Assembly (NCBI RefSeq): GCF_002374315.1 | Contig: NZ_NWUX01000002.1 | Coordinates: forward strand, 67,150 to 131,149 | DNA length: 64,000 bases | Direction of reading: 5' to 3' | Origin: Vreelandella nigrificans | Lineage (GTDB): Bacteria; Pseudomonadota; Gammaproteobacteria; Pseudomonadales; Halomonadaceae | Shown: positions 1-64,000 of the stretch, piece by piece | Position numbering within the stretch: position 1 is the first letter of the stretch | Layout of the letters: every line of letters starts with the position of its first letter | The notes under the pieces: model-generated | Database searches by the model: none | What the model saw: only the letters and a program-made list of their open reading frames with translations | What the model was told of the DNA's origin: nothing | Position numbers and translations under genes: made by a program

Positions 1-590
1 TCACTGGCAAGATCGCTGATGCGTTCTTTGCAGCGAAAAATGAAGATGTCGCCGCTGTTATGGCTGGCGATCTTGAGTCTGCTCGTGAGCAGCTGGTTCA
101 GAAGATTGGTGAGAACATCGGCGTGCGTCGTGCCGTTGTAGTAAACGCTGTTGAAGGTGGTCTGGTGGGCGAATATGTCCACGGTGGCCGCATTGGCGTT
201 CTGACCATTCTGAAAGGTGGCAACAGCGAAGCTGCTAAAGACGTTGCTATGCACGTTGCAGCGATCAATCCTGCTGTAGCCCTTCCAGAAGATATGCCGC
301 AGGAAGAGCTGGATAAAGAGAAGGCGATCATCCTGGCCCAGCCGGACATGGCAGGCAAGCCAGAGCAAATCGCTGAGAAAATGGTTGAAGGCCGCCTGAA
401 GAAGTACCTGGCTGAAAACAGCCTGACCGAGCAGCCGTTCGTTAAAGACCCGAACCAGTCTGTGGCTGAGTTTGTGAAAGCTGCTGGTGGTGAGGTGGTT
501 GGCTTTATCCGCTTTGAAGTGGGCGAAGGCATCGAGAAAGAAGAAGTCGACTTTGCTAAAGAAGTCATGGAACAAGCTGGCCGTCGCTAA
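1..590 (+). CDS. tsf: Elongation factor Ts (5' end outside window)
   Basis: Guanine-nucleotide exchange factor that recycles EF-Tu-GDP during translation in the cytoplasm. The reading frame is open from the left edge (first full codon at 3), so the N-terminal UBA-like and TDVPF-containing part is missing and about 195 C-terminal residues are visible. The visible part carries the EF-Ts dimerisation domain, with segments such as [21 protein letters not shown]-like and the C-terminal VGEGIEKE. It lies ahead of pyrH and frr, the normal tsf-pyrH-frr order of gammaproteobacteria. rpsB would be expected just left of the window. A hairpin follows the stop codon. Identification is very secure from family knowledge. 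Confidence 0.97.
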
Positions 591-614
591 GGTCAGAGGT
601 TCTAGTAAAAAGAT

Positions 615-636
615 GGCGTGCGCGCGAGCGCACGCC
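615..636 (+). terminator. Hairpin after tsf (terminator or processing site)
   Basis: A perfect 9-bp GC-rich stem (GGCGTGCGC, 615-623, with its complement at 628-636) closes a GCGA tetraloop of the GNRA type. Only TTCGTGTAT follows, with no real T-run, so it may be a weak or partial terminator or an mRNA-stabilising hairpin between tsf and pyrH. Confidence 0.6.
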
Positions 637-712
637 TTCGTGTATCCAGCCCTTGCTAAATAAAAGGGCCGCCTCGCCCGCCTGTGTTCAGGTCTGCTTC
701 AGGAGATATGCC

Positions 713-1486
713 ATGTCACGCGATGTTCAAGAGTCTAGCCCCGCTGCTATCCCCAGTAAAATCGAAAAGTCTAAGTCAAAATATAAGCGTATTTTGCTGA
801 AGCTTTCTGGTGAAGCGCTAATGGGGGAGCACGATTTTGGTATTGATCCTAAAGTGTTGGATCGCATGGCGCTTGAAATCGGCCAGTTGGTCGGTATCGG
901 TGTTCAGGTGGGTATTGTAATTGGTGGTGGTAACCTCTTCCGTGGCGCCGCATTAAATGAAGCCGGTATGGACCGGGTGACGGGTGACCACATGGGAATG
1001 CTGGCAACAGTCATGAATGCCCTGGCAATGCGCGATGCTCTGGAGCGTTCTAATATTCGTTCCCGGGTAATGTCAGCGATTCCCATGAGCGGTGTGGTGG
1101 AGCACTATGACCGCCGCACTGCCATCCGCTATTTAACATCTGGCGATGTTGTGCTGTTTTCTGCGGGCACCGGTAATCCTTTCTTCACGACCGACTCCGC
1201 TGCTTGTCTGCGTGGCATTGAAGTGGACGTGGATGTTGTGATCAAGGCCACCAAGGTCGATGGCGTGTACAATAAGGATCCTGTGAAACATCCTGACGCC
1301 GTGAAGTACGACCAGCTCTCTTATGATGACGCCCTAGAGCAAAAATTGGGTGTGATGGATTTGACCGCTATCTGCCTGGTACGTGACCATAATATGCCAG
1401 TGCGGGTATTCGATATGAACAAGCCTGGCGCCCTGCTGAATTTGGTAGTAGGGGGCAAGGAAGGCACGCTGATAGACAGAGGGTAA
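713..1486 (+). CDS. pyrH: UMP kinase
   Basis: Phosphorylates UMP to UDP with ATP in pyrimidine nucleotide synthesis; a cytoplasmic, typically hexameric enzyme of the amino-acid-kinase fold. The ATG at 713 is chosen because AGGAG sits at 701-705 with good spacing; the frame is open further upstream, but that part (from 653) is not protein-like. The product is 257 aa, somewhat longer than the E. coli enzyme because of a polar N-terminal tail (about 20 residues) before [22 protein letters not shown] (nucleotide/phosphate loop) and [11 protein letters not shown] are typical. frr follows 4 bp after the stop, suggesting co-translation. Confidence 0.97.
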
Positions 1487-1490
1487 TATC

Positions 1491-2048
1491 GTGATCAACG
1501 ACATTAAGAAAGATGCTGAATCTCGCATGAAGAAAAGCGTTGAAGCGCTGAATGGCAACTTCAACAAGATCCGTACTGGGCGTGCTCACCCCAGTATTCT
1601 GGATGCTGTCACTGTCGACTATTACGGTAGCCAAGTGCCGCTAAGCCAAGTGGCTTCGGTTAACGTGGAAGATGCGCGGACGCTGGCGGTAGCTCCTTGG
1701 GAGCAGGGCATGGTGGCTAAGGTTGAAAAGGCCATCATGACGTCAGATCTTGGTCTTAACCCTTCAAGTGCCGGGAACGTGATCCGCGTACCGATGCCGA
1801 TGTTGACTGAGGAAACTCGGAAAGGCTACATCAAGCAGGCACGTAGCGAAGCCGAAAACGCCCGAGTTGCTGTACGAAATGTACGTCGCGATGCCAACGG
1901 TGATTTCAAATCCTTACTTAAGGATAAAGAGATTACTGAGGATGATCAGCGTCAAGGGGAAGACGAAATCCAGAAGCTGACCGATAAGTTTATCGCTGAG
2001 ATCGATAAGGCGCTTGCCGCAAAAGAACAAGATCTCATGCAGGTATAG
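1491..2048 (+). CDS. frr: Ribosome recycling factor
   Basis: Splits the post-termination 70S complex together with EF-G. The 185-aa length matches the family exactly. It begins with GTG at 1491, preceded by AGAGGG a few bases upstream. Typical segments are [13 protein letters not shown] near residues 25-40 and [13 protein letters not shown] near 130. The stop codon lies inside the first copy of a short tandem repeat (2043-2088), so the last codons and the 3' UTR were shaped by repeat expansion. Co-transcribed with pyrH. Confidence 0.97.
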
Positions 2049-2088
2049 TTATTGTAAGTATAGTTATTGATTGTAAGTATAGTTATTG
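2043..2088. repeat. Three-copy short tandem repeat over the frr stop codon
   Basis: The 12-mer GTATAGTTATTG occurs at 2043, 2058 and 2077, with spacings of 15 and 19 bp. The first copy contains the frr stop codon TAG. The AT-rich composition stands out from the surrounding genes. It looks like replication-slippage expansion; no function is evident. Confidence 0.85.
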
Positions 2089-2117
2089 TAGTTATAGCTA
2101 TCTGCTTTCACTTAGCC

Positions 2118-2139
2118 GCGGGCAGCAAGCGCTGCCCGC
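2118..2139 (+). terminator. Hairpin between frr and uppS
   Basis: A perfect 9-bp stem (GCGGGCAGC at 2118-2126, complement at 2131-2139) with an AAGC loop. It is followed by TGGGCCATTGTTTGGC, which is only loosely T-rich, so it is a possible partial terminator separating tsf-pyrH-frr from the uppS operon. Confidence 0.6.
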
Positions 2140-2187
2140 TGGGCCATTGTTTGGCTTTATTATGACTGATCTTTGGTGCGAGAAACC

Positions 2188-2973
2188 ATGACGTCACCGC
2201 AGCTTCCTGAAGAGCAGACGGGCGGTGCGGCGCCTTCTCACTCCGAGGAGTCGTTGCCGCTGCATGTTGCTATCATAATGGATGGCAATAACCGCTGGGC
2301 GCGTGCCCGAGGGCTTTCCGGCGTGCGCGGGCATCGTGCTGGCGTTGAGGCCGTGAGAACGGTGATACAGCGCGCTGCCGAGCGTGGCGTAAAAACATTA
2401 AGCTTATTTGCGTTTTCAAGTGAAAACTGGAAGCGCCCTGCGGCGGAAGTGAATGCGCTTATGGAGCTTTTTTTGATGGCTCTTAAGCGAGAAGTTAAAA
2501 AGCTCAACGAGCGTAATGTTCGCCTTTCTATTATTGGTGAGCAGCGTGGCTTCTCCAATGCTATCCAGAAGCATATTCAGCGCGCTGAAGCGCTGACCGC
2601 TGCTAACACGGGGATGCACTTGGTGATTGCTGCCAACTATGGTGGCCAGTGGGATATTACCCGCGCAGCAAAGCAGTTGGCTGAGCAGGTTGCCGCCGGG
2701 GAGTTGGTTGCAGCAGATATCGATGAAGCGCGCTTTGATGTGGCGATGAACACCCACCAAGTACCGCCGGTGGATTTATGTATTCGCACCAGTGGAGAGC
2801 AGCGTCTCTCCAACTTTATGCTGTGGCAGTTAGCCTACGCAGAGCTTCATTTTTCCCCCCTGCTGTGGCCTGATTTTGATGCAGTGGCGTTCGATAAAGC
2901 GCTGGATGACTTTTGCCAGCGCCGCCGCCGCTTTGGCATGACTGACGAACAAATAGAGGCGCAAGGTGCTTAA
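2188..2973 (+). CDS. uppS: Undecaprenyl diphosphate synthase
   Basis: Adds eight cis isoprene units from IPP to farnesyl diphosphate to make the C55 lipid carrier for peptidoglycan and O-antigen. The ATG at 2188 is preferred; an in-frame TTG at 2173 would add five residues. The product is 261 aa. HVAIIMDGNNRWA near residues 26-38 carries the catalytic Asp (about D32); GHRAGVEAVR, LFAFSSENWKRP and the C-terminal DLCIRTSGEQRLSNF are family signatures. The last 8 bp overlap the cdsA start, indicating translational coupling. Confidence 0.97.
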   Translation: MTSPQLPEEQTGGAAPSHSEESLPLHVAIIMDGNNRWARARGLSGVRGHRAGVEAVRTVIQRAAERGVKTLSLFAFSSENWKRPAAEVNALMELFLMALKREVKKLNERNVRLSIIGEQRGFSNAIQKHIQRAEALTAANTGMHLVIAANYGGQWDITRAAKQLAEQVAAGELVAADIDEARFDVAMNTHQVPPVDLCIRTSGEQRLSNFMLWQLAYAELHFSPLLWPDFDAVAFDKALDDFCQRRRRFGMTDEQIEAQGA

Positions 2974-3781
2974 ACAGCGGATTATCACCGCAGCCTGGTT
3001 AGCTCCCCTGACGCTGATCGGCCTGTTCGGATTACATGGTGGCGCCTTTGCGCTGTTTGCAGCACTTATTGTGCTGTTAGGTGCGTGGGAGTGGACGAAT
3101 TTGGCTGGAGTTACCCAACAGCGCTCGCGCTTACAATGGGTGGCTGTGTTGGCGCTGCTAATGCTCGTTATGTGGCTGAGCGGCGCGGCATTTGCCGTTT
3201 GGCCGTTATGGCTTGCGGCGGCTGGGTGGTTGCTAAACCTGTATTGGGTTATCCGTTACCCAGAGGCTGGTCAGCAATGGCAGTCAACCTCTCGGCGCTT
3301 GCTGATGGGATTATGGGTGCTGCTGCCATGCTGGGTTGGTTTCAATGTTCTCCGCGATAGTGGTGCGGTATGGCTGCTATTTGTTCTGTTACTGGTTTGG
3401 GGCGCTGATATTGGTGCCTATTTTGCTGGTCGTCGCTGGGGAAAGCGCAAGTTAGCTCCCCGTGTTAGTCCAGGAAAATCCTGGGAAGGTGTCATTGGTG
3501 GCTTAGTGGTAACCGTGCTGCTGGCAGTGGTATTTGCTTTTTGGCAGCCGTTGGGCGTCGCAGGCGGTGCTACGCTGATTGCTATTACTGCCCTGGTGAC
3601 GTTTGTTTCGGTACTGGGTGATTTGTTGGAAAGCATGCTTAAGCGCTACCGTAATATTAAGGACTCTAGCCAGTTGTTACCGGGTCATGGTGGTGTGCTG
3701 GATCGCATTGATAGCCTAACGGCGGCGATTCCCATCTTTGCTTTGCTTTACTTACAGTTATTGCAGGTACCATTGCTATGA
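2966..3781 (+). CDS. cdsA: Phosphatidate cytidylyltransferase (CDP-diglyceride synthase)
   Basis: Makes CDP-diacylglycerol from phosphatidic acid and CTP at the inner membrane, the branch point to all phospholipids. The GTG start at 2966 lies inside the uppS 3' end, and the stop overlaps the dxr start as ATGA (3778-3781). The 271-aa product has about eight hydrophobic segments. The C-terminal signature is present as [13 protein letters not shown] followed by [11 protein letters not shown], with the conserved metal-binding Asp residues. Confidence 0.96.
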
Positions 3782-4968
3782 GTCAGCGGCCGACTCTTCA
3801 GTACGTAACGGTACTAGGTTCAACTGGCTCAATAGGCAACAGCACTCTGGATGTGATTGAGCGTCATCCTGACCGTTACCGGGTTTATGCGCTGACTGCC
3901 CACACGTCGAAAGAAACCTTGCTAGCACAGTGTAGAAAGCACCAGCCTCATGTGGCGGTCTTAAATGACCCAGTAGATGCTCAGTGGCTGCATGACGCGT
4001 TAACTAAGGCGGGAGTTGCTACTGAGGTGCAAGCTGGCCCGGAGGCGCTCTGTCGAGTGGCGCGAGACGCCCAAGTTGACACGGTAATGGCTGCGATTGT
4101 GGGGGCGGCAGGGCTGCTACCTGCACTGGCAGCGGCAGAAGCGGGTAAGCGTCTACTGCTTGCCAATAAAGAGGCGTTAGTAATGAGCGGTGCGCTATTT
4201 ATGGATGCCATTGCTCGCTCAGGTGCAACACTCTTGCCGATTGACTCTGAACATAATGCTATCTATCAGTGTCTACCTGCTCAGCATCGTGGTGGTCTTG
4301 CGCGCCACGGCGTGCGCCAATTGCTGTTGACTGCCTCTGGGGGGCCTTTTCGTACCTGGAGTGCGGAGGATATTGCCAGGGTAACGCCAGAGCAGGCCTG
4401 CGCCCACCCTAACTGGTCAATGGGGCGTAAGATCTCGGTGGACAGCGCCACGTTAATGAATAAAGGGCTAGAGCTAATCGAGGCGTGCTGGCTGTTCGAC
4501 GCCACTCCAGAGCAAATTCAAGTAGTCGTTCATCCGCAAAGCGTCATCCACTCCATGGCTGCTTACGATGATGGTTCGGTGATTGCGCAGTTGGGTAACC
4601 CTGATATGCGCACGCCTATTGCTTATGGATTAGCGTGGCCTGAGCGTATTGATGCGGGCGTTGAGACACTTGATATTTTCCAGGTGGCACGGCTTGATTT
4701 TGAAGCGCCGGATGAGACCCGCTTTCCCTGCCTGCGCTTAGCCCGCGAAGCAATGAAAATGGGGGGGGCAGCCCCTGCGATTTTGAACGCCGCGAATGAA
4801 GTCGCGGTCGATGCATTTTTGGAAGGACAGCTTGGCTTCAGCTCGATAGCCGATGTGGTAGCTGAAGTGATGGCCCTAACGTTTGAAGCGCGCGCCGATA
4901 CGCTGGAGCAAATATTAGCAGCGGATAAGTGGGCGCGGGAGCAGGCGTTGCTGAGAATACAGCGATGA
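3778..4968 (+). CDS. dxr: 1-deoxy-D-xylulose 5-phosphate reductoisomerase
   Basis: Converts DXP to 2-C-methyl-D-erythritol 4-phosphate with NADPH, the committed step of the MEP isoprenoid pathway. This places the enzyme next to the polyprenyl carrier enzyme UppS. The 396-aa length is usual. The NADPH-binding motif [13 protein letters not shown] is at about residues 14-26. The substrate and metal-binding region shows LPIDSEHNA and the later [19 protein letters not shown]. Its start overlaps the cdsA stop by 4 bp. Confidence 0.97.
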
Positions 4969-5026
4969 AATATGCAGGACGCGTAGGCATCAGCCGTTCG
5001 CTGAGCAGCGTATAAAGGAGCGAAGT

Positions 5027-6385
5027 GTGGGCCTGATACAAAATATCTTAGCGGTAATCGTGGTGCTTGGGTTACTGGTGACCTTCCACGAATTTGGCCA
5101 CTTCTGGGTGGCCAGACGCTGTGGAGTTAAGGTACTGCGCTTTTCAGTAGGTTTTGGTAAACCGCTGTGGTCGACGGTGGACCGACATGGAACCGAGTAC
5201 GCGGTAGCCGCTATACCGTTAGGCGGCTACGTGAAAATGCTTGATGAGCGTGAAGCGCCAGTGCCAGAGGAGCAGCTAAGCCAAGCATTTAATCGCAAAA
5301 ACGTATGGCAGCGAATTGCCATCGTTGCTGCTGGCCCCTTGGCAAATTTTTTACTGGCGATTGTCGCTTACTGGGCGTTGTTTGTGGTGGGTGTTACAAC
5401 GGTAACACCTATAGTGGGTGAAGTGACGCCTGATTCCCCCGCTGCCCAGGCAGGGCTTTCCCATGGGGATGAAATCACCTCAATCCACGGCGATGCAATG
5501 CGTTCATGGGAAGAGATCAATCTTAAGTTGGTTTCCATTATTGGCTTTAACGGTGAGTTGGCCGTTGAGGCGGTGCCTGAAGGTTCGAGTACCCCGCGGT
5601 TGTACCAATTGCCAGTAAGTAATTACCTGGTCCGCCAAGACCCACCCCAGCCGCTGCAAAGCTTGGGAATTACCCCTTGGAGACCTGATGTTCCGGCTGT
5701 GCTAGGCCAAGTAGTAGATGGTCAAGCAGCCGCTCAGTCAGGGCTTCAGCCGGGTGACCGCATCCTTTCCCTTAACGGTGAGCCGGTTGAGGACTGGATG
5801 CAGTTTGTTGCAATGATCCGTGACAATGCAGGCCGAACTTTAGAGGTGGGCTATCAGCGCGGTGACGAGCAAGGTACGCTGTCGCTGACGCCGGGTAGTA
5901 ATACATTAGAGAGTGGTGCTGAAGTCGGGTACATTGGAGCCGGTGTGCAACAGGTGTCATGGCCTGAAGAGCTGCAGCGTGAAATTCGCTATGGGCCGGT
6001 GGAGGCGATTGGGCAAGCAGTGTCGCGTACCGGCGAGATGACGTTGCTCACGGTAGATGCGATTCGCAAAATGCTAGTGGGGTTAATTTCGCCCTCTAAT
6101 TTATCTGGGCCGATTACGATTGCGCAAATTTCCGGTGACTCCGCCCGTGCTGGTATGGAAGCATTCGTTGGTTTTCTAGCGTATCTTTCCATCAGCCTGG
6201 CGGTACTGAATTTATTGCCAATCCCAGTGCTCGATGGTGGGCACCTGCTTTATTATTTTATAGAGGTCGTACGTGGACGGCCGGTCTCAGAGCAAACTCA
6301 AGCGGTAGGGCTGCGCATTGGGCTTGCCATGGTAGGTACCCTGATGTTGATGGCTCTCTATTTCGATCTGATGCGCCTGTGGTAA
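5027..6385 (+). CDS. rseP: RseP-type site-2 zinc metalloprotease
   Basis: Intramembrane protease of the regulated proteolysis cascade that releases sigmaE; it acts on RseA-like anti-sigma factors after the first cleavage and also trims signal peptides. It starts with GTG at 5027 behind AAAGGAG, and the product is 452 aa. The zinc-binding HEFGH is at residues 21-25 in the first membrane helix. Two PDZ domains span roughly residues 115-300 (for example QAGLSHGDEI and SGLQPGDRILSLNG). The second active-site motif NLLPIPVLDGG is near residue 395. It is the usual gene before bamA. Confidence 0.96.
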   Translation: MGLIQNILAVIVVLGLLVTFHEFGHFWVARRCGVKVLRFSVGFGKPLWSTVDRHGTEYAVAAIPLGGYVKMLDEREAPVPEEQLSQAFNRKNVWQRIAIVAAGPLANFLLAIVAYWALFVVGVTTVTPIVGEVTPDSPAAQAGLSHGDEITSIHGDAMRSWEEINLKLVSIIGFNGELAVEAVPEGSSTPRLYQLPVSNYLVRQDPPQPLQSLGITPWRPDVPAVLGQVVDGQAAAQSGLQPGDRILSLNGEPVEDWMQFVAMIRDNAGRTLEVGYQRGDEQGTLSLTPGSNTLESGAEVGYIGAGVQQVSWPEELQREIRYGPVEAIGQAVSRTGEMTLLTVDAIRKMLVGLISPSNLSGPITIAQISGDSARAGMEAFVGFLAYLSISLAVLNLLPIPVLDGGHLLYYFIEVVRGRPVSEQTQAVGLRIGLAMVGTLMLMALYFDLMRLW

Positions 6386-6485
6386 TGACGCGTGTAGCGC
6401 GCAGGATGCCTTGTCATCTGCCTGCACAAATGTATATGGTGCCTGTCTGGAACGATAGGCAGACCAACGCGAGCGAACTGACTGC

Positions 6486-8837
6486 ATGAAAATTAAGACC
6501 CTTGGAATGGCGGCACTCTTGCTGGCAGGCGCCAGCGGCGCCCAAGCACAATCCTTTGATGTTTCGGACATTCGTGTGGAAGGACTACAGCGGGTATCCG
6601 CCGCCTCGGTCTTTAATGCGTTTCCCGTAAGTGCGAATGACCGTGTTAACGAGCAACAGCTAACCGCTGCTGCACGTGACCTATTCGCGACGGGCCTGTT
6701 CGAAGACGTCTCCCTAGCACGGGAAGGTGATGTTCTGATCGTTCAGGTAGTCGAGCGACCAACGATTGCACGCCTGAATATTAGTGGTAACCAGCAGATC
6801 TCCGAAGATGATTTGCGCAACGGCCTACGCCAATCGGGCTTGTCCGAAGGCCAGGTACTGCAACTCTCTACCCTAGAGGAGATCCAGCGGGAGCTGGAGG
6901 GCGTTTATCAGTCTCAGGGTCGTTATAGTGCAGGTATCGACGTAGAAGTTGAGACAGTTGATGAAGGTCGAGTTCAGGTCAACATCAATATCAATGAAGG
7001 CGAAGTAGCGAAAATTCGTCAGATCAATATCGTGGGTAATGAAGCGTTTGACGATGACACGCTACGTTCTGTTTTTGAACTCAATGATCGCCCTGGGCGA
7101 GTGTTTGGCTGGTTCTCTAAGGATGAGTACTCCCGCGAAGCGCTATCCGGTGATATTGAGCGGTTGCGCTCTTTCTATCTGGACCGTGGCTATGTGAATT
7201 TCGATGTCACCTCTACCCAGGTATCTATTGGCCCAGAAAAGTCGGAAATATTCATTACCCTGAACGTCGATGAGGGTAGTCAGTACCGGGTTGGTGATAT
7301 TCGCTTTGTAGGTGATCTGCAAATTAGTGAAAGTGACGCACGGCAACTGCTGGAGATCAGCAGTGGCGATACCTTCTCCCGCGGGCAGGTGAATGCTTCT
7401 ACCGAAGCTCTGCGCCAGCGCTTAGGGGCTGAGGGGTTTGCGTTTGCGGAAGTGCAGGGTGTTCCGGAAATGGCCGGTGATGGTGAGACCGTTGATCTGG
7501 TAATTGCGGTTAACCCTGGTCAACGCACTTACGTACGACGCATAGAGTTCTTCGGTAATACCACGACCCAGGACGAAGTACTGCGCCGTGAAATGATTCA
7601 GCTGGAAGGGGCGCCTGCATCGACTGAGTCAATTACGCAATCCCGTCAGCGGCTTGAGCGCCTTGGCTTCTTTAGCCAAGTTGAAGTCGATACCCAGCCC
7701 GTGCCAGGCCAGCCAGATATGCTGGACGTGACCTATAACGTAGAAGAACAGCCATCTGGTTCTATCTCTGCTAGCGTTGGTTTCTCGCAAAGCGCCGGGG
7801 TGATTTATGGTGTTGGGCTTGCTCAAAATAACTTCCTAGGTACAGGTAACCGCGTCAATATCGGCGCGCAGCGCAGTGATACATTCACCAGCGTTAACTT
7901 TGCCTTTACTGACCCGTACTGGACGCTAGATGGCATCTCTCGTGGCTATAACGTGTTCTACCGTGAAACCGACTATGCCGACTCTGATATCTCAACGTTC
8001 TCAACCGATGCTTATGGTGCGGGTATCAACTTCGGCTACCCGATAAGCGAGCTTTCGCGGCTTAACTTCGGTGCCAGTGTTGAGGATCTAACGGTAAAAA
8101 CTTATTTTGACACCGCCTCAGAAATTCGTCGTTACGTAGAAGATCAAGGCGAAAACGCCCAGAGCCTTAAATTAACGGGAAGCTGGACGCGTAATAATCT
8201 GAACCGCGGAATCATGCCCACGGCAGGTAATTACCAACGGCTCTCTTTGGAAACAGGTGTGCCGGGAAGTGATGCGGAGTACTACAAACTCCAGGCGCGT
8301 GCCCAGCAGTTATTCCCGATTAATGATGACCAAACGTGGGCGCTCAAGTTTAGCGGCCATTTAGGCTATGCCGATACACTCGGTAGCAACGATCCTTACC
8401 CCTTCTATGAGAACTTCTATGCGGGTGGTTTAGGCTCTGTACGTGGCTTTACCTCAAACACGTTGGGACAGCGTACAACACCTGCCCGGGAAGGTGGTCG
8501 TGACCGCACTCTCGGCGGTAACGTTCTGATCCAAGGTAGTGCTGAAGTCCTTTTCCCGCTGCCATTTGTTGAAAACCAGCGCTCGGTACAAACATCGCTA
8601 TTTGTGGACGCAGGTAATACCTTCTTAAGCTCCTGCTACGACGTACTGGAGGAAGATGCCGGGCGCCAACAGTGTAGCTCAGGCGTTGACCTTGGCGACC
8701 TGCGCTACAGTGTGGGTATTGGCCTATCCTGGTTGACACCGGTTGGTCCGCTGACCTTTAGTATTGCCGAGCCGCTAAACAGTGAAAGCGGAGATGACAC
8801 TCAGTTCTTCCAGTTCTCGCTGGGTCAAACGTTCTAA
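6486..8837 (+). CDS. bamA: Outer-membrane protein assembly factor BamA
   Basis: Central Omp85 component of the BAM complex, which folds and inserts beta-barrel proteins into the outer membrane. The 783-aa product begins with a clear signal peptide (MKIKTLGMAALLLAGASG, cleavage near AQA). Five POTRA repeats cover about residues 23-420 and the C-terminal half is a 16-strand barrel. The conserved loop-6 motif VRGF occurs in GGLGSVRGFTS, and the protein ends in the outer-membrane signature SLGQTF. It follows rseP and precedes skp, as in other gammaproteobacteria. Confidence 0.97.
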   Translation: MKIKTLGMAALLLAGASGAQAQSFDVSDIRVEGLQRVSAASVFNAFPVSANDRVNEQQLTAAARDLFATGLFEDVSLAREGDVLIVQVVERPTIARLNISGNQQISEDDLRNGLRQSGLSEGQVLQLSTLEEIQRELEGVYQSQGRYSAGIDVEVETVDEGRVQVNININEGEVAKIRQINIVGNEAFDDDTLRSVFELNDRPGRVFGWFSKDEYSREALSGDIERLRSFYLDRGYVNFDVTSTQVSIGPEKSEIFITLNVDEGSQYRVGDIRFVGDLQISESDARQLLEISSGDTFSRGQVNASTEALRQRLGAEGFAFAEVQGVPEMAGDGETVDLVIAVNPGQRTYVRRIEFFGNTTTQDEVLRREMIQLEGAPASTESITQSRQRLERLGFFSQVEVDTQPVPGQPDMLDVTYNVEEQPSGSISASVGFSQSAGVIYGVGLAQNNFLGTGNRVNIGAQRSDTFTSVNFAFTDPYWTLDGISRGYNVFYRETDYADSDISTFSTDAYGAGINFGYPISELSRLNFGASVEDLTVKTYFDTASEIRRYVEDQGENAQSLKLTGSWTRNNLNRGIMPTAGNYQRLSLETGVPGSDAEYYKLQARAQQLFPINDDQTWALKFSGHLGYADTLGSNDPYPFYENFYAGGLGSVRGFTSNTLGQRTTPAREGGRDRTLGGNVLIQGSAEVLFPLPFVENQRSVQTSLFVDAGNTFLSSCYDVLEEDAGRQQCSSGVDLGDLRYSVGIGLSWLTPVGPLTFSIAEPLNSESGDDTQFFQFSLGQTF

Positions 8838-8854
8838 TATAAGGAGTTATAACG

Positions 8855-9355
8855 ATGCGTAAATTGGCAGCAGCTGTGTGCCTGATGGGTGCGGTAGTAT
8901 TACCCGCCCATGCGGCTGAAGTGGCAGTACTCGATTGGCGCGCTGCGCTGATGAATACCCAGTCCGCTCAGTCTTCCCTTAGCCAGCTGGAAAGCCAAAT
9001 TGGTGGCCAGCAGCGCGAAGCCCAATCACTAGGTAACGAATTACAGCAGTTGCAAGAGCGCCTGCAGCGGGAAGGCGAGACAATGTCGCAGTCCCAGCGA
9101 GATTCGCTGATTGCTGAGCTACAAGAGAAGGGTGGCCGTTTCGAACAACTGCGTCGCGAAGTGATGCAAGCTCAGCAACGTTCCGAGCAGCAGTTTTTAG
9201 AAGGCGCTGAGCCTAAACTTGAACGCGCCGTTGAGCAGGTTCTGCAACGCCACAATATTGATGTGCTAGTAGAGCCACAGGGTGTATTGCATTCATCGAC
9301 AGATCTGCCCAACGTGACTAACGAAGTCACCCAGATTTTCGATTCGCTGAACTAA
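8855..9355 (+). CDS. skp: Periplasmic chaperone Skp/OmpH
   Basis: Trimeric jellyfish-shaped chaperone that holds unfolded outer-membrane proteins on the way to BamA. The 166-aa product has a signal peptide ending around AHA (residues 18-20). A long Gln- and Glu-rich coiled-coil region (about residues 35-115) matches the Skp tentacles. TAAGGAG lies 9 bp before the ATG at 8855. It is only 17 bp behind bamA and clearly in the same operon. Confidence 0.93.
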   Translation: MRKLAAAVCLMGAVVLPAHAAEVAVLDWRAALMNTQSAQSSLSQLESQIGGQQREAQSLGNELQQLQERLQREGETMSQSQRDSLIAELQEKGGRFEQLRREVMQAQQRSEQQFLEGAEPKLERAVEQVLQRHNIDVLVEPQGVLHSSTDLPNVTNEVTQIFDSLN

Positions 9356-9368
9356 TTTAATGACTGCT

Positions 9369-9388
9369 GGTGCGCGCATGCGCGCACC
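9369..9388. terminator. Perfect 20-bp palindrome between skp and lpxD
   Basis: The sequence at 9369-9388 (GGTGCGCGCA then its exact complement) is a perfect dyad without a spacer. TGTTTCTTGG follows. It may fold as a GC-rich hairpin damping transcription from skp into lpxD, or be a protein-binding dyad; the sequence alone does not decide. Confidence 0.55.
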
Positions 9389-9406
9389 AATGTTTCTTGG
9401 GCTACC

Positions 9407-10444
9407 ATGACGCACGCTTCTCACGACCTCACCCTAGCGGATATCGCACGTCACTTGGATGTAGCATTCGAGGGCGACGCCAACCAGCCGATTCGTGGTC
9501 TGGCAACGCTCAAAGAAGCTGCTCCGGACCAAGTGGCGTTCCTCGCCAATCGTGCCTATTTGAAAGATTTAGCCACTACTAAGGCCGCCGCTGTTTTACT
9601 GCACCCTGAGCATGGCAAAAACTGCCCTGTGCCACGCTTGGAGATGACAAACCCTTATCTAGGTTATGCCAAACTATCTCAACTGTTTGATCCGTTACCA
9701 GTGCGGGATGTGTTAGGCGTTCACCCAACCGCGGTCGTTGCGGAGGGTGTTACCTTAGGCGTGGATGTATCTATCCAGGCCCATGCGGTGATTGAAACAG
9801 GCGTTGTGCTTGGCGACCGTGTGGTAGTGGGGGCTGGCAGTATAGTGGGTGCCGATAGTGTGATTGGTGAGAGTACTCGACTGCACGCCAACGTTACTGT
9901 TTGCCACGGTGTTGTCATTGGTAAGCGCGGCATACTGCAGAGTGGCTGCGTGATAGGAGGCGACGGTTTTGGTTTTGCCCACGACGGCGCCAAGTGGCAT
10001 AAAATTGCCCAGCTAGGCGGTGTGGTGATGGGTGATGACGTAGAAGTAGGCAGTTGCTCAAGTATTGATCGTGGTGCGTTGGGCGATACAGTGATTGGCA
10101 ACGATGTAAAAATTGATAGCCAAGTGCAAATCGCGCATAACGTCACCATCGGCGATCACAGCGCACTGGCAGGCTGCGTGGGTATCGCAGGTTCTACCAA
10201 GGTAGGCAAGCACTGTATGTTGGGCGGCGGCGTAGGGCTTTCAGGCCACCTGACTATTTGCGATGGCGTACAGGTAACCGGGATGAGCCTTGTTACTAAC
10301 TCGATCCATGAACCGGGTGTTTACTCTTCAGGGACAGGGGCCATGAGCAATACGCAGTGGCGAAAAAATGCAGTACGCTTCAAGCAGCTGGATGACATTG
10401 CTAAGCGGCTTGCAAGGATGGAAAAAAATCAGCGTGCAGAATGA
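9407..10444 (+). CDS. lpxD: UDP-3-O-acylglucosamine N-acyltransferase
   Basis: Third step of lipid A synthesis: transfers a 3-hydroxyacyl chain from ACP to the 2-amino group of UDP-3-O-acyl-glucosamine. The 345-aa product has an N-terminal uridine-binding domain (about residues 1-100), then a left-handed beta-helix of hexapeptide repeats (about 105-310). The C-terminal helix is RRFKQLDD-like. The region GDGFGFAHDG and the following QIAHNV contain the family's catalytic His. The start ATG at 9407 has only a weak Shine-Dalgarno (TTGGG). Confidence 0.96.
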   Translation: MTHASHDLTLADIARHLDVAFEGDANQPIRGLATLKEAAPDQVAFLANRAYLKDLATTKAAAVLLHPEHGKNCPVPRLEMTNPYLGYAKLSQLFDPLPVRDVLGVHPTAVVAEGVTLGVDVSIQAHAVIETGVVLGDRVVVGAGSIVGADSVIGESTRLHANVTVCHGVVIGKRGILQSGCVIGGDGFGFAHDGAKWHKIAQLGGVVMGDDVEVGSCSSIDRGALGDTVIGNDVKIDSQVQIAHNVTIGDHSALAGCVGIAGSTKVGKHCMLGGGVGLSGHLTICDGVQVTGMSLVTNSIHEPGVYSSGTGAMSNTQWRKNAVRFKQLDDIAKRLARMEKNQRAE

Positions 10445-10472
10445 CGTATCGTTGAATTTCTGAGACAGTGGC

Positions 10473-10500
10473 TTGAGGCTTGATCGCTGCAGGTTATAAT
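10473..10500 (+). promoter_or_regulatory. Candidate sigma70 promoter before fabZ
   Basis: TTGAGG at 10473-10478 and a perfect TATAAT at 10495-10500 are separated by 16 bp. It would supply the fabZ-lpxA-lpxB-rnhB-dnaE part of the cluster independently of bamA. Read by eye; no start site is known. Confidence 0.6.
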
Positions 10501-10514
10501 CCACTGCCTTTTAA

Positions 10515-10554
10515 CCAGCAGGAGTGCTGGTATGTGCCTGATGATATCTCAGGC
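10515..10554 (+). promoter_or_regulatory. Two hairpins in the fabZ leader
   Basis: CCAGCA (10515-10520) pairs with TGCTGG (10525-10530) around GGAG. GCCTGA (10536-10541) pairs with TCAGGC (10549-10554) and is followed by CTTTTGTCATTTT. The second could act as a weak terminator or attenuator in the leader made from the promoter just upstream. Confidence 0.4.
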
Positions 10555-10580
10555 CTTTTGTCATTTTAGAGGTCGTTACG

Positions 10581-11024
10581 ATGGTTATGGATATTAACGA
10601 AATTCGCGAATATTTGCCGCACCGCTACCCGTTCCTTTTGGTGGATCGAGTGACGCAGCTAACCGTTGGCGAATCCATCGTTGCGTTCAAAAACGTTAGT
10701 ATTAATGAGCCGTTTTTTAATGGGCACTTTCCCCATCATCCCATAATGCCGGGTGTGTTAGTGGTGGAAGCACTTGCTCAAGTATGCGGTATCTTAGGTT
10801 TTAAAACGGTCAATAAACTGCCTGCTGACGGCTACGTGTACTATCTTGTCGGCAGCGATAACGTGCGCTTTAAGCGCCCCGTTATGCCAGGTGATCAGTT
10901 AGTTCTGGAAGCCAATGTCATTCGTGGCAAGCGCGGTATCTGGAAGTTTGCCTGCCGTGCTACGGTGGACGGAGAGCTAGCCTGCGAGGCGGAAATCATT
11001 TGTGCCGAGAGGAAGGTTGCTTGA
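10581..11024 (+). CDS. fabZ: 3-hydroxyacyl-[ACP] dehydratase FabZ
   Basis: Dehydrates 3-hydroxyacyl-ACP in fatty acid elongation, competing with LpxA/LpxD for hydroxyacyl-ACP. The 147-aa hot-dog-fold protein shows [13 protein letters not shown] and [19 protein letters not shown], holding the catalytic His (about H49) and Glu (about E63). ATG codons occur at 10581 and 10587; either could be used. The stop TGA overlaps the lpxA start codon. Confidence 0.97.
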
Positions 11025-11788
11025 TACATCCTACTGCCCTGGTTGACCCTGCAGCGCAGCTTGCTGACGATGTAGAGGTTGGCCCTTTTAGCGTTATTGG
11101 ACCAGATGTTACGATTGGCGCCGGCTCGGTGATCGGCCCCCACGTCGTGGTTAAAGGCCCTACGTGGCTTGGCGAGCGTACGCGTATTTTTCAGTTCGCT
11201 TCTGTGGGTGAAGACTGCCAGGATAAAAAGTACGCAGGTGAACCGACTCGCTTAGTGATGGGCGATGATAACGTGATCCGCGAAGGCGTTACTCTCCACC
11301 GAGGGACCATACAAGATCGCGGTGAGACCACGATAGGCTCGCGCAATCTGTTTATGGCCTACGTCCATGTAGGCCACGACTGTGTGATTGGTAATGACTG
11401 TATTTTAGCGAATCAGGTAACGCTGGCGGGCCATGTCACGCTGGGCGATTTCGCCATTTTGGGTGGTTTGTCAGCGGTACATCAATTCTGCCACTTTGGC
11501 GAGCATGCGATGGCGGGTGGCGGCTCGATTATCACCAAAGATACTCCTGCTTATGTGATGATTAATGGCAACCCTGCCGAGGCTCGGGGCCTAAACTTGG
11601 TTGGCCTGAAGCGCCGAGGATTTAGCCGCGACGCGATCAATGCGCTAAGTGCCGCTTATAAGTTGGTGTACCGTCAGGGGTTGACCGTAGAGCAGGCGAT
11701 TGAAGATATGCGTAATCGCTTTGATTTCGCAGAAATTACGGTCTTTGCTGACTCTATTGAGCGCTCAACGCGCGGTATTATTCGCTAA
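11021..11788 (+). CDS. lpxA: UDP-N-acetylglucosamine O-acyltransferase
   Basis: First step of lipid A synthesis, acylating the 3-OH of UDP-GlcNAc from 3-hydroxyacyl-ACP. The start is TTG at 11021, overlapping the fabZ stop as TTGA. It is chosen because the family starts MIHPTA and because AGAGGAAGG lies at 11008-11016; a longer frame to 11000 has no support. The 255-aa product is a hexapeptide beta-helix with the catalytic-His region [11 protein letters not shown] and a C-terminal helical domain. Confidence 0.96.
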
Positions 11789-11819
11789 CAACTCACACCC
11801 AACCGGTTTTCCCGTCACT

Positions 11820-13037
11820 ATGACACTGCAACGCGTATACCTTGTGGCAGGCGAGCTCTCCGGCGATATTTTAGGTGCTGGACTTATGTTAGAGCTTCGC
11901 GCCCGCCACCCAGAGGTGGAGTTCCGTGGGATGGGTGGACCACGCATGGAAGCCCAAGGGCTGACTAGTCGCTTTCCCCTTGAAACCCTATCGGTGATGG
12001 GCTTGGTTGAGGTTGTAAAGCATCTGCCTGAGCTGATTCGCGTGCGCCGTACGCTCCGTGAAGAGGCAATCGCTTGGCAGCCCGATATCATGATTGGTAT
12101 TGATGCTCCCGACTTCAATATTGGCCTGGAAAAACAGCTGCGTGATGCAGGGCTTAAAACTGCCCACTATGTTAGCCCCTCGGTGTGGGCATGGCGGCAG
12201 GGGCGGGTCAAAAAGGTCGCCAAAGCTGTTAATGGCATGCTAACGCTACTGCCCTTTGAAGCAGACTTTTACCATTCCCATCTCGTTCCAGTGGCCTTTG
12301 TGGGTCACCCGTTGGCTGATGAACTACCCCTTGAGAACGATCGTGAAGGCGCGCGCCAAGCACTGGGCCTGCCTTCGCAGGCACCTGTTGTGGCGCTATT
12401 GCCTGGCTCGCGGGGCAACGAAATACGCTTTTTGGGCGATACGTTTTTACGCGCTGCCGAACTGCTCTGCCATCGCTATCCTTTGTTGCATGTGGTGATT
12501 CCGGCGGCCACTCACCAGCGCTATCAAGAGATCAACCAACTACTGGCTGATTACCCTGCATTAAGCGAACGCGTAACGCTGCTGGAAGGCCAAGCCCGTG
12601 AGGCCATGGTAGCCAGTGATGCGGTACTGCTTGCTTCGGGTACTGCCGCTCTTGAAGCGATGCTCTGCCATCGCGCCATGCTGGTGGCCTACAAAATGGC
12701 TCCTGCTACCCACTGGCTAGCCAAGCGGTTAGTGAAAACCCAGTGGATTTCCCTACCCAACCTGATCGCTCAAGAGAGTTTGGTGCCTGAGCTAATTCAG
12801 CACTCCGCAACGCCACAAGCAATTGCTGATCAGCTTGATCAACTGTTGGGCGATGATGAGACGCGGCATGCGCTAGAAGCACGCTTTGCTACCATGCACC
12901 AAACTCTACAACGCAATGCCAGCCAGCGCGCCGCCCAGGCAATTACTGCCCTGGTAGTTGGTGACTCGCTGGATAGTAATAGCAAGCTGGATGGTCAAGA
13001 GAGCGCCTCCAGTGAAGGGAGTGGGCATGGCCGTTAA
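11820..13037 (+). CDS. lpxB: Lipid-A-disaccharide synthase
   Basis: GT19 glycosyltransferase that joins UDP-2,3-diacylglucosamine to lipid X to form the lipid A disaccharide at the inner membrane. The ATG at 11820 gives 405 aa starting [16 protein letters not shown], the usual family start; upstream codons are within lpx[17 protein letters not shown] and [12 protein letters not shown] are signatures. The tail (about residues 380-405) is polar and poorly conserved, and it overlaps the rnhB start by 11 bp. Confidence 0.96.
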
Positions 13038-13644
13038 ATCCACTGATTATCCAGCGCTAGTGATTGACTATCAGGGTAATCGCTTGGCTGGCGTTGACGA
13101 AGTAGGCCGTGGACCGCTTATTGGAAGTGTCGTTGCTGCGGCTGTGATTCTTGACCCTTCGCGGCCTATTGAGGGCCTTACAGACTCCAAAAAGCTCACT
13201 GCCCGTAAACGAGAAGCACTAGATGTGCAGATACGTGAGCGAGCGTTGGCGTTTGCTGTGGCCGAGGCGAGTGCTGCTGAGGTCGATCAGCTCAATATTT
13301 ATCATGCTACTCATCTGGCCATGTGCCGCGCCATTGATGCATTGGCTCCAGAGGCGCACTACCTACTGGTAGATGGCAACCGGATGCCAGGGCATCCACT
13401 GCCTGGGCAGGCTGTGGTGAAAGGGGATGCACGCCACCCGGCCATTGCCGCAGCGTCTATTTTGGCTAAAGTTGCTCGAGACGCACAGATGGTGGCACTG
13501 GATATGCGCTATCCTGAGTATGGTTTCGCCCGCCATAAGGGCTATCCAACGAAAGAGCACTTGGCCGCACTGGTCGCCCATGGCCCGCTTGCCGAGCATC
13601 GCCGCAGTTTTGCGCCTGTACAGCGTCAGTTAGCGCTGCTGTAA
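13027..13644 (+). CDS. rnhB: Ribonuclease HII
   Basis: Cleaves RNA in RNA-DNA hybrids and starts ribonucleotide excision repair. The ATG at 13027 (inside the lpxB end) gives 205 aa. [14 protein letters not shown] (residues 22-35) carries the first acidic pair D24/E25; LTDSKKL and LLVDGN supply further family residues. The upstream in-frame extension to 12958 lies in lpxB and is not protein-like. lpxB-rnhB-dnaE is a standard order. Confidence 0.96.
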
Positions 13645-13687
13645 GCTTTACTATTTTTATTTGCCTAGCAATTTTGCTGAGAGTCCC

Positions 13688-17191
<3,504 letters not shown>

Positions 17192-17263
17192 AGTATTGCT
17201 AAGAATAGATAGGCTGTCATGTTATCTGGGTGGCAGCTAACCAGTAATTGAACAGGCATTGCC

Positions 17264-17291
17264 TTGCGTGGCAGGGTTAGGGTGCGATAAT
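17264..17291 (+). promoter_or_regulatory. Candidate promoter before accA
   Basis: TTGCGT (17264-17269) and GATAAT (17286-17291) are 16 bp apart in the 166-bp dnaE-accA gap. It would give accA-tilS its own transcript. Eye-read only. Confidence 0.45.
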
Positions 17292-17357
17292 ACACCCCAT
17301 TAGATGCTCGTTTCGACAAGGCTTCTTTTTTTTATAGGCAGCTTACAGGCAGAGCCG

Positions 17358-18314
17358 ATGAATCCTAACTATCTCGATTTTGAACAGCCCATTGCCGAAC
17401 TTCAGGCAAAAATTGAGGAGCTGCGTTTGGTCAGCTCCGACAGCCAGGTAAATCTCTCCGATGAAATTTCACGGCTGGAGGAGAAAAGTCGCAAGTTAAC
17501 GGAATCGATCTTCAAGGATTTAACCCCCTGGCAGGTTTCCCAGATCTCCCGCCATCCCCAGCGTCCCTACACGCTGGATTATCTTGAGTATATTTTTACC
17601 GATTTTGATGAGTTGCACGGCGACCGTAATTTTGCTGATGACGCTGCGTTAGTGGGTGGAATTGCCCGCTTGAACGATCAACCAGTGATGGTTGTTGGTC
17701 ATCAAAAAGGCCGCGATGTAAAAGAGAAAGTGCGTCGCAACTTCGGCATGCCGCGTCCAGAAGGCTACCGTAAAGCCTGCCGCCTGATGGAGATGGCTGA
17801 GCGCTTTAAGATGCCCATTCTGACGTTTATCGATACGCCTGGTGCTTACCCCGGTATTGATGCGGAAGAGCGTGGCCAGTCTGAGGCCATTGCCTACAAC
17901 CTAGCCGTTATGTCGCGCTTAAAAACGCCGATTATTTCTACCGTTGTTGGCGAAGGTGGCTCGGGTGGCGCGTTAGCTATTGGCGTGTGTGACGAGCTGC
18001 ATATGCTGCAATACTCCACCTACTCGGTGATCTCCCCTGAAGGCTGCGCCTCTATCCTGTGGAAGAGCGCCGAAAAGGCATCTGATGCCGCTCAGGCGAT
18101 GGGGATCACCGCCGAACGACTGAAAGAGCTGGGCTTTGTAGACGAACTGATCAAAGAGCCCCTGGGTGGAGCACATCGCCACCCGTTGACCACCTCTGAG
18201 CGTGTTAAGGAAGCACTGACGGGCAGCCTTGATCGCCTACAAAGCCTAGATAGTGATGCGTTACTTGAGCGTCGCTACAAGCGCCTAATGAGCTATGGCG
18301 CCCCAGCTGCCTAA
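17358..18314 (+). CDS. accA: Acetyl-CoA carboxylase carboxyltransferase subunit alpha
   Basis: Forms the carboxyltransferase with AccD and moves CO2 from biotin to acetyl-CoA, giving malonyl-CoA for fatty acid synthesis. The ATG at 17358 gives the standard 318 aa, beginning [35 protein letters not shown] near residues 203-220 is the oxyanion/CoA-binding core; the frame upstream to 17304 is not family-like. tilS starts inside its 3' end (20-bp overlap). Confidence 0.97.
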
Positions 18315-19578
18315 GCCACTGCTACGCTTGCTAAACAACGCCCTGGCGGAAACCCCGCCGGGGCGGACTATTTGGGTAGCGCTTTCTGGCGGGTTGGACT
18401 CCTCGTTACTGCTGACGCTGTCTGCCCAGGTTTGTCAAAGCGCGGGGCGCACGCTGCACGCCATTCACATCAATCATGGCTTGCAGTCGGCGGCTAACGC
18501 CTTCGCAGCGCACTGCCAGACACTCTGTGATGCGCTAGGCGTACCGTTAGTGACTGCTAACGTCGTTGTGGATACCCATGGCGAGGGGCTAGAGGGAGCT
18601 GCACGACGTGCGCGCTATCAGGCGTTTATACAGCACATTCCTGCTGGCGATACGCTCTGGTTGGCCCAGCACCAGGATGACCAAGCGGAGACACTGCTTC
18701 TGGCCGCGCTGCGCGGCAGTGGTATTCGTGGCTTGGCAGGCATGCCCTACCGGCGTGAATGGCAAGGTATTACGCTGTTGCGTCCTTGGCTGAGTGTCAG
18801 TAGGCGGACCCTTACTGACGCTGCCCATGTGTTGGCGCTAAGCTGGTGCGAAGACCCCACCAATCGTGATGTGGCCTTTGATCGCAATCGCCTGCGCCAT
18901 CTAGTGATGCCACAGCTTCAAGTGCGCTGGCCAGAGGCGGTATGCTCGCTGGCAAAAAGTGCTCAGCATGCGGGGGAGGCTGACCAGTTATTAGCCGAGT
19001 ACGCGACGAATGAGCTGTCTAGCCTCGCTACTGGTACATACCGTCTCGACGCTGCCGCTCTAAGCCAGCGTAGCGTGCCCCGCCAGCGCCTGTTGGTACG
19101 CACTTTCTGCCAACAGTTAGGCTTCCCCACTCCACCCAAAAAGCGCCTAGAAAGCCTGCTGGCACAGCTAGCAGCGGCCAATGATGCACAGGTTAAGGTG
19201 GAGTGGCAGGGGATTGAGGCCAGGGTATGGCGGCAGTGCCTCTACTTGATGCCTGCTCTGCAGCCACTGCCAGCCTGGGAAACCGTTTGGGATGGTCAAC
19301 CAGGACTGCCCACTCCTCTAGGGGAGCTTAACGTTTCAATGCCAATGGCCCGCTCGGTGACACTGCGCTGGCGCCAGGGGGGGGAAGTCATCAACTTACC
19401 AGGGCGCGGCCGCCGGGATGTAAAGCGGCTGCTGCAAGAGAGCGAGCTGCCGCCGTGGGAGCGTTTGCGGTTGGTGGTGGTTATTGAGGGCGATGCGTGC
19501 ATTGGCGTTATCCAACTGCCTGACCGGGTACTATGGCAGGCGAAGGACGTTGTTTTTGTGACTACTCCAGCACGGTAA
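18295..19578 (+). CDS. tilS: tRNA(Ile)-lysidine synthetase
   Basis: Attaches lysine to C34 of the CAU-anticodon tRNA(Ile), changing its specificity from Met to Ile codons. The 427-aa product has the PP-loop SGGLDSS at residues 31-37, HHQDDQAET-like ([12 protein letters not shown]) near 125, and the C-terminal TilS substrate domains. The ATG at 18295 overlaps accA and has only a weak Shine-Dalgarno, consistent with coupling to accA translation. The 3' end overlaps the opposite-strand ppx gene by 17 bp, with no terminator visible between them. Confidence 0.95.
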
Positions 19579-21100
19579 GCGTAAATCCAGCGGCTGCCAT
19601 ATACGCTTGCTCCTGCTCTATATCGGTACTTAGCAGCGTGGGTTCATCGCTGGCAGGCAGCGTAATGGTGAGCGCCGCCCCGTCTATGCTAATGTCTGGC
19701 AGCGGTGGGGCGCTTTCTGGCCGTGAATGGTTAATTAACACAGCCAAACGCAATAAGCGGGCAAGCTTAGCGCTGCTCGCTTGCTGTGCGGCAGGGAGTG
19801 CCTGCCACTCTTTTAGCGGGAATTTACGCCGGTGGGCACGGACTAAAAACGCCAGTAAGCGCTGCTCTGGACGTGAAAAGCCAGCAAGATCTGAATGCTC
19901 CAGCAAGTAAGCACCATGACGATGGAACTGGCTATGGGAAATGGCCAGGCCAATTTCATGCACGTGGCTTGCCCACTTCAAATAGTGGCCCTGCTGCTTT
20001 GTTAGCCCCCAGGGCTGCTTAACTTTGGCAAAGAGTCGCGCTGCTGTATCTGCGACATTCTCTGCTTGCCGTGTGTCCACATCATAAACCCGTTTGAGCA
20101 TTTCCAGCGTTTTTGAGCGAGTGTCCTCAGCGCTATTGCGCCCGGCCATGTCATATAGCACACCTTCTCGTAGAGCGCCGTCGGCAAAACGAATCTGGGT
20201 GAGGTTGAAGGCTTCAAAGACTGCGCAAAGTATGGCAATACCTGCCGGAAACACTTTTGCTCGGTCGGGCTTTAGGCCATCGAGCTCAACTTTATCCAGT
20301 TGCTTACATTTGAGCAGTCGCTCGCGTAGCTTTTTTAGCCCGCTACGGGTAATAACGCCCTCCTGGGGTGCATCCCCATAGGCATACAGTACGCTGGCAG
20401 CCGCTTTAATGGTGCCGCTAGAGCCCACTGGGTCGTCCCAGCCTAAGCGTTGGTAGGGACGCTGGATGTTGGCTAATTCCGAAAGGGCGGCCAGCTCAGC
20501 ACGGCGCATGCGTTTCTCGCTTAGCTCTCCATCAGGGAAAAAACGGCCGCTAAAGGTGACGCAGCCCATTCTCAGGCTTTCTAACGCTTTGGGCTCAAAG
20601 GCCTCGCCAATAATAAACTCGGTGGATCCTCCGCCGATATCGACAATTAAGCGGCGGCCATTTTCCGCCAAGGCGTGAGCAGCCCCCAAATAAATCAGGC
20701 GGGCCTCTTCACGGCCAGCAATAATTTCGATTGGGTAGCCAAGCTGTGCCTCGGCACGCTCGATAAAGGTTTGGCTATTATCGGCATCACGTAGCGCGTT
20801 GGTGCCCACAACGCGCAGATTGGCCGCTTCGATATCCTTTAAGAAGGGTGCGAATCGGCCTAAACAGTCTAGTGCTCGTTGCATAGCAGCTTCGTTTAGG
20901 GTGCCTTGCTCATGCAGCCCTGCGGCTAACTGCACTTTTTCCCCCATGCGGGCAACTACTTGGAGTCGTTCATTCTGGTAGTTGGCCACCAGTAGATGAA
21001 AGCTATTAGAGCCCAGGTCTATTGCGGCTAAGCGCTGTGGTTCACCTTGGTCAATGTCATCATTTAAAGTGGTGGTTGGGAGCGAAATGTCCTGTGGCAT
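19562..21100 (-). CDS. ppx: Exopolyphosphatase / Ppx-GppA phosphatase
   Basis: Removes terminal phosphates from inorganic polyphosphate. The 512-aa product has the ASKHA nucleotide-binding start AAIDLGSNSFHLLVA (about residues 24-38), the second phosphate loop IVDIGGGSTEFIIGE near 145 and a C-terminal HD-type helical domain with a YLKWASHVHEIG segment. ppk is not adjacent in the window. In Pseudomonas ppx neighbours trxA and rho; here rho is next but trxA is not. The gene is convergent with tilS and divergent from rho. Confidence 0.94.
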   Translation of the reverse strand: MPQDISLPTTTLNDDIDQGEPQRLAAIDLGSNSFHLLVANYQNERLQVVARMGEKVQLAAGLHEQGTLNEAAMQRALDCLGRFAPFLKDIEAANLRVVGTNALRDADNSQTFIERAEAQLGYPIEIIAGREEARLIYLGAAHALAENGRRLIVDIGGGSTEFIIGEAFEPKALESLRMGCVTFSGRFFPDGELSEKRMRRAELAALSELANIQRPYQRLGWDDPVGSSGTIKAAASVLYAYGDAPQEGVITRSGLKKLRERLLKCKQLDKVELDGLKPDRAKVFPAGIAILCAVFEAFNLTQIRFADGALREGVLYDMAGRNSAEDTRSKTLEMLKRVYDVDTRQAENVADTAARLFAKVKQPWGLTKQQGHYLKWASHVHEIGLAISHSQFHRHGAYLLEHSDLAGFSRPEQRLLAFLVRAHRRKFPLKEWQALPAAQQASSAKLARLLRLAVLINHSRPESAPPLPDISIDGAALTITLPASDEPTLLSTDIEQEQAYMAAAGFTLTVLE

Positions 21101-21583
21101 GAGCTATCCTTCTTAGTGGCTAAGCCAAGGTTGCGGCGCCCTCTGACTATTGTCAATTGCCAAAGGCTTGCGTTTATCGCGGCCCTTGACTACCATCGAA
21201 CTACTGGCTTGATCCGAGCTAGCTTGTTTGTCTATCAAATAAGCGCGTTTACTCGGGTACACCGAGCAGAATGTATCTAGTAGTATGTATTTATCAGTAC
21301 GTATCTAGATGGCATCAGCCAGATTTCCAAGTCGTCAGATAACCCACTGAAACAGCATTTTTCTGTGCCAATCAGATTAACTAGTTTATTAGCACCCTCA
21401 TGCTAAGCAGTCATTGATGCCGCCACTTCTTTTTGGTATCTGAGTTACGGTTGCCCAGCTTTCAATATCTGAGCGTGTGCCTAGACGGGGTTCTGAACGC
21501 ATCACTCGGCGGTATATCCTCGCCTCCTGTCTTATTCCCGGCGCTTAGCGCCCAGCTTTCATGAGCAACTTTCTAACACACCG
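21101..21583. other. 483-bp geneless stretch between ppx and rho
   Basis: No ORF with coding character lies here, in particular no thioredoxin (no WCGPC-encoding sequence). It holds the 5' regions of the divergent ppx and rho genes, a three-copy 14-bp repeat (21273-21314), and a short hairpin just before rho: GGCGC (21540-21544), TTA, GCGCC (21548-21552). I see no confident sigma70 promoter. A long rho leader would fit the autoregulated leader known for rho in enteric bacteria, but that is inference. Confidence 0.6.
21273..21314. repeat. 3 x 14-bp degenerate tandem repeat upstream of rho
   Basis: Copies begin GTATCTAGTAGTAT (21273), GTATTTATCAGTAC (21287) and GTATCTAGATGGCA (21301). The period is exactly 14 bp and the copies are diverged. 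Confidence 0.65.
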
Positions 21584-22843
21584 ATGAATCTCACTGAACT
21601 CAAGCAAAAACCCGTTCCCGAGCTGCTCGAAATCGCCCGCGAAATGGGTATCGACAACTTAGCCCGTTCGCGCAAGCAGGACATCATTTTCGCCATCCTC
21701 AAAAAGCACGCAAAAAGTGGTGAGGATATTTATGGTGATGGTGTGCTGGAAATTCTTCAGGATGGCTTCGGCTTCCTGCGCAGCGCCGACAGTTCCTATC
21801 TCGCCGGACCGGATGATATCTACGTATCGCCGTCACAGATTCGTCGCTTCAATCTGCGCAAAGGCGACTCCATTTCCGGCAAAATCCGCCCGCCTAAAGA
21901 AGGTGAGCGCTACTTTGCCCTGCTCAAAGTTAGCCAGATCAACTTTGACCGTCCCGAAAATGCCAAGCATAAGATTCTCTTTGAGAACTTAACGCCGCTA
22001 TTCCCGGACGACCGGATGCGCATGGAGATCGGTAACGGCTCCACGGAAGACCTTACCGCTCGGATCATTGATTTGACCGCGCCGATTGGCAAAGGCCAAC
22101 GTGGTCTGCTGGTATCTCCGCCCAAAGCGGGTAAGACGCTGATGCTGCAGAATATCGCGACATCCATTACGCGTAATAACCCCGAGTGCCATCTGATCGT
22201 ACTGCTGATCGACGAGCGCCCAGAGGAAGTCACTGAGATGTCGCGCACCGTGCGCGGTGAAGTGGTCGCCTCTACCTTCGATGAACCACCTGCCCGCCAC
22301 GTGCAGGTTGCAGAAATGGTGATCGAAAAAGCCAAGCGTCTGGTTGAGCACAAAAAAGATGTGGTGATTCTGCTTGATTCTATTACCCGCTTGGCCCGTG
22401 CCTACAACACCGTTGTGCCTAGCTCAGGCAAAGTACTGACAGGTGGTGTGGACGCCCACGCGCTTGAAAAGCCGAAACGCTTCTTTGGTGCTGCACGTAA
22501 TATCGAAGAGGGCGGTAGCCTGACGATTATCGCCACCGCGCTGGTAGATACCGGTTCGAAAATGGACGAGGTCATCTTCGAAGAGTTTAAGGGCACCGGT
22601 AACATGGAGGCGCACCTTGATCGCAAGTTGGCTGAAAAGCGTGTGTTCCCTGCCATCAATATTCGTCGCAGTGGCACTCGTCGTGAAGACTTGTTGGCAT
22701 CTGAAGACGAAATGCAGCGCATGTGGATTTTGCGCAAGCTACTTAACCCGATGGAAGATACCGCCGCGACAGAGTTCTTGATTGATCGTCTGAAAGACAC
22801 CAAGACGAACCTGGAATTCTTTGAAGCAATGAAGCGCCGCTAA
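21584..22843 (+). CDS. rho: Transcription termination factor Rho
   Basis: Hexameric RNA-dependent ATPase that terminates transcription. The 419-aa product shows the N-terminal helical and RNA-binding OB domain ([12 protein letters not shown], about residues 52-65). The Walker A segment is [15 protein letters not shown] (about 178-192), followed by [13 protein letters not shown] and the Q/R-loop region near 280-330. The ATG at 21584 lacks a clear Shine-Dalgarno. ubiD follows after 55 bp without a terminator. Confidence 0.98.
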
Positions 22844-22898
22844 GCGCTGAAATTGTTGTCAAGCACTAGCAGCGCCTTAGCCAGCCGGGGAGTGTGCT

Positions 22899-24392
22899 TT
22901 GAAGTATAATGACTTGCGCGATTTTATTGCGGCGCTTGAAGCTCAGGGTGAGCTTAAGCGAATCCAAGCAGAGGTTGATCCTTACCTGGAAATTACCGAG
23001 ATTTGCGACCGTACCCTGCGTGCGGGTGGCCCTGCGCTGCTGTTTGAGAATGTGAAGGGCCACGATATGCCGCTGTTGGGTAATCTGTTTGGTACACCCA
23101 AGCGGGTTGCCCTGGGCATGGGGCAAGATTCGGTAGAGGCGCTGCGTGAAGTAGGTAAGCTACTGGCCTTTCTTAAAGAGCCAGACCCGCCCAAAGGGCT
23201 TAAAGATGCCTGGGATAAGCTGCCGATTTTTAAACAAGTGCTCAGCATGGGGCCTAAGAATGTCAAGCGGGCTCCTGTGCAGGAAGTGGTGTATGACGGT
23301 GATGAAGTCGATCTAGGCCGCTTGCCTATTCAGCACTGTTGGCCTGGCGATGCAGCACCCTTGGTCACTTGGCCTTTAGTTATTACCAAAGGCCCGCATA
23401 AAAAGCGTCAGAATCTGGGTATCTATCGCCAGCAAAAAATCGGTAAAAACCGCCTGATTATGCGGTGGCTCTCCCACCGTGGCGGCGCACTGGATTTCCT
23501 TGAGTTTCAAAAGGAGCATCCCGGCGAGCCTTTCCCGGTGGCTGTGGCCCTGGGTGCTGATCCAGCGACGATCCTAGGCGCGGTAACTCCAGTGCCGGAT
23601 AGCCTCTCTGAATACGCCTTTGCTGGGCTGCTGCGTGGTTCTCGTACCGAGCTTGTGAAGTGTGGTCACGCTGACCTTGACGTACCGGCCTCTGCTGAAA
23701 TTATGCTGGAAGGGTTTATCTACCCCGACGACATGGCAGCGGAAGGCCCATTTGGTGATCACACTGGGTACTACAACGAGGTTGATCATTTTCCGGTGTT
23801 CACCGTTACGCGAATGACCATGCGGCGGGATGCTATTTATCACTCCACCTATACGGGTCGTCCCCCGGATGAACCCGCCATTTTAGGCGTTGCGCTTAAC
23901 GAAGTATTTGTGCCAATTCTGGCTAAGCAGTTTCCCGAAATCGTCGACTTCTACCTGCCCCCGGAAGGTTGCTCCTACCGGATGGCTGTGGTCACCATGA
24001 AGAAGCAGTACCCAGGGCATGCCAAGCGCGTGATGATGGGAGTGTGGAGCTTCTTACGCCAGTTCATGTACACCAAATTCGTAATTGTGCTGGACGACGA
24101 TGTGGATGCACGTAACTGGGAAGATGTTATGTGGGCGATTACCACGCGTATGGACCCGGCAAGGGATACGGTGATGGTGGAAAATACGCCGATCGACTAT
24201 CTCGACTTTGCTTCACCGGTATCCGGGCTGGGCTCCAAAATGGGGTTGGATGCCACCAATAAGTGGCCAGGTGAGACTGATCGAGAGTGGGGGACACCTA
24301 TCGTAATGGATGATGCGGTGAAAACCCGTGTCGACGAGCGTTGGGACGAACTGGGCATCGATATCCCGTTACCCACACCTCGCCACAGCTGA
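22899..24392 (+). CDS. ubiD: UbiD-type prenylated-FMN decarboxylase
   Basis: 3-octaprenyl-4-hydroxybenzoate carboxy-lyase of ubiquinone synthesis, using the prenylated FMN made by UbiX. The TTG at 22899 is taken as start: GGGGAG lies 6-7 bp upstream and the protein then begins [13 protein letters not shown] as in the family. At 497 aa it is full length. [11 protein letters not shown] (about residues 282-292) includes the conserved catalytic Glu, and the preceding [13 protein letters not shown] region is typical. It sits between rho and a flavin reductase, as in Pseudomonas. Confidence 0.95.
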
Positions 24393-24434
24393 TAAAGCGG
24401 TGCGGGTTGAATGATTTTTCACAAAGAGGCTTTC

Positions 24435-25241
24435 ATGAGCGCAAGGACGTTAACGTGCAAAACGCTAACCTGCGTAGTCACCGCTGTTGAAGATTTGAAC
24501 CCTGACGTATTTGGGGTGACGCTCGAAGGGCGCGTTGAAGCCATGCAACATGCGCCTGGCCAGTATTTAGAACTCAAGTTGGACGATAACACTTGGGTGC
24601 CGTTTTCAATTGCCAGCTTTGATCGTGGTGATGGCATTATTGAACTGCATATTCAGCACTGGCCCGAGCGCGAGAATTCGGTACGCTTGCGAGACCTTCT
24701 ACAAGTAGCTAATCAGCTAACGGTGCGCCTACCCAGTGGTGAGTGTGTGCTGGATACGGCAAGCGAGCGTCCACTGCTGCTCATCGCCGCAGGCACTGGT
24801 TTTGCTCAGATGAAAGCGATTGTAGAAGCGGCACTTAGCAAACAGCCTAGCCGACCTATTTCTTTGTGGTGGGCTAACCGCGAACACCGCGATCTTTATG
24901 CTGAAGATCTCGCCTGCGAGTGGGCAATACAGTACCCAAACGTTGCATTTCAAGCAGTCACAGAGTTTCCTCTTACCGAGCCGTTAGCGGCTGGCGAGCG
25001 AATTTCTCACCATCAAGGACGAATCGACTTGGTGCTGGAGAGTGATCTTGAGACAGGGCTTGAGAGAGGGCTTGAAACAGTGCTTGAAACAGGGCTGGCA
25101 ATATCACCAAGTGATTGCGATATCTACCTCTCTGGTTCACCGGGCATGGTGTACGCCTGTGTTGATGTTTTAGAGAGAAAAGGCCTGAGCAGCAAGCGCA
25201 TGTTCTCGGATGTATTTGCCTACGCGCCACGCCCTCACTAA
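24435..25241 (+). CDS. Fre-like NAD(P)H-flavin reductase
   Basis: Ferredoxin-reductase-superfamily enzyme likely to reduce free flavin with NAD(P)H; next to ubiD it could support prenyl-FMN chemistry (inference). The ATG at 24435, with AGAGG upstream, gives 268 aa. The FAD-binding barrel covers about residues 1-105 and the NAD domain starts at LLLIAAGTGFAQMKA, ending with SGSPGMVYACVDVL. The usual R-x-(Y/F)-S flavin motif reads WVPFSIAS, so the Arg is replaced. Residues about 201-220 are a four-residue repeat (LETG/LERG/LETV/LETG) encoded by 12-bp tandem repeats, inserted in the NAD domain. Confidence 0.85.
   Translation: MSARTLTCKTLTCVVTAVEDLNPDVFGVTLEGRVEAMQHAPGQYLELKLDDNTWVPFSIASFDRGDGIIELHIQHWPERENSVRLRDLLQVANQLTVRLPSGECVLDTASERPLLLIAAGTGFAQMKAIVEAALSKQPSRPISLWWANREHRDLYAEDLACEWAIQYPNVAFQAVTEFPLTEPLAAGERISHHQGRIDLVLESDLETGLERGLETVLETGLAISPSDCDIYLSGSPGMVYACVDVLERKGLSSKRMFSDVFAYAPRPH
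25035..25094 (+). repeat. In-frame 12-bp tandem repeat in the flavin reductase gene
   Basis: CTTGAGACAGGG (25047), CTTGAGAGAGGG (25059), CTTGAAACAGTG (25071) and CTTGAAACAGGG (25083), with a diverged copy at 25035. The period of 12 keeps the frame and adds four residues per unit. Confidence 0.85.
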
Positions 25242-25269
25242 AATGGTGGGCCCTTTGTGGCGCGCAGCT

Positions 25270-25314
25270 TTGTGACATACTGGATTGTGACATACGGCTT
25301 TGTGACATACGGCG
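25270..25314. repeat. 3 x 15-bp tandem repeat before a small ORF
   Basis: TTGTGACATAC begins at 25270, 25285 and 25300, a period of exactly 15 bp. It lies between the flavin reductase stop and the 42-residue ORF at 25349. The motif resembles a split -35 element (TTGTGACA) but no matching -10 is certain. Confidence 0.8.
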
Positions 25315-25348
25315 CTGACCGTAACCATGACGACAACGAGGAGGCTTT

Positions 25349-25477
25349 ATGGCCCATCATGATGACAACTTTAAAGATGAATCTGGTTTGCTTTCCATTG
25401 TGCTCGGCGTTGTGGTGTTGGTAAGTATGAGCGCGCTGCCTGCAACAATTGGTTGGATACAAGCATTTGGCGGATGA
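25349..25477 (+). CDS. Small single-span membrane protein (42 aa), unrecognised
   Basis: A short frame starting ATG at 25349 with an excellent ribosome site, GAGGAGG at 25338-25344. The product begins with a charged, His/Asp-rich head (MAHHDDNFKDESG), then one hydrophobic helix (LLSIVLGVVVLVSMSALPAT, residues 14-33) and ends IGWIQAFGG. I do not recognise the family. The ribosome site and clean membrane-protein composition argue that it is real. A triple 15-bp repeat lies directly upstream. Confidence 0.65.
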   Translation: MAHHDDNFKDESGLLSIVLGVVVLVSMSALPATIGWIQAFGG

Positions 25478-25562
25478 TGGTTGCCATTTTGCTCGTATAC
25501 AGGCAGGATTAAGCGTATAGATTTTATCGCCCTCGGCGAGCTTACTGAATTGGAACGATTTC

Positions 25563-25721
25563 ATGCATAACGCACTCACTACACAGCAGACCCAAGCCAA
25601 ACCGGAAACGGCGTTTGGCGCGTGGGAGATTGCAAGTGTTAGTGGTGCTAGCAGAACAGATGCTGCTGCATTTGTTTATGCTGCGTATTGGTTTAGCCAC
25701 GGTGTGTCCCTGGCCGACTAA
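25563..25721 (+). CDS. Small ORF (52 aa), unrecognised
   Basis: ATG at 25563, stop TAA at 25719. The product starts MHNALTTQQTQAKPETAFGAW and continues through an Ala/Ser-rich stretch to an aromatic segment FVYAAYWFSHGVSLAD. The Shine-Dalgarno is weak (TTGGAA). A strong intrinsic terminator 50 bp after the stop supports a short transcription unit here. No family is recognised. A longer overlapping frame in another phase (from 25615) runs through the terminator and was rejected. Confidence 0.45.
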   Translation: MHNALTTQQTQAKPETAFGAWEIASVSGASRTDAAAFVYAAYWFSHGVSLAD

Positions 25722-25770
25722 TAACGTCGCGTCAGCAGGCACACCGCCCCGGTTGCCTGCCGCATGCAAA

Positions 25771-25802
25771 GAAGCCTCGGTTGGTAACCCAACCGAGGCT
25801 TC
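25771..25802 (+). terminator. Strong bidirectional-looking intrinsic terminator
   Basis: A perfect 14-bp stem, GAAGCCTCGGTTGG at 25771-25784 and its complement at 25789-25802, with a TAAC loop. It is flanked by AAA on the left and TTTCGTTT on the right. It closes the small-ORF unit upstream of the DAHP synthase leader. Confidence 0.85.
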
Positions 25803-25825
25803 TTTCGTTTCACGTTGGTTAATGT

Positions 25826-25876
25826 TTTAGATCTACTCGCGGTTTAGAACTACTCACATTTTAGAACTATCAATAT
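25826..25876. repeat. 3 x 17-bp direct repeats upstream of the aro leader
   Basis: TTTAGATCTACTC (25826), TTTAGAACTACTC (25843) and TTTAGAACTATCA (25860) start exactly 17 bp apart. They lie between the terminator at 25771-25802 and the leader ORF, where the promoter of the DAHP synthase unit should be. They may be operator half-sites or another slippage repeat. Confidence 0.7.
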
Positions 25877-25914
25877 TTCAACCGTCCATAGGATATTCAT
25901 CAAGGAGCTGCACC

Positions 25915-26094
25915 ATGTCGTACCGCGCACACTCAATCGCTAACTCCATTGCCCCCCGCTATATCGGTTATGGCTATGGATGGCGATTTAGCGGCGCGCG
26001 GTCGGTGCAAGCTGCCACCTCCGACCGTGCCTGTTTGGGTGGCCTTCTAGTCACGCGAAGTCATACGCGATGTCACACGCTTTCGGAGAGATAA
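25915..26094 (+). CDS. Aromatic-codon-rich leader peptide ahead of DAHP synthase (59 aa)
   Basis: ATG at 25915 with AAGGAG at 25902-25907; stop TAA at 26092-26094, only 4 bp before the DAHP synthase start. Residues 14-25 read PRYIGYGYGWRF: three Tyr, one Trp and one Phe in ten residues, encoded at 25960-25989. A strong hairpin begins 6 nt after these codons (25996-26030). The C-terminal codons cover the Shine-Dalgarno of the next gene. This layout is that of a regulatory leader peptide sensing aromatic amino acids. Similar logic is known for trp and phe leaders, but I know of none for this gene. It could instead be an ordinary small protein. Confidence 0.6.
   Translation: MSYRAHSIANSIAPRYIGYGYGWRFSGARSVQAATSDRACLGGLLVTRSHTRCHTLSER
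25996..26043 (+). promoter_or_regulatory. Hairpin/pseudoknot candidate in the DAHP synthase leader
   Basis: GCGCGGTCGG (25996-26005) pairs with CCGACCGTGC (26021-26030), 10 bp with one G-T, around a 15-nt loop. GCCACC in that loop (26014-26019) is complementary to GGTGGC at 26038-26043, so the loop could pair downstream as an H-type pseudoknot or an alternative stem. No T-run follows, so any attenuation would act on translation or through Rho. Confidence 0.55.
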
Positions 26095-26098
26095 TCTA

Positions 26099-27184
26099 AT
26101 GAATGCCCATGTCAGCCCAGCTTGCACTGCCGTTTCAAATGTATCGTCGCTTACATCGACCTATGAGAAAACTGTTGCTCAGCCATTACCACTCCCTGCA
26201 GAGCTGCGTCGTAGGATTGCGATTAGCGCGCCGCTAGGTGAGCAAATTGCACAACAGCGTCATGCGGTTCAGCGTATCCTAAATGGTCAGGATAGCCGCC
26301 TATTGGTGGTGGTCGGACCGTGCTCCATTCATGATCCAGATGCTGCGCTTGAGTATGCCGACAGGCTAGCCGCGCTCAGTGATGAAGTCAGCGAGCAGAT
26401 ACTCCCAGTCATGCGTGTTTACGTTGAAAAGCCGCGTACCACGGTAGGTTGGAAAGGACTGGCCTACGATCCTGATTTAGACGGCAGTGGTGATATGTCG
26501 AGAGGCATTGCACTCTCCCGAGAGCTAATGCACGCGGTGGCAGAACGCGGCTTGCCAGTGGCTACTGAGCTTTTACAGCCAATGTTGGCGCCGTACCTTG
26601 ATGACTTGCTGAGCTGGGTGGCGATTGGTGCTCGTACCACTGAGTCGCAGTTGCATCGTGAATTGGCCAGTGATTTAAGCGCTGCTGTGGGCTTCAAAAA
26701 TGCCACGAATGGTGATGTGCAGGTTGCTATAGATGCCATGCAAACGGCAGCTCACGCTCATCAGCGCTTTGCAATCGACAATGAAGGGCGTCCTGTTATG
26801 CAGCAAACGGCTGGTAACCCCCACACACATGTGGTGCTACGGGGCGGCCACGGAGAGCCAAACTACCAAGCCCATCATGTGCGCTCTGCGGTGAAAGCCT
26901 TGCGGGATGCGGGGCAAAATCCACGCTTAATGGTGGACTGTAGCCATGCGAATGCACGTAAGGATCATCGTCGCCAAAGTGAGGTTATGCTGGATGTGTT
27001 GGCACAGCGCCAAAAGGGTGATGCCAATTTGGTCGGCTTAATGCTTGAAAGTCATCTGTTTGAAGGTAAGCAGGCGCTATCACCAAGCAATATGCGCTAT
27101 GGCGTGTCGGTGACCGACGCTTGTGTTAGCTGGGAAGCTACTGAGCGGTTGCTGAAAAGCGCGGCAGAACGGCTAGCCCGTTAA
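26099..27184 (+). CDS. 3-deoxy-7-phosphoheptulonate (DAHP) synthase, class I
   Basis: First step of the shikimate pathway: condenses erythrose 4-phosphate and phosphoenolpyruvate. The 361-aa product is of the AroF/AroG/AroH type, with VVVGPCSIHDPDAALEYADRL near residues 75-95, YVEKPRTTVGWKGL near 113-126 and the C-terminal VDCSHANA metal/substrate motif. Feedback type (Phe, Tyr or Trp) cannot be told by eye. The ATG at 26099 is 8 bp after GGAGAG, which lies within the leader ORF. Confidence 0.93.
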   Translation: MNAHVSPACTAVSNVSSLTSTYEKTVAQPLPLPAELRRRIAISAPLGEQIAQQRHAVQRILNGQDSRLLVVVGPCSIHDPDAALEYADRLAALSDEVSEQILPVMRVYVEKPRTTVGWKGLAYDPDLDGSGDMSRGIALSRELMHAVAERGLPVATELLQPMLAPYLDDLLSWVAIGARTTESQLHRELASDLSAAVGFKNATNGDVQVAIDAMQTAAHAHQRFAIDNEGRPVMQQTAGNPHTHVVLRGGHGEPNYQAHHVRSAVKALRDAGQNPRLMVDCSHANARKDHRRQSEVMLDVLAQRQKGDANLVGLMLESHLFEGKQALSPSNMRYGVSVTDACVSWEATERLLKSAAERLAR

Positions 27185-27225
27185 GGGGATTGTTAACTTC
27201 CTGCATACTGGATTTCAAGTGCTAC

Positions 27226-27253
27226 TTGTTTGCTTTGGTCAGCCCCGTATCAT
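27226..27253 (+). promoter_or_regulatory. Candidate promoter of the DUF3087 gene
   Basis: TTGTTT (27226-27231) and TATCAT (27248-27253), 16-bp spacer, about 30 bp before the ATG at 27284. Confidence 0.4.
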
Positions 27254-27283
27254 AAGAGCCTTCTATTAATAACGAGGTTGGCC

Positions 27284-27796
27284 ATGGCTTTCACCCTTGA
27301 GCAGCACGATCCAGACACCTACCGGCGCAAAGCGCGCATGATCAGTATCGCGATGGCAGGGCAACTGGTGGTTTTCGGTCTGCTGTTTTCAATGCTATTA
27401 GCCGCCACCTTTGGCGGTAGCTTTTGGATGAATGCCCTTGGCGTATTGCTAGGTTTACTGGCCACCAGCGCGATGTTTGCCGCTCTGCGCGAGCGCCCCT
27501 GGATGACCGAAATGCGCTATGTCTGGCAGCTTAAACATCACCTCTCACAAATCAGCGGCTATCTACAGCCCCTTCGCCGGGGGATAGAAGAAGAAAACCG
27601 CGTAGCGTTGGATATTGTGACGTTTTACCATCAGGGCATGTCACAGCTTGCTGAGCTCAATGGCCGTACTACCGATGATGATGCGGAGCGTCTTGCTGAA
27701 AAAATGCAGATCAAAATCAAGCGTGAAGCGCTAGGTTTACCAGAGCAGGTTAATAGTTTTGATCCACAGGATTTAAGGGCATTTAAGCGTCGTTAG
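27284..27796 (+). CDS. DUF3087 family membrane protein
   Basis: The 170-aa product has a short cytoplasmic head with MAFTLEQHDPDTYRRKARM, two adjacent hydrophobic segments (about residues 20-42 and 45-67), then a long polar, helical C-terminal region. This architecture and the starting motif match the DUF3087 family seen in Pseudomonas and Halomonas; no function is known. ATG 27284 is chosen for the ACGAGG upstream and the hydrophilic start; an upstream in-frame region to 27230 overlaps the promoter. Confidence 0.8.
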   Translation: MAFTLEQHDPDTYRRKARMISIAMAGQLVVFGLLFSMLLAATFGGSFWMNALGVLLGLLATSAMFAALRERPWMTEMRYVWQLKHHLSQISGYLQPLRRGIEEENRVALDIVTFYHQGMSQLAELNGRTTDDDAERLAEKMQIKIKREALGLPEQVNSFDPQDLRAFKRR

Positions 27797-27846
27797 GCTG
27801 GTTGATAGGCTGACAGTAGCAGTGATGACAACAGGGAGCAGGGTGC

Positions 27847-28587
27847 ATGACTAACTTACCTAATCGGTTAACCGGATTGATTGCGGTGACAGCAACGGTT
27901 GCGCTGGCAGGCTGTGCCAGCACAGGAGAAGTGCCTGCCGGTGCTTCAGCAGAGGCGTCTAAAACAACGGTGCACAGCACTGCACCGTTACTGCCTGCTG
28001 TACTGTTTCCTGGTAGTGCGGCGCATTTTGACGCCTGGGAGTGTCAACCCGCTAACCAGAACTTAGTCACAGCGGTAAACGACGATAACCTGCGTCTTTG
28101 GTCATTGCACGGGGCTTGGCGCTTACCGCAGGCGATAGTTGCAAGTGGTGCACGCTACCAAGATGGTGAGGTCAGCTTCTGGAACCGTGGCGATCAGGCT
28201 CAGGTGGAAACACCACGTGGTCAGTTGCAGTGCCAGCTGGGGCAGCGTCGAGCCGCATCAACCAGGGCAGAGCACCCTGGAGTGATGTTCCTCGGACGTG
28301 GCAATGAGCCGGGCTGGTCGATTGAACTTGCCCATGATGCGCCGGTGATGACCTGGACGACAGCTTACGGTACTGAAACGCAAACCATGCCCTACATGGT
28401 GAGTGTCATGGATAATGAGGCCGGCAGGGTGGTGCTTGAAAATGCCAACGCTGAACAGTTTTTCCGGGTACGCATAGAGTCGGGGGCGTGTTTCGATGAT
28501 ATGAAAGGCCAGCCTTATCCTGCCCGCGTCACCCTGACTATCGGCGGCGAGCAGTACAAAGGCTGTGGTCAGGGCATCGCGCCGTAA
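27847..28587 (+). CDS. Two-domain lipoprotein: MliC-like plus COG3650-like
   Basis: Outer-membrane or periplasmic lipoprotein of 246 aa, with signal peptide and lipobox LAGC (Cys23). The middle part (about residues 58-130) starts with a WECQPA segment and carries GARYQDGEVSFWNRGDQAQVE, resembling the MliC/PliC C-type lysozyme inhibitor fold. The C-terminal part (about 145-240) begins GNEPGW and has two Cys (GACFDD and YKGCGQG), as in the COG3650 lipoprotein family. It may protect peptidoglycan from lysozyme, but this is inferred from a loose motif match. It is convergent with the next gene, 28 bp away. Confidence 0.7.
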   Translation: MTNLPNRLTGLIAVTATVALAGCASTGEVPAGASAEASKTTVHSTAPLLPAVLFPGSAAHFDAWECQPANQNLVTAVNDDNLRLWSLHGAWRLPQAIVASGARYQDGEVSFWNRGDQAQVETPRGQLQCQLGQRRAASTRAEHPGVMFLGRGNEPGWSIELAHDAPVMTWTTAYGTETQTMPYMVSVMDNEAGRVVLENANAEQFFRVRIESGACFDDMKGQPYPARVTLTIGGEQYKGCGQGIAP

Positions 28588-28615
28588 TTACTTGGTGTTT
28601 GGAACATCTGGCGTG

Positions 28616-29698
28616 TTAGCAGCGATAAAGGAAAGGCTCTGCACGCCAGCGTGGCTCGATAAAGTCACTGGCACATAGCGCGGAGATATCCCCCGTTGCT
28701 CTGGCAGCGAGCCTGGATAGTGTTTCTAGGCGTAGGTCTCTAGTAGTTTCTATTTGCTCGCTTATTTCAACAGGGTGCCAAGCGTCGCCTTCCCAGGTTG
28801 CTAAGGTAAAACTAAAAGGATGGAAACCTGGGAAACCGAGTCGAATATCTGTGGCAATTAACGTCTCCTGACCATCAATCAACCGCGTGTCATAGCGCAA
28901 AAAAGGGCCGGTGAACCACTCCAGCTGCTGGCCAAGTGGGCCTGCCAGTGCACTTTCTTCCAGTGCTATGTTGCGTTTTAATGGCTCAAGTGTAGGAGTA
29001 CGCTGGCCATCGAATAGGCTGATCAAGCTCTCGTAATAGAAGTCTTCTTCACCAATAACCGTGGCTCGCCACAGCACAATGTTAAATGGTGTTGGTTGAA
29101 TAAGTACGGGGGCTTCATGAAGCCCTGCTTCAGCAAGTGCAGGGGCTAAGCGCTGCTCAATGTTCCATTTTGCCCCTGCCGCTAGCAATAAATAAGCGCT
29201 TGATATTGCTAAGCCCACAGTACAGGCGCTGCGTACCTTCTTTGAGGCAAGGCCTATTATCAAGGCAATCAGCAGTGGCAAGGTGTAAAAAGGGTCGATA
29301 ATAAACACAACAGGCCACGCCACGGGCGGTAAATCCAGCGGCCAAAATAGCTGAGTGCCGTAAGTTGTAAGTGAATCAAGCAGGGGATGAGTGGTCAGAC
29401 AGAGAACGAAAAACCACCACCAGTGGCGAAAGTAGATAGGACGTTCTTGTGTTGCAGGCCAAAAACGCGCGGTAAGAAGCGCCATTAAAGTACCCAGCCC
29501 CGTCAACACAAACAGCGAATGGCTAAAGCCGCGGTGCTCAGTCACATTGGCTACTGCATCGCCATAGTCAAGGGCTACGTCTAGATCAGGCAGGGTGCCT
29601 AGCAGTGCCCCAATTAACACGGCTTTTCTGCCAAGGCGTCGACCTAATACAGCACCGCCTACGGCGGCCCCCAAAGCAGCTTGTGTAACTGAATCCAC
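28616..29698 (-). CDS. YdjM/DUF457-family membrane metal-dependent hydrolase
   Basis: The 360-aa protein starts MDSVTQAALGAAVGGAVLG. Its membrane half (about residues 1-175) has metal-ligand-like segments GTLPDLDVALD, EHRGFSHSLF and THPLLDSLTTYGT, the pattern of the YdjM (LexA-regulated, formerly DUF457) family. The C-terminal half is soluble and probably periplasmic. Substrate unknown. AAGGAGATA stands just upstream of the start on the - strand. No LexA box was identified. Divergent from the DUF411 operon. Confidence 0.8.
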   Translation of the reverse strand: MDSVTQAALGAAVGGAVLGRRLGRKAVLIGALLGTLPDLDVALDYGDAVANVTEHRGFSHSLFVLTGLGTLMALLTARFWPATQERPIYFRHWWWFFVLCLTTHPLLDSLTTYGTQLFWPLDLPPVAWPVVFIIDPFYTLPLLIALIIGLASKKVRSACTVGLAISSAYLLLAAGAKWNIEQRLAPALAEAGLHEAPVLIQPTPFNIVLWRATVIGEEDFYYESLISLFDGQRTPTLEPLKRNIALEESALAGPLGQQLEWFTGPFLRYDTRLIDGQETLIATDIRLGFPGFHPFSFTLATWEGDAWHPVEISEQIETTRDLRLETLSRLAARATGDISALCASDFIEPRWRAEPFLYRC

Positions 29699-29725
29699 GA
29701 ATATCTCCTTGGGGTAGTCCCCGTA

Positions 29726-29753
29726 TTTCGAGCAGCTGATATATTATTATACA
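29726..29753 (+). promoter_or_regulatory. Candidate promoter of the DUF411-gloA-META operon
   Basis: TTTCGA (29726-29731) and TATACA (29748-29753) with a 16-bp spacer, 22 bp before the ATG. The -35 is poor. Confidence 0.35.
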
Positions 29754-29775
29754 GATCCGTGAAGAGGGGTCTTAA

Positions 29776-30270
29776 ATGTTAAGCAGTCGTCTAATTAAAA
29801 GTGTGGCGGGTAACCTTCGCGCTATCTGCTCGCTAAGTGCCTTGTCGCTAAGTACCTTGTCGTTAAGTACCTTGTCGTTAAGTGCGTTAGCAGCGCCCAC
29901 AGTTGATGTGTATAGCGACCCTAACTGCGGCTGCTGTGGCGCATGGGTTAGCCATCTAGAAGACGCGGGGTTTGACGTCAATCATCATCGTGACGGTGAT
30001 CTTCGCGCCATTAAAATAGCCAATGGTGTTCCCCCCGAGCTAGCGTCTTGCCACACGGCCATCGTGGATGGCTATGTGATCGAAGGCCATGTGCCCGCTG
30101 CAGATATCAAACGCTTGCTGGAAGAGCGGCCGGACACTGTCGGTTTAGCGGTACCGGGCATGCCCCATGGCTCACCGGGCATGGAAACAGGCCGTGTTGA
30201 TGACTATGCCGTTCTCAGTTGGAGCCGCAGCGAAAGAACGCCAGCTATCTTTAGCGAATATACCCAGTAA
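29776..30270 (+). CDS. DUF411 periplasmic metal-binding-type protein
   Basis: The 164-aa product has a signal peptide of about 40 residues, then the DUF411 core VDVYSDPNCGCCGAWVSHL with a C-x-C-C cluster (Cys51, 53, 54). CHTA, GHVPAADIKRLL and PGMPHGSPGMETG follow. DUF411 proteins often neighbour copper-resistance genes and are suspected to bind metal or assist in its handling; none is next to this one. The hydrophobic core of the signal peptide is built from four 15-bp repeats (29831-29890). gloA follows after 18 bp. Confidence 0.85.
   Translation: MLSSRLIKSVAGNLRAICSLSALSLSTLSLSTLSLSALAAPTVDVYSDPNCGCCGAWVSHLEDAGFDVNHHRDGDLRAIKIANGVPPELASCHTAIVDGYVIEGHVPAADIKRLLEERPDTVGLAVPGMPHGSPGMETGRVDDYAVLSWSRSERTPAIFSEYTQ
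29831..29890 (+). repeat. 4 x 15-bp in-frame repeat forming the signal peptide core
   Basis: CGCTAAGTGCCTTGT (29831), CGCTAAGTACCTTGT (29846), CGTTAAGTACCTTGT (29861) and the diverged CGTTAAGTGCGTTAG (29876). Each unit codes for five residues of the type S-L-S-(A/T)-L, so copy-number change lengthens or shortens the hydrophobic core without a frameshift. Confidence 0.9.
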
Positions 30271-30288
30271 TGATGAAGGGAGAATAAC

Positions 30289-30729
30289 ATGCAGTTTTTG
30301 CACACCATGGTACGGGTAAGCGACCTGGATGCGTCGCTGCGTTTTTATTGTGATCTGTTAGGTCTGAAAGAAGTACGCCGCAAAGAAAACGAGAAAGGGC
30401 GTTTCACGCTTGTATTTCTCGCTGCACCTGCTGATGAGGCACGCTCGGAGCGGCTAACGGCACCGGAGCTTGAGTTGACCTATAACTGGGACCCGGAAGA
30501 GTATACAGGAGGGCGTAATTTCGGCCATTTAGCTTACCGTGTGGACGATATTTACGCGCTCTGTAAAAAACTCCAAGATAATGGTGTCACCATTAACCGC
30601 CCACCACGGGATGGCTATATGGCGTTCGTAAAGTCGCCCGATGGAATTTCTGTCGAGCTACTGCAAAAAGGCGACGCGCAGCCTCCCCAGGAGCCATGGG
30701 CATCAATGGAAAATAGTGGAAGCTGGTAA
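30289..30729 (+). CDS. gloA: Lactoylglutathione lyase (glyoxalase I)
   Basis: Isomerises the methylglyoxal-glutathione hemithioacetal to lactoylglutathione. The 146-aa vicinal-oxygen-chelate protein has the metal ligands expected of GloA: His5 in FLHTMVRV, a Glu in APELELTYNW, a His in FGHLAYRVDD and a Glu in ISVELLQK. GGGAGAATAAC precedes the ATG. It sits in a three-gene unit between DUF411 and a META-domain lipoprotein. Confidence 0.92.
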   Translation: MQFLHTMVRVSDLDASLRFYCDLLGLKEVRRKENEKGRFTLVFLAAPADEARSERLTAPELELTYNWDPEEYTGGRNFGHLAYRVDDIYALCKKLQDNGVTINRPPRDGYMAFVKSPDGISVELLQKGDAQPPQEPWASMENSGSW

Positions 30730-30754
30730 TTACGTTCATAAGGAGAACGATAAA

Positions 30755-31207
30755 GTGACGATCAATGTTGGAGCTGCGCTAGTAGGTGTTGCTGCCGCAC
30801 TACTAATCAGTGCGTGTAGCAGCGCGCCGGAGAAAGAGAGTGCAGGAAAAGCGGAAAGTACCACGCTCTCAGGGCCCTTGGTTGAGCAACGCTGGAATTT
30901 ATTGCTGGTAGGCACCGATGAGCGGGTATCACTACCCGCTACGCCATTTTTTCAGATTGGACGTGACGGGCAGGTAAGCGGTTCGGATGGTTGTAACCGC
31001 TTTACTGGCAGCGTCAAACTGGGGGAAAACCAACGTATTGAATTTAGTCAGCTTGCCTCGACACGCATGGCCTGCCCAAATATGGAAGACGCCAAGCGGG
31101 TAACGGATATGCTCGACACTGCTTACCGCTATCTGATTGACCACGACCGGTTAGTGTTCTTTGGCCCGGATAGCCGGGTATTGGGCGGCTGGCGCGAAGC
31201 CAACTAG
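30755..31207 (+). CDS. META-domain (HslJ-like) lipoprotein
   Basis: GTG start at 30755 with AAGGAG at 30740-30745; the frame open upstream to 30641 overlaps gloA. The product is 150 aa, with lipobox ISAC at Cys21. The META domain (about residues 43-145) shows the signature GSDGCNRFTGSV and LASTRMACPNMEDAKRV. HslJ-type proteins are linked to heat shock and novobiocin resistance in E. coli, but their molecular role is not known. Third gene of the DUF411-gloA operon. Confidence 0.85.
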   Translation: MTINVGAALVGVAAALLISACSSAPEKESAGKAESTTLSGPLVEQRWNLLLVGTDERVSLPATPFFQIGRDGQVSGSDGCNRFTGSVKLGENQRIEFSQLASTRMACPNMEDAKRVTDMLDTAYRYLIDHDRLVFFGPDSRVLGGWREAN

Positions 31208-31238
31208 CCGCTTCTGAAAACGATCTGATCCTGCAGCG

Positions 31239-32366
31239 TTAAAAAGGCGGGTTGAAGCGGGCGATAAAGCGCGCATCAATCCGCTTTTTCCATTGCCATA
31301 CCCAGCGCCCAGAGAAGCCAATGGCACCCTTGCTGGCAATGGCATGCCCGTCGCCAGTGCCGATGAGCGCTAGGACGTGCTTAGGTGGTTGCCACGCGGT
31401 CAATGGTTCACCGTGACAGGCTGAGCGTAAATTCTCGGCAAGCAGTGGCCCCTGGCGCACGGCATATACCCCAGCTTTAGGTAGTGGAGGCTGAAACTGC
31501 GCGCAATCTCCAGCGGCAAACAGCGTCGTGGTACCTGACACGGCCAATGTTTTATCGACATGGATAAAGCGTTGCTCGTCGAGCGGTAGTGCGGTCTCTG
31601 ACAACCACAGGTGTCCCACCGCGCCCGTTGCCCATAGCACGATATCCGCATCAATGAGCTCACCTTCAGAGGTGAGTACGCCACCATTCGCCAGCGCTAT
31701 CCCATGAATGCTGTGGTGTACCGCAATGCCCGCTCGGCGCATCGCCCGCCTTATTAGCCAGCGAGGAAGCCGACCCGCGTCGGGTAGCAGCGTATCAGAG
31801 GCATTTACCAGCGCGCCCTGCCAGGTAATATCTGGGCGCTGTTGGCGTAGTTTTGCCAATACGCTCATCAAGGTTTCACAGCCTGCAGCGCCGCCGCCAA
31901 CGCTAACCACGCGCTGGTGAGATCCATGGGGAAGCTGTTCGACTTCATTGAGGAGCAACTGCCAGCGGTGATGCAGTGAGCTTAGCGGGCGCATGGTCAG
32001 CAGGTAGGGGAGGTTTTCGCCACTATTTGCAGGCGTCGCCAGGGTAGAACCCACGTTGAGCGAAGCAACGTTGAAGCTGACGATATCTCCATTAGCCAAC
32101 GTAACCCGGCGAGCCTTGGTATCCAAAGCGACAGCAGGCGATTGCACTAAGGTTGCGCCGGCCCGCTGGCATAGCGCTGCCACGTCGATTTGTGTCTCAC
32201 GTAAGCTGTACTCCCCTGATAGCCATGCAGGTATGCTACCGGAGTACGCAGCCAGCGCATTGTCACTCACTACGGTGATGACAATATTGGGGTCAGGGCG
32301 CTGAGCGAATGCTTCCAGCACAAAGGCGTGGGCGTGACCGGCGCCGATTAGTAAGAGATGCGGCAT
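31239..32366 (-). CDS. FAD-dependent oxidoreductase of the SelD-associated type
   Basis: The 375-aa pyridine-nucleotide-disulfide-oxidoreductase-fold protein begins MPHLLLIGAGHAHAFVLEAF and has a second dinucleotide fold at VVSVGGGAAGCETL (near residue 150). FAAGDCAQF near 275 contacts FAD. The GAGHAH start is typical of the family found fused N-terminal to selenide water dikinase (TIGR03169). Here the protein ends at FNPPF with no SelD domain and no selD neighbour. It lacks the C-x-x-x-x-C redox disulfide. It lies 27 bp downstream of the GGDEF gene on the same strand, so the two are probably co-transcribed. Reaction unknown. Confidence 0.8.
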   Translation of the reverse strand: MPHLLLIGAGHAHAFVLEAFAQRPDPNIVITVVSDNALAAYSGSIPAWLSGEYSLRETQIDVAALCQRAGATLVQSPAVALDTKARRVTLANGDIVSFNVASLNVGSTLATPANSGENLPYLLTMRPLSSLHHRWQLLLNEVEQLPHGSHQRVVSVGGGAAGCETLMSVLAKLRQQRPDITWQGALVNASDTLLPDAGRLPRWLIRRAMRRAGIAVHHSIHGIALANGGVLTSEGELIDADIVLWATGAVGHLWLSETALPLDEQRFIHVDKTLAVSGTTTLFAAGDCAQFQPPLPKAGVYAVRQGPLLAENLRSACHGEPLTAWQPPKHVLALIGTGDGHAIASKGAIGFSGRWVWQWKKRIDARFIARFNPPF

Positions 32367-32393
32367 ACAAGTGACCTAAGGCATGGTCCCTTA

Positions 32394-33779
32394 TTAACAC
32401 ATGACAACTTGATTTTTACCTGCAGTTTTTGCCAAGTACATGCCCTTGTCGATCCGTTCAAGCAGCTGGTGTGGCTGATCATCTGGTTGGGTAAGGGTAA
32501 AACCGATACTAATCGTCACTCGATCAGTAATTGGGAACGCAAACTCTTCTACACAGCGACAAAGCCGGTTGGCTAATTGTGAGCTCGCGCCTTGATCTAC
32601 CCCTTTGCTAATAACAATGAACTCCTCTCCTCCCCAGCGGCCTAAATGGTCATCACTACGTAGTGTTTTCTTCACCAGGTGGGTAATATCACGCAAAATA
32701 TTGTCACCTGTTGCATGGCCGTAGGTATCATTAATTCTTTTAAAATCATCAATATCAAACATCAGCAGCGTAAAAGGAGTGGCTGATTGCGTGAGTTCTT
32801 CAATAATAAGTTCTGTGTAGTAGCGGTTCCAGCATTGGGTCAGAGTGTCAGTATGGGCTAAATCCCTAAGCAATTGGTTGGTCATGGTTAACTGATGATT
32901 TAGGTAGGAGATTTCCAGGGCAGTAATGGCCACCGCCAGATCATCTGCCAACTCAAGAGCCATTGAAGCTTCCAGTGGCATCCAATAGCTCAGCGAGTTT
33001 TGTAGTGTCGAATGCGCGATTAGGTCGGGGAGTAGCGGCTGGCGGCGAAAAAGCAGTAACCAGCCTAAAGAGGCACTCGCAACGCTTAGCTGAGCCGCCA
33101 AGCACCCTTGGCAACTGCCATTCAACTCAACGAGTTCTTCATGGGGGTTTTGCCAGCAAAACGTCTGTAATTGCTTAGATAACTGATGCTTAGAGGGGTG
33201 TTTTCCAAAGCAATGTAGCTCTCCTTGATAGGCAAGCACAATGCCATCTGCTTGGAAGATATCGCACCAACTTGCGCCGTGATGCTGCAAAATATCATCA
33301 ATAGAGGTGAGGCGTTTAATATCTCTAGAGAGCTGCATGCGGCGAGACTTTAGACCAAATTGACGTGCCGCCATACTCTCAGCTTTTAATAAGTGCAAGC
33401 GCTGTGAAGCCATAGTGACGAGTAGCTTAATCCGCTGATTTGGCTCGGCACATGCAGTAGGTGGGTGTCCTATATACCCCCATACTCCTTGCTCTCCCTT
33501 TAATTCATAAATTTGTAACTCTGCAGCGGCGAGATCATCGTAGCAACGAACAGTCAGAAAGGAAGAGGGCAAGCCTAGTGTACTCTCCTCCGGGTGGCAG
33601 TATGCCAAGCGAAGCTCGTCCGTGCTTAAGCGACGATAGAGCGCAACGGTTTTCCCTTGTGTGTACACATGTAGCATTTTTGCCAAGCGTTCAAAAAGAT
33701 CCATAGGGCTTGCTGAACTGCATAAGAGTGCAAGTTCATGACACAGATTATCGATTGATGTAGATAGTGTGCCACTCAT
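32394..33779 (-). CDS. GGDEF-domain protein (probable diguanylate cyclase)
   Basis: Probably makes the second messenger cyclic di-GMP. The 461-aa product has a GAF-like N-terminal region (about residues 1-290, no membrane segment seen) and a C-terminal GGDEF domain starting near AHTDTLTQCWNRYY. The active site reads GGEEF (in LGRWGGEEFIVIS), and the inhibitory site RxxD is present as RSDD five residues before it. Both point to an active, product-inhibited enzyme. The signal sensed by the N-terminus is unknown. Likely operon with the flavoprotein gene downstream. Confidence 0.9.
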   Translation of the reverse strand: MSGTLSTSIDNLCHELALLCSSASPMDLFERLAKMLHVYTQGKTVALYRRLSTDELRLAYCHPEESTLGLPSSFLTVRCYDDLAAAELQIYELKGEQGVWGYIGHPPTACAEPNQRIKLLVTMASQRLHLLKAESMAARQFGLKSRRMQLSRDIKRLTSIDDILQHHGASWCDIFQADGIVLAYQGELHCFGKHPSKHQLSKQLQTFCWQNPHEELVELNGSCQGCLAAQLSVASASLGWLLLFRRQPLLPDLIAHSTLQNSLSYWMPLEASMALELADDLAVAITALEISYLNHQLTMTNQLLRDLAHTDTLTQCWNRYYTELIIEELTQSATPFTLLMFDIDDFKRINDTYGHATGDNILRDITHLVKKTLRSDDHLGRWGGEEFIVISKGVDQGASSQLANRLCRCVEEFAFPITDRVTISIGFTLTQPDDQPHQLLERIDKGMYLAKTAGKNQVVMC

Positions 33780-33857
33780 CCTTTATGACTCCTCAAGCGC
33801 CACGCTGTAGCGCTTAGCATAGCTGCTCGCTCTGGCTGTTAGAGCGAAAGCTCAAAA

Positions 33858-33908
33858 TTGAATTAATGATTCAATCAAAAGGTGAACCGTTATTCAACTG
33901 TTATTGAA
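33858..33908. promoter_or_regulatory. Two operator-like dyads before the HTH gene
   Basis: TTGAAT-TAATG-ATTCAA at 33858-33874 is a perfect 6-bp dyad. TTCAA-CTGTTA-TTGAA at 33893-33908 is a second dyad with the same TTGAA/TTCAA half-sites in the opposite order. They sit just upstream of the ATG at 33930 and could be autoregulatory sites for the encoded DNA-binding protein. Confidence 0.5.
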
Positions 33909-33929
33909 CAATCGCTTCACATTGGCGGC

Positions 33930-34352
33930 ATGAATGAAAAAATAATGTTTGCCGAGCGCTTAAAAGCCGCCATGCAAGCGGCTGGTTACGATGAACGGCC
34001 ATCAGTGCTGGAGCGAGAGTTCAATCTGCGCTACTGGGGGAAGCCAATTACCTTTCAGGCTGTACGTCGCTGGCTGCGTGGCGACTCGATCCCAAGCCAG
34101 GACAAACTGCAGGTGCTGGCACGGTGGCTATCTGTTGATCCCCATTATTTACGCTATGGGGAAGCCGCCGCGTATAATATCAACGAGTCTTCTGCTTCCT
34201 GGGATGTTTCCTCCAGCAGCGAGGAGCGACAAATGTTGTCGCTATATCGCAGCCTGCCAGCGGCGCAACAAAAAGTTGTACGCGAAGTGATGGAGACGTT
34301 TGCCAAAGCATATTCGGTGCCAGACAGCCCAAATAAGCGACTGCTCGACTAA
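33930..34352 (+). CDS. Helix-turn-helix regulator, phage-repressor-like
   Basis: Small cytoplasmic DNA-binding protein, 140 aa from the ATG at 33930 (weak GGCGG upstream). The frame is open to a GTG at 33882, but that stretch contains the dyads. The helix-turn-helix lies around residues 5-75, with FAERLKAAMQAAGYDERP, ITFQAVRRWLRGDSIPSQDK and VDPHYLRYGE, a pattern seen in XRE-like regulators of gammaproteobacteria. The C-terminal part ends with a helix containing VREVMETFAKAY. Targets unknown; self-regulation is suggested by the dyads. Confidence 0.75.
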   Translation: MNEKIMFAERLKAAMQAAGYDERPSVLEREFNLRYWGKPITFQAVRRWLRGDSIPSQDKLQVLARWLSVDPHYLRYGEAAAYNINESSASWDVSSSSEERQMLSLYRSLPAAQQKVVREVMETFAKAYSVPDSPNKRLLD

Positions 34353-34383
34353 CGATGGAGAGCTATTCGCAGCCTCTTCAGGT

Positions 34384-36522
34384 TTAGTCGCCACGCCGCC
34401 AATTGAAGTAGCGCTTCAATAATGCCAGCACTCGCTCTGGCTTGTGGGCGTTTTTCCACACGCCTGCGGTGGCCTTGGCGGCCTCACCCAGGGTCGGGTA
34501 AGGGTGTATCGTACCCAGCAGCTTATTTAGCCCCAGTCCATGCTTCATGGCGATAGTAAATTCACCCAACCACTCCCCAGCGTTTTCTGCCACGATGGTT
34601 GCGCCTAGGATTTTGTCTTTTCCGGGCACCGTGAGTACCTTGATAAACCCTTCAGTAGCACCTTCGGCGATGGCACGGTCGCTTTCGCTCATGGAGTAAT
34701 GGGTGACCTCAAACGCCACACCTTTGGCGGTCGCCTCTTTTTCGTTTAGCCCGACCCGAGCTACTTCCGGCTGAACATAGATGACGGCGGGCATGAAGCG
34801 GTAATCCACCACAAAACTTTTTAGTTCGCCAAACAGCGCATTGACTGCGGCATGCCACGCTTGATGAGCAGCGGCGTGGGTGAGCTGAAAAGGCCCTGCC
34901 AAATCACCACAGGCCCAAATATTGGGTAATCGGGTTTGCAAACGTTCGTTAAGCGCCAAGGTGCCACCTTGGGTGGTCGTAATGCCTAGCGCTTCGAGCC
35001 CTAAGCCTTCCACGTTGGCTTGCCGTCCAGCACTCACCAACAGGTAGTCGAATTCAAAAAGAGTGCGTTCGCCATTATGCTCGACCACCAATTGGTGCTG
35101 CTGGTCGTGCTGGCAGACTTCCAGCGCCTTGGCGCTCGTTATTACGGTAACGCCTTCTTGGGTGAGCGTGCGCTCAAGGTATTCGCCCACTTCCGTATCT
35201 TCACGACCGAGCAGTTGTGGTGCTCCCTCTATTAGTGTCACTTGGCTGCCTAAGCGGGCAAAACTTTGGCTAAGCTCACAGCCAATAGCGCCCCCTCCCA
35301 GTACCACTAAGCGCTTAGGCAATTTGGTGAGCGACCATAAGTTTTCCGAGGTGAGGATAGGGGCGTGCTCAATACCGGGCAGTGGTGGCACCCAAGGGCG
35401 TGCGCCGGTGGCCAGCACGATATGCCGCGCAGTCAGAACTTTCTCGCCTACCTTAATTTCCCAGGGTGACGTTAGGGTGGCGTGGTCTTGGTATACGTCC
35501 ACGCCCAGTTTGGTGTAGCGCTCAACGCTATCGTGGGGTTCTATGTCACTAATGGCTTGATGGACATGGCCCATCACTTTGCTGAAATCAATCTCTGGTT
35601 CGCTGGCGCTGACCCCAAAGCGTTTAGCCGTGCGGATTTCATGGGCAGCACGGGCGGCGCGAATCAGTGCTTTAGAGGGCACGCAGCCTGTATTCAAACA
35701 GTCACCACCCATTTTGTGCTTTTCCACCAGGGCGACTTTGGCTTTTACAGCACTGGCGATATAGCTGGTGACGAGCCCCGCTGAGCCGCCACCAATCACC
35801 ACGATGTCGTAATCAAAATGAGAAGGGCGGGTAAAGCCACGGTAAGCGTTGCGCTTTTGTACCGCCAGAGCAATGCGCCGTGCTATCCAGGGGAATACCG
35901 CCAGCAGCGCAAACGAGGCAATCAGTGTCGGTGAAATAATACCGCTCAGATTTTCTAGCTCACCTAGTTGCCCGCCTGCGTTCACATAAACCGCTGTACC
36001 GGGCAGCATGCCTAGTTGGCTAACCCAGTAGAAGGTGGTGGTTTTAAGTCGCGTTAGCCCCATCACTAGGTTAATCATAAAGAAGGGGAAGATTGGCACC
36101 AGACGCAGGGTGAAGAGATAAAGTGCTCCGTCTTTCTCCACGCCCCGGTTCACCGTTTCAAACTGGCGAGGAAAGCGCTTTTCAATTGGCTGGCGGAACA
36201 GAAAGCGCGAGAGCAGGAAAGCCAGTGTTGCGCCGATGGTGCTGGCAAAAGAGATAATCAACAGCCCCCAACCCAAGCCAAACAAGGCGCCGCCCAACAG
36301 CGTCAGCAGTGCAGCACCGGGCAGCGACAGTGTCGCCATAATCACATACACCGCAAAGAAGATACCCGCTACCTGCCAAGGGGATTGCTGAAAGGCTGAC
36401 TGGAAATCACTGCGATAAGCTTGCAGCGTTTCCAAGTTGAAAAACGTGTGGGCGCCGCTTAGGTAGAAGCCAAGCACGGCCAGTAGCAGCAGGGTGATAA
36501 TCAGCAGTCGTTGTCGGTTCAA
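34384..36522 (-). CDS. VTT (TVP38/TMEM64) membrane domain fused to a flavin disulfide reductase
   Basis: The 712-aa product is a fusion. Residues about 1-225 are a TVP38/TMEM64-family membrane domain with hydrophobic helices and a FPFFMINLVMGLTRLK segment. From about residue 238 a class I pyridine-nucleotide-disulfide oxidoreductase follows: YDIVVIGGGSAGLVTS (FAD), GGDCLNTGCVPSKAL (redox disulfide), VVLGGGAIGCELSQ (NAD(P)H) and the C-terminal HPYPTLGEA. The reductase resembles mercuric reductase and dihydrolipoamide dehydrogenase, but no N-terminal HMA domain or vicinal C-terminal Cys pair is seen. It is the last gene of the six-gene operon. The substrate is unknown; the fusion suggests membrane-associated redox chemistry. 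Confidence 0.88.
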   Translation of the reverse strand: MNRQRLLIITLLLLAVLGFYLSGAHTFFNLETLQAYRSDFQSAFQQSPWQVAGIFFAVYVIMATLSLPGAALLTLLGGALFGLGWGLLIISFASTIGATLAFLLSRFLFRQPIEKRFPRQFETVNRGVEKDGALYLFTLRLVPIFPFFMINLVMGLTRLKTTTFYWVSQLGMLPGTAVYVNAGGQLGELENLSGIISPTLIASFALLAVFPWIARRIALAVQKRNAYRGFTRPSHFDYDIVVIGGGSAGLVTSYIASAVKAKVALVEKHKMGGDCLNTGCVPSKALIRAARAAHEIRTAKRFGVSASEPEIDFSKVMGHVHQAISDIEPHDSVERYTKLGVDVYQDHATLTSPWEIKVGEKVLTARHIVLATGARPWVPPLPGIEHAPILTSENLWSLTKLPKRLVVLGGGAIGCELSQSFARLGSQVTLIEGAPQLLGREDTEVGEYLERTLTQEGVTVITSAKALEVCQHDQQHQLVVEHNGERTLFEFDYLLVSAGRQANVEGLGLEALGITTTQGGTLALNERLQTRLPNIWACGDLAGPFQLTHAAAHQAWHAAVNALFGELKSFVVDYRFMPAVIYVQPEVARVGLNEKEATAKGVAFEVTHYSMSESDRAIAEGATEGFIKVLTVPGKDKILGATIVAENAGEWLGEFTIAMKHGLGLNKLLGTIHPYPTLGEAAKATAGVWKNAHKPERVLALLKRYFNWRRGD

Positions 36523-36555
36523 TGAGGGCTTCCTAAGGGTGTTGTGGGATCAGGG

Positions 36556-37176
36556 TCATTGCTGAGCATGCAGAGAGTGCTGCCAGCGCAGCCAATCTTC
36601 GGGGCGATCAATGTCCCACATGGTGTCGGGGAAAGCAGTCTCGAGGGCTTGTGCGGCAAGTCGCTGGCGAGTGACGTTGAGTACTTGATCGGTGCCCCAG
36701 GGGATATTCTCAAACAAGCTGGGGTAGTCGTCGTGAGTGCCAATCAAGCCGTAGCCGCCATCTTCAGCAGGTAAAATAACCACCGGAACACTTTTTAGCG
36801 CGGTACTGCACAGCTTTAACATGGCAACAGTAATACTGGGGCAATCCGTGCCCATCACCATGGCCGGGCCTTGGGCGCTCTTCAGCGCATGGCGAACCCG
36901 CATCCCCACATCACCCTGCTGTTGGGCGGCAAGCGTTATCCCGTAATGGGTCTGTAATTCCCTAAACAGCGGGTGCTGGTGATCTAGTGAGGTCCATAGC
37001 GTAACGTGTTCAGCGCCAAGTGCGTCGCAGGCAGTGGCGACACAGTGGCGTACCATACAGGCGTGGGCTTGCGCCGCACCTTCTGGCCCCAGGCAAGGAA
37101 TTAAGCGTGTTTTTGCCTGCCCTGGCAGTGGTGCTTTGGCCAAAAGGTGCAAGGTGACCGGTGGTTCAGCGGGCAT
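36556..37176 (-). CDS. TIGR04282-type glycosyltransferase (DUF2064)
   Basis: The 206-aa nucleotide-sugar-transferase-like protein has LLAKAPLPGQAKTRLIPCLG near its start, VMGTDCPSITVAML and LPAEDGGYGLIG. These are typical of the family named after arsenosugar biosynthesis in cyanobacteria. No arsenic methylase or radical-SAM partner is nearby, so the sugar and acceptor are unknown. Its start overlaps the end of the next-upstream glycosyltransferase gene by 11 bp. Confidence 0.85.
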   Translation of the reverse strand: MPAEPPVTLHLLAKAPLPGQAKTRLIPCLGPEGAAQAHACMVRHCVATACDALGAEHVTLWTSLDHQHPLFRELQTHYGITLAAQQQGDVGMRVRHALKSAQGPAMVMGTDCPSITVAMLKLCSTALKSVPVVILPAEDGGYGLIGTHDDYPSLFENIPWGTDQVLNVTRQRLAAQALETAFPDTMWDIDRPEDWLRWQHSLHAQQ

Positions 37177-37912
37177 TGTGGTACTCCTTGGCCAGTTGGC
37201 TGGCGCTAACGCCGCGCCAGTAGCGGTAACGTAGCCGCCACATCAGGAAGATGGTTTTCCAGGCGCCAAGCTTATCCCAGCGCCTACCTGAGCTTATCAC
37301 TTTGGCGCTTAGATAGGCGGGGGGAGCCAGGTTTTTCAGCCGCTTGCTTAGCTCAATATCTTCCATCAGTGGCTGGTCAGGAAAACCGCCAACGATCAAA
37401 AACGTCTCTCTGCGCATAAATATGCCCTGGTCGCCGGTGGCGATTCCGGTGCACCGTGAGCGCAGATTCATTAGGATACTGACCATGGGCAATAACCGGC
37501 TTTGACCCGCTAAGCGAATATCAAACCGTCCCCAGTCGTGAGTATTTAGTGCGTCTTCGATGCTTGCTACAGCACGCTCTTCATCACCTGGGCAGAAGTG
37601 GGTATCAGCATGTAAAAATAGCAGTGCAGGTGCAAGGGCATGGTGTGCACCATGGTTCATCTGTTTTGCTCGGCCTGGCTTACAGGCAAACACTCTATCC
37701 GCTAGCGGGGTCGCCAGCACTACGCTGTTATCCGTACTGCCGCCATCCACCACAATCACTTCAACACTGTCAGCACGCAATGGCTGTAGCGGGGCCAGTG
37801 CTGCTTCAATACCTGGGGCCTCGTTGAGCATCGGAATCACGATGCTCAACCTGGGAGGGGGGGCGCTGTCGTTAACCAAGGGCAATGATTGGACCTCCAG
37901 CTGCGGCAGCAT
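37166..37912 (-). CDS. TIGR04283-type GT2 glycosyltransferase
   Basis: Up to 248 aa, GT-A fold: LSIVIPMLNEAPGIEAAL, VDGGSTDNSVV, LFLHADTHFCPGD, then GDQGIFMRRETF and LMEDIELSKRL. The family is the usual partner of TIGR04282 proteins, and the genes overlap. The ATG at 37912 overlaps the ABC ATPase gene by 41 bp and has only a close GAGG. An in-frame TTG at 37885 stands 7 bp behind a strong GGAGGT and is an equally good start, giving 239 aa. The acceptor is unknown. Confidence 0.85.
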   Translation of the reverse strand: MLPQLEVQSLPLVNDSAPPPRLSIVIPMLNEAPGIEAALAPLQPLRADSVEVIVVDGGSTDNSVVLATPLADRVFACKPGRAKQMNHGAHHALAPALLFLHADTHFCPGDEERAVASIEDALNTHDWGRFDIRLAGQSRLLPMVSILMNLRSRCTGIATGDQGIFMRRETFLIVGGFPDQPLMEDIELSKRLKNLAPPAYLSAKVISSGRRWDKLGAWKTIFLMWRLRYRYWRGVSASQLAKEYHNAR

Positions 37913-38507
37913 CAGCCTCGTCGTGGGTGACCAGTAGCGTCGGCAGCCCCGCTTCTCGTAGCTGGCCGAACACCAGGGTACGCATTTCCTGGCGCAGCGC
38001 CGTGTCTAGTTTGGAGAAAGGTTCGTCCAGCAGCACCGCTTGAGGCTGGGAAAGCAGGAGACGCATCAGCGCCACTCTGGCTTGCTGGCCGCCGGAAAGG
38101 GTGGCCGGGTCGCGGGCTTCAAAGCCCGCTAGCCCCACCTGTTCCAGCGCTTTTGTTATTCGCTCGGTTTTGTTCTGGGTGCGACGGGGCAGGCCAAAGC
38201 GGCAATTACCTGCCACGCTCAAATGGGGAAACAGCATCGGGTCCTGGAATAGCAGGCCAATGCCCCGCTGTTCGGCGGGCAGTGTATCCAGGCGTTTATC
38301 GCCTAAATAGAGCTCACCTTGGGCCTGAAAGGCCGGTGATAAAAAACCGGCTAGATAAGCCAGTAACGTGGACTTTCCCGAGCCGGAAGGGCCCATCACC
38401 GTGAGTACTTCCCCAGGTGCTATATGCTGATTTATGGCGAGCAGCGTTTGGCCTTCCAGGGTGATCTTCATTTGCTTGATGTGCAAAATTTGGGGGATGG
38501 GGGTCAT
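37872..38507 (-). CDS. ynjD: ABC transporter ATP-binding protein, YnjD type
   Basis: The 211-aa ATPase has Walker A GPSGSGKST (about residues 34-42), signature LSGGQQAR, Walker B AVLLDEP and H-loop THDEADA. The ATG at 38507 overlaps the permease stop as ATGA; an upstream in-frame extension to 38540 is not needed. Size and company match YnjD of the uncharacterised YnjBCD importer, related to thiamine and iron-type ThiBPQ systems. The substrate is not known. Symbol given by operon layout; moderate certainty. Confidence 0.85.
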   Translation of the reverse strand: MTPIPQILHIKQMKITLEGQTLLAINQHIAPGEVLTVMGPSGSGKSTLLAYLAGFLSPAFQAQGELYLGDKRLDTLPAEQRGIGLLFQDPMLFPHLSVAGNCRFGLPRRTQNKTERITKALEQVGLAGFEARDPATLSGGQQARVALMRLLLSQPQAVLLDEPFSKLDTALRQEMRTLVFGQLREAGLPTLLVTHDEADAAAAGGPIIALG

Positions 38508-40186
38508 GCAGCTCCTCGCATCTGGCGGCGTTTTGCCCACACTAAGCGGGGAATCAATAGCGCCAGACTAAAACCAATAAAGGGCAGTAGTGCTTGTAGA
38601 AGTGCCAATACCGCGATGAGTCGCCGGTTGCCGCCTGATGCCATGGCAACGGCTTCGGTGGTAATGGTAGGGACGCGCCCACCGCCGAGCAGTAGTGTTG
38701 GTAAATACTGCCCGATGCTGACTGCTAAACTCACCGCGCAGGCGGTTAGCAGCGGGGCTAGCAGTAGCGGTAGGCGTATTTGCCAGAAGGCTCGCCAGGG
38801 TGGAGCACCCAGTGACAGTGCCACTTGAACCCAACGCGGGTCTAGCCGCCGATAGGCTTCTGAAAGGGATAAATAGAGATACGGCACTACAAATAGCAGG
38901 TGGGCGGCTACTACCAGGGCGTGCTGGGGGCGAATGCCAACGCTTTCAGCGGCTACAACCAGGCCAAACAGAAAGGCGACTTGTGGCACGATCAGCGGCA
39001 AATACAGTAGCCACTGTACCCGCCGGGCGGGTAGGTGGTGGCGTGCTGCGTGCTCCAGTGTTGCTACGACCAGGAACGCAGCAATCAGTGTTGCGCTTAG
39101 CCCGATACTCAACGTATTGATCAGTGGTGTGGTGACACTGGGCAGAATGCGCTGCCAATGATCCAGCGTAAAGGTGCCCGGCAAAGCATCAGGAAAACGC
39201 CAAAAACCTGCCACTGAAAACAGCGCCAGCCCAGCAAGGGCACTCATTGCCAGGAGTGTGACGGTCGACAACAATGCTCGGCCGCCAAACGCAATTGCTG
39301 CTGAGCCTGATAGGCGAGACCCATTGACTAACCATCGTTGGCTAAGGCGTTGGACAGCCTGTTCTCCCAGCCACCAGGTGAGTAGTGCCGCCAGGGTAAC
39401 GCCCAACTGCAGTACCGCCCCGGCAGAGGCCATAAAACGGCGGCTTAAGTCGGGGTCGTTAAACCAAGTGATAATCGAAACACTTAGTGTTGGTGGTAGG
39501 GTCGGGCCAAGAATCAGCGCCATATCCACTACGGAGGTTGCATAGGCAATCACCGCGTAAACTGGCAGCCGAATCAATGGGTAGAGGGCTGGGAAAACGC
39601 ACTTTAACCAAGCAATACTTGGGGCGTAGCCTAGTGAGCGGGCCAGGGTCACTCGGCGCTCGGGGTGGAGTTGCGCCAATGCCGCCAAGCTCATCAGCAG
39701 TAAAAAGGGTACTTCTTTAAGTACCAGACCTGCCATTAGCGCGAGCCCCAGCGGGTCGTTGACGATCAGTAGGTCGGGGGGGCGCTCCCACCCCGTTACT
39801 CCAGGCGAGAGCCAGCGTGCCAGCAGCCCTGAAGGGGCAATCAAAAAGGCTAAGCCAAAGGCCACGGCCGCATGGGGAATAGCCAGCAACGGCGAGACTA
39901 AGCGCCGAATAGTACGGTCAAGCCAGGTGCCTTGGTTGGCGGCCAGAAATAGCACCACGATAAACAGGGCGACTAGGGTGGTGATGAGACCGCTGAAGTA
40001 GCTCAGGAGTATTGAGCGGTGCAGACCGGCGCGTGCCCACAATGCTTGCCACGCCTCCAGGTGGAAGGTGTCGCCCCCCAGGACTGGCAAATAACCAAAG
40101 GCAGGCAGCAGCACCATTAGTAGTCCTGCCGCCAAAGGAACGGTGAGTAACGCTATCATCACCCAAGGTGCTAAACGCAGTAGCAT
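38504..40186 (-). CDS. ynjC: ABC transporter permease, YnjC type (fused two-domain)
   Basis: The 560-aa protein has about 12 membrane helices and two binding-protein-dependent permease domains in one chain. The EAA-loop-like segments are SLGYAPSIAWLKCVFPALYP (about residues 185-204) and SLGAPPWRAFWQIRLPLL in the second half. The fused-permease layout is that of ThiP/FbpB-type and YnjC. It lies 3 bp after the binding-protein gene and overlaps the ATPase gene by 4 bp. Confidence 0.87.
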   Translation of the reverse strand: MLLRLAPWVMIALLTVPLAAGLLMVLLPAFGYLPVLGGDTFHLEAWQALWARAGLHRSILLSYFSGLITTLVALFIVVLFLAANQGTWLDRTIRRLVSPLLAIPHAAVAFGLAFLIAPSGLLARWLSPGVTGWERPPDLLIVNDPLGLALMAGLVLKEVPFLLLMSLAALAQLHPERRVTLARSLGYAPSIAWLKCVFPALYPLIRLPVYAVIAYATSVVDMALILGPTLPPTLSVSIITWFNDPDLSRRFMASAGAVLQLGVTLAALLTWWLGEQAVQRLSQRWLVNGSRLSGSAAIAFGGRALLSTVTLLAMSALAGLALFSVAGFWRFPDALPGTFTLDHWQRILPSVTTPLINTLSIGLSATLIAAFLVVATLEHAARHHLPARRVQWLLYLPLIVPQVAFLFGLVVAAESVGIRPQHALVVAAHLLFVVPYLYLSLSEAYRRLDPRWVQVALSLGAPPWRAFWQIRLPLLLAPLLTACAVSLAVSIGQYLPTLLLGGGRVPTITTEAVAMASGGNRRLIAVLALLQALLPFIGFSLALLIPRLVWAKRRQMRGAA

Positions 40187-40189
40187 TGC

Positions 40190-41407
40190 TTAGTTCACAT
40201 AGCGTGTTTGCCATGCTTCAGCAATGGCATCGACCCAGCTTGGGTGCGGCTGCCCCAGGAGTTCACCAAGCTCACTCGGTGGCAGTGTCGCGATACCCAG
40301 ATCAATATCATCAAACAGTGCGCGCTCCTCGGGCGACAGCATGTCCATGGCTAAGATCGTGCCGCTTCCCCACACTTTCGGATCCTGCTTTTCAGCCTGT
40401 GCTTCTGGTGACATTAGGTAGTTGGCCACCACCATGGCGCCTGCTTTGTGTTGGGCGTTATAGGGAATGGCCATAAAGCTCATATTGCCAATCATACCGC
40501 TATCATGGACGTAGCTTCTGACGGTGTCAGGCAGCTCATGGTTAGCGATAGCCCCGGAGGCTTCGGTGGCGCTAAACGACAGTGCAATGCTGATTTCACT
40601 GTCGCCCATCAGGCTGCGCAGGTCAGCGCTGTTGGAAGGAAAGGCACGCCCCGAGCGCCACAGGTGAGGATGTAGCTCATCGAGAAACTCCCACAGTGCT
40701 GCCGTGGCGGTATCAAAATCCTCTGCCTGCATGGGTTCGTAGAAGAGCTTGGTGCTGTCGCTTAGTTCCAGCATCGCCTGGGTAATAAACGCATTGCCCA
40801 AAAAGTTGGGTACCTGCGGGTAAGTGAATTCACCGGGATTGAGCGTGGCCCACTCAAGTAGCTCTGCCATGTTGTTCGGATGGTTTTCAACCAGTGCCGT
40901 GTCGTAATAAAAAACTACCTGGGAGCTGCTCCAGGGGGATTCCAGGCCATCCACTGGAATTGTCCAGTCGTAGCGCACGGCGGGCGTGTTGTCAGGATCG
41001 GTTAACGGATAGTGGGGCATAGCATCCGCCCAGGGACCGAACAGCAGCCCATTAGCTTTCATGGCGGCAAAGTTTTCGCCGTTAATCCAGATCATATCCA
41101 CGCTACCGCGCTCGTCGTTGCCCGCTTGCTTTTCAGCCAGTACGCGAGACACCGCTTCAGATGTATCACCGAGTTTAACGTGAACCAGTTCTACGCCGTA
41201 GCGGGCATCGACCTGCTGTGCCACCCAACTGATATAGGTGTTAATGCGCTCTTCACCGGCCCAGGCGTTCCAGTAAACAGTTTGGCCTTTGGCTTCCGCC
41301 ATTATGCTTTGCCAGTCACTGGTGTGGGGGGTAGCCGCTGCCGGAAGGGCAAGGGCCAGCACTGCCATAGCAACCGTAGCACGTAGGGAGTTGCGGTTAT
41401 TCGGCAT
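40190..41407 (-). CDS. ynjB: ABC transporter substrate-binding protein, YnjB type
   Basis: Periplasmic binding protein of the importer. The ATG at 41407 has GAGG six bases upstream and gives 405 aa with a signal peptide (RATVAMAVLALALPAAA); a frame to 41446 is open but lacks a ribosome site. The mature part starts TPHTSDWQSIMAEAKGQTVY, with YWNAWAGEERINTYI soon after, as in the YnjB family. The ligand is unknown. First gene of the six-gene operon. Confidence 0.87.
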   Translation of the reverse strand: MPNNRNSLRATVAMAVLALALPAAATPHTSDWQSIMAEAKGQTVYWNAWAGEERINTYISWVAQQVDARYGVELVHVKLGDTSEAVSRVLAEKQAGNDERGSVDMIWINGENFAAMKANGLLFGPWADAMPHYPLTDPDNTPAVRYDWTIPVDGLESPWSSSQVVFYYDTALVENHPNNMAELLEWATLNPGEFTYPQVPNFLGNAFITQAMLELSDSTKLFYEPMQAEDFDTATAALWEFLDELHPHLWRSGRAFPSNSADLRSLMGDSEISIALSFSATEASGAIANHELPDTVRSYVHDSGMIGNMSFMAIPYNAQHKAGAMVVANYLMSPEAQAEKQDPKVWGSGTILAMDMLSPEERALFDDIDLGIATLPPSELGELLGQPHPSWVDAIAEAWQTRYVN

Positions 41408-41664
41408 CGCACACCTCATATTGAGTAAGTTCGAAACGTTATCCACGGTAGCCTTCTTGTAAGTGTTAGGTTTTATTCATCAGATTCCACGCTAGTATTG
41501 GCAATATTATCACCTGAGCTGGTATCCGATTTTATTGAACCACTATAAATGCCTTTGAGGGCCATTTGTTGCCGGTATTCCCACTCTTAATTGGTGATGC
41601 CATTGTCTGTGTAAGGGGAAATCCAGGCACATAAGGTGCAGGGGCTGCTCAACAGGAAGAGTAT

Positions 41665-42849
41665 ATGACTAGACAAAAGAATGGTTGGAGGATGAAAAGG
41701 CACTTGGTAGCTGTCGGCCTAATACTGGCCGGGAGGGCGCGAGGGAAAAGAGGGTGTAGATTTCAGCTGGTCTTTTATGCAGTCTTGGCGCTTATTGCAC
41801 TAGGTGCAACGCAGGTGGTAGCGCAGGATGTCTCGGAAGCAGAACTCACCACCGGTATAACGGTTGGTGTCTATGTTAGCCCACCTTTTGTTGAAGACCG
41901 TGGCGAAGGGCAATATTCCGGGATAGCTATCGAGTTATGGGAAATCGTTGCAGAGCGGTTGGGGCTTGATTTTCACTACGCTAAATACCCTACCTTTCGT
42001 GATCTTGTGCGGGCTACTGCCGAAAACGAGGTCGATGCGGCGGTGACCAACCTGACCATTACCCGTGACCGCGCTGAAACTATCGCTTTCACGCAGCCTT
42101 GGTATGATGCTGGGCTGCGGATCATGGTGCCAGATCAGGGGGGCGGTGGCTTTTGGGGCGTCGTGGGCGGACTCCAAGATGCTGGCCATCTGAAGGCCTA
42201 TGCCTGGCTTCTGTCAATTATTGCCTTTGCCACCATCGCTCTGACATTGTTCGACCGCCGCTTTGATCCCGATTTCCCTAGACTTTGGCGCGAGGGTGTT
42301 GCGGAGAGCTTCTACCACGTCATGCTCGCTGTTACGTCGAAGCGTATCGCACGCAAGAATCTATTCGGCTGGGTCGGGCGTTTCTGGCAAGCCATCTGGT
42401 TGGCCGTTGGTGTTGTGATTATCGCTTATATAACGTCGTCCGTGACCAGCGTGATGACCACCGTATCTCTGACGCGGGGTATTACGGCACTATCTGATCT
42501 GCCAGGGAAAACCATAGGTGTTTTCACCGGCAGTGCAGCAGAGAAGTATCTGCAAGAACTTGGTATCTCCACGCGCTCTTTTCCCAACATTGATGTTTCA
42601 GTCAATGCGTTACAAGAGGGGCGGGTCGACGCAATCGTCGGGGATGCGCCGATTCTCGAACATTATGCCCATACCCACTTTGAAGAGAGGTTGGAGGTGG
42701 TCGGGAACCTGTTTCACCCAGACAAATACGGCTTTGCCTTTCCACACGAAAGTAGCCTTACATTGCCTATCACCTTGCAGATACTGGACCTGCAAGAGGA
42801 TGGCACCTTGGAGAGCTTGAAACTGAGATATTTTGGCAGCGGGAGATGA
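41665..42849 (+). CDS. Ionotropic-glutamate-receptor-like ligand-gated channel protein
   Basis: The 394-aa product has an N-terminal signal/anchor (hydrophobic stretch about residues 33-50). The first lobe of a type-2 periplasmic binding domain (GITVGVYVSPPFVEDRG to about residue 155) follows, then a membrane insertion: helix LKAYAWLLSIIAFATIALTL, a re-entrant-like segment containing FYHVMLAVTSKRIARKN and helix WLAVGVVIIAYITSSVTSV. The second lobe is ALSDLPGKTIGVFTGSAAEK to the end. This lobe-M1-P-M2-lobe order is that of prokaryotic GluR0. The pore segment lacks the potassium filter GYG. The start ATG 41665 follows AGGAAGAG. Ligand and ion are unknown. Confidence 0.8.
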   Translation: MTRQKNGWRMKRHLVAVGLILAGRARGKRGCRFQLVFYAVLALIALGATQVVAQDVSEAELTTGITVGVYVSPPFVEDRGEGQYSGIAIELWEIVAERLGLDFHYAKYPTFRDLVRATAENEVDAAVTNLTITRDRAETIAFTQPWYDAGLRIMVPDQGGGGFWGVVGGLQDAGHLKAYAWLLSIIAFATIALTLFDRRFDPDFPRLWREGVAESFYHVMLAVTSKRIARKNLFGWVGRFWQAIWLAVGVVIIAYITSSVTSVMTTVSLTRGITALSDLPGKTIGVFTGSAAEKYLQELGISTRSFPNIDVSVNALQEGRVDAIVGDAPILEHYAHTHFEERLEVVGNLFHPDKYGFAFPHESSLTLPITLQILDLQEDGTLESLKLRYFGSGR

Positions 42850-42877
42850 CGTACATTCACGTGGGGCAGCGGATTAT

Positions 42878-42919
42878 CTCAAGTGAACCACCTCAAGTGA
42901 ACCACCTCAAGCGAAGCAC
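42878..42919. repeat. 3 x 14-bp tandem repeat after the channel gene
   Basis: CTCAAGTGAACCAC at 42878 and 42892, then the diverged CTCAAGCGAAGCAC at 42906. It lies 29 bp after the stop codon, in the 119-bp gap before the convergent phosphotransferase gene. Confidence 0.85.
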
Positions 42920-42968
42920 CCCAAACAAGTTGATGATCCAGAAAACTGAATTGAGTCAGTTCGAAGCG

Positions 42969-44003
42969 TTATAGGGAGGCTTGCAAACACTGGAGCTCGC
43001 TGTGAACGTGATCAATGATTGGCAGTGAGAGGTAGTGCTCAACACGGTCGCGCACGTGGGCAATCACCGCAGCATCGGTGAGTTCTGCCGACCAGTCCTG
43101 ACCGCGATATTCGGTATCCCTGCTGTGCAGGTACTGGGCACGCCACTTAGCGCACCAGGTAAGCGACCACAGCCAGGTAGCGCGGCGGCAGGCCACCAGG
43201 GTTTCCGCACTCGGTGTTTCACCCATAGATGCCTGCCAGCGGCGGTAAAAGGTGATCACCTCATCCATGGTAAGCACCGCTTGGCTATTAACATCCCAGG
43301 TGGTCGAGGTGTAAAGCGAGGTGTGGGCTAAATCAATGCCTGGTAGGCCGTAGCGGCACTTTTCCAGATCCACCAAAATCGCACGACCATCCTGAGTGAC
43401 CAGAAAATTGCCGGGATGAGTATCAAAGCTGATCAGACAGCGCTTGGCATCTGACAGTGTAGAGGGCAGTGCATCCAGCTCGTCGCGAATACGTACGATA
43501 ATCTCTGTATTCAAGTCGGCTTTTTCCAACCACTCTGCCTGGCGGCTGACTTCATCGCGCATGGCCTGCCATGGGTCGGCAGGTGCTAGTAGTGGTTCGG
43601 TATGCTCTGGTAGCGCTAAGCGGTGCAAGCTGGCCAGGGTCTCAGCGATGCGCGGTAAATCCTGCGGCAGTTGCGCCAGTCGGCCTTTAACAGCATCCAC
43701 CAGCAGCCCGCCACGGGGCAGGGTCACGCTGACTGACAGAACACCATGCAGATGTGGTACATGTCTCCCTTGGCTGGCCCGCTTATAGCAGGCGGCTTCA
43801 TAAGCCAGATTATCCGCAGGTGCCAGGTTCATCTGACTCTGCTTGGGTAGCCGCGCAACCCAATCATTGCCATCGCGATGAATCCACACATGGTCGTGGG
43901 CCAGCCCGGTATCTGCCATTGATGAGAGCGATTGGTAAGCAATCCCCGCCTGTTGCAGGGTGCTTTTCAGTGCCTGCAAGCGCGCCTCTACAGGTGTGGG
44001 CAT
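42969..44003 (-). CDS. APH-family phosphotransferase-like protein
   Basis: The 344-aa protein is of the aminoglycoside-phosphotransferase/choline-kinase fold. Motifs are HVWIHRDGNDWVARLP (ATP-side Lys/Arg region), LISFDTHPGNFLV (catalytic loop) and ILVDLEKCRYGLPGIDLAH (metal loop). The catalytic loop lacks the usual first His of H-x-D-x-x-x-x-N (it reads S-F-D-T-H-P-G-N), but the Asp and Asn are kept. The ATG at 44003 is preferred; the frame is open to a GTG at 44057, but a TATAAT-like box lies in that stretch (- strand, 44040-44045). The substrate is unknown and need not be an antibiotic. Confidence 0.75.
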   Translation of the reverse strand: MPTPVEARLQALKSTLQQAGIAYQSLSSMADTGLAHDHVWIHRDGNDWVARLPKQSQMNLAPADNLAYEAACYKRASQGRHVPHLHGVLSVSVTLPRGGLLVDAVKGRLAQLPQDLPRIAETLASLHRLALPEHTEPLLAPADPWQAMRDEVSRQAEWLEKADLNTEIIVRIRDELDALPSTLSDAKRCLISFDTHPGNFLVTQDGRAILVDLEKCRYGLPGIDLAHTSLYTSTTWDVNSQAVLTMDEVITFYRRWQASMGETPSAETLVACRRATWLWSLTWCAKWRAQYLHSRDTEYRGQDWSAELTDAAVIAHVRDRVEHYLSLPIIDHVHSELQCLQASL

Positions 44004-44083
44004 TGAGCTGTCCGTGTCGTTATATGTTGAGTGATGTAAATTATAATTATGTGTCACGGCCCCTAGGAAATGTTTAATGGTGC

Positions 44084-44338
44084 TCAGAGATACTTTTTCT
44101 TAACCAGGTAGGCAATGATGACGGGGACTAAGAAAACGATCAAAAAGAACGGCAACTCATACATAAAGGAGTATCCCGCGTGAACTACGCCGACCCATAA
44201 ATTGATACAAGAAGCGAATAACCAGAGGACAGCAAAGACAATGAAATAGTGGGGGCGAAAAGCAGGTGCGAGCCTGCCAGCAAATGCCAGAATAGCAAAG
44301 AGTACCAAACCAGCGCAGATAATCATCAGCGTGTGCAT
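44084..44338 (-). CDS. Small membrane protein (84 aa)
   Basis: Three hydrophobic segments (about residues 3-20, 30-50 and 58-78) and a basic end KKKYL. It has an excellent ribosome site, GGAGG five bases before the ATG. The composition is that of a conserved small inner-membrane protein of unknown function; I do not recognise a named family. It lies between the SDR and phosphotransferase genes on the same strand. Confidence 0.75.
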   Translation of the reverse strand: MHTLMIICAGLVLFAILAFAGRLAPAFRPHYFIVFAVLWLFASCINLWVGVVHAGYSFMYELPFFLIVFLVPVIIAYLVKKKYL

Positions 44339-44410
44339 ATGAACCTCCAGTGCAAGAGAGCGCTTTAATTATGCAGAATCGACTGGCACTGAGCCAGCCG
44401 ATTTGCTTGA

Positions 44411-45166
44411 TTAGCGCGTTGTATAGCCGCCGTTGGCAAAAATCGTTTGTCCGGTAATCCACCAACCGTCTGTTGCTAGGAAGCGGATAATGGGGGAAAT
44501 GTCTTCGATCTTGGTAAGGTCCCCATTGAGTGATTGGGATTTATGGAACCCCACCCTTTCTGGAGTTTCCTGCCCGTAGAAGAAAGGGGTGTCCATGGGG
44601 CCTGGACCGACGGCGGTTACCGAAATGCCGCGTCCCGCAAACTCTTTGGCCGCCGCACGAGTGAAATGCTCCACAGGGGATTTGCCTCCAGCATAGGTGG
44701 AGTAGCCGTCAGTAAAGGCAGCGAGTAAGGAGGTGACAACGGTGATGACCTTGCCGTGGTCGTTTAGATGCTTGCCTGATTCCTTAATGAAGAAATAAGC
44801 TGCCTTGGCATTGATATCGAACATGGTGTCATATTCGTCTTCGCTCGTCTCCACTATGGGCTTGCGCAGCACCATACCTGCTGTGTTGATGGCTACGTCG
44901 ATGCCTCCGAATGTATTTTTGGCTTCTAGAAAAAGTGCCTCCACATTGGCTGGCTTGGTTAAATCAGCTTGGGTCATGTAGGCGTCGCTACCCAAGTTTT
45001 TCACCGCATTAACCGTGTCTTCGGCCTCGGCACGAGTGGCATCGCTGTTGTAATGCACCACGACTTTGGCACCTTCTTGCGCAACTTCACGGCTTAGGAG
45101 GCCGCCGAGGTTTTTCGCACCACCAGCGATAAGTACTACTTTGTCTTTAAAATCGTATGCCGCCAT
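44411..45166 (-). CDS. Short-chain dehydrogenase/reductase (SDR)
   Basis: The 251-aa Rossmann-fold oxidoreductase starts at the ATG 45166 behind AAGGTG; an in-frame GTG at 45175 is part of that ribosome site. The cofactor loop reads IAGGAKNLGGLLSRE, the central motif is INTAGM (a variant of NNAG), and the catalytic region has SLLAAFTDGYSTYAGGKSP with Y-A-G-G-K. It is divergent from a LysR-type regulator, which therefore probably controls it. Substrate unknown. Confidence 0.9.
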   Translation of the reverse strand: MAAYDFKDKVVLIAGGAKNLGGLLSREVAQEGAKVVVHYNSDATRAEAEDTVNAVKNLGSDAYMTQADLTKPANVEALFLEAKNTFGGIDVAINTAGMVLRKPIVETSEDEYDTMFDINAKAAYFFIKESGKHLNDHGKVITVVTSLLAAFTDGYSTYAGGKSPVEHFTRAAAKEFAGRGISVTAVGPGPMDTPFFYGQETPERVGFHKSQSLNGDLTKIEDISPIIRFLATDGWWITGQTIFANGGYTTR

Positions 45167-45208
45167 GTTTATCACCTTTTTGGTATTTTGGGATCAAATG
45201 CGGTTGCT

Positions 45209-45281
45209 TTTACGCCGAGCATTGATATCGGCTTGCAGACTCATTCTCGTCAGGCTTGGCATTGGTATAAACCGGCGTAAA
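45209..45281. promoter_or_regulatory. Inverted half-sites in the SDR-LysR divergent promoter
   Basis: TTTACGCCG (45209-45217) and its exact reverse complement CGGCGTAAA (45273-45281) flank 55 bp. Related GCATTGATAT and GCATTGGTAT direct repeats lie inside. LysR regulators often bind two separated sites in such gaps; this is a candidate. Confidence 0.45.
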
Positions 45282-45324
45282 CTGACAGCATTTGTCGAGA
45301 ATTACGAACAATAAGGTGAGGGGA

Positions 45325-46242
45325 ATGGATCGGCTCGAAAGGCTGCATATTTTTACCCGCGTGGTTGATTGCATGAGCTTCACACGTGCTGCGGAGAGTC
45401 TTAGTATTCCTCGCTCTACGGTATCGACAGCGGTGAAAGATTTAGAGAGTGCGTTGGGGGCTCGGTTAATTAATCGTACGACACGGGCACTTGATGTCAC
45501 CCAAGAGGGCCAGCTGCTGTATAAGCAGTCACTGTTACTGTTGGAGGATTACGAGCGGCTGGCAGGTGCCTTTTCTACTGAAGTGGGGGCCCCCAGTGGC
45601 AAGCTGCGTATCAATGTCCCTGGGCGACTAGGCCGGCGGGTGTTAGTACCAGCACTTCCAGATTTCCTCGACCAGTACCCGGATATCGATATTCAGATGG
45701 GGGTGACTGACCGAGCGGTGGATTTGGTAGGCGAGGGTGTGGACTGCGTGATCCGAGTGGGGGCGCTGGCAGATAGCAATCTTATTGCCCGGCCGCTTGG
45801 CAGTTTGCCGCTATGCAATTGTGCGAGCCCTGCTTATCTAGCCCGCTTTGGTATTCCTAAGACGACCGAGGATCTATCCACGCATCGCATTGTTGCGTTC
45901 GTTTCGTCCATGACGGGCAGCGTTGAGAGCTGGGAGTATGAGCAAGAAGGTCGGGTGGAGAGTGTATTGCTTCCTGCCCGGGTCACCGTGAACACGGCAG
46001 AAGCACTCATTGCTGGTGCACTGGCTGGCCTGGGGCTAATTCAGGTCCCTCGTTACGATGTGCTCCATCACCTGGAGTCAGGAAGGCTGGTGAGTATCCT
46101 GCCGATGGCAGTACCCGAGCCCATGCCTATCACTTTGTTGTATCCACATCGTGAGCACATGACGCGGCGTCTCGAAGCATTTATAGACTGGGTAGTGCCG
46201 GTATTACAGAGCCAAGTGCTGAGGTCGTCAAATCAGGAGTAA
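45325..46242 (+). CDS. LysR-family transcriptional regulator
   Basis: The 305-aa protein starts at ATG 45325 with GGTGAGGGGA upstream. The N-terminal helix-turn-helix is MDRLERLHIFTRVVDCMSFT followed by RAAESLSIPRSTVSTAVKDL. The effector-binding part (about residues 90-295) begins GKLRINVPGRLGRRVL. It is of the CrgA/YafC-like subgroup by its start. It is divergent from the SDR gene and lies just 6 bp upstream of the LtrA-family gene, so it may regulate both. Confidence 0.92.
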   Translation: MDRLERLHIFTRVVDCMSFTRAAESLSIPRSTVSTAVKDLESALGARLINRTTRALDVTQEGQLLYKQSLLLLEDYERLAGAFSTEVGAPSGKLRINVPGRLGRRVLVPALPDFLDQYPDIDIQMGVTDRAVDLVGEGVDCVIRVGALADSNLIARPLGSLPLCNCASPAYLARFGIPKTTEDLSTHRIVAFVSSMTGSVESWEYEQEGRVESVLLPARVTVNTAEALIAGALAGLGLIQVPRYDVLHHLESGRLVSILPMAVPEPMPITLLYPHREHMTRRLEAFIDWVVPVLQSQVLRSSNQE

Positions 46243-46248
46243 TGATCA

Positions 46249-47439
46249 ATGACGTTAAGAAATTTTCCTGTCTGGCGTAAACCACGCCACCACCTGGATG
46301 CTGAGGATGCCAACGATCATGTGCATTGGGTAGAGCTGTTTTTTGATTTGGTGCACGTCGTCACCATCTTTATGCTGGGCAACTTCCTGTCTAACCATCT
46401 TGATATTTCTGGGTTTTTGGTTTTTTCAGGTATGTTTTTGGCGGTATTCTTTGCCTGGGCTGACAGTTCTGTCTACAACTCTTTATATATCTCGACAGAT
46501 ATTCCCCACCGAACAATTATGGCGTTTCAGATAGTGACCATGATGGTCATCGCGGCAGCTATTCCGGAAGTGCTAGAGGGAGGGTGGGTCTATTTCGCGC
46601 TTGGCTATGCTTTCAATCGGGCGTTGACGGCTTATTTGTACTGGCGAGCGAGGCGTGTGGGAGCAGAAACAACGTCACTGGCTGCTGAACAGGGGCGTAA
46701 TTTCTTTATACTTGCCGGACTCTTTGCCTTGTCCGCTGTGTTACCTCGACCACTTGCCTACTGGGTCTTTGGCGCCGGAATTGTACTGATACAGTTACAG
46801 TATATGTTGCCACGTATAGGTACGCTGCGCTTTGAGCGCTTCAGCCCTCGGCTACACCATATCTCAGAGCGGTTTGGCCTGTTGATGCTGATTTTGCTAG
46901 GCGAAGGCTTCTTTAAACTGGTCGTCACGCTCAGCCAAAAGAGTATCAGCTTGGTAGGGCCAGATACGCTGGTTAATTTTATTATGGGTGGCCTTTCCCT
47001 GTTTGCGTTGGCTTGGATCTATTTCGATTGTGTGGGAAATGCTCAGCCCAAAAGCCAAAAAACAGCATTTATAGTAACGTATTGGCTTACCCATATTGCC
47101 ATCATGTGGAGCGCAGTACTGGTTGGAGTCGCACTGGCAGGCGAGGTTTATGTTGGGTTTATGGAACCCTACCCATTGGGCTATGGCATGATTGGTAACA
47201 TTGGCTTGGTGGTCTTTTTGGGCTCTCTTTGGATCTTGCAGCATGTGGTAGAAGGGCGTGATACAACTCGGCGCTATCATTCTGCTGGCGTAAGAGTTTT
47301 TGGAATCGTGGTGACCTTGCTGTTATTCGCGATCTTCCCCTATGTACCGTCTGTCGTGGGCAACTTGGTTTGGGGGATAGCGTTGTTTTCCCAGGTTGCA
47401 GTGCCCTTTTATCGTGCAGTACAGGATGAAATAAGATAG
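46249..47439 (+). CDS. LtrA-family (low-temperature requirement A) membrane protein
   Basis: The 396-aa protein has about ten to twelve membrane helices. It carries the family start VHWVELFFDLVHVVTIFMLG (W-V-E-L-F-F-D-L) and ends RAVQDEIR. LtrA was named in Listeria for growth in the cold; its biochemical role is unknown. AGGAGT at 46235-46240 is placed for the ATG at 46249. It is likely co-transcribed with the LysR gene. Confidence 0.87.
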   Translation: MTLRNFPVWRKPRHHLDAEDANDHVHWVELFFDLVHVVTIFMLGNFLSNHLDISGFLVFSGMFLAVFFAWADSSVYNSLYISTDIPHRTIMAFQIVTMMVIAAAIPEVLEGGWVYFALGYAFNRALTAYLYWRARRVGAETTSLAAEQGRNFFILAGLFALSAVLPRPLAYWVFGAGIVLIQLQYMLPRIGTLRFERFSPRLHHISERFGLLMLILLGEGFFKLVVTLSQKSISLVGPDTLVNFIMGGLSLFALAWIYFDCVGNAQPKSQKTAFIVTYWLTHIAIMWSAVLVGVALAGEVYVGFMEPYPLGYGMIGNIGLVVFLGSLWILQHVVEGRDTTRRYHSAGVRVFGIVVTLLLFAIFPYVPSVVGNLVWGIALFSQVAVPFYRAVQDEIR

Positions 47440-47489
47440 GTGAGTATAGAAAGCAGCAGCTTAAAGCGCAGATTGGCTAAGTTGAGCAA

Positions 47490-48353
47490 TTAAGTATGCT
47501 CACCGTTGTTGTAAGCGCGCAAAAAGGCATCGATTCCCTCGGAATAGGCCGGCTCACTATCCCTGAAGCCGGTGTTGTGACCGCCATAAATCTCCAGTAG
47601 CTGCTTTGGTTCCTGGGCTGCCCGGTACACCGCTTCACCTTCGGTGAAGGGAATGATTTTATCGTCACGGCTGTGGATCACCAGTAGCGGTACCGAGATA
47701 CGTGCAACGTATGTCTCTACTGGGTAGTTGATACGTGCCAGCCAGCGCGCTGGCAGGAAGGGGTAGAGCTGCTGAGCGAGATCTGGCACCGAGCGAAACG
47801 GTGACTCAAGGATTACCGCTGCGGGCGTTGTTTGTTGCCCTTCGAGGCTCGCGGCAAGTTCTGCGGCTACTGCCGCGCCCAGCGAGCGGCCAAATAAGAT
47901 GATCTCGTCGGTCTCACTTTCGGCCTCATCGCGCAGCCAGTGCCAGGCGGCGCGAGCATCCAGTGCAGTGCCTGCTTCGGAAGGACGACCCTCGCTATGG
48001 CCATAGCCGCGATAATCGACGATGAATACCGACAGCCCCAAGCGGTGGAACTGAGCGATGCTCTCCAACCGGTGGGAAATATTGCCCGCATTGCCGTGGA
48101 AGAACAGCAGGTTGGCGCGGGGCTCTGGGGCGGGTATCCACCAGGCATTAAGGGCCACACCGTCTTCGGTGGTTAGCGTCACTTCTTCCCATGCCAACCC
48201 CCGCTCGGCTGGGGTGGCAATATGTTCGCGGCCGGCGTTAGGTAGGTACAGCAGGCGCTCCTGGAAGGCCCACATCAGCGCTACCACCAGGGCATAGATA
48301 AACGCTAGAACCAGCAGTATTTTCGCCATCGTTCTCGCCATCGTTCTCGCCAT
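47490..48353 (-). CDS. Bem46-type alpha/beta hydrolase
   Basis: The 287-aa protein has an N-terminal membrane anchor (about residues 12-28), then an alpha/beta hydrolase core. FFHGNAGNISHRL is the oxyanion loop, FGRSLGAA holds the nucleophile Ser, and VIHSRDDKIIPF and YGGHNTGF hold the Asp and His. Homologues of the Bem46/YfhR kind have no settled substrate. The first residues are MARTMARTMAKI because a 12-bp unit containing the start codon is duplicated; any of three ATGs (48353, 48341, 48329) could serve. No good Shine-Dalgarno was seen. Confidence 0.85.
   Translation of the reverse strand: MARTMARTMAKILLVLAFIYALVVALMWAFQERLLYLPNAGREHIATPAERGLAWEEVTLTTEDGVALNAWWIPAPEPRANLLFFHGNAGNISHRLESIAQFHRLGLSVFIVDYRGYGHSEGRPSEAGTALDARAAWHWLRDEAESETDEIILFGRSLGAAVAAELAASLEGQQTTPAAVILESPFRSVPDLAQQLYPFLPARWLARINYPVETYVARISVPLLVIHSRDDKIIPFTEGEAVYRAAQEPKQLLEIYGGHNTGFRDSEPAYSEGIDAFLRAYNNGEHT
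48324..48353 (-). repeat. 12-bp tandem repeat carrying the start codon
   Basis: On the - strand the unit ATGGCGAGAACG occurs twice, followed by a partial third copy ATGGCG, giving three in-frame start codons 12 bp apart in the hydrolase gene. Confidence 0.85.
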
Positions 48354-48386
48354 AGGGTCGACTCGGCGTTAGTGTAAGCAAAATGC

Positions 48387-48410
48387 AGACGGCACCCTCA
48401 GGTGCCGTCT
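48387..48410 (-). terminator. Intrinsic terminator after valS
   Basis: A 10-bp perfect stem (AGACGGCACC at 48387-48396, complement at 48401-48410) with a 4-nt loop. Read on the - strand it is followed by GCATTTTGC. It separates valS from the hydrolase gene. Confidence 0.75.
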
Positions 48411-48432
48411 TTAGTCTAGCTAATCGTTCACT

Positions 48433-51279
48433 CTATAGCGCTGCGATCTTCGCTTGTTGCTCTTCCAGCAGCTTTTTGGCAGCTTGGAATTCAGCGAGTT
48501 TGCCACGCTCTTTCTCCACCACGGCTACTGGAGCTTTGGCGATAAAGCCGTCATTGCCGAGTTTCTTCTCGATGCCGCCGATTAATTTTTCCTGCTTTTC
48601 AATTTCTTTAGCTAGGCGTTTTTGTTCAGCATCTTTGTCGATCAGGTCTGCCATCGGCACCAGCACTTCCATATCGCCCACTAGCTGTGTGGCTGAGAGC
48701 GGTGCATCGTCTGGGTTGGCTAGCCAAGTAGCGCTTTCCAGTTTAGCCAGCTTGGCTAGGAAGTGGCGGTTGTTTTCCAGGCGCTCGGCGTCTTCCGGTT
48801 TGCCTTTGGTCAGCAGTACGTCCAGCGGTTTGCCGGGGGCAATGTTCATCTCGGCGCGGATGTTACGCACTGCGATAATCACACCTTTCAGCCATTCGAT
48901 ATCTCGGGTGGCCTGCTCGTCGATTTTGCTTTCGTCCGCTTCCGGCCAGGCTTGGAGCATGATGGATGCGCCATCACCTACGTAGGTACCTGCCAATGGC
49001 GCAACGCGCTGCCAAATTTCTTCCGAGATGTAGGGCATCATCGGGTGGGCTAGGCGCAGAATGGTTTCCAATACGCGAACCAGGGTACGGCGGGTACCAC
49101 GTTTAGCTTCTGCGCTGGCTTTTTCGTCCCATAAAACAGGCTTGGAAAGCTCCAGATACCAGTCGCAGTACTCGTTCCAGACAAACTCATACAGCGCTTG
49201 GGATGCGTGGTCGAAGCGGTACTCATCCATCGCTTTGGTGACTTGGGCTTCGGTTTTCTGCAGCTGGGAGACAATCCAGCGGTCCGCTAGGGAGAGCTCA
49301 ACTTCGCTACCGTCCATACCGCAATCTTCGCCTTCGGCGTTCATTAGCACGTAGCGGGAGGCATTCCACAGCTTGTTGCAGAAGTTGCGGTAACCATCCA
49401 AACGGTTCATATCAAACTTGATATCGCGTCCGGTGGTGGCCTGGGAGAGGAAGGTGAAGCGCAGGGCATCGGTGCCGTGGGCTTCAATACCGTCTTTAAA
49501 TTCCTCCTTGGTTGCTTTGGCAATTGCTTTGGCCTGCTTTGGCTGCATCATATTGCCGGTGCGTTTTTCTAGCAGTTCATCCAGGCTAATGCCATCGATC
49601 AGGTCGATGGGGTCCAGTACGTTGCCCTTGGATTTGGACATCTTCTGGCCTTGGCCGTCGCGTACCAAGCCGTGTACGTAGACGGTTTTGAACGGTACTT
49701 CGCCGGTGAACTTGAGTGTCATCATGATCATCCGGGCAACCCAGAAGAAGATGATGTCAAAACCGGTGACCAGTACGCTTGAGGGATGGAAGGTCTCTAG
49801 TTCTGGCGTTTTTTCTGGCCAGCCGAGGGTGCCAAAGGTCCACAGCCCCGAGCTGAACCAAGTGTCGAGCACGTCTTCGTCTTGGGTAAGCGTAATACCA
49901 TCGCCTAGCCCGTGCTTCTCGCGGGCTTCCGCTTCAGTGCGGGCAACGTACACATTACCTTCGGCGTCGTACCAGGCGGGAATGCGGTGGCCCCACCACA
50001 GCTGGCGAGAAATACACCAGTCCTGCAGGTCGCGCATCCAGGCGAAGTACATGTTTTCGTAGTTTTTCGGCACGAACTGGATATCGCCATTTTCTACGGC
50101 GGCAATAGCGGGCTTGGCCAGTTCTTCCACGGCCACAAACCACTGGTCAGTGAGCAGTGGCTCGATTACATCGCCGGAACGATCGCCATAGGGAAGGGTG
50201 TTGTTAACCGCTTCTACCTGCTCCAGCAGGCCCAGGGCATCCATGTCGGCAACAATCTGCTTACGCGCTTCAAAGCGATCCAGTCCCGCGTACTTGGCGG
50301 GTAGGGTGGCGTCTTCATCAGGGTGTGGCTGACCTTTAAGGTCGAAGATTTCGGCGCGCTCAAGGATGGTGGCATCCTTGGTGAAGACGTTGATCAACAG
50401 ATGGTTCTGACGCTTGCCAACTTCATAGTCGTTGAAGTCGTGGGCCGGGGTGATCTTCACGCAGCCGGAGCCTTTTTCCATATCGGCGTGCTCGTCGGCA
50501 ACGATAGGAATACGGCGGCCCACAAGTGGCAATTCAATAAACTTGCCAACCAGAGAGGCGTAACGGGCATCGTCGGGGTTAACCGCGACACCGGTGTCGC
50601 CTAGCAGGGTTTCGGGGCGTGTCGTCGCCACGACCAGATAGTCTTTACCATCGGCGGTTTTGACACCGTCCGCCAGGGGGTAGCGAAAGTGCCAGAAGCT
50701 GCCTTGCTGCTCCTTGTTTTCTACCTCCAGATCGGAAATGGCGGTGTGCAGGGTAGGGTCCCAGTTCACCAGCCGCTTACCACGATAGATCAGTTTTTCT
50801 TCGTGCAGGCGAACAAACACTTCTTGAACGGCTTTGTAGAAGCCGTCGTCCATGGTGAAGCGTTCGCGAGACCAATCAACACTGGCGCCCATGCGGCGTA
50901 GTTGGCGGGTAATATGGCCACCCGACTCCTCTTTCCACTCCCACACCTTGTCGATAAACGCATCGCGACCTAGGTCGTGGCGGGTTTTGCCCTCTTCAGC
51001 GGCAAGCTTGCGCTCCACCAGCATTTGGGTGGCGATACCTGCATGGTCGGTGCCTACCTGCCACAGGGTGTTGTTACCCTGCATCCGTTTCCAGCGCGTC
51101 AGGGTATCCATAATGGTGTCCTGGAACGCGTGGCCCATGTGTAGGCTGCCGGTCACGTTGGGCGGCGGAATCATGATCGAAAACGGCTTACCACGGCCTG
51201 TTGGGGCGAAGCGGTTATCGGCTTCCCAGCGTTCGTACCAGCGGGTTTCGATCTGTTCGGGTTGGTAGGTCTTTTCCAT
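48433..51279 (-). CDS. valS: Valyl-tRNA synthetase
   Basis: Class I synthetase that charges tRNA(Val) and edits threonine. The ATG at 51279 ([19 protein letters not shown]) matches the family start; an in-frame GTG at 51291 would add four residues. The product is 948 aa. The HIGH-type motif is HMGH in [15 protein letters not shown] (about residues 41-55) and the KMSKS loop is present as QKMSKSKGN. The CP1 editing domain lies between them. A C-terminal coiled coil (about 880-948) has [14 protein letters not shown]. holC lies upstream in the same direction. Confidence 0.98.
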
Positions 51280-51353
51280 GGAGTTACTCACAGCAGAGAC
51301 GCCCCGCGTGGCGAGGTGCCAAATTCATTGGTCGAGGATGCAAAATGGTGACA

Positions 51354-51383
51354 AGTATAGCGCGACTCGGGGTGAGGCGTCAG
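51354..51383 (-). promoter_or_regulatory. Candidate valS promoter
   Basis: On the - strand CTGACG (51378-51383) and TATACT (51354-51359) are separated by 18 bp, about 75 bp before the valS ATG. The gap between holC and valS otherwise holds only short unconvincing frames. Confidence 0.45.
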
Positions 51384-51482
51384 GGGTGGGTTGTGTTGCG
51401 CATGGCGATTAATCCAAGCACGGAGGCGGGCAGTAGCCACCAGACCACTCAAGGGCCTTGGGTGATGCAAGCTGCAGGATTA

Positions 51483-51914
51483 TTACCCTAACTTATGTGG
51501 TACTACCTCATGCCCCAGCTCTTTATAACGCTGCCAGCAAGCGCGTTTGGCGACCAATACCTGCTGGTGCTGATTAATAATTTCGGCAATGCGGACGTAG
51601 CGCTCCACGCCATCGGGAATATCGGGGTGTAAGTTCAGTAGTGCAGTCTCTTCCGTGGGTACTGGCAGTTGCTGCCACCCCAGCGTAATGGGCACGCTGG
51701 CAGCTTCGCCGCTACCTTCTAGTGCGTGGGGAAGGTAAGCGTCAGGGCGGAAATTCCACAGTGCTTCGTCGGCCTGCTCGGCCAGGGCTTTGTCTTCGCA
51801 GTGCAGGTGTAGCCGATACCCTTTGCGGTGGATGGTTTCGGCTAGCTTACAGGCGAACTGCAAGCGTGCTTCTAAGGTGGTGTCTGGAAGGATATAAAAA
51901 TCGATACGTGCCAT
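51483..51914 (-). CDS. holC: DNA polymerase III chi subunit
   Basis: Clamp-loader accessory protein that contacts SSB. The ATG at 51914 (MARIDFYILPDT) has GGAG upstream and gives 143 aa, the normal size. The open frame to 51962 passes through the ilvE terminator and is not coding. The region RLHLHCEDKALAEQADEALW, then FRPDAYLPH, and the later PITLGW are typical. It stands upstream of valS as in other gammaproteobacteria, but here ilvE separates it from pepA. Confidence 0.93.
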   Translation of the reverse strand: MARIDFYILPDTTLEARLQFACKLAETIHRKGYRLHLHCEDKALAEQADEALWNFRPDAYLPHALEGSGEAASVPITLGWQQLPVPTEETALLNLHPDIPDGVERYVRIAEIINQHQQVLVAKRACWQRYKELGHEVVPHKLG

Positions 51915-51951
51915 CAAAGACTCCAGCGGTTCGCGCTTTTTTTCAAAACCC

Positions 51952-51984
51952 CTCCCTATCACCGCTGTTAGCGGTGATAGGGAG
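51952..51984 (-). terminator. Intrinsic terminator after ilvE
   Basis: A perfect 15-bp stem (CTCCCTATCACCGCT at 51952-51966, complement at 51970-51984) with a 3-nt loop. On the - strand it runs into GGGGTTTTGAAAAAAAG. It lies between the ilvE stop and the holC start, so holC and valS need their own promoter or readthrough. Confidence 0.85.
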
Positions 51985-52003
51985 CCGGGTTATACCTGCT
52001 GAT

Positions 52004-53125
52004 TTATACCAACCGGGTGAGCCAGCCGTGCTTGTCTTCGCTGTGACCGTACTGTATGTCGAGCAGTTTTTTACGCAGGCGCATGGCAATGTCGTTGTTG
52101 CCATCGCCCTGTAAGCGAATACGCTCGTTTTCGGTGACCAGTTCGCCAATCGGGGTAATGACCGCTGCTGTGCCGCAGGCGAACACTTCGGTAATCTCGC
52201 CAGACGCTGCGCCTTCGCGCCATTCATCAATGCTGATGGCGCGCTCTTCCGGTGTTAAACCAGCCTCTTTTGCCAGGGTAAGCACGGAGTTGCGGGTAAC
52301 GCCTTCCAGAATGGTATCGGTTAGTCGAGGAGTTACCAAACGCCCATCTTTATAGACGAAGAACAGGTTCATGCCGCCCAGCTCTTCGAGCCACTTATTT
52401 TCGGCAGCATCCAAGAACGCGACCTGGCCGCAACCATTGGCCGTGGCTTCTTGTTGCGCTGCCAACGATGCCGCGTAGTTACCGCCACACTTGGCAAAGC
52501 CGGTACCGCCAGGAGCTGCGCGCTTGTAGTGGGAAGAGAGCCAAATAGAAACTGGCTTGAGGCCGCCTTTGAAGTAGGCCGCTGCTGGGGAGGCAATCAC
52601 GTAGTAATCCACTTCGTGAGCCGCACGTACGCCTAAAAAAGCTTCCGAAGCAATCATAAACGGGCGCAGATAGAGGCTGCACTCGTCGGTATCGCTGGAA
52701 GGTGTGGGTACCCAGGCATGGTCTTGGGCCAGCAGTGCTTTCAATGAACCGATGAAATCTTCATCGGAAAGCTCCGGCAACGCTAATCGGCGGGCACTGC
52801 GGCGAAAACGCTCGGCGTTTTTCTCTGGGCGGAACGTCCAGATGGAGCCATCAGCATGGCGGTAAGCTTTAACCCCTTCGAAAATTTCCTGGCCGTAGTG
52901 CAACACCGAGGCCGCTGGATCGAGGGTTAATGGACCATAAGGGCGTACTTGGTGGCCGTGCCAGTCAGCGTCGACTGTCCAGCGGACGTGAGCCATATGG
53001 TCAGTGAAATACTTACCAAAACCTGGGTTTTGCAGAATGTTGTCACGAATCTCATCGGCCATCGGTTGATTGGACGGCAGTATTTCAAAATGAGATTCAA
53101 ACTGGGTATCTGAAGCTGTGGGCAC
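52004..53125 (-). CDS. ilvE: Branched-chain amino acid aminotransferase
   Basis: PLP-dependent transaminase that interconverts Val, Leu and Ile with their keto acids. The 373-aa length and motifs fit the long BCAT form found in many proteobacteria and eukaryotes: LHYGQEIFEGVKAYRHADG, SLYLRPFMIASEAFLGV, the PLP-lysine region FAKCGGNYAASL, and EELGGMNLFFVYKDG. It is placed within the usual pepA-holC-valS series and is flanked by its own terminator. Next to valS it forms a small valine-themed neighbourhood. Confidence 0.93.
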   Translation of the reverse strand: MPTASDTQFESHFEILPSNQPMADEIRDNILQNPGFGKYFTDHMAHVRWTVDADWHGHQVRPYGPLTLDPAASVLHYGQEIFEGVKAYRHADGSIWTFRPEKNAERFRRSARRLALPELSDEDFIGSLKALLAQDHAWVPTPSSDTDECSLYLRPFMIASEAFLGVRAAHEVDYYVIASPAAAYFKGGLKPVSIWLSSHYKRAAPGGTGFAKCGGNYAASLAAQQEATANGCGQVAFLDAAENKWLEELGGMNLFFVYKDGRLVTPRLTDTILEGVTRNSVLTLAKEAGLTPEERAISIDEWREGAASGEITEVFACGTAAVITPIGELVTENERIRLQGDGNNDIAMRLRKKLLDIQYGHSEDKHGWLTRLV

Positions 53126-53278
53126 GGCGTATTCTCTCCGCTATAGCCTAGCCCCGAAGGGCAAGTGTTAGTGTTGTGTAAGGTGTAACATGCGCCCTGA
53201 AAACAGCGCGCATGTTAATGCCCTTAGATGTAACGTTAACGTCAACGAAAGGCAACCGTTGATCGCTTGATTGTGGTG

Positions 53279-54799
53279 TTAGCCGTCACTATTTTCTACT
53301 TGTGCATCAGCCTCACGATCAAGTAAATACTGGGTTAACAGCCCTACTGGACGGCCGGTGGCGCCTTTCTGCTTGCCCGACTGCCAAGCGGTTCCCGCGA
53401 TATCCAGGTGCGCCCAGGGGAAGTGGTCGGCAAAACGCGATAGGAAACATGCGGCGGTGATGGTGCCTGCCGGGCGGCCGCCAATGTTGGCCAGATCGGC
53501 GAAGTTGGAGTCCAGCTGTTCCTGATACTCATCCCACAGTGGCAAGTGCCAAGCGCGATCCCAGGCGGCTTCGCCCGCATCGAGTAGGTCCAGCGCCAGG
53601 TCATCATCGTTGGAGAGTAGCCCGGTAGCGTGGTGACCAAGCCCAATAATAACGGCGCCGGTCAGGGTAGCAATATCAACCACGCTTGCTGGGGTAAAAC
53701 GCTCGGCATAGGTGAGTGCATCGCACAGCACCAAGCGACCTTCGGCGTCGGTGTTGAGCACCTCCACCGTCAAACCTTTGAGGGTTTTGATAATGTCGCC
53801 GGGTTTAGTGGCCTCGCCATCAGGCATATTTTCAGCAGCGGCGACAATAAATACCACGTTGAGCCTGGGCTTAATTGCTAGCACCGATTTCACGGTACCG
53901 AAGACGCTAGCTGCGCCGCCCATATCGAATTTCATTTCGTCCATGCCTTCGCCGGGCTTTAGCGAAATGCCGCCAGTGTCAAAGGTAATGCCTTTACCGA
54001 TTAGGACATGGGGGGCTTCTTCTGGGTTTTCTGCGCCCTGGTACTTCATCACGATGAGTCGTGATGGCTCTTTGCTGCCACGCCCAACAGAGAGCAACGA
54101 GCCTGCTCCCAGTGCTTCCAGCGCGTCCTCATCTAGAATGTCTACTTCAAGCACACCGCTTGAGTCGCGCCCCAGTTGCTCGGCCTGCTCAGCGAGGTAA
54201 CGGGGTGTACAGACATTGCCAGGCAGGTTGCCCAGGGTGCGGGTATAATTGATTCCCTGACCGATGGCCGTGCCCAGTGCTGCACCCTGCTTCGCCAAGG
54301 GGGCCTCGTCGGCGTCGCTGATAATCAGGTTAAGCTTGGCAAGGCTTGGGGCCTTGGTGGGTGCCGACTTAAACTGGTCAAAGCGATAAATCGCCCGCTC
54401 CGCTGACTCGAAAGTCTTGCGGGCTTTCCAGGTCGTGTCACGCCCTTCGAGGGGAACATCAGTAAAGGCGACGCTGGCTTCATCCACTGGCAGTTTCGCT
54501 AATGCCGTCATCGCTGCATCTAGGGCTTTGATAAAGGCTGCTTCCTGACATTTGTCACGCTCGCCTAGGCCTACCATTAGCAAACGTTCAGCACCAAGAC
54601 CTGGTGCAAAAGGGACGAGCTGAACGTTGCCAAGCGCTGCATCGAAGTCGCCGCGCTCTAATAATTGGCTAATCAACCGCTCGCTAGCATCGTCTAATTT
54701 GGCGACTGCGGGCAATAAGTCGCTACCTTTAAATACGGGGAGAACGAGGCAAGCCGTTTCGGCTGTGGCTGGGTTTGTGGTCTGAACGGAAAATTCCAT
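53279..54799 (-). CDS. pepA: Leucyl aminopeptidase (M17)
   Basis: Hexameric zinc/manganese aminopeptidase that also acts as a DNA-binding protein in E. coli. The ATG at 54799 (MEFSVQTTNPATAETACLV) has GGAG at the right distance; the frame upstream to 54904 covers the divergent promoter region and is excluded. The product is 506 aa. GKGITFDTGGISLKPGEGMD and EVLNTDAEGRLVLCDALTYA carry the metal ligands and catalytic residues. It is divergent from lptF, the standard gammaproteobacterial layout. Confidence 0.96.
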   Translation of the reverse strand: MEFSVQTTNPATAETACLVLPVFKGSDLLPAVAKLDDASERLISQLLERGDFDAALGNVQLVPFAPGLGAERLLMVGLGERDKCQEAAFIKALDAAMTALAKLPVDEASVAFTDVPLEGRDTTWKARKTFESAERAIYRFDQFKSAPTKAPSLAKLNLIISDADEAPLAKQGAALGTAIGQGINYTRTLGNLPGNVCTPRYLAEQAEQLGRDSSGVLEVDILDEDALEALGAGSLLSVGRGSKEPSRLIVMKYQGAENPEEAPHVLIGKGITFDTGGISLKPGEGMDEMKFDMGGAASVFGTVKSVLAIKPRLNVVFIVAAAENMPDGEATKPGDIIKTLKGLTVEVLNTDAEGRLVLCDALTYAERFTPASVVDIATLTGAVIIGLGHHATGLLSNDDDLALDLLDAGEAAWDRAWHLPLWDEYQEQLDSNFADLANIGGRPAGTITAACFLSRFADHFPWAHLDIAGTAWQSGKQKGATGRPVGLLTQYLLDREADAQVENSDG

Positions 54800-54922
54800 G
54801 ACGTCTCCAACAAGACAAGCATCGAGTGATTCGGGATAATGCCCCGTTATTTGATATCCAATTAGTGTACCCAAGCCATGGGCGCATTGCATGGCAACCT
54901 GCACCTTTAGCCGGAGAGTGCG

Positions 54923-56002
54923 TTGATTTTATTTCGGTACTTAACTCGCGAAGTGTTACTTACGATGTCTGCCGTGGCCGGTATTTTACTGCTGGTCATC
55001 ATGGGTAGTCGCTTTATCCGCTACTTTGCCGATGCAGCAGAGGGCGATATTCCCGTTACTATTCTGGGCAGCTTGATGGTTCTTCACTTGCCGGGGTTTA
55101 TGGAGCTGATCCTGCCATTGTCGTTTTTCCTGGGCATTCTACTGGCCTATGGCCAGCTCTATATGAACAGTGAAATTACGGTCATGGTGGCCTGCGGCAT
55201 GAGCCCCACACGGCTTTTGAGGGTAACGCTATTGCCTGCCTCAGTAGTCGCTATTTTAGTCGGCGTCTGCAGCCTGTGGTTAACCCCTGCCGGTGCCTTG
55301 CAGACCGAGGCCACGCTAGAAGAGCAGCGCAGCCGCTTGGATGTTTCAATATTAGCACCGGGGCGCTTTCAGGACTTTGGGGGTGGTCGTACGGCCTATA
55401 TTAGGGATTTCAGCAGCGATGGTAGGCAAATGCAGGAGGTGTTGATTCATGAGCAGGCGCAGCCCAATGCGGAAAGCACCCATAACTATGTAACTCGGGC
55501 TGGTTCTGGGCACCAAGAGACACGTATTGAAACAGGCAGCCGCTTCTTAGTGCTGGAGAATGGCGAACGCTATGGTGTGACGCCGGGTCGACAGGAGGCT
55601 GAACGTTTAACCTTTGAGCGTTACACGCTGCGTTTGGGGCTAAGCCGTGACCGTCAGGAACTGGACTCACTGGAGTATGCGACCACCCAGGCGCTGTGGA
55701 ATGATCCCGAGCCGCGCGCCCAGGCACAGTTTCAGTGGCGAACGAGCCTTCCTCTTATGGTGTTTATTTTAGCGCTGCTGGCTCAGCCGCTTTCCCGTGT
55801 TAATCCTCGCCAAGGCCGCTTTGCGAAGCTATTGCCCGCAATATTTCTTTATGTCGCGTATTTGAGCCTGCTACTCGCGGCAGTGGATGCGATTGGTAAC
55901 GGCTCATTACCAATTCTTATTGGTGTGTGGCCAGTGCATGCCCTGTTCCTGGGGCTTGGATGTTTACTGCTGTGGCGCTCGCAACGCAAGGGGATGCGCT
56001 AA
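54923..56002 (+). CDS. lptF: LPS export permease LptF
   Basis: One of two permeases of the LptB2FG transporter that lifts lipopolysaccharide from the inner membrane. The start is TTG at 54923 behind GGAGAG, giving 359 aa starting MILFRYLTREVLLT. It has the family's layout: three N-terminal helices (to about 120), a periplasmic beta-jellyroll (about 130-255) and three C-terminal helices. The stop overlaps the lptG ATG by one base. Confidence 0.94.
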   Translation: MILFRYLTREVLLTMSAVAGILLLVIMGSRFIRYFADAAEGDIPVTILGSLMVLHLPGFMELILPLSFFLGILLAYGQLYMNSEITVMVACGMSPTRLLRVTLLPASVVAILVGVCSLWLTPAGALQTEATLEEQRSRLDVSILAPGRFQDFGGGRTAYIRDFSSDGRQMQEVLIHEQAQPNAESTHNYVTRAGSGHQETRIETGSRFLVLENGERYGVTPGRQEAERLTFERYTLRLGLSRDRQELDSLEYATTQALWNDPEPRAQAQFQWRTSLPLMVFILALLAQPLSRVNPRQGRFAKLLPAIFLYVAYLSLLLAAVDAIGNGSLPILIGVWPVHALFLGLGCLLLWRSQRKGMR

Positions 56003-57081
56003 TGCTGAATGTACTGATGAGCGTTGATCGGCTGGATCGATATATTGCTCGTAATGTTTTAGCCGCCATTGTTGTGGTGCAAGTTGTACTACTTGGCTTG
56101 GATATCACTATTGCCTACATCGGTGACCTGAGCGACACCCAAGGTGAATACACTGCTTTAGGGGTGTTGTTCTATTTGATAATGCGTTTGCCCTGGCGCT
56201 TTTATCAATACGCGCCGGTAGCCGTGCTAATTGGCGCGCTGATTGGTCTGGGGAGTATGGCGTCCAGTAACGAACTCACGGTAATGCGGGCGGCGGGGCG
56301 CTCCTTGGCACGTATTGTCTGGGGGGTGATGAAGCCGGTACTACTGGTTGTGGTCGTAGTGTTACTGATCGCTGAGTTTGTGACCCCACGTACTGAACAG
56401 TTTGCTGAAGCGTGGCGTTTAGAGCAGCGTCAAGGTGAGGGGACCATGCTGACTAGCCGCAGCGGCTGGCAGTTTGAAGGTGATAGTGTATACCGCTTTG
56501 GCGCTATTCGTGCGGATAACGTGGTGTTGGACTTAACCCGCTATCGTTTCGACGAGCGCCGTCTTGTTGAAGCTATGCATGCTAACCGAGCCCACTGGGA
56601 AGAGGGGGAGTGGCAACTAGAAAGTGTCACAACCACGCATATTTTTGAAGACCGTACAGAAGCGACTTACCAAGAACAGGTAGTATGGGAAACAGCATTG
56701 ACCCCAACGCAGTTGGAGCGTCTGCTGCGTGATATTCAAAGCCAAGCGCCCAGTGAGCTTTGGGCCTACGCTAACTTTTTGAAAAGCCAAGGGCTTCAGG
56801 CTGATCAGCCGCTTCTCTACTTTTGGCAAAAAGTACTGCTGCCACTCACCATGGGGTCTTTGGTCTTGATTGCGGCTTCCTTTGTATTTGGTCCGCTGCG
56901 TACAGTCGCCGCAGGGACCCGGGTATTCTATGGGGTAGTGACAGGTCTGCTCTTCAAGTACGTACAGGACTTACTGGCGCCTGCATCGACGATTTTTGGT
57001 TTTTCACCGGTATGGGCCGTATTGGTTCCCACGCTTGCCTGCGCAGTAGTGGGCGTTTATTTCCTGCGCCGTAACGGCTAA
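56002..57081 (+). CDS. lptG: LPS export permease LptG
   Basis: Partner permease of LptF in lipopolysaccharide export. The ATG at 56002 overlaps the lptF TAA (TAATG) and gives 359 aa; a second ATG five codons on is also possible. An upstream extension to 55927 lies in lptF. It shows SVDRLDRYIARNVLAAI at the start, ASSNELTVMRAAGRSLARI (coupling-helix region, near residue 95), and a C-terminal SPVWAVLVPTLAC helix. Confidence 0.95.
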   Translation: MLNVLMSVDRLDRYIARNVLAAIVVVQVVLLGLDITIAYIGDLSDTQGEYTALGVLFYLIMRLPWRFYQYAPVAVLIGALIGLGSMASSNELTVMRAAGRSLARIVWGVMKPVLLVVVVVLLIAEFVTPRTEQFAEAWRLEQRQGEGTMLTSRSGWQFEGDSVYRFGAIRADNVVLDLTRYRFDERRLVEAMHANRAHWEEGEWQLESVTTTHIFEDRTEATYQEQVVWETALTPTQLERLLRDIQSQAPSELWAYANFLKSQGLQADQPLLYFWQKVLLPLTMGSLVLIAASFVFGPLRTVAAGTRVFYGVVTGLLFKYVQDLLAPASTIFGFSPVWAVLVPTLACAVVGVYFLRRNG

Positions 57082-57105
57082 CCCATTAGTAACGAAGAGA
57101 GTTGT

Positions 57106-57579
57106 ATGGTTCAACGACGTTTAACACAGCTTGATAGCACTTGGCCTGCCGCACTGCCTCGCCGCCTGGGGGCAATGATTTATGATGGTTTTTTAGTCGC
57201 TGCTATCTGGATCGGGATCACGGTAGCTCACGTAGCTTTTTTTCGTTTTGTACTCGGCCAAAATGCCGAGGAGATCGGCGTGGGCGCTTTAGAGGTCTGG
57301 AGTTTAAGAGTACTACTGGTGCTATCTGCTATCGCCTTTTTTACCTTTTCTTGGACACGTGGCGGTATGACGTTGGGAATGCAGACGTGGCGTTTACGGG
57401 TACAAACGGTAGATGGCTACACGATTACACCGCTGCAAAGTGTGGTTCGCTGCTTGACCGCTTGGTTATCGCTTGCCGCTTTGGGCCTAGGGTATTGGTG
57501 GGTGCTGTTTGATGGTGAGCGGCGTAGCTGGCCTGATATTGCCTCAAATACTCGCACGGTGGTGTTGCCTAAACGATAG
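57106..57579 (+). CDS. RDD family membrane protein
   Basis: The 157-aa protein has PRRLGAMIYDGFLVAA at the start (RR-x-x-A-x-x-x-D variant of the RDD motif). About four hydrophobic segments follow, with MTLGMQTWRLRVQ in the middle and a W-P-D-I-A-S end. Members of the RDD family are small inner-membrane proteins, some linked to ion exchange; the role here is unknown. It sits 24 bp after lptG and may share its transcript, a common arrangement in Pseudomonas relatives. Confidence 0.87.
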   Translation: MVQRRLTQLDSTWPAALPRRLGAMIYDGFLVAAIWIGITVAHVAFFRFVLGQNAEEIGVGALEVWSLRVLLVLSAIAFFTFSWTRGGMTLGMQTWRLRVQTVDGYTITPLQSVVRCLTAWLSLAALGLGYWWVLFDGERRSWPDIASNTRTVVLPKR

Positions 57580-57752
57580 ATTACAGTTGCTAGGATCTGT
57601 TGGCGTTTCATGCGGTAACTCATGGAACTAAGCGGCTTATAATGAAATGTCAATAGATCCTAATATAATGTTAACGCACTGTCTGGACTGAATAATTTAA
57701 AGACAAAGAATAATTGTTGCTAAAAAGCATAAATTTCTACTTGATAAGATGT

Positions 57753-57771
57753 ATGCGAATCATTTACATTC
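57753..57771 (+). promoter_or_regulatory. Fur-box-like sequence before bfd
   Basis: ATGCGAATCATTTACATTC at 57753-57771 contains the core AATCATT and part of the left half of the 19-bp Fur consensus, about 11 matches by eye. Fur repression of bfd is known in other gammaproteobacteria. The preceding 57580-57752 is AT-rich and holds no gene. Confidence 0.4.
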
Positions 57772-57798
57772 ACCTCATGACTTTTATGAGGTGTCGCC

Positions 57799-58005
57799 AT
57801 GTACGTATGTGTGTGCAAGGGAGTTACCGACCATCAAATTCGCCAGCAAGTGAGTGATGGCGCGCGTAGCTGGCGAGAAGTGCGTGAAGCTACCGGTTGT
57901 GCAACGCAGTGTGGTAAATGCGCGTGCTATGCAAAAGCCGTTACCCGCGATGCTGTGTCAGAAGCTCGCCAAGAATCTGATATGGGACTCGCTTATGCTG
58001 TGTGA
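57799..58005 (+). CDS. bfd: Bacterioferritin-associated ferredoxin
   Basis: Small [2Fe-2S] protein that docks on bacterioferritin and reduces its iron core for release. The 68-aa product has the four ligands in Bfd positions: Cys4, Cys6 (MYVCVCKG), Cys38 and Cys41 (CATQCGKCACY). It is made when iron is scarce in relatives, fitting the Fur-like box upstream. It is directly ahead of bfr, but the two have separate promoter regions. Confidence 0.95.
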   Translation: MYVCVCKGVTDHQIRQQVSDGARSWREVREATGCATQCGKCACYAKAVTRDAVSEARQESDMGLAYAV

Positions 58006-58052
58006 CGCGAATCACTATTGTTAGATTTATCGTTAGCAAATATATGATTTTC

Positions 58053-58080
58053 TTGAGTTTTTTATTATCCAATCTATACT
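58053..58080 (+). promoter_or_regulatory. Candidate bfr promoter
   Basis: TTGAGT (58053-58058) and TATACT (58075-58080) with a 16-bp spacer, about 100 bp before the bfr ATG. The -10 box is overlapped by the palindrome at 58076-58100. A second CTATACTCC copy starts at 58114. Confidence 0.55.
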
Positions 58081-58100
58081 CCCAATAACATTGGGAGTAT
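58076..58100. promoter_or_regulatory. Perfect 25-bp palindromic operator on the bfr promoter
   Basis: ATACTCCCAAT (58076-58086), AAC, ATTGGGAGTAT (58090-58100): 11-bp arms with no mismatch. It covers most of the -10 box and the expected start site, so a bound protein would repress. Length and ATA...TAT ends resemble the 25-bp Rrf2/IscR type-1 sites, but the inner bases do not fit the IscR consensus. A T-run is lacking, which argues against a terminator. Confidence 0.65.
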
Positions 58101-58187
58101 GCCTTTCTATGGCCTATACTCCTTCATTAACGTAACTGCTTGATCGTACTTGTTAACTATCAGCATTACAGTGAAAAAGGTGACGTC

Positions 58188-58670
58188 ATGAAAGGTGATC
58201 CAACGGTCATTCAGCATCTCAATAAAGCACTTGGCAACGAACTGGTCGCTATCAACCAGTATTTCTTGCATGCCAAAATGTATAAAGATTGGGGCCTGAA
58301 AGCACTTGCCAAGTGGGAGTACGATGAATCTATCGAAGAGATGCAGCACGCTGATAAAATCATTGAGCGCATTCTTTTCCTGGAAGGTATTCCCAACCTA
58401 CAAGACCTTGGCAAGCTTCATATTGGCGAAAACGTCAAAGAGATGCTTGAGAGTGATCTAAAAATTGAGCACGATGGCCGCAACGACTACATCGAAGCAA
58501 TTACCTACTGCGAAAGCGTTAAAGATTACGTTACTCGAGATCTGCTGCGTGATTTGCTTGCCGATGAAGAGAGCCATATCGACCATATCGAAACCGAGCT
58601 AAAATTGATTGACCAGGTGGGCATTCAAAACTACCTGCAGCGCCAAATGCAGATGGCCGGCGATGAGTAA
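58188..58670 (+). CDS. bfr: Bacterioferritin
   Basis: 24-mer haem-containing iron-storage protein. The ATG at 58188 follows AAAGGTGACGTC; the in-frame stretch to 58140 is leader. The 160-aa product keeps all known functional residues: ferroxidase ligands Glu18, Glu51, His54, Glu94, Glu127 and His130, and the haem-ligand Met52. Pairing with bfd is typical. Expression is probably controlled through the palindrome at 58076-58100. Confidence 0.97.
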
Positions 58671-58720
58671 TTTCTTAAGCTGAGTCCTTAGCAAGCTTTT
58701 TTAGCTTAGCTAACCTATGC

Positions 58721-58760
58721 AACGCAAAACGGGCAGCCTATAGGCTGCCCGTTTTGCGTT
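58721..58760. terminator. 40-bp perfect palindrome (bidirectional terminator)
   Basis: AACGCAAAACGGGCAGCCTA at 58721-58740 is followed immediately by its exact reverse complement at 58741-58760. The GC-rich centre and flanking A and T tracts (AAAAC...GTTTT) make it a terminator in both directions, closing the bfr transcript. Confidence 0.85.
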
Positions 58761-58902
58761 TCGCTATCCGGGTGGCTTTCACTGCGGGCTATATAAATTG
58801 TTGGCTGCTACCGGCTGGAGGAGTATTTAGGCGAAGTGACATGGCGTACGGAGTAATTGCCTTGGTGCCCCTGTGCCGCGGGGGCGGCTAGGAAGTGTTA
58901 GT

Positions 58903-58924
58903 ACATTTGCAGAAATGTTATAAT
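58903..58924 (+). promoter_or_regulatory. Porin promoter with an overlapping dyad
   Basis: A perfect TATAAT at 58919-58924; the -35 is poor. ACATTT (58903-58908) and AAATGT (58913-58918) form a dyad around GCAG just upstream of the -10, placed where a regulator could block polymerase. About 75 bp of leader precede the ATG. Confidence 0.45.
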
Positions 58925-59000
58925 GTAGCGATTTCGAATTGGCTATCAAGTAGAATACTCACAAGTTCTATCAATAACTTAATGCAAAAGGATATAGGGA

Positions 59001-60023
59001 ATGAGATCAGTTCACTCGGCTGTTTTGGCTATTGGCATGCTTTGGGGAGCGTCCGCACAGGCCACGCCGATCTATGATCAAGCTGGAACAAAACTCGATA
59101 TCTATGGGCGTATTTCCATGGGTATATCTGGTGGTGGTGCCGAGTTTGATAGTGAGGGTAACCGAGTTAATAATAGCGCTGAGTTCCAAGACGTTTACTC
59201 GCGACTTGGTTTTCGTCTGGAGCAAATGATCACTGAGGATGTGTCAGCATTTGGCCGGCTTGAGTGGCGCTTTAAGGGGGATGAGCGGCAACTCGATCAA
59301 GGTTTCAGAGAGCTTCGTCAAAGCTACATAGGGTTAGCGAGTCAGCGCTACGGTACCGTGCAGGCAGGTAATTTCGACAGTCTCTACTATCAGTTTGTAT
59401 CCGCACCGTTTGACGTTTATCTGGATAGAGGACTGCTCTTCAATTCGAGCAATATTCAGTCTCGGGGCGACTCTATTGGTTATTACACCCCAACGGTCAA
59501 TGGGTTTACCTCGTTTGTGCAGTTGAAGCATTACAGCGAAAGAGGCCGTTTACTCGACGAGCAGCGAGAGAAAGGCAGCGTGGTGGCTGCGCAAGGCGGT
59601 GTTCAATACCAGCAAGGCCCTTTAACCATTGGCTTTGGAGCGGTGGATGACAAGGTGCGCGGAAATGGAAATGGTGAAATGCTCTACGGACTTATGGGGT
59701 CCTATGCATTCACCGACCAATTCGTCGCTCGCCTTGGTTTTGAGACTCAAGATAGCAGTGATACTTATGGAGGCGGCTTTGAAACGACTGGGGTGGGCGG
59801 TACTTACGCCACCGGCCCCTGGGCGTTTACTGCCGACTATTACCATGTAAACCGGGATAATGAAGCCAACAGCAATGCTTGGGCGGCTGGCGCCTACTAT
59901 AAAGTGTCCAGCGCCTTTGACCTGTTTGTTGAGCTGGCCGATGGTGATGTTCCAAGACCGGAAAACGCCGAAGGGTTATCAGAGGATCTGTATTGGTTGA
60001 CTGGCGCGCGTTACCACTTTTAA
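59001..60023 (+). CDS. Gram-negative general porin
   Basis: Outer-membrane trimeric beta-barrel for diffusion of small solutes. The 340-aa product has a signal peptide cleaved near AQA (residues 19-21). The first strand is KLDIYGRISMGISGG, the segment SRLGFRLEQMITED is typical, and the end ARYHF has the C-terminal aromatic outer-membrane signal. GRLEWRFKGDERQ and the following RQSYIGLASQRYGTVQAGN match the porin_4/OmpC-like family. A weak AAAGGATATAGGGA ribosome region precedes the ATG. Four 18-bp repeats and a strong terminator follow. Confidence 0.92.
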   Translation: MRSVHSAVLAIGMLWGASAQATPIYDQAGTKLDIYGRISMGISGGGAEFDSEGNRVNNSAEFQDVYSRLGFRLEQMITEDVSAFGRLEWRFKGDERQLDQGFRELRQSYIGLASQRYGTVQAGNFDSLYYQFVSAPFDVYLDRGLLFNSSNIQSRGDSIGYYTPTVNGFTSFVQLKHYSERGRLLDEQREKGSVVAAQGGVQYQQGPLTIGFGAVDDKVRGNGNGEMLYGLMGSYAFTDQFVARLGFETQDSSDTYGGGFETTGVGGTYATGPWAFTADYYHVNRDNEANSNAWAAGAYYKVSSAFDLFVELADGDVPRPENAEGLSEDLYWLTGARYHF

Positions 60024-60050
60024 TACTTGATCCGTAAGGCCTAGCGTTAG

Positions 60051-60123
60051 TTAGCTGGTAATAGCTAAGTTAATTGGTAATAGCTAGTTAATTGGTAATG
60101 ATCAGTTAATGGGTAATAGAACG
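60051..60123. repeat. 4-copy 18-bp tandem repeat after the porin gene
   Basis: Copies start TTAGCTGGTAATAGCTAAG (60051, 19 bp), TTAATTGGTAATAGCTAG (60070), TTAATTGGTAATGATCAG (60088) and TTAATGGGTAATAGA (60106). They lie between the stop codon and the terminator. Confidence 0.85.
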
Positions 60124-60152
60124 AGGGGCGATATCATCGCCCCTCGTTTTTT
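60122..60152 (+). terminator. Intrinsic terminator of the porin transcript
   Basis: A perfect 11-bp stem (CGAGGGGCGAT at 60122-60132, complement at 60136-60146), ATC loop, then six T (60147-60152). A textbook Rho-independent terminator on the + strand. Confidence 0.92.
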
Positions 60153-60169
60153 GGCTTCATACTGCCCTT

Positions 60170-61957
60170 TTAACGAGCTGGCTTGCTGGCACCCACGATA
60201 CTGGAAAGCGATACCGCCAATACCGATAGCAATATTAACGCTAGGGCGGGGATCAGCACTGCCCAGGGGGCGCGTTCAATGTAGGGCATGCCCTCGGCGA
60301 GTATCAGCCCCCACTCTGGGGAGGGTGGGCGCGGACCAAGGCCAAGAAAACCTAGCGCTGCCAAGGCAAGCGCTACTCCAGGTAAGCGCAGCATTGCATG
60401 ACGAAACACCGGGCCAAGTACGGCAGGTAGAATATAGCGGCTCATCAAACGAAAGTGCCCAACCCCTAGAATCGGCGTGATACGTACATGGGGCTGGGCT
60501 TTAACCTCCGCTACCAGCGCTGCAGTATGGGCAGCAAGAGGTGCCCAGGCCACAGCAGTGACCGCAATAATAGCGCCGCTGGCGCTTGGCCCCATCAGGC
60601 CCGCGACAATCAGTCCGGCAATGGTGGGGGGCGTTGCCTTGGTGATCTCAATGGGGCCAGTGGCCAGCCTGGGAGCCAGACCAATCAGCAGACCCAGCAC
60701 CAGTGAAAAGAAGACCACCACCGTGGCCATTCCCATGGTGGACAGTGCTCCGTGGGCCACCCGCGCCAAAATATCGCGCCCTGTGCCGTCGGCACCCAGC
60801 GGTAGCGCTAAACTCGGCGGCTCCAAGCGCATAAACGCAGAGTTAAACGGGTCGCGAGTAATCCCTGCCACTACCAGCACCACCAGTAACACAATAGAGA
60901 TGGACGGCACGATCCACGCCCAACGTTGAGTATTCAGTTCCGCATGGGCCACCGGCAATGCCCCAAGCCTGAAGGCGCGGCCAAGCAACAGCGCGCGACC
61001 AATATTGGCCAGGCTGCCAAGTACAATGGCGATGATCAGCAGAATAAGAATGCCGGTTTGCAGGGCAGGCATATCCTGGGCTGATGCGGCACCAAGGGTT
61101 GCCCGGCCAAGGCCGGGGATCGAGAACACCTGCTCCACGGCAATTGCGCCACCAGTCAGGGCCACCATGACCATACCCACTTGGGGCATTAAGCTTGGCA
61201 GGGTGCGGCGTAGGGCTGCCAGGGTGATTCGGGGGCGGGAAAAACCAGCCACGTTCCAGGTAGCCACCCAGCGCTCGGTAAAGGTGGCCGAAAGCCCATC
61301 GCTAAACAAACGCCCTAATAAGCCGCCAGCCGGAAGACCCAGCGCAAAGGCGGGTAGCACCACGTAGCTGAGACCGCGCCAACCGTAGGGTGGTAACCAG
61401 TTTAGCCAGGCAGCAAATATCACCAGCAGTATTGAGGCCAGCAAAAACTCGGGAAGTGCTATCAGCGCTGCGCCAATCGCACCGGACGAGCGGCTAACTT
61501 GCCCATTCAAGCCCCGACGCACCACCGGCACGCAAATCAGCGTAGCGGTAATCACTGCCACCAGCATGCCGAAGCCCATTAGAGTGAGCGAGACCTGGGC
61601 GCTTTTTAACATGCCCGGCAGCACGGGGGCGCCGGAAATCCAGGAGTTACCCGCATCGCCTTGCAGCAGCCCCATCAGCCAGCTTTGCAGCTTCTCAAAA
61701 GGGCCAAGATCCAGGCCAAGCTGGGCGCGAATGGCAGCCAGCACCTCGGGCGTGGCTTCCTGCTCGGCGGAGCGCGCGCGCAAAATGCTCAGCGCAGGGT
61801 CCCGGCCGGATAACCATGGCAGCAGTCCGACCAGTACGATCACGCTGGCTAACGTTACCAGGCGAGAGAGCAGCGGAATAAAAGGCTCTATGCGCAAGCT
61901 GCGCCAAAGGCGCAGCGGTGTTGCGGTTATCATGCGCAGAATACCTTTAAGACTCAC
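60170..61957 (-). CDS. Opp/Dpp-type ABC permease, DppB-DppC fusion
   Basis: The 595-aa chain has two binding-protein-dependent permease domains. The first half resembles DppB/OppB (about residues 1-325, with AALRRTLPSLMPQVGMVMVA and SIPGLGRATLGA). The second resembles DppC/OppC (about 335-590, with PLGADGTGRDILARVAHGA and SRYILPAVLGPV). Usually these are separate proteins. The GTG at 61957 overlaps the binding-protein gene by 11 bp; an ATG at 61933 behind AAAGG is an alternative start. It imports peptides, nickel chelates or similar; the ligand is unknown. Confidence 0.88.
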   Translation of the reverse strand: MSLKGILRMITATPLRLWRSLRIEPFIPLLSRLVTLASVIVLVGLLPWLSGRDPALSILRARSAEQEATPEVLAAIRAQLGLDLGPFEKLQSWLMGLLQGDAGNSWISGAPVLPGMLKSAQVSLTLMGFGMLVAVITATLICVPVVRRGLNGQVSRSSGAIGAALIALPEFLLASILLVIFAAWLNWLPPYGWRGLSYVVLPAFALGLPAGGLLGRLFSDGLSATFTERWVATWNVAGFSRPRITLAALRRTLPSLMPQVGMVMVALTGGAIAVEQVFSIPGLGRATLGAASAQDMPALQTGILILLIIAIVLGSLANIGRALLLGRAFRLGALPVAHAELNTQRWAWIVPSISIVLLVVLVVAGITRDPFNSAFMRLEPPSLALPLGADGTGRDILARVAHGALSTMGMATVVVFFSLVLGLLIGLAPRLATGPIEITKATPPTIAGLIVAGLMGPSASGAIIAVTAVAWAPLAAHTAALVAEVKAQPHVRITPILGVGHFRLMSRYILPAVLGPVFRHAMLRLPGVALALAALGFLGLGPRPPSPEWGLILAEGMPYIERAPWAVLIPALALILLSVLAVSLSSIVGASKPAR

Positions 61958-63461
61958 TATCGGCGTTGATAGCGGTTTTTTCAGTAATCAACACGCGCTC
62001 GCGCGGGTCACGCTCGGCGTCGGAAACCCGCGCTGATTCGCCTTGAATGACCCGCTCATGGAGCATCGGGATAGCTGCATCGGTGCGTAAAATGGCCGCT
62101 TCAGCATCGATAATTGCCTGGCGGCGAGCGTCACCGGTGGGCTGTGCGGCGGCGTTGGCCAGCGCCTCATCAACGGCAGGGTCGCATAGCTGGGCGATAT
62201 TGAAGGAGCCTGCGCAGGCGAAGTCGCTAAACATATAGGCAACGGGGTCGCCGGAATCAAGGACGGTGGCGCGGGAGAGAATAAAGGCGTCAAACTGGCC
62301 CGCTAAGGCGTCCGCTTCAATATGGGCGTACTCTCGCACTTCCTGATTAACAGTGAAGCCTGCACGGGTGAGCTGTTGCTCAAGCAGTACGGCGACTTCG
62401 GGAAGCTCCGCGCGGTCAGTAAAGGTCGCTAGGGTAATCTCCGCGCCGTTTGGCTCGGTGGGTTCGGTGCGCGGCTCAATCGGCGTGCGGTAATCGCTTG
62501 CCCAGGCCAGCGCTGGTCCAAGCAGCCCCTCGGCGATATCGGCGCGGCCTTCGTAAACGGTATTGACGATAGTGGCGCGGTCAACCGCTTCACGTACAGC
62601 AGCGCGCAGGCCGGGGTCGGTCATGGGGCCTGATTCGGTATTCAGGTAAAGCGTATTGGTGCGTGGCATGGGCACTTCGTGGACTAGCTCGGGGTCGAGC
62701 AGTGCCACTTGGGAGACCGGAATCGCTTCCACTACATCGGCTGCGCCAGTTCTCAAGGCTGCCGCTCGGGCGGTACCATCGGGCACATAGTCGGCATCAA
62801 TACCGGCCACCGCGGCAGGCTCGCCCCAGTAGTCGTCATAGCGGTCAAGCTTGGCGCTGGTGGTGCCGTTGATCTCTTTCAGCACAAAGGGGCCGGTACC
62901 TGCTTCGATAGGGTTAATGCGGCCATCTTCACCGTAGGCGCTAGCGGCTAGAATCGCTAATTGCGGGCTTGAAAGGCGGTTGGGGATCAGTGGGTCGGCG
63001 CTTTCCGTGTGTACAAGCACCGCGTTATCACCATCGACTTCGATGGTCATGTTCACGCCGTCTAAAATCCTAGGTTTCGGAGCTGCCTGAGTAGCCGCTG
63101 TGAGGGCGTTCACCACGTTTTGGGCAGTTAGCTCGCTGCCATCATGAAACGTCACACCGTCGCGAATCACAAAGCGCCAGGTGTTGGCGTCCAGTTGTTC
63201 CCATTCGGTGGCTAAAAAGGGCTGAGGGTCGCTATTGGCATCCAGGCGAATCAGCGTTTCCGCCATGCTCCAGCGCGACAGTTTAAAAGCATCGTCGGAA
63301 AGCGGTGTTAGCCCTGAGCGCGGTGGCTGAAGCATTGCCACGCTGATACGCTCACCTGATTCGGTGGAGGTAGTGTCGCGCTGCTGATCAAAACAACCGG
63401 CAAGTAGTAGCGGCGTGGCAAGGGCGACGGGTAGCGAAAGGCGAAGCGGGCGGCGAAGCAT
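61947..63461 (-). CDS. Opp/Dpp-type substrate-binding lipoprotein
   Basis: The 504-aa SBP_bac_5-family protein has lipobox LAGC (Cys23), and FLATEWEQLDANTWRFVIRD then GVTFHDGSELTAQNVV in the typical place (about residues 85-120). AGTGPFVLKEIN follows near 195. AGGAG lies 8 bases before the ATG. It is the middle gene of an ATPase - binding protein - permease series on the - strand. The ligand (peptide, metal chelate or other) cannot be told from the sequence. Confidence 0.9.
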   Translation of the reverse strand: MLRRPLRLSLPVALATPLLLAGCFDQQRDTTSTESGERISVAMLQPPRSGLTPLSDDAFKLSRWSMAETLIRLDANSDPQPFLATEWEQLDANTWRFVIRDGVTFHDGSELTAQNVVNALTAATQAAPKPRILDGVNMTIEVDGDNAVLVHTESADPLIPNRLSSPQLAILAASAYGEDGRINPIEAGTGPFVLKEINGTTSAKLDRYDDYWGEPAAVAGIDADYVPDGTARAAALRTGAADVVEAIPVSQVALLDPELVHEVPMPRTNTLYLNTESGPMTDPGLRAAVREAVDRATIVNTVYEGRADIAEGLLGPALAWASDYRTPIEPRTEPTEPNGAEITLATFTDRAELPEVAVLLEQQLTRAGFTVNQEVREYAHIEADALAGQFDAFILSRATVLDSGDPVAYMFSDFACAGSFNIAQLCDPAVDEALANAAAQPTGDARRQAIIDAEAAILRTDAAIPMLHERVIQGESARVSDAERDPRERVLITEKTAINADSES

Positions 63462-63595
63462 CGTAACGACTCCTAAGTATAAAAGTTAACGAGTAAAAGG
63501 GATAAGCAACGGCGTAACCGTGGGGTTAACCAGTGTTCAAATGCTGTATTGAGCGAATAGGTTGAGAAAGCCACGGTGGGTAAATCACGAATCTT

Positions 63596-64000
63596 TTATA
63601 AAAGCGCTCCAACTTCCGCTGCATTGCAGCTGGGAAGAGCACATGTGGGCAATTGTGTGACCGCGTTGATTAACGCCAGCGTTATTGGGTGTTGGGGGTT
63701 GCGCCATAGCGAGGCCGTTGGTTGGTCTTCCACAATGTTGCCGTCATCCATCACTAAGGTACGTTGGCAGAGTTTGGTGACTACCGATAAATCGTGCGAG
63801 ACCATCAGTAATCCGGTACCGCTTTCATCGCAAAGTTGCTTGAGTACGCTGATGACCTGAGCACGAACCGGTAGATCAAGGCCGCTGAGCGGTTCATCGG
63901 CCAACAAAAAGCGCGGGCGGGTAGCAATTGCGCGGGCAATAGCCACCCGCTGGGCCTGGCCACCTGAAAGTTCATGGGGATGACGGTCCAAAAACTGAGC
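63596..64000 (-). CDS. ABC transporter ATPase, C-terminal part (runs off the right edge)
   Basis: About 134 C-terminal residues are visible; the frame is open to the window end, so Walker A is outside. HPHELSGGQAQRVAIARAIA holds the ABC signature, RFLLADEPLSGLD Walker B and the D-loop, and LMVSHDLSVV the H-loop His. The end, after NPQHPITLALINAV, is the Opp/Dpp-type tail. With the fused permease downstream, it may itself be the second half of a fused DppDF ATPase, which needs the next window. It lies 134 bp upstream of the binding-protein gene. Confidence 0.9.
   Translation of the reverse strand, partial: AQFLDRHPHELSGGQAQRVAIARAIATRPRFLLADEPLSGLDLPVRAQVISVLKQLCDESGTGLLMVSHDLSVVTKLCQRTLVMDDGNIVEDQPTASLWRNPQHPITLALINAVTQLPTCALPSCNAAEVGALL

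Follow-up and report, generated by a model that had tools for sequence, protein, structure and literature searches.

Two candidate aromatic leader peptides in series upstream of a DAHP synthase gene in Vreelandella nigrificans and its relatives

The DAHP synthase locus and its upstream reading frames

We analyzed a 64,000-nucleotide stretch of Vreelandella nigrificans DNA (the window, whose numbering is used throughout) containing a class I DAHP synthase gene, for which aroF (26099-27184) is used here as a short name. The reaction of DAHP synthase commits metabolites to aromatic amino acid synthesis, and the enzyme is a frequent engineering target. The gene product matched Pfam DAHP_synth_1 (PF00793, E 1.5e-79) and NCBIfam TIGR00034 (aroFGH, 443 bits against a cut-off of 173.2). 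Two short open reading frames with aromatic codons, leader ORF 1 and leader ORF 2, were observed upstream, the stop codon of the first lying 194 nt upstream of the start of the second (25915). The main features were as follows.

25563-25721, + strand: leader ORF 1, 52 aa, C-terminal FVYAAYWFSHGVSLAD (...FVYAAYWFS...), found by regular expression and conserved in the panel
25902-25907, + strand: Shine-Dalgarno sequence AAGGAG of leader ORF 2, 8-13 nt before its ATG
25915-26094, + strand: leader ORF 2, 59 aa, with an in-frame ATG, a Shine-Dalgarno sequence and a conserved core
26084-26088, + strand: aroF Shine-Dalgarno sequence CGGAG, in the last leader 2 codons, with the C before GGAG conserved
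26099-27184, + strand: class I DAHP synthase gene (aroF-type; PF00793, TIGR00034)

An earlier note on this DNA had described leader ORF 2 as a 59-codon frame with a ribosome site, and both were present, with the stop codon 4 nt before the DAHP synthase ATG at 26099. The same note had placed the Shine-Dalgarno sequence of the enzyme gene inside the last leader codons, which is where CGGAG was observed. It had overlooked leader ORF 1 and the terminator after it (25563-25805).

No TyrR-type box (consensus TGTAAAN6TTTACA) was found at up to 3 mismatches between 19437 and 37610, and no T-box was among the 4 Rfam matches at E <=5 for 25000-26600. One promoter-like site was observed near the leaders, compared to 1.3 in shuffled sequences, and was thus not above chance. 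A second DAHP synthase copy, 47% identical, is present elsewhere in the same genome, and the regular expressions for leader 1 and leader 2 gave no match upstream of it. An ORF at 21584-22843, approximately 3 kb upstream of leader 1, encodes what we take to be a protein resembling transcription terminator Rho, and its position near leader 1 is probably a coincidence.

The region was compared across related genomes. The family search recovered the enzyme at E 1e-120 or better in 176 of 201 genomes, and 90 loci were used as the family panel (L001, the window's own locus, and L003-L091), with second copies (L104, L107, L108, and L092 as a second copy of L001) and a paralogue (L002) excluded. Five more family loci contained both leaders (L105, L106, L121, L126, L127), of which L105 and L106 are absent from later panel counts. 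The order search examined 46 loci, three of them second copies, and neither leader was recognized in 9 loci of other families. Further groups are referred to as f20, f21, f38 and f43; f21 presumably corresponds to the Pseudomonadaceae, because the RNA P15 (see below) was described there. Among 80 named loci, which probably overlap the panel, TGGCGATTTA was observed in 77 and leader 1 (strict regular expression) in 67. Both leaders were observed in Halomonas elongata (L211), Vreelandella titanicae (L161) and V. boliviensis (L163).

The first leader, its terminator and the RNA P15

Leader 1 was recognized by a single regular expression at 85 of the 90 family-panel loci, and the same expression matched 3 of 3 further family loci, 11 of 11 f21 loci and 9 of 9 f43 loci. 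Five panel loci were missed (L053, L058, L067, L076, L090), with variants visible in L067, L076 and L090, while a match in L139 was judged false. A leader 1 variant, e.g. of the WWFGYGFYFSQ type, preceded DAHP synthase in f20 (7 of 7 loci) and f38 (2 of 2). These diverged copies were in L132-L136, L138 and L140 (f20) and in L144 and L148 (f38); those examined further (L132, L138, L144, L148) were followed by a terminator-like hairpin with a T-run. The following elements were located in and after leader 1.

25670-25799, + strand: sub-threshold match to Rfam RF00627 (P15), 29.7 bits against a gathering cut-off of 70
25686-25697, + strand: regulatory codons TAT TGG TTT AGC, from synonymous-site conservation
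25701-25708, + strand: segment A of attenuator 1, GGTGTGTC, from A:B pairing over 105 loci
25738-25745, + strand: segment B, GGCACACC, partner of A or C, from comparative pairing
25751-25757, + strand: segment C, GGTTGCC, pairing with the terminator apex, from ribosome-position folding
25768-25805, + strand: intrinsic terminator of attenuator 1, 17 bp, stem conserved in relatives
25783-25789, + strand: segment D, GGTAACC, the terminator apex, inside 25768-25805

Read 5' to 3' from the leader 1 Trp codon, the order was segment A (GGUGUGCC in 50 of 105 loci), stop codon, B, C (GGGUUGCC-like) and the terminator with apex D (GGCAACCC-like). The codon TTT was kept in 107 of 108 loci and AGC in 92 of 108, compared to a TTT to TTC ratio of 73 to 48 for the remaining Phe codons of the leader 1 ORFs. 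The terminator begins 46 nt past the leader 1 stop codon, and 106 of 108 loci had a stem of 12 bp or more (L035 was misread in this count, and the stem in L071 is 9 bp). Much of the T-run in the window copy lies inside the stem, while relatives have longer T-runs after it; a simple terminator scan of the window does not list 25768-25805. The RNA from 25540 to 25830 folded far better than its shuffles (z -7.9), with the terminator accounting for much of the signal. Segment A occurred as GGTGTGCC in 50 and as GGCGTGCC in 21 of 105 loci. The best A:B match within a 62-nt stretch had all 8 pairs in 76 of 105 loci, and one pair was observed as U-A, C-G and G-C types, a compensatory exchange. In this survey the terminator was misplaced for the window's own locus (L001), and its A:B value of -6.2 is invalid; a different rule located the terminator for the ribosome-position folds below.

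A ribosome footprint extends approximately 15 nt beyond the first P-site base. We modelled ribosome position by cutting the RNA at the front edge and computing equilibrium folds without pseudoknots, over loci that are related to one another. With the edge at Trp+12, A:B was predicted to pair across the 105 loci, and segment C had a mean unpaired fraction of 0.50, compared to 0.14 with the edge past the stop codon and 0.25 with no ribosome. This fraction was higher by more than 0.2 for the Trp stall than for the stop position in 87 of 105 loci and lower by more than 0.2 in none. For a transcript whose end lies 12 nt past the apex, the antiterminator helix C:D had 10.2 expected base pairs in the stalled state, 2.6 at the stop codon and 4.5 without a ribosome, while the terminator had 1.9, 6.2 and 4.4, respectively. 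The stalled and stop states differed by more than 1 bp in the expected direction in 85 of 105 loci, and the reverse by more than 1 bp was observed in none. At 6-8 nt past the apex C:D was present in all three ribosome states (9.4-12.2 pairs), so the difference arises once the 3' arm of the terminator emerges. Scrambling segment C halved C:D, from 12.2 to 6.4 pairs at 8 nt past the apex. C:D energies from the terminator-stem survey, which used wide windows, were left unused.

The switching computed for leader 1 would proceed as follows. A ribosome waiting at the Tyr and Trp codons would halt before A, allowing A:B to form and leaving C free to capture the terminator apex, and RNA polymerase would read through. 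A ribosome at the stop codon would instead cover A, B would take C, and the terminator would form. Leader 1 combines sequence features of an attenuator, namely clustered aromatic codons, an intrinsic terminator and, as predicted by folding, a ribosome-dependent antiterminator. It is very likely a ribosome-mediated transcription attenuator, and this first leader is well supported in silico. Like the trpL/pheL-type attenuators of Escherichia coli (PMC11802643), leader 1 has aromatic codons before a biosynthetic gene, though a different one. Alternative hairpins and an intrinsic terminator are common to both as well, but in leader 1 segment C pairs with the terminator apex. Segment A lies beyond the stalled ribosome, and the starvation form of leader 1 would be A:B and not B:C.

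The same region corresponds to P15, which Rfam lists as a Pseudomonas sRNA and which a later paper (PMC2375449) names among the sRNAs detected by Livny et al. Searching 145 genomes of the order yielded 12 matches to P15 at E <=0.01, 6 of them above the gathering cut-off, and all 12 were located just upstream of DAHP synthase when their positions were compared with the enzyme searches. For the seven matches that belong to f21 and f43, the encoded peptide ends in a YGYWFS-type sequence, seen directly in six and, for the seventh (genome G242), as L130. P15 corresponds to the end of aromatic leader ORF 1 plus the terminator before DAHP synthase (25670-25805 in the window; L093-L099). The two are alike in that P15 spans these same parts 5' of the enzyme gene, and unlike in that the window copy scores 29.7 of the 70 bits and P15 is annotated as an sRNA and not as a leader. 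The detected P15 RNA is what would be expected of a prematurely terminated leader. No paper tying P15 to a DAHP synthase gene or explaining P15 was among the matches listed in open PMC full text.

The second leader and its pseudoknot

The aromatic stretch that had been reported for leader 2 was present as PRYIGYGYGWRF at codons 14-25. The following elements were located within this reading frame.

25981-25992, + strand: core TGG CGA TTT AGC (W-R-F-S), at the end of the aromatic run, from codon conservation
25999-26005, + strand: pseudoknot stem 1, 5' strand, CGGTCGG, 98.4% of cells paired, two-sided changes in 3 of 7 pairs
26014-26019, + strand: pseudoknot stem 2, 5' strand, GCCACC, 99.2% of cells paired, two-sided changes in 2 of 6 pairs
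26019-26024, + strand: CTCCGA, complementary to the aroF Shine-Dalgarno region and overlapping both pseudoknot stems
26021-26027, + strand: pseudoknot stem 1, 3' strand, CCGACCG, from the covariation count
26038-26043, + strand: pseudoknot stem 2, 3' strand, GGTGGC, from the covariation count

Leader 2 was found by an amino acid regular expression at 84 of 90 family loci; it was missed in L054, L067, L071, L084, L088 and L089, with degenerate copies in L054 and L071. The core TGGCGATTT was also observed in 11 of 11 f21 loci and in 2 of 9 f43 loci, the remaining 7 being without it. The 12 codons 5' of TGGCGATTT held a mean of 3.35 aromatics, compared to 0.52 and 1.61 in the other frames (100 loci), and an in-frame ATG preceded by at least GGA or GAG was present in all 100 core-carrying loci. 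The number of codons before the Trp varied from 11 to 26, with the frame kept. The alignment of relatives that the earlier note had suggested as a check showed conserved aromatic codons and a conserved hairpin with compensatory changes. The frame-specific aromatics and the conservation of the ORF, core and pseudoknot agree with its view of an aromatic leader of DAHP synthase and not a chance ORF, and leader 2 is almost certainly a real translated RNA element.

Among the 84 loci, which were chosen at the amino acid level, the core codons TGG, CGA and TTT were each observed in 84 and AGC in 72, while the other Phe codons in leader 2 ORFs were TTT 23 to TTC 27. A constraint on the peptide only was rejected for these codons since synonymous sites are fixed. 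The string TTT AGC of leader 1 spans 25692-25697 and CGA TTT AGC of leader 2 spans 25984-25992, with TTT and CGA TTT fixed and the AGC after them mostly so. In L125 and L128, CGATTTAGC was kept where the Trp was lost. The 12-mer TGGCGATTTAGC was present in 10 of 18 genomes searched: once each in six f21 genomes and one f43 genome, always at the DAHP synthase leader, once each in two f38 genomes, located elsewhere, and five times in the window genome, once at leader 2. A stalled ribosome would cover exactly this segment, which may be a reason why the core matters. The aroF start is a weak candidate for a pairing partner of the core. Frameshifting at CGA UUU AGC was dropped on the reading frames: the aroF frame of the window is open from -48 only, the core lies at -118, and no slippery heptamer was seen.

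The 10-bp hairpin claimed for leader 2 was present in the window (25996-26005/26021-26030, with one G.U), but the part conserved by eye is only the inner 7 bp (25999-26005/26021-26027). The claimed loop contact was found, GCCACC (26014-26019) pairing with GGUGGC (26038-26043). The resulting stems 1 (7 bp) and 2 (6 bp) cross, forming an H-type pseudoknot. Another element of the earlier proposal was not supported: a ribosome stalled on the aromatic codons was to block the left arm of the hairpin, but with the usual footprint Tyr and Trp stalls end just before the stem and only a stall at Phe25 would block it.

To evaluate the pseudoknot we used 79 distinct sequences, consisting of 74 of the 84 family loci (identical ones removed), 4 f21 loci and L071. 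All 79 aligned without gaps over a stretch of 63 nt running from TGG to GGTGGC, and 98.7% of cells were paired. Two-sided changes were observed in 13 cells of 5 pairs, compared to 2.4 in shuffles, and 0 of 500 shuffles reached 13, although the shuffling ignores relatedness; the count of pair types was matched by 8 of 500 shuffles. Slid versions of the pseudoknot had 24-52% of cells paired, the slide of +3 giving 11 two-sided cells with 52% paired. In L045 the peptide is changed (Thr to Ile, Gly to Asp) yet stem 2 is whole, and in L052 it is likewise changed (Met, Asp) with 5 of 6 stem 2 pairs kept, which argues that the RNA is selected over the peptide there. A model of the pseudoknot gave a single match in each of 35 family genomes out of 61, and 30 of the 35 matches were within approximately 260 nt 5' of DAHP synthase among the positions listed, the other 5 being outside the positions listed. 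In a wider set of 321 genomes of the class the model matched the window's own genome only, with search filters that lose weak members. The fold of 25880-26150 alone was unremarkable (z -0.95), so the case for leader 2 rests on comparison. By eye, no such pseudoknot was found in the short f21 form of leader 2, which retains the core. This short form without a recognizable pseudoknot was observed in L109, L111, L113, L115, L116, L118 and L120, and carries a conserved CGAACAC close to the stop codon; the distance from that stop codon to aroF is 44-48 nt.

Proposed control of aroF by two leaders and alternative readings

Among 82 family loci, 77 have the leader 2 stop codon on the aroF start, between -7 and +4 relative to its ATG (L063 and L080 had no start pick, leaving 82 of 84 for start-based counts). 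None of the 18 loci outside the family panel had this arrangement, and in the 11 f21 loci the stop codon was 41-48 nt upstream of aroF. The aroF Shine-Dalgarno sequence had a C before GGAG in 67 of 82 loci, with 4 more having C before GAGG, while that of leader 2 itself had an A before GGAG in 75 of 82. In a small control of 10 window ORFs the base before the Shine-Dalgarno sequence was A in 7, G in 2 and C in 1. The leader 2 frame across the aroF Shine-Dalgarno sequence differs between genera (TCG GAG or CGG AGT), so the C is not a constraint of the peptide; it makes the site complementary to CUCCG, a segment that the two pseudoknot stems bury. A conserved CGATGTC was also observed just 5' of the aroF Shine-Dalgarno sequence (26050-26080 in the window), apparently duplicated as a unit of approximately 12 nt in some species, the window included (L008, L011, L013, L029, L042).

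We propose the following role for the pseudoknot in aroF translation. A ribosome waiting at the leader 2 Tyr and Trp codons would cover the core TGGCGATTTAGC and leave the pseudoknot intact at its front edge, and the intact pseudoknot would lock away CUCCG, an anti-Shine-Dalgarno-like segment, leaving the aroF site free. With charged tRNAs plentiful, ribosomes would pass the codons without waiting, unfold the pseudoknot and end leader translation at the aroF start. Pairing of CUCCG with the Shine-Dalgarno sequence comprises 5-6 bp, and at least 3 expected base pairs were computed in 39 of 80 loci. Opening the start was computed to cost 5.83 kcal/mol with the knot locked, compared to 6.32 with random locks and 6.9 unlocked (paired test p 1.6e-5, which ignores relatedness). 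The knot lock outdid every one of the 12 random locks in only 4 of 80 loci, and in 20 of 80 it outdid 9 or more of them. With a ribosome past the 5' strand of stem 1 the cost was 7.8, and 7.7 without a ribosome. The computed effect of the pseudoknot on start opening is modest, and switching by leader 2 is plausible but weakly supported.

The earlier note had pointed to translational or Rho-dependent control because it saw no T-run. The simple scan, which also misses 25768-25805 and other sites, listed no intrinsic terminator after leader 2 between 26006 and 26300, but the locus does have a terminator attenuator farther upstream. The translational half of that proposal seems the better fit to leader 2, given the stop codon on the aroF start and the unusual Shine-Dalgarno base complementary to the pseudoknot, and we lean towards leader 2 acting on translation.

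Another possibility, which we hold to be rather unlikely, is that leader 2 acts through nothing more than translational coupling or occlusion. Ribosomes finishing on the aroF start would set initiation, with the aromatic codons modulating flux and the pseudoknot serving as a pacing block. The stop-on-start arrangement of the family and the A before GGAG in the leader's own Shine-Dalgarno sequence favor such coupling, but it does not need the C before GGAG at aroF, and the distant stop codons of f21 do not fit it.

Pairing of the core TGGCGATTTAGC with the aroF start through UGAAYGCC (Met-Asn-Ala), similar to the base stem of the LEU element discussed below, was attractive as a main mechanism but weak, and we now regard it as an unlikely alternative. 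Over 131 offsets the mean duplex energy was minimal exactly at the start codon (-6.79, compared to a mean of -4.84, sd 0.73), and 80 of 100 loci start with Met-Asn-Ala by the first start picks, of which 10 in 100 were later corrected on a distance check. However, only 12 of 100 loci had their best window starting within -2 to +1, and masking the core had little effect, changing the start-opening cost by a mean of -0.31 kcal/mol, no larger than the -0.34 obtained by masking 24 nt upstream. Furthermore, L125 and L128 keep CGATTTAGC though their proteins start Met-Gln-Gln, and Met-Asn-Ala also occurs without leader 2 (L088, L119, L129, L130).

It is improbable that leader 2 is a Rho-dependent or uncoupling transcription attenuator in which a stalled ribosome shields the RNA from Rho; the scan, which listed no terminator up to 26300, favors such an attenuator, but simple Rho access would not lead one to expect either the two-sided changes of the pseudoknot or the coupling of the stop codon. 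Least probable is that the conserved region is an sRNA gene, as the Rfam entry and the available part of PMC2375449 would have P15, or a metabolite riboswitch with incidental ORFs, since the aromatic codons are in frame in both ORFs, the leader 2 frame is never lost as its length changes, and every P15 match precedes DAHP synthase.

The arrangement we consider likely is two stacked aromatic leaders in series before DAHP synthase, the first acting on transcription and the second on translation start. The sequences themselves show both ORFs and the conservation of each, the terminator, helices that carry two-sided changes and the family stop-on-start arrangement. Transcripts read through at leader 1 would then meet leader 2, acting on translation start. 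We infer the switching of leader 2, a shared transcript for both leaders and tRNA charging as the signal; both leaders probably serve to turn the enzyme on when the cell is short of Tyr, Trp or Phe. A further reading, offered tentatively, is that leader 2 is a new type of translation attenuator in Gammaproteobacteria, with a ribosome-gated pseudoknot in a leader ORF behind a transcription attenuator on the same mRNA. The fixed CGA UUU AGC (UUU AGC in leader 1) would then be a dedicated stall or contact signal and not only a tRNA sensor, and P15 would represent the RNA left by termination at the first stage.

Several described systems are similar in part. Upstream of leuA, Actinobacteria carry the LEU element, in which a leader ORF containing a codon run also holds a pseudoknot, and for which a base stem with the Shine-Dalgarno sequence has been proposed (PMC1262725). 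It shares with leader 2 a run of regulatory codons and a pseudoknot within the leader of a first pathway enzyme, but it concerns leucine, leuA and another phylum in place of aromatics and DAHP synthase. The base stem, in which the codon run pairs with the Shine-Dalgarno sequence, is part of the LEU model and weakly seen in leader 2, and the separate upstream terminator attenuator belongs to our locus and not to the LEU element as described there. Leader 2 thus appears to resemble the LEU element in working and not to be a member, given the other gene and amino acid and a base stem that is not established. The nearest case by gene is the aroR leader of Corynebacterium glutamicum aroF, where a Phe-Tyr-Phe peptide directs ribosome-mediated attenuation of a DAHP synthase gene; this is a single transcriptional leader, with no pseudoknot mentioned in the portions available (PMC4046766, PMC11802643). 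Two leader peptides on one transcript controlling translation are described for ermB, but there stalling is induced by antibiotic and no amino acid is sensed (PMC8274638). DAHP is not mentioned in the available part of PMC2965389, and no leader peptide of DAHP synthase in Pseudomonas or Halomonas was described among the matches listed in open PMC full text. As attenuation, the two-leader arrangement is ordinary in principle, and it is new in layout as far as the literature was searched.

If the two-stage leader is true, it would give a function to the orphan Rfam RNA P15. It would also represent RNA-level control that replaces or supplements TyrR/TrpR outside Enterobacteria, and hosts used for production, such as Halomonas and Pseudomonas putida, would have a naturally occurring sensor with two layers.
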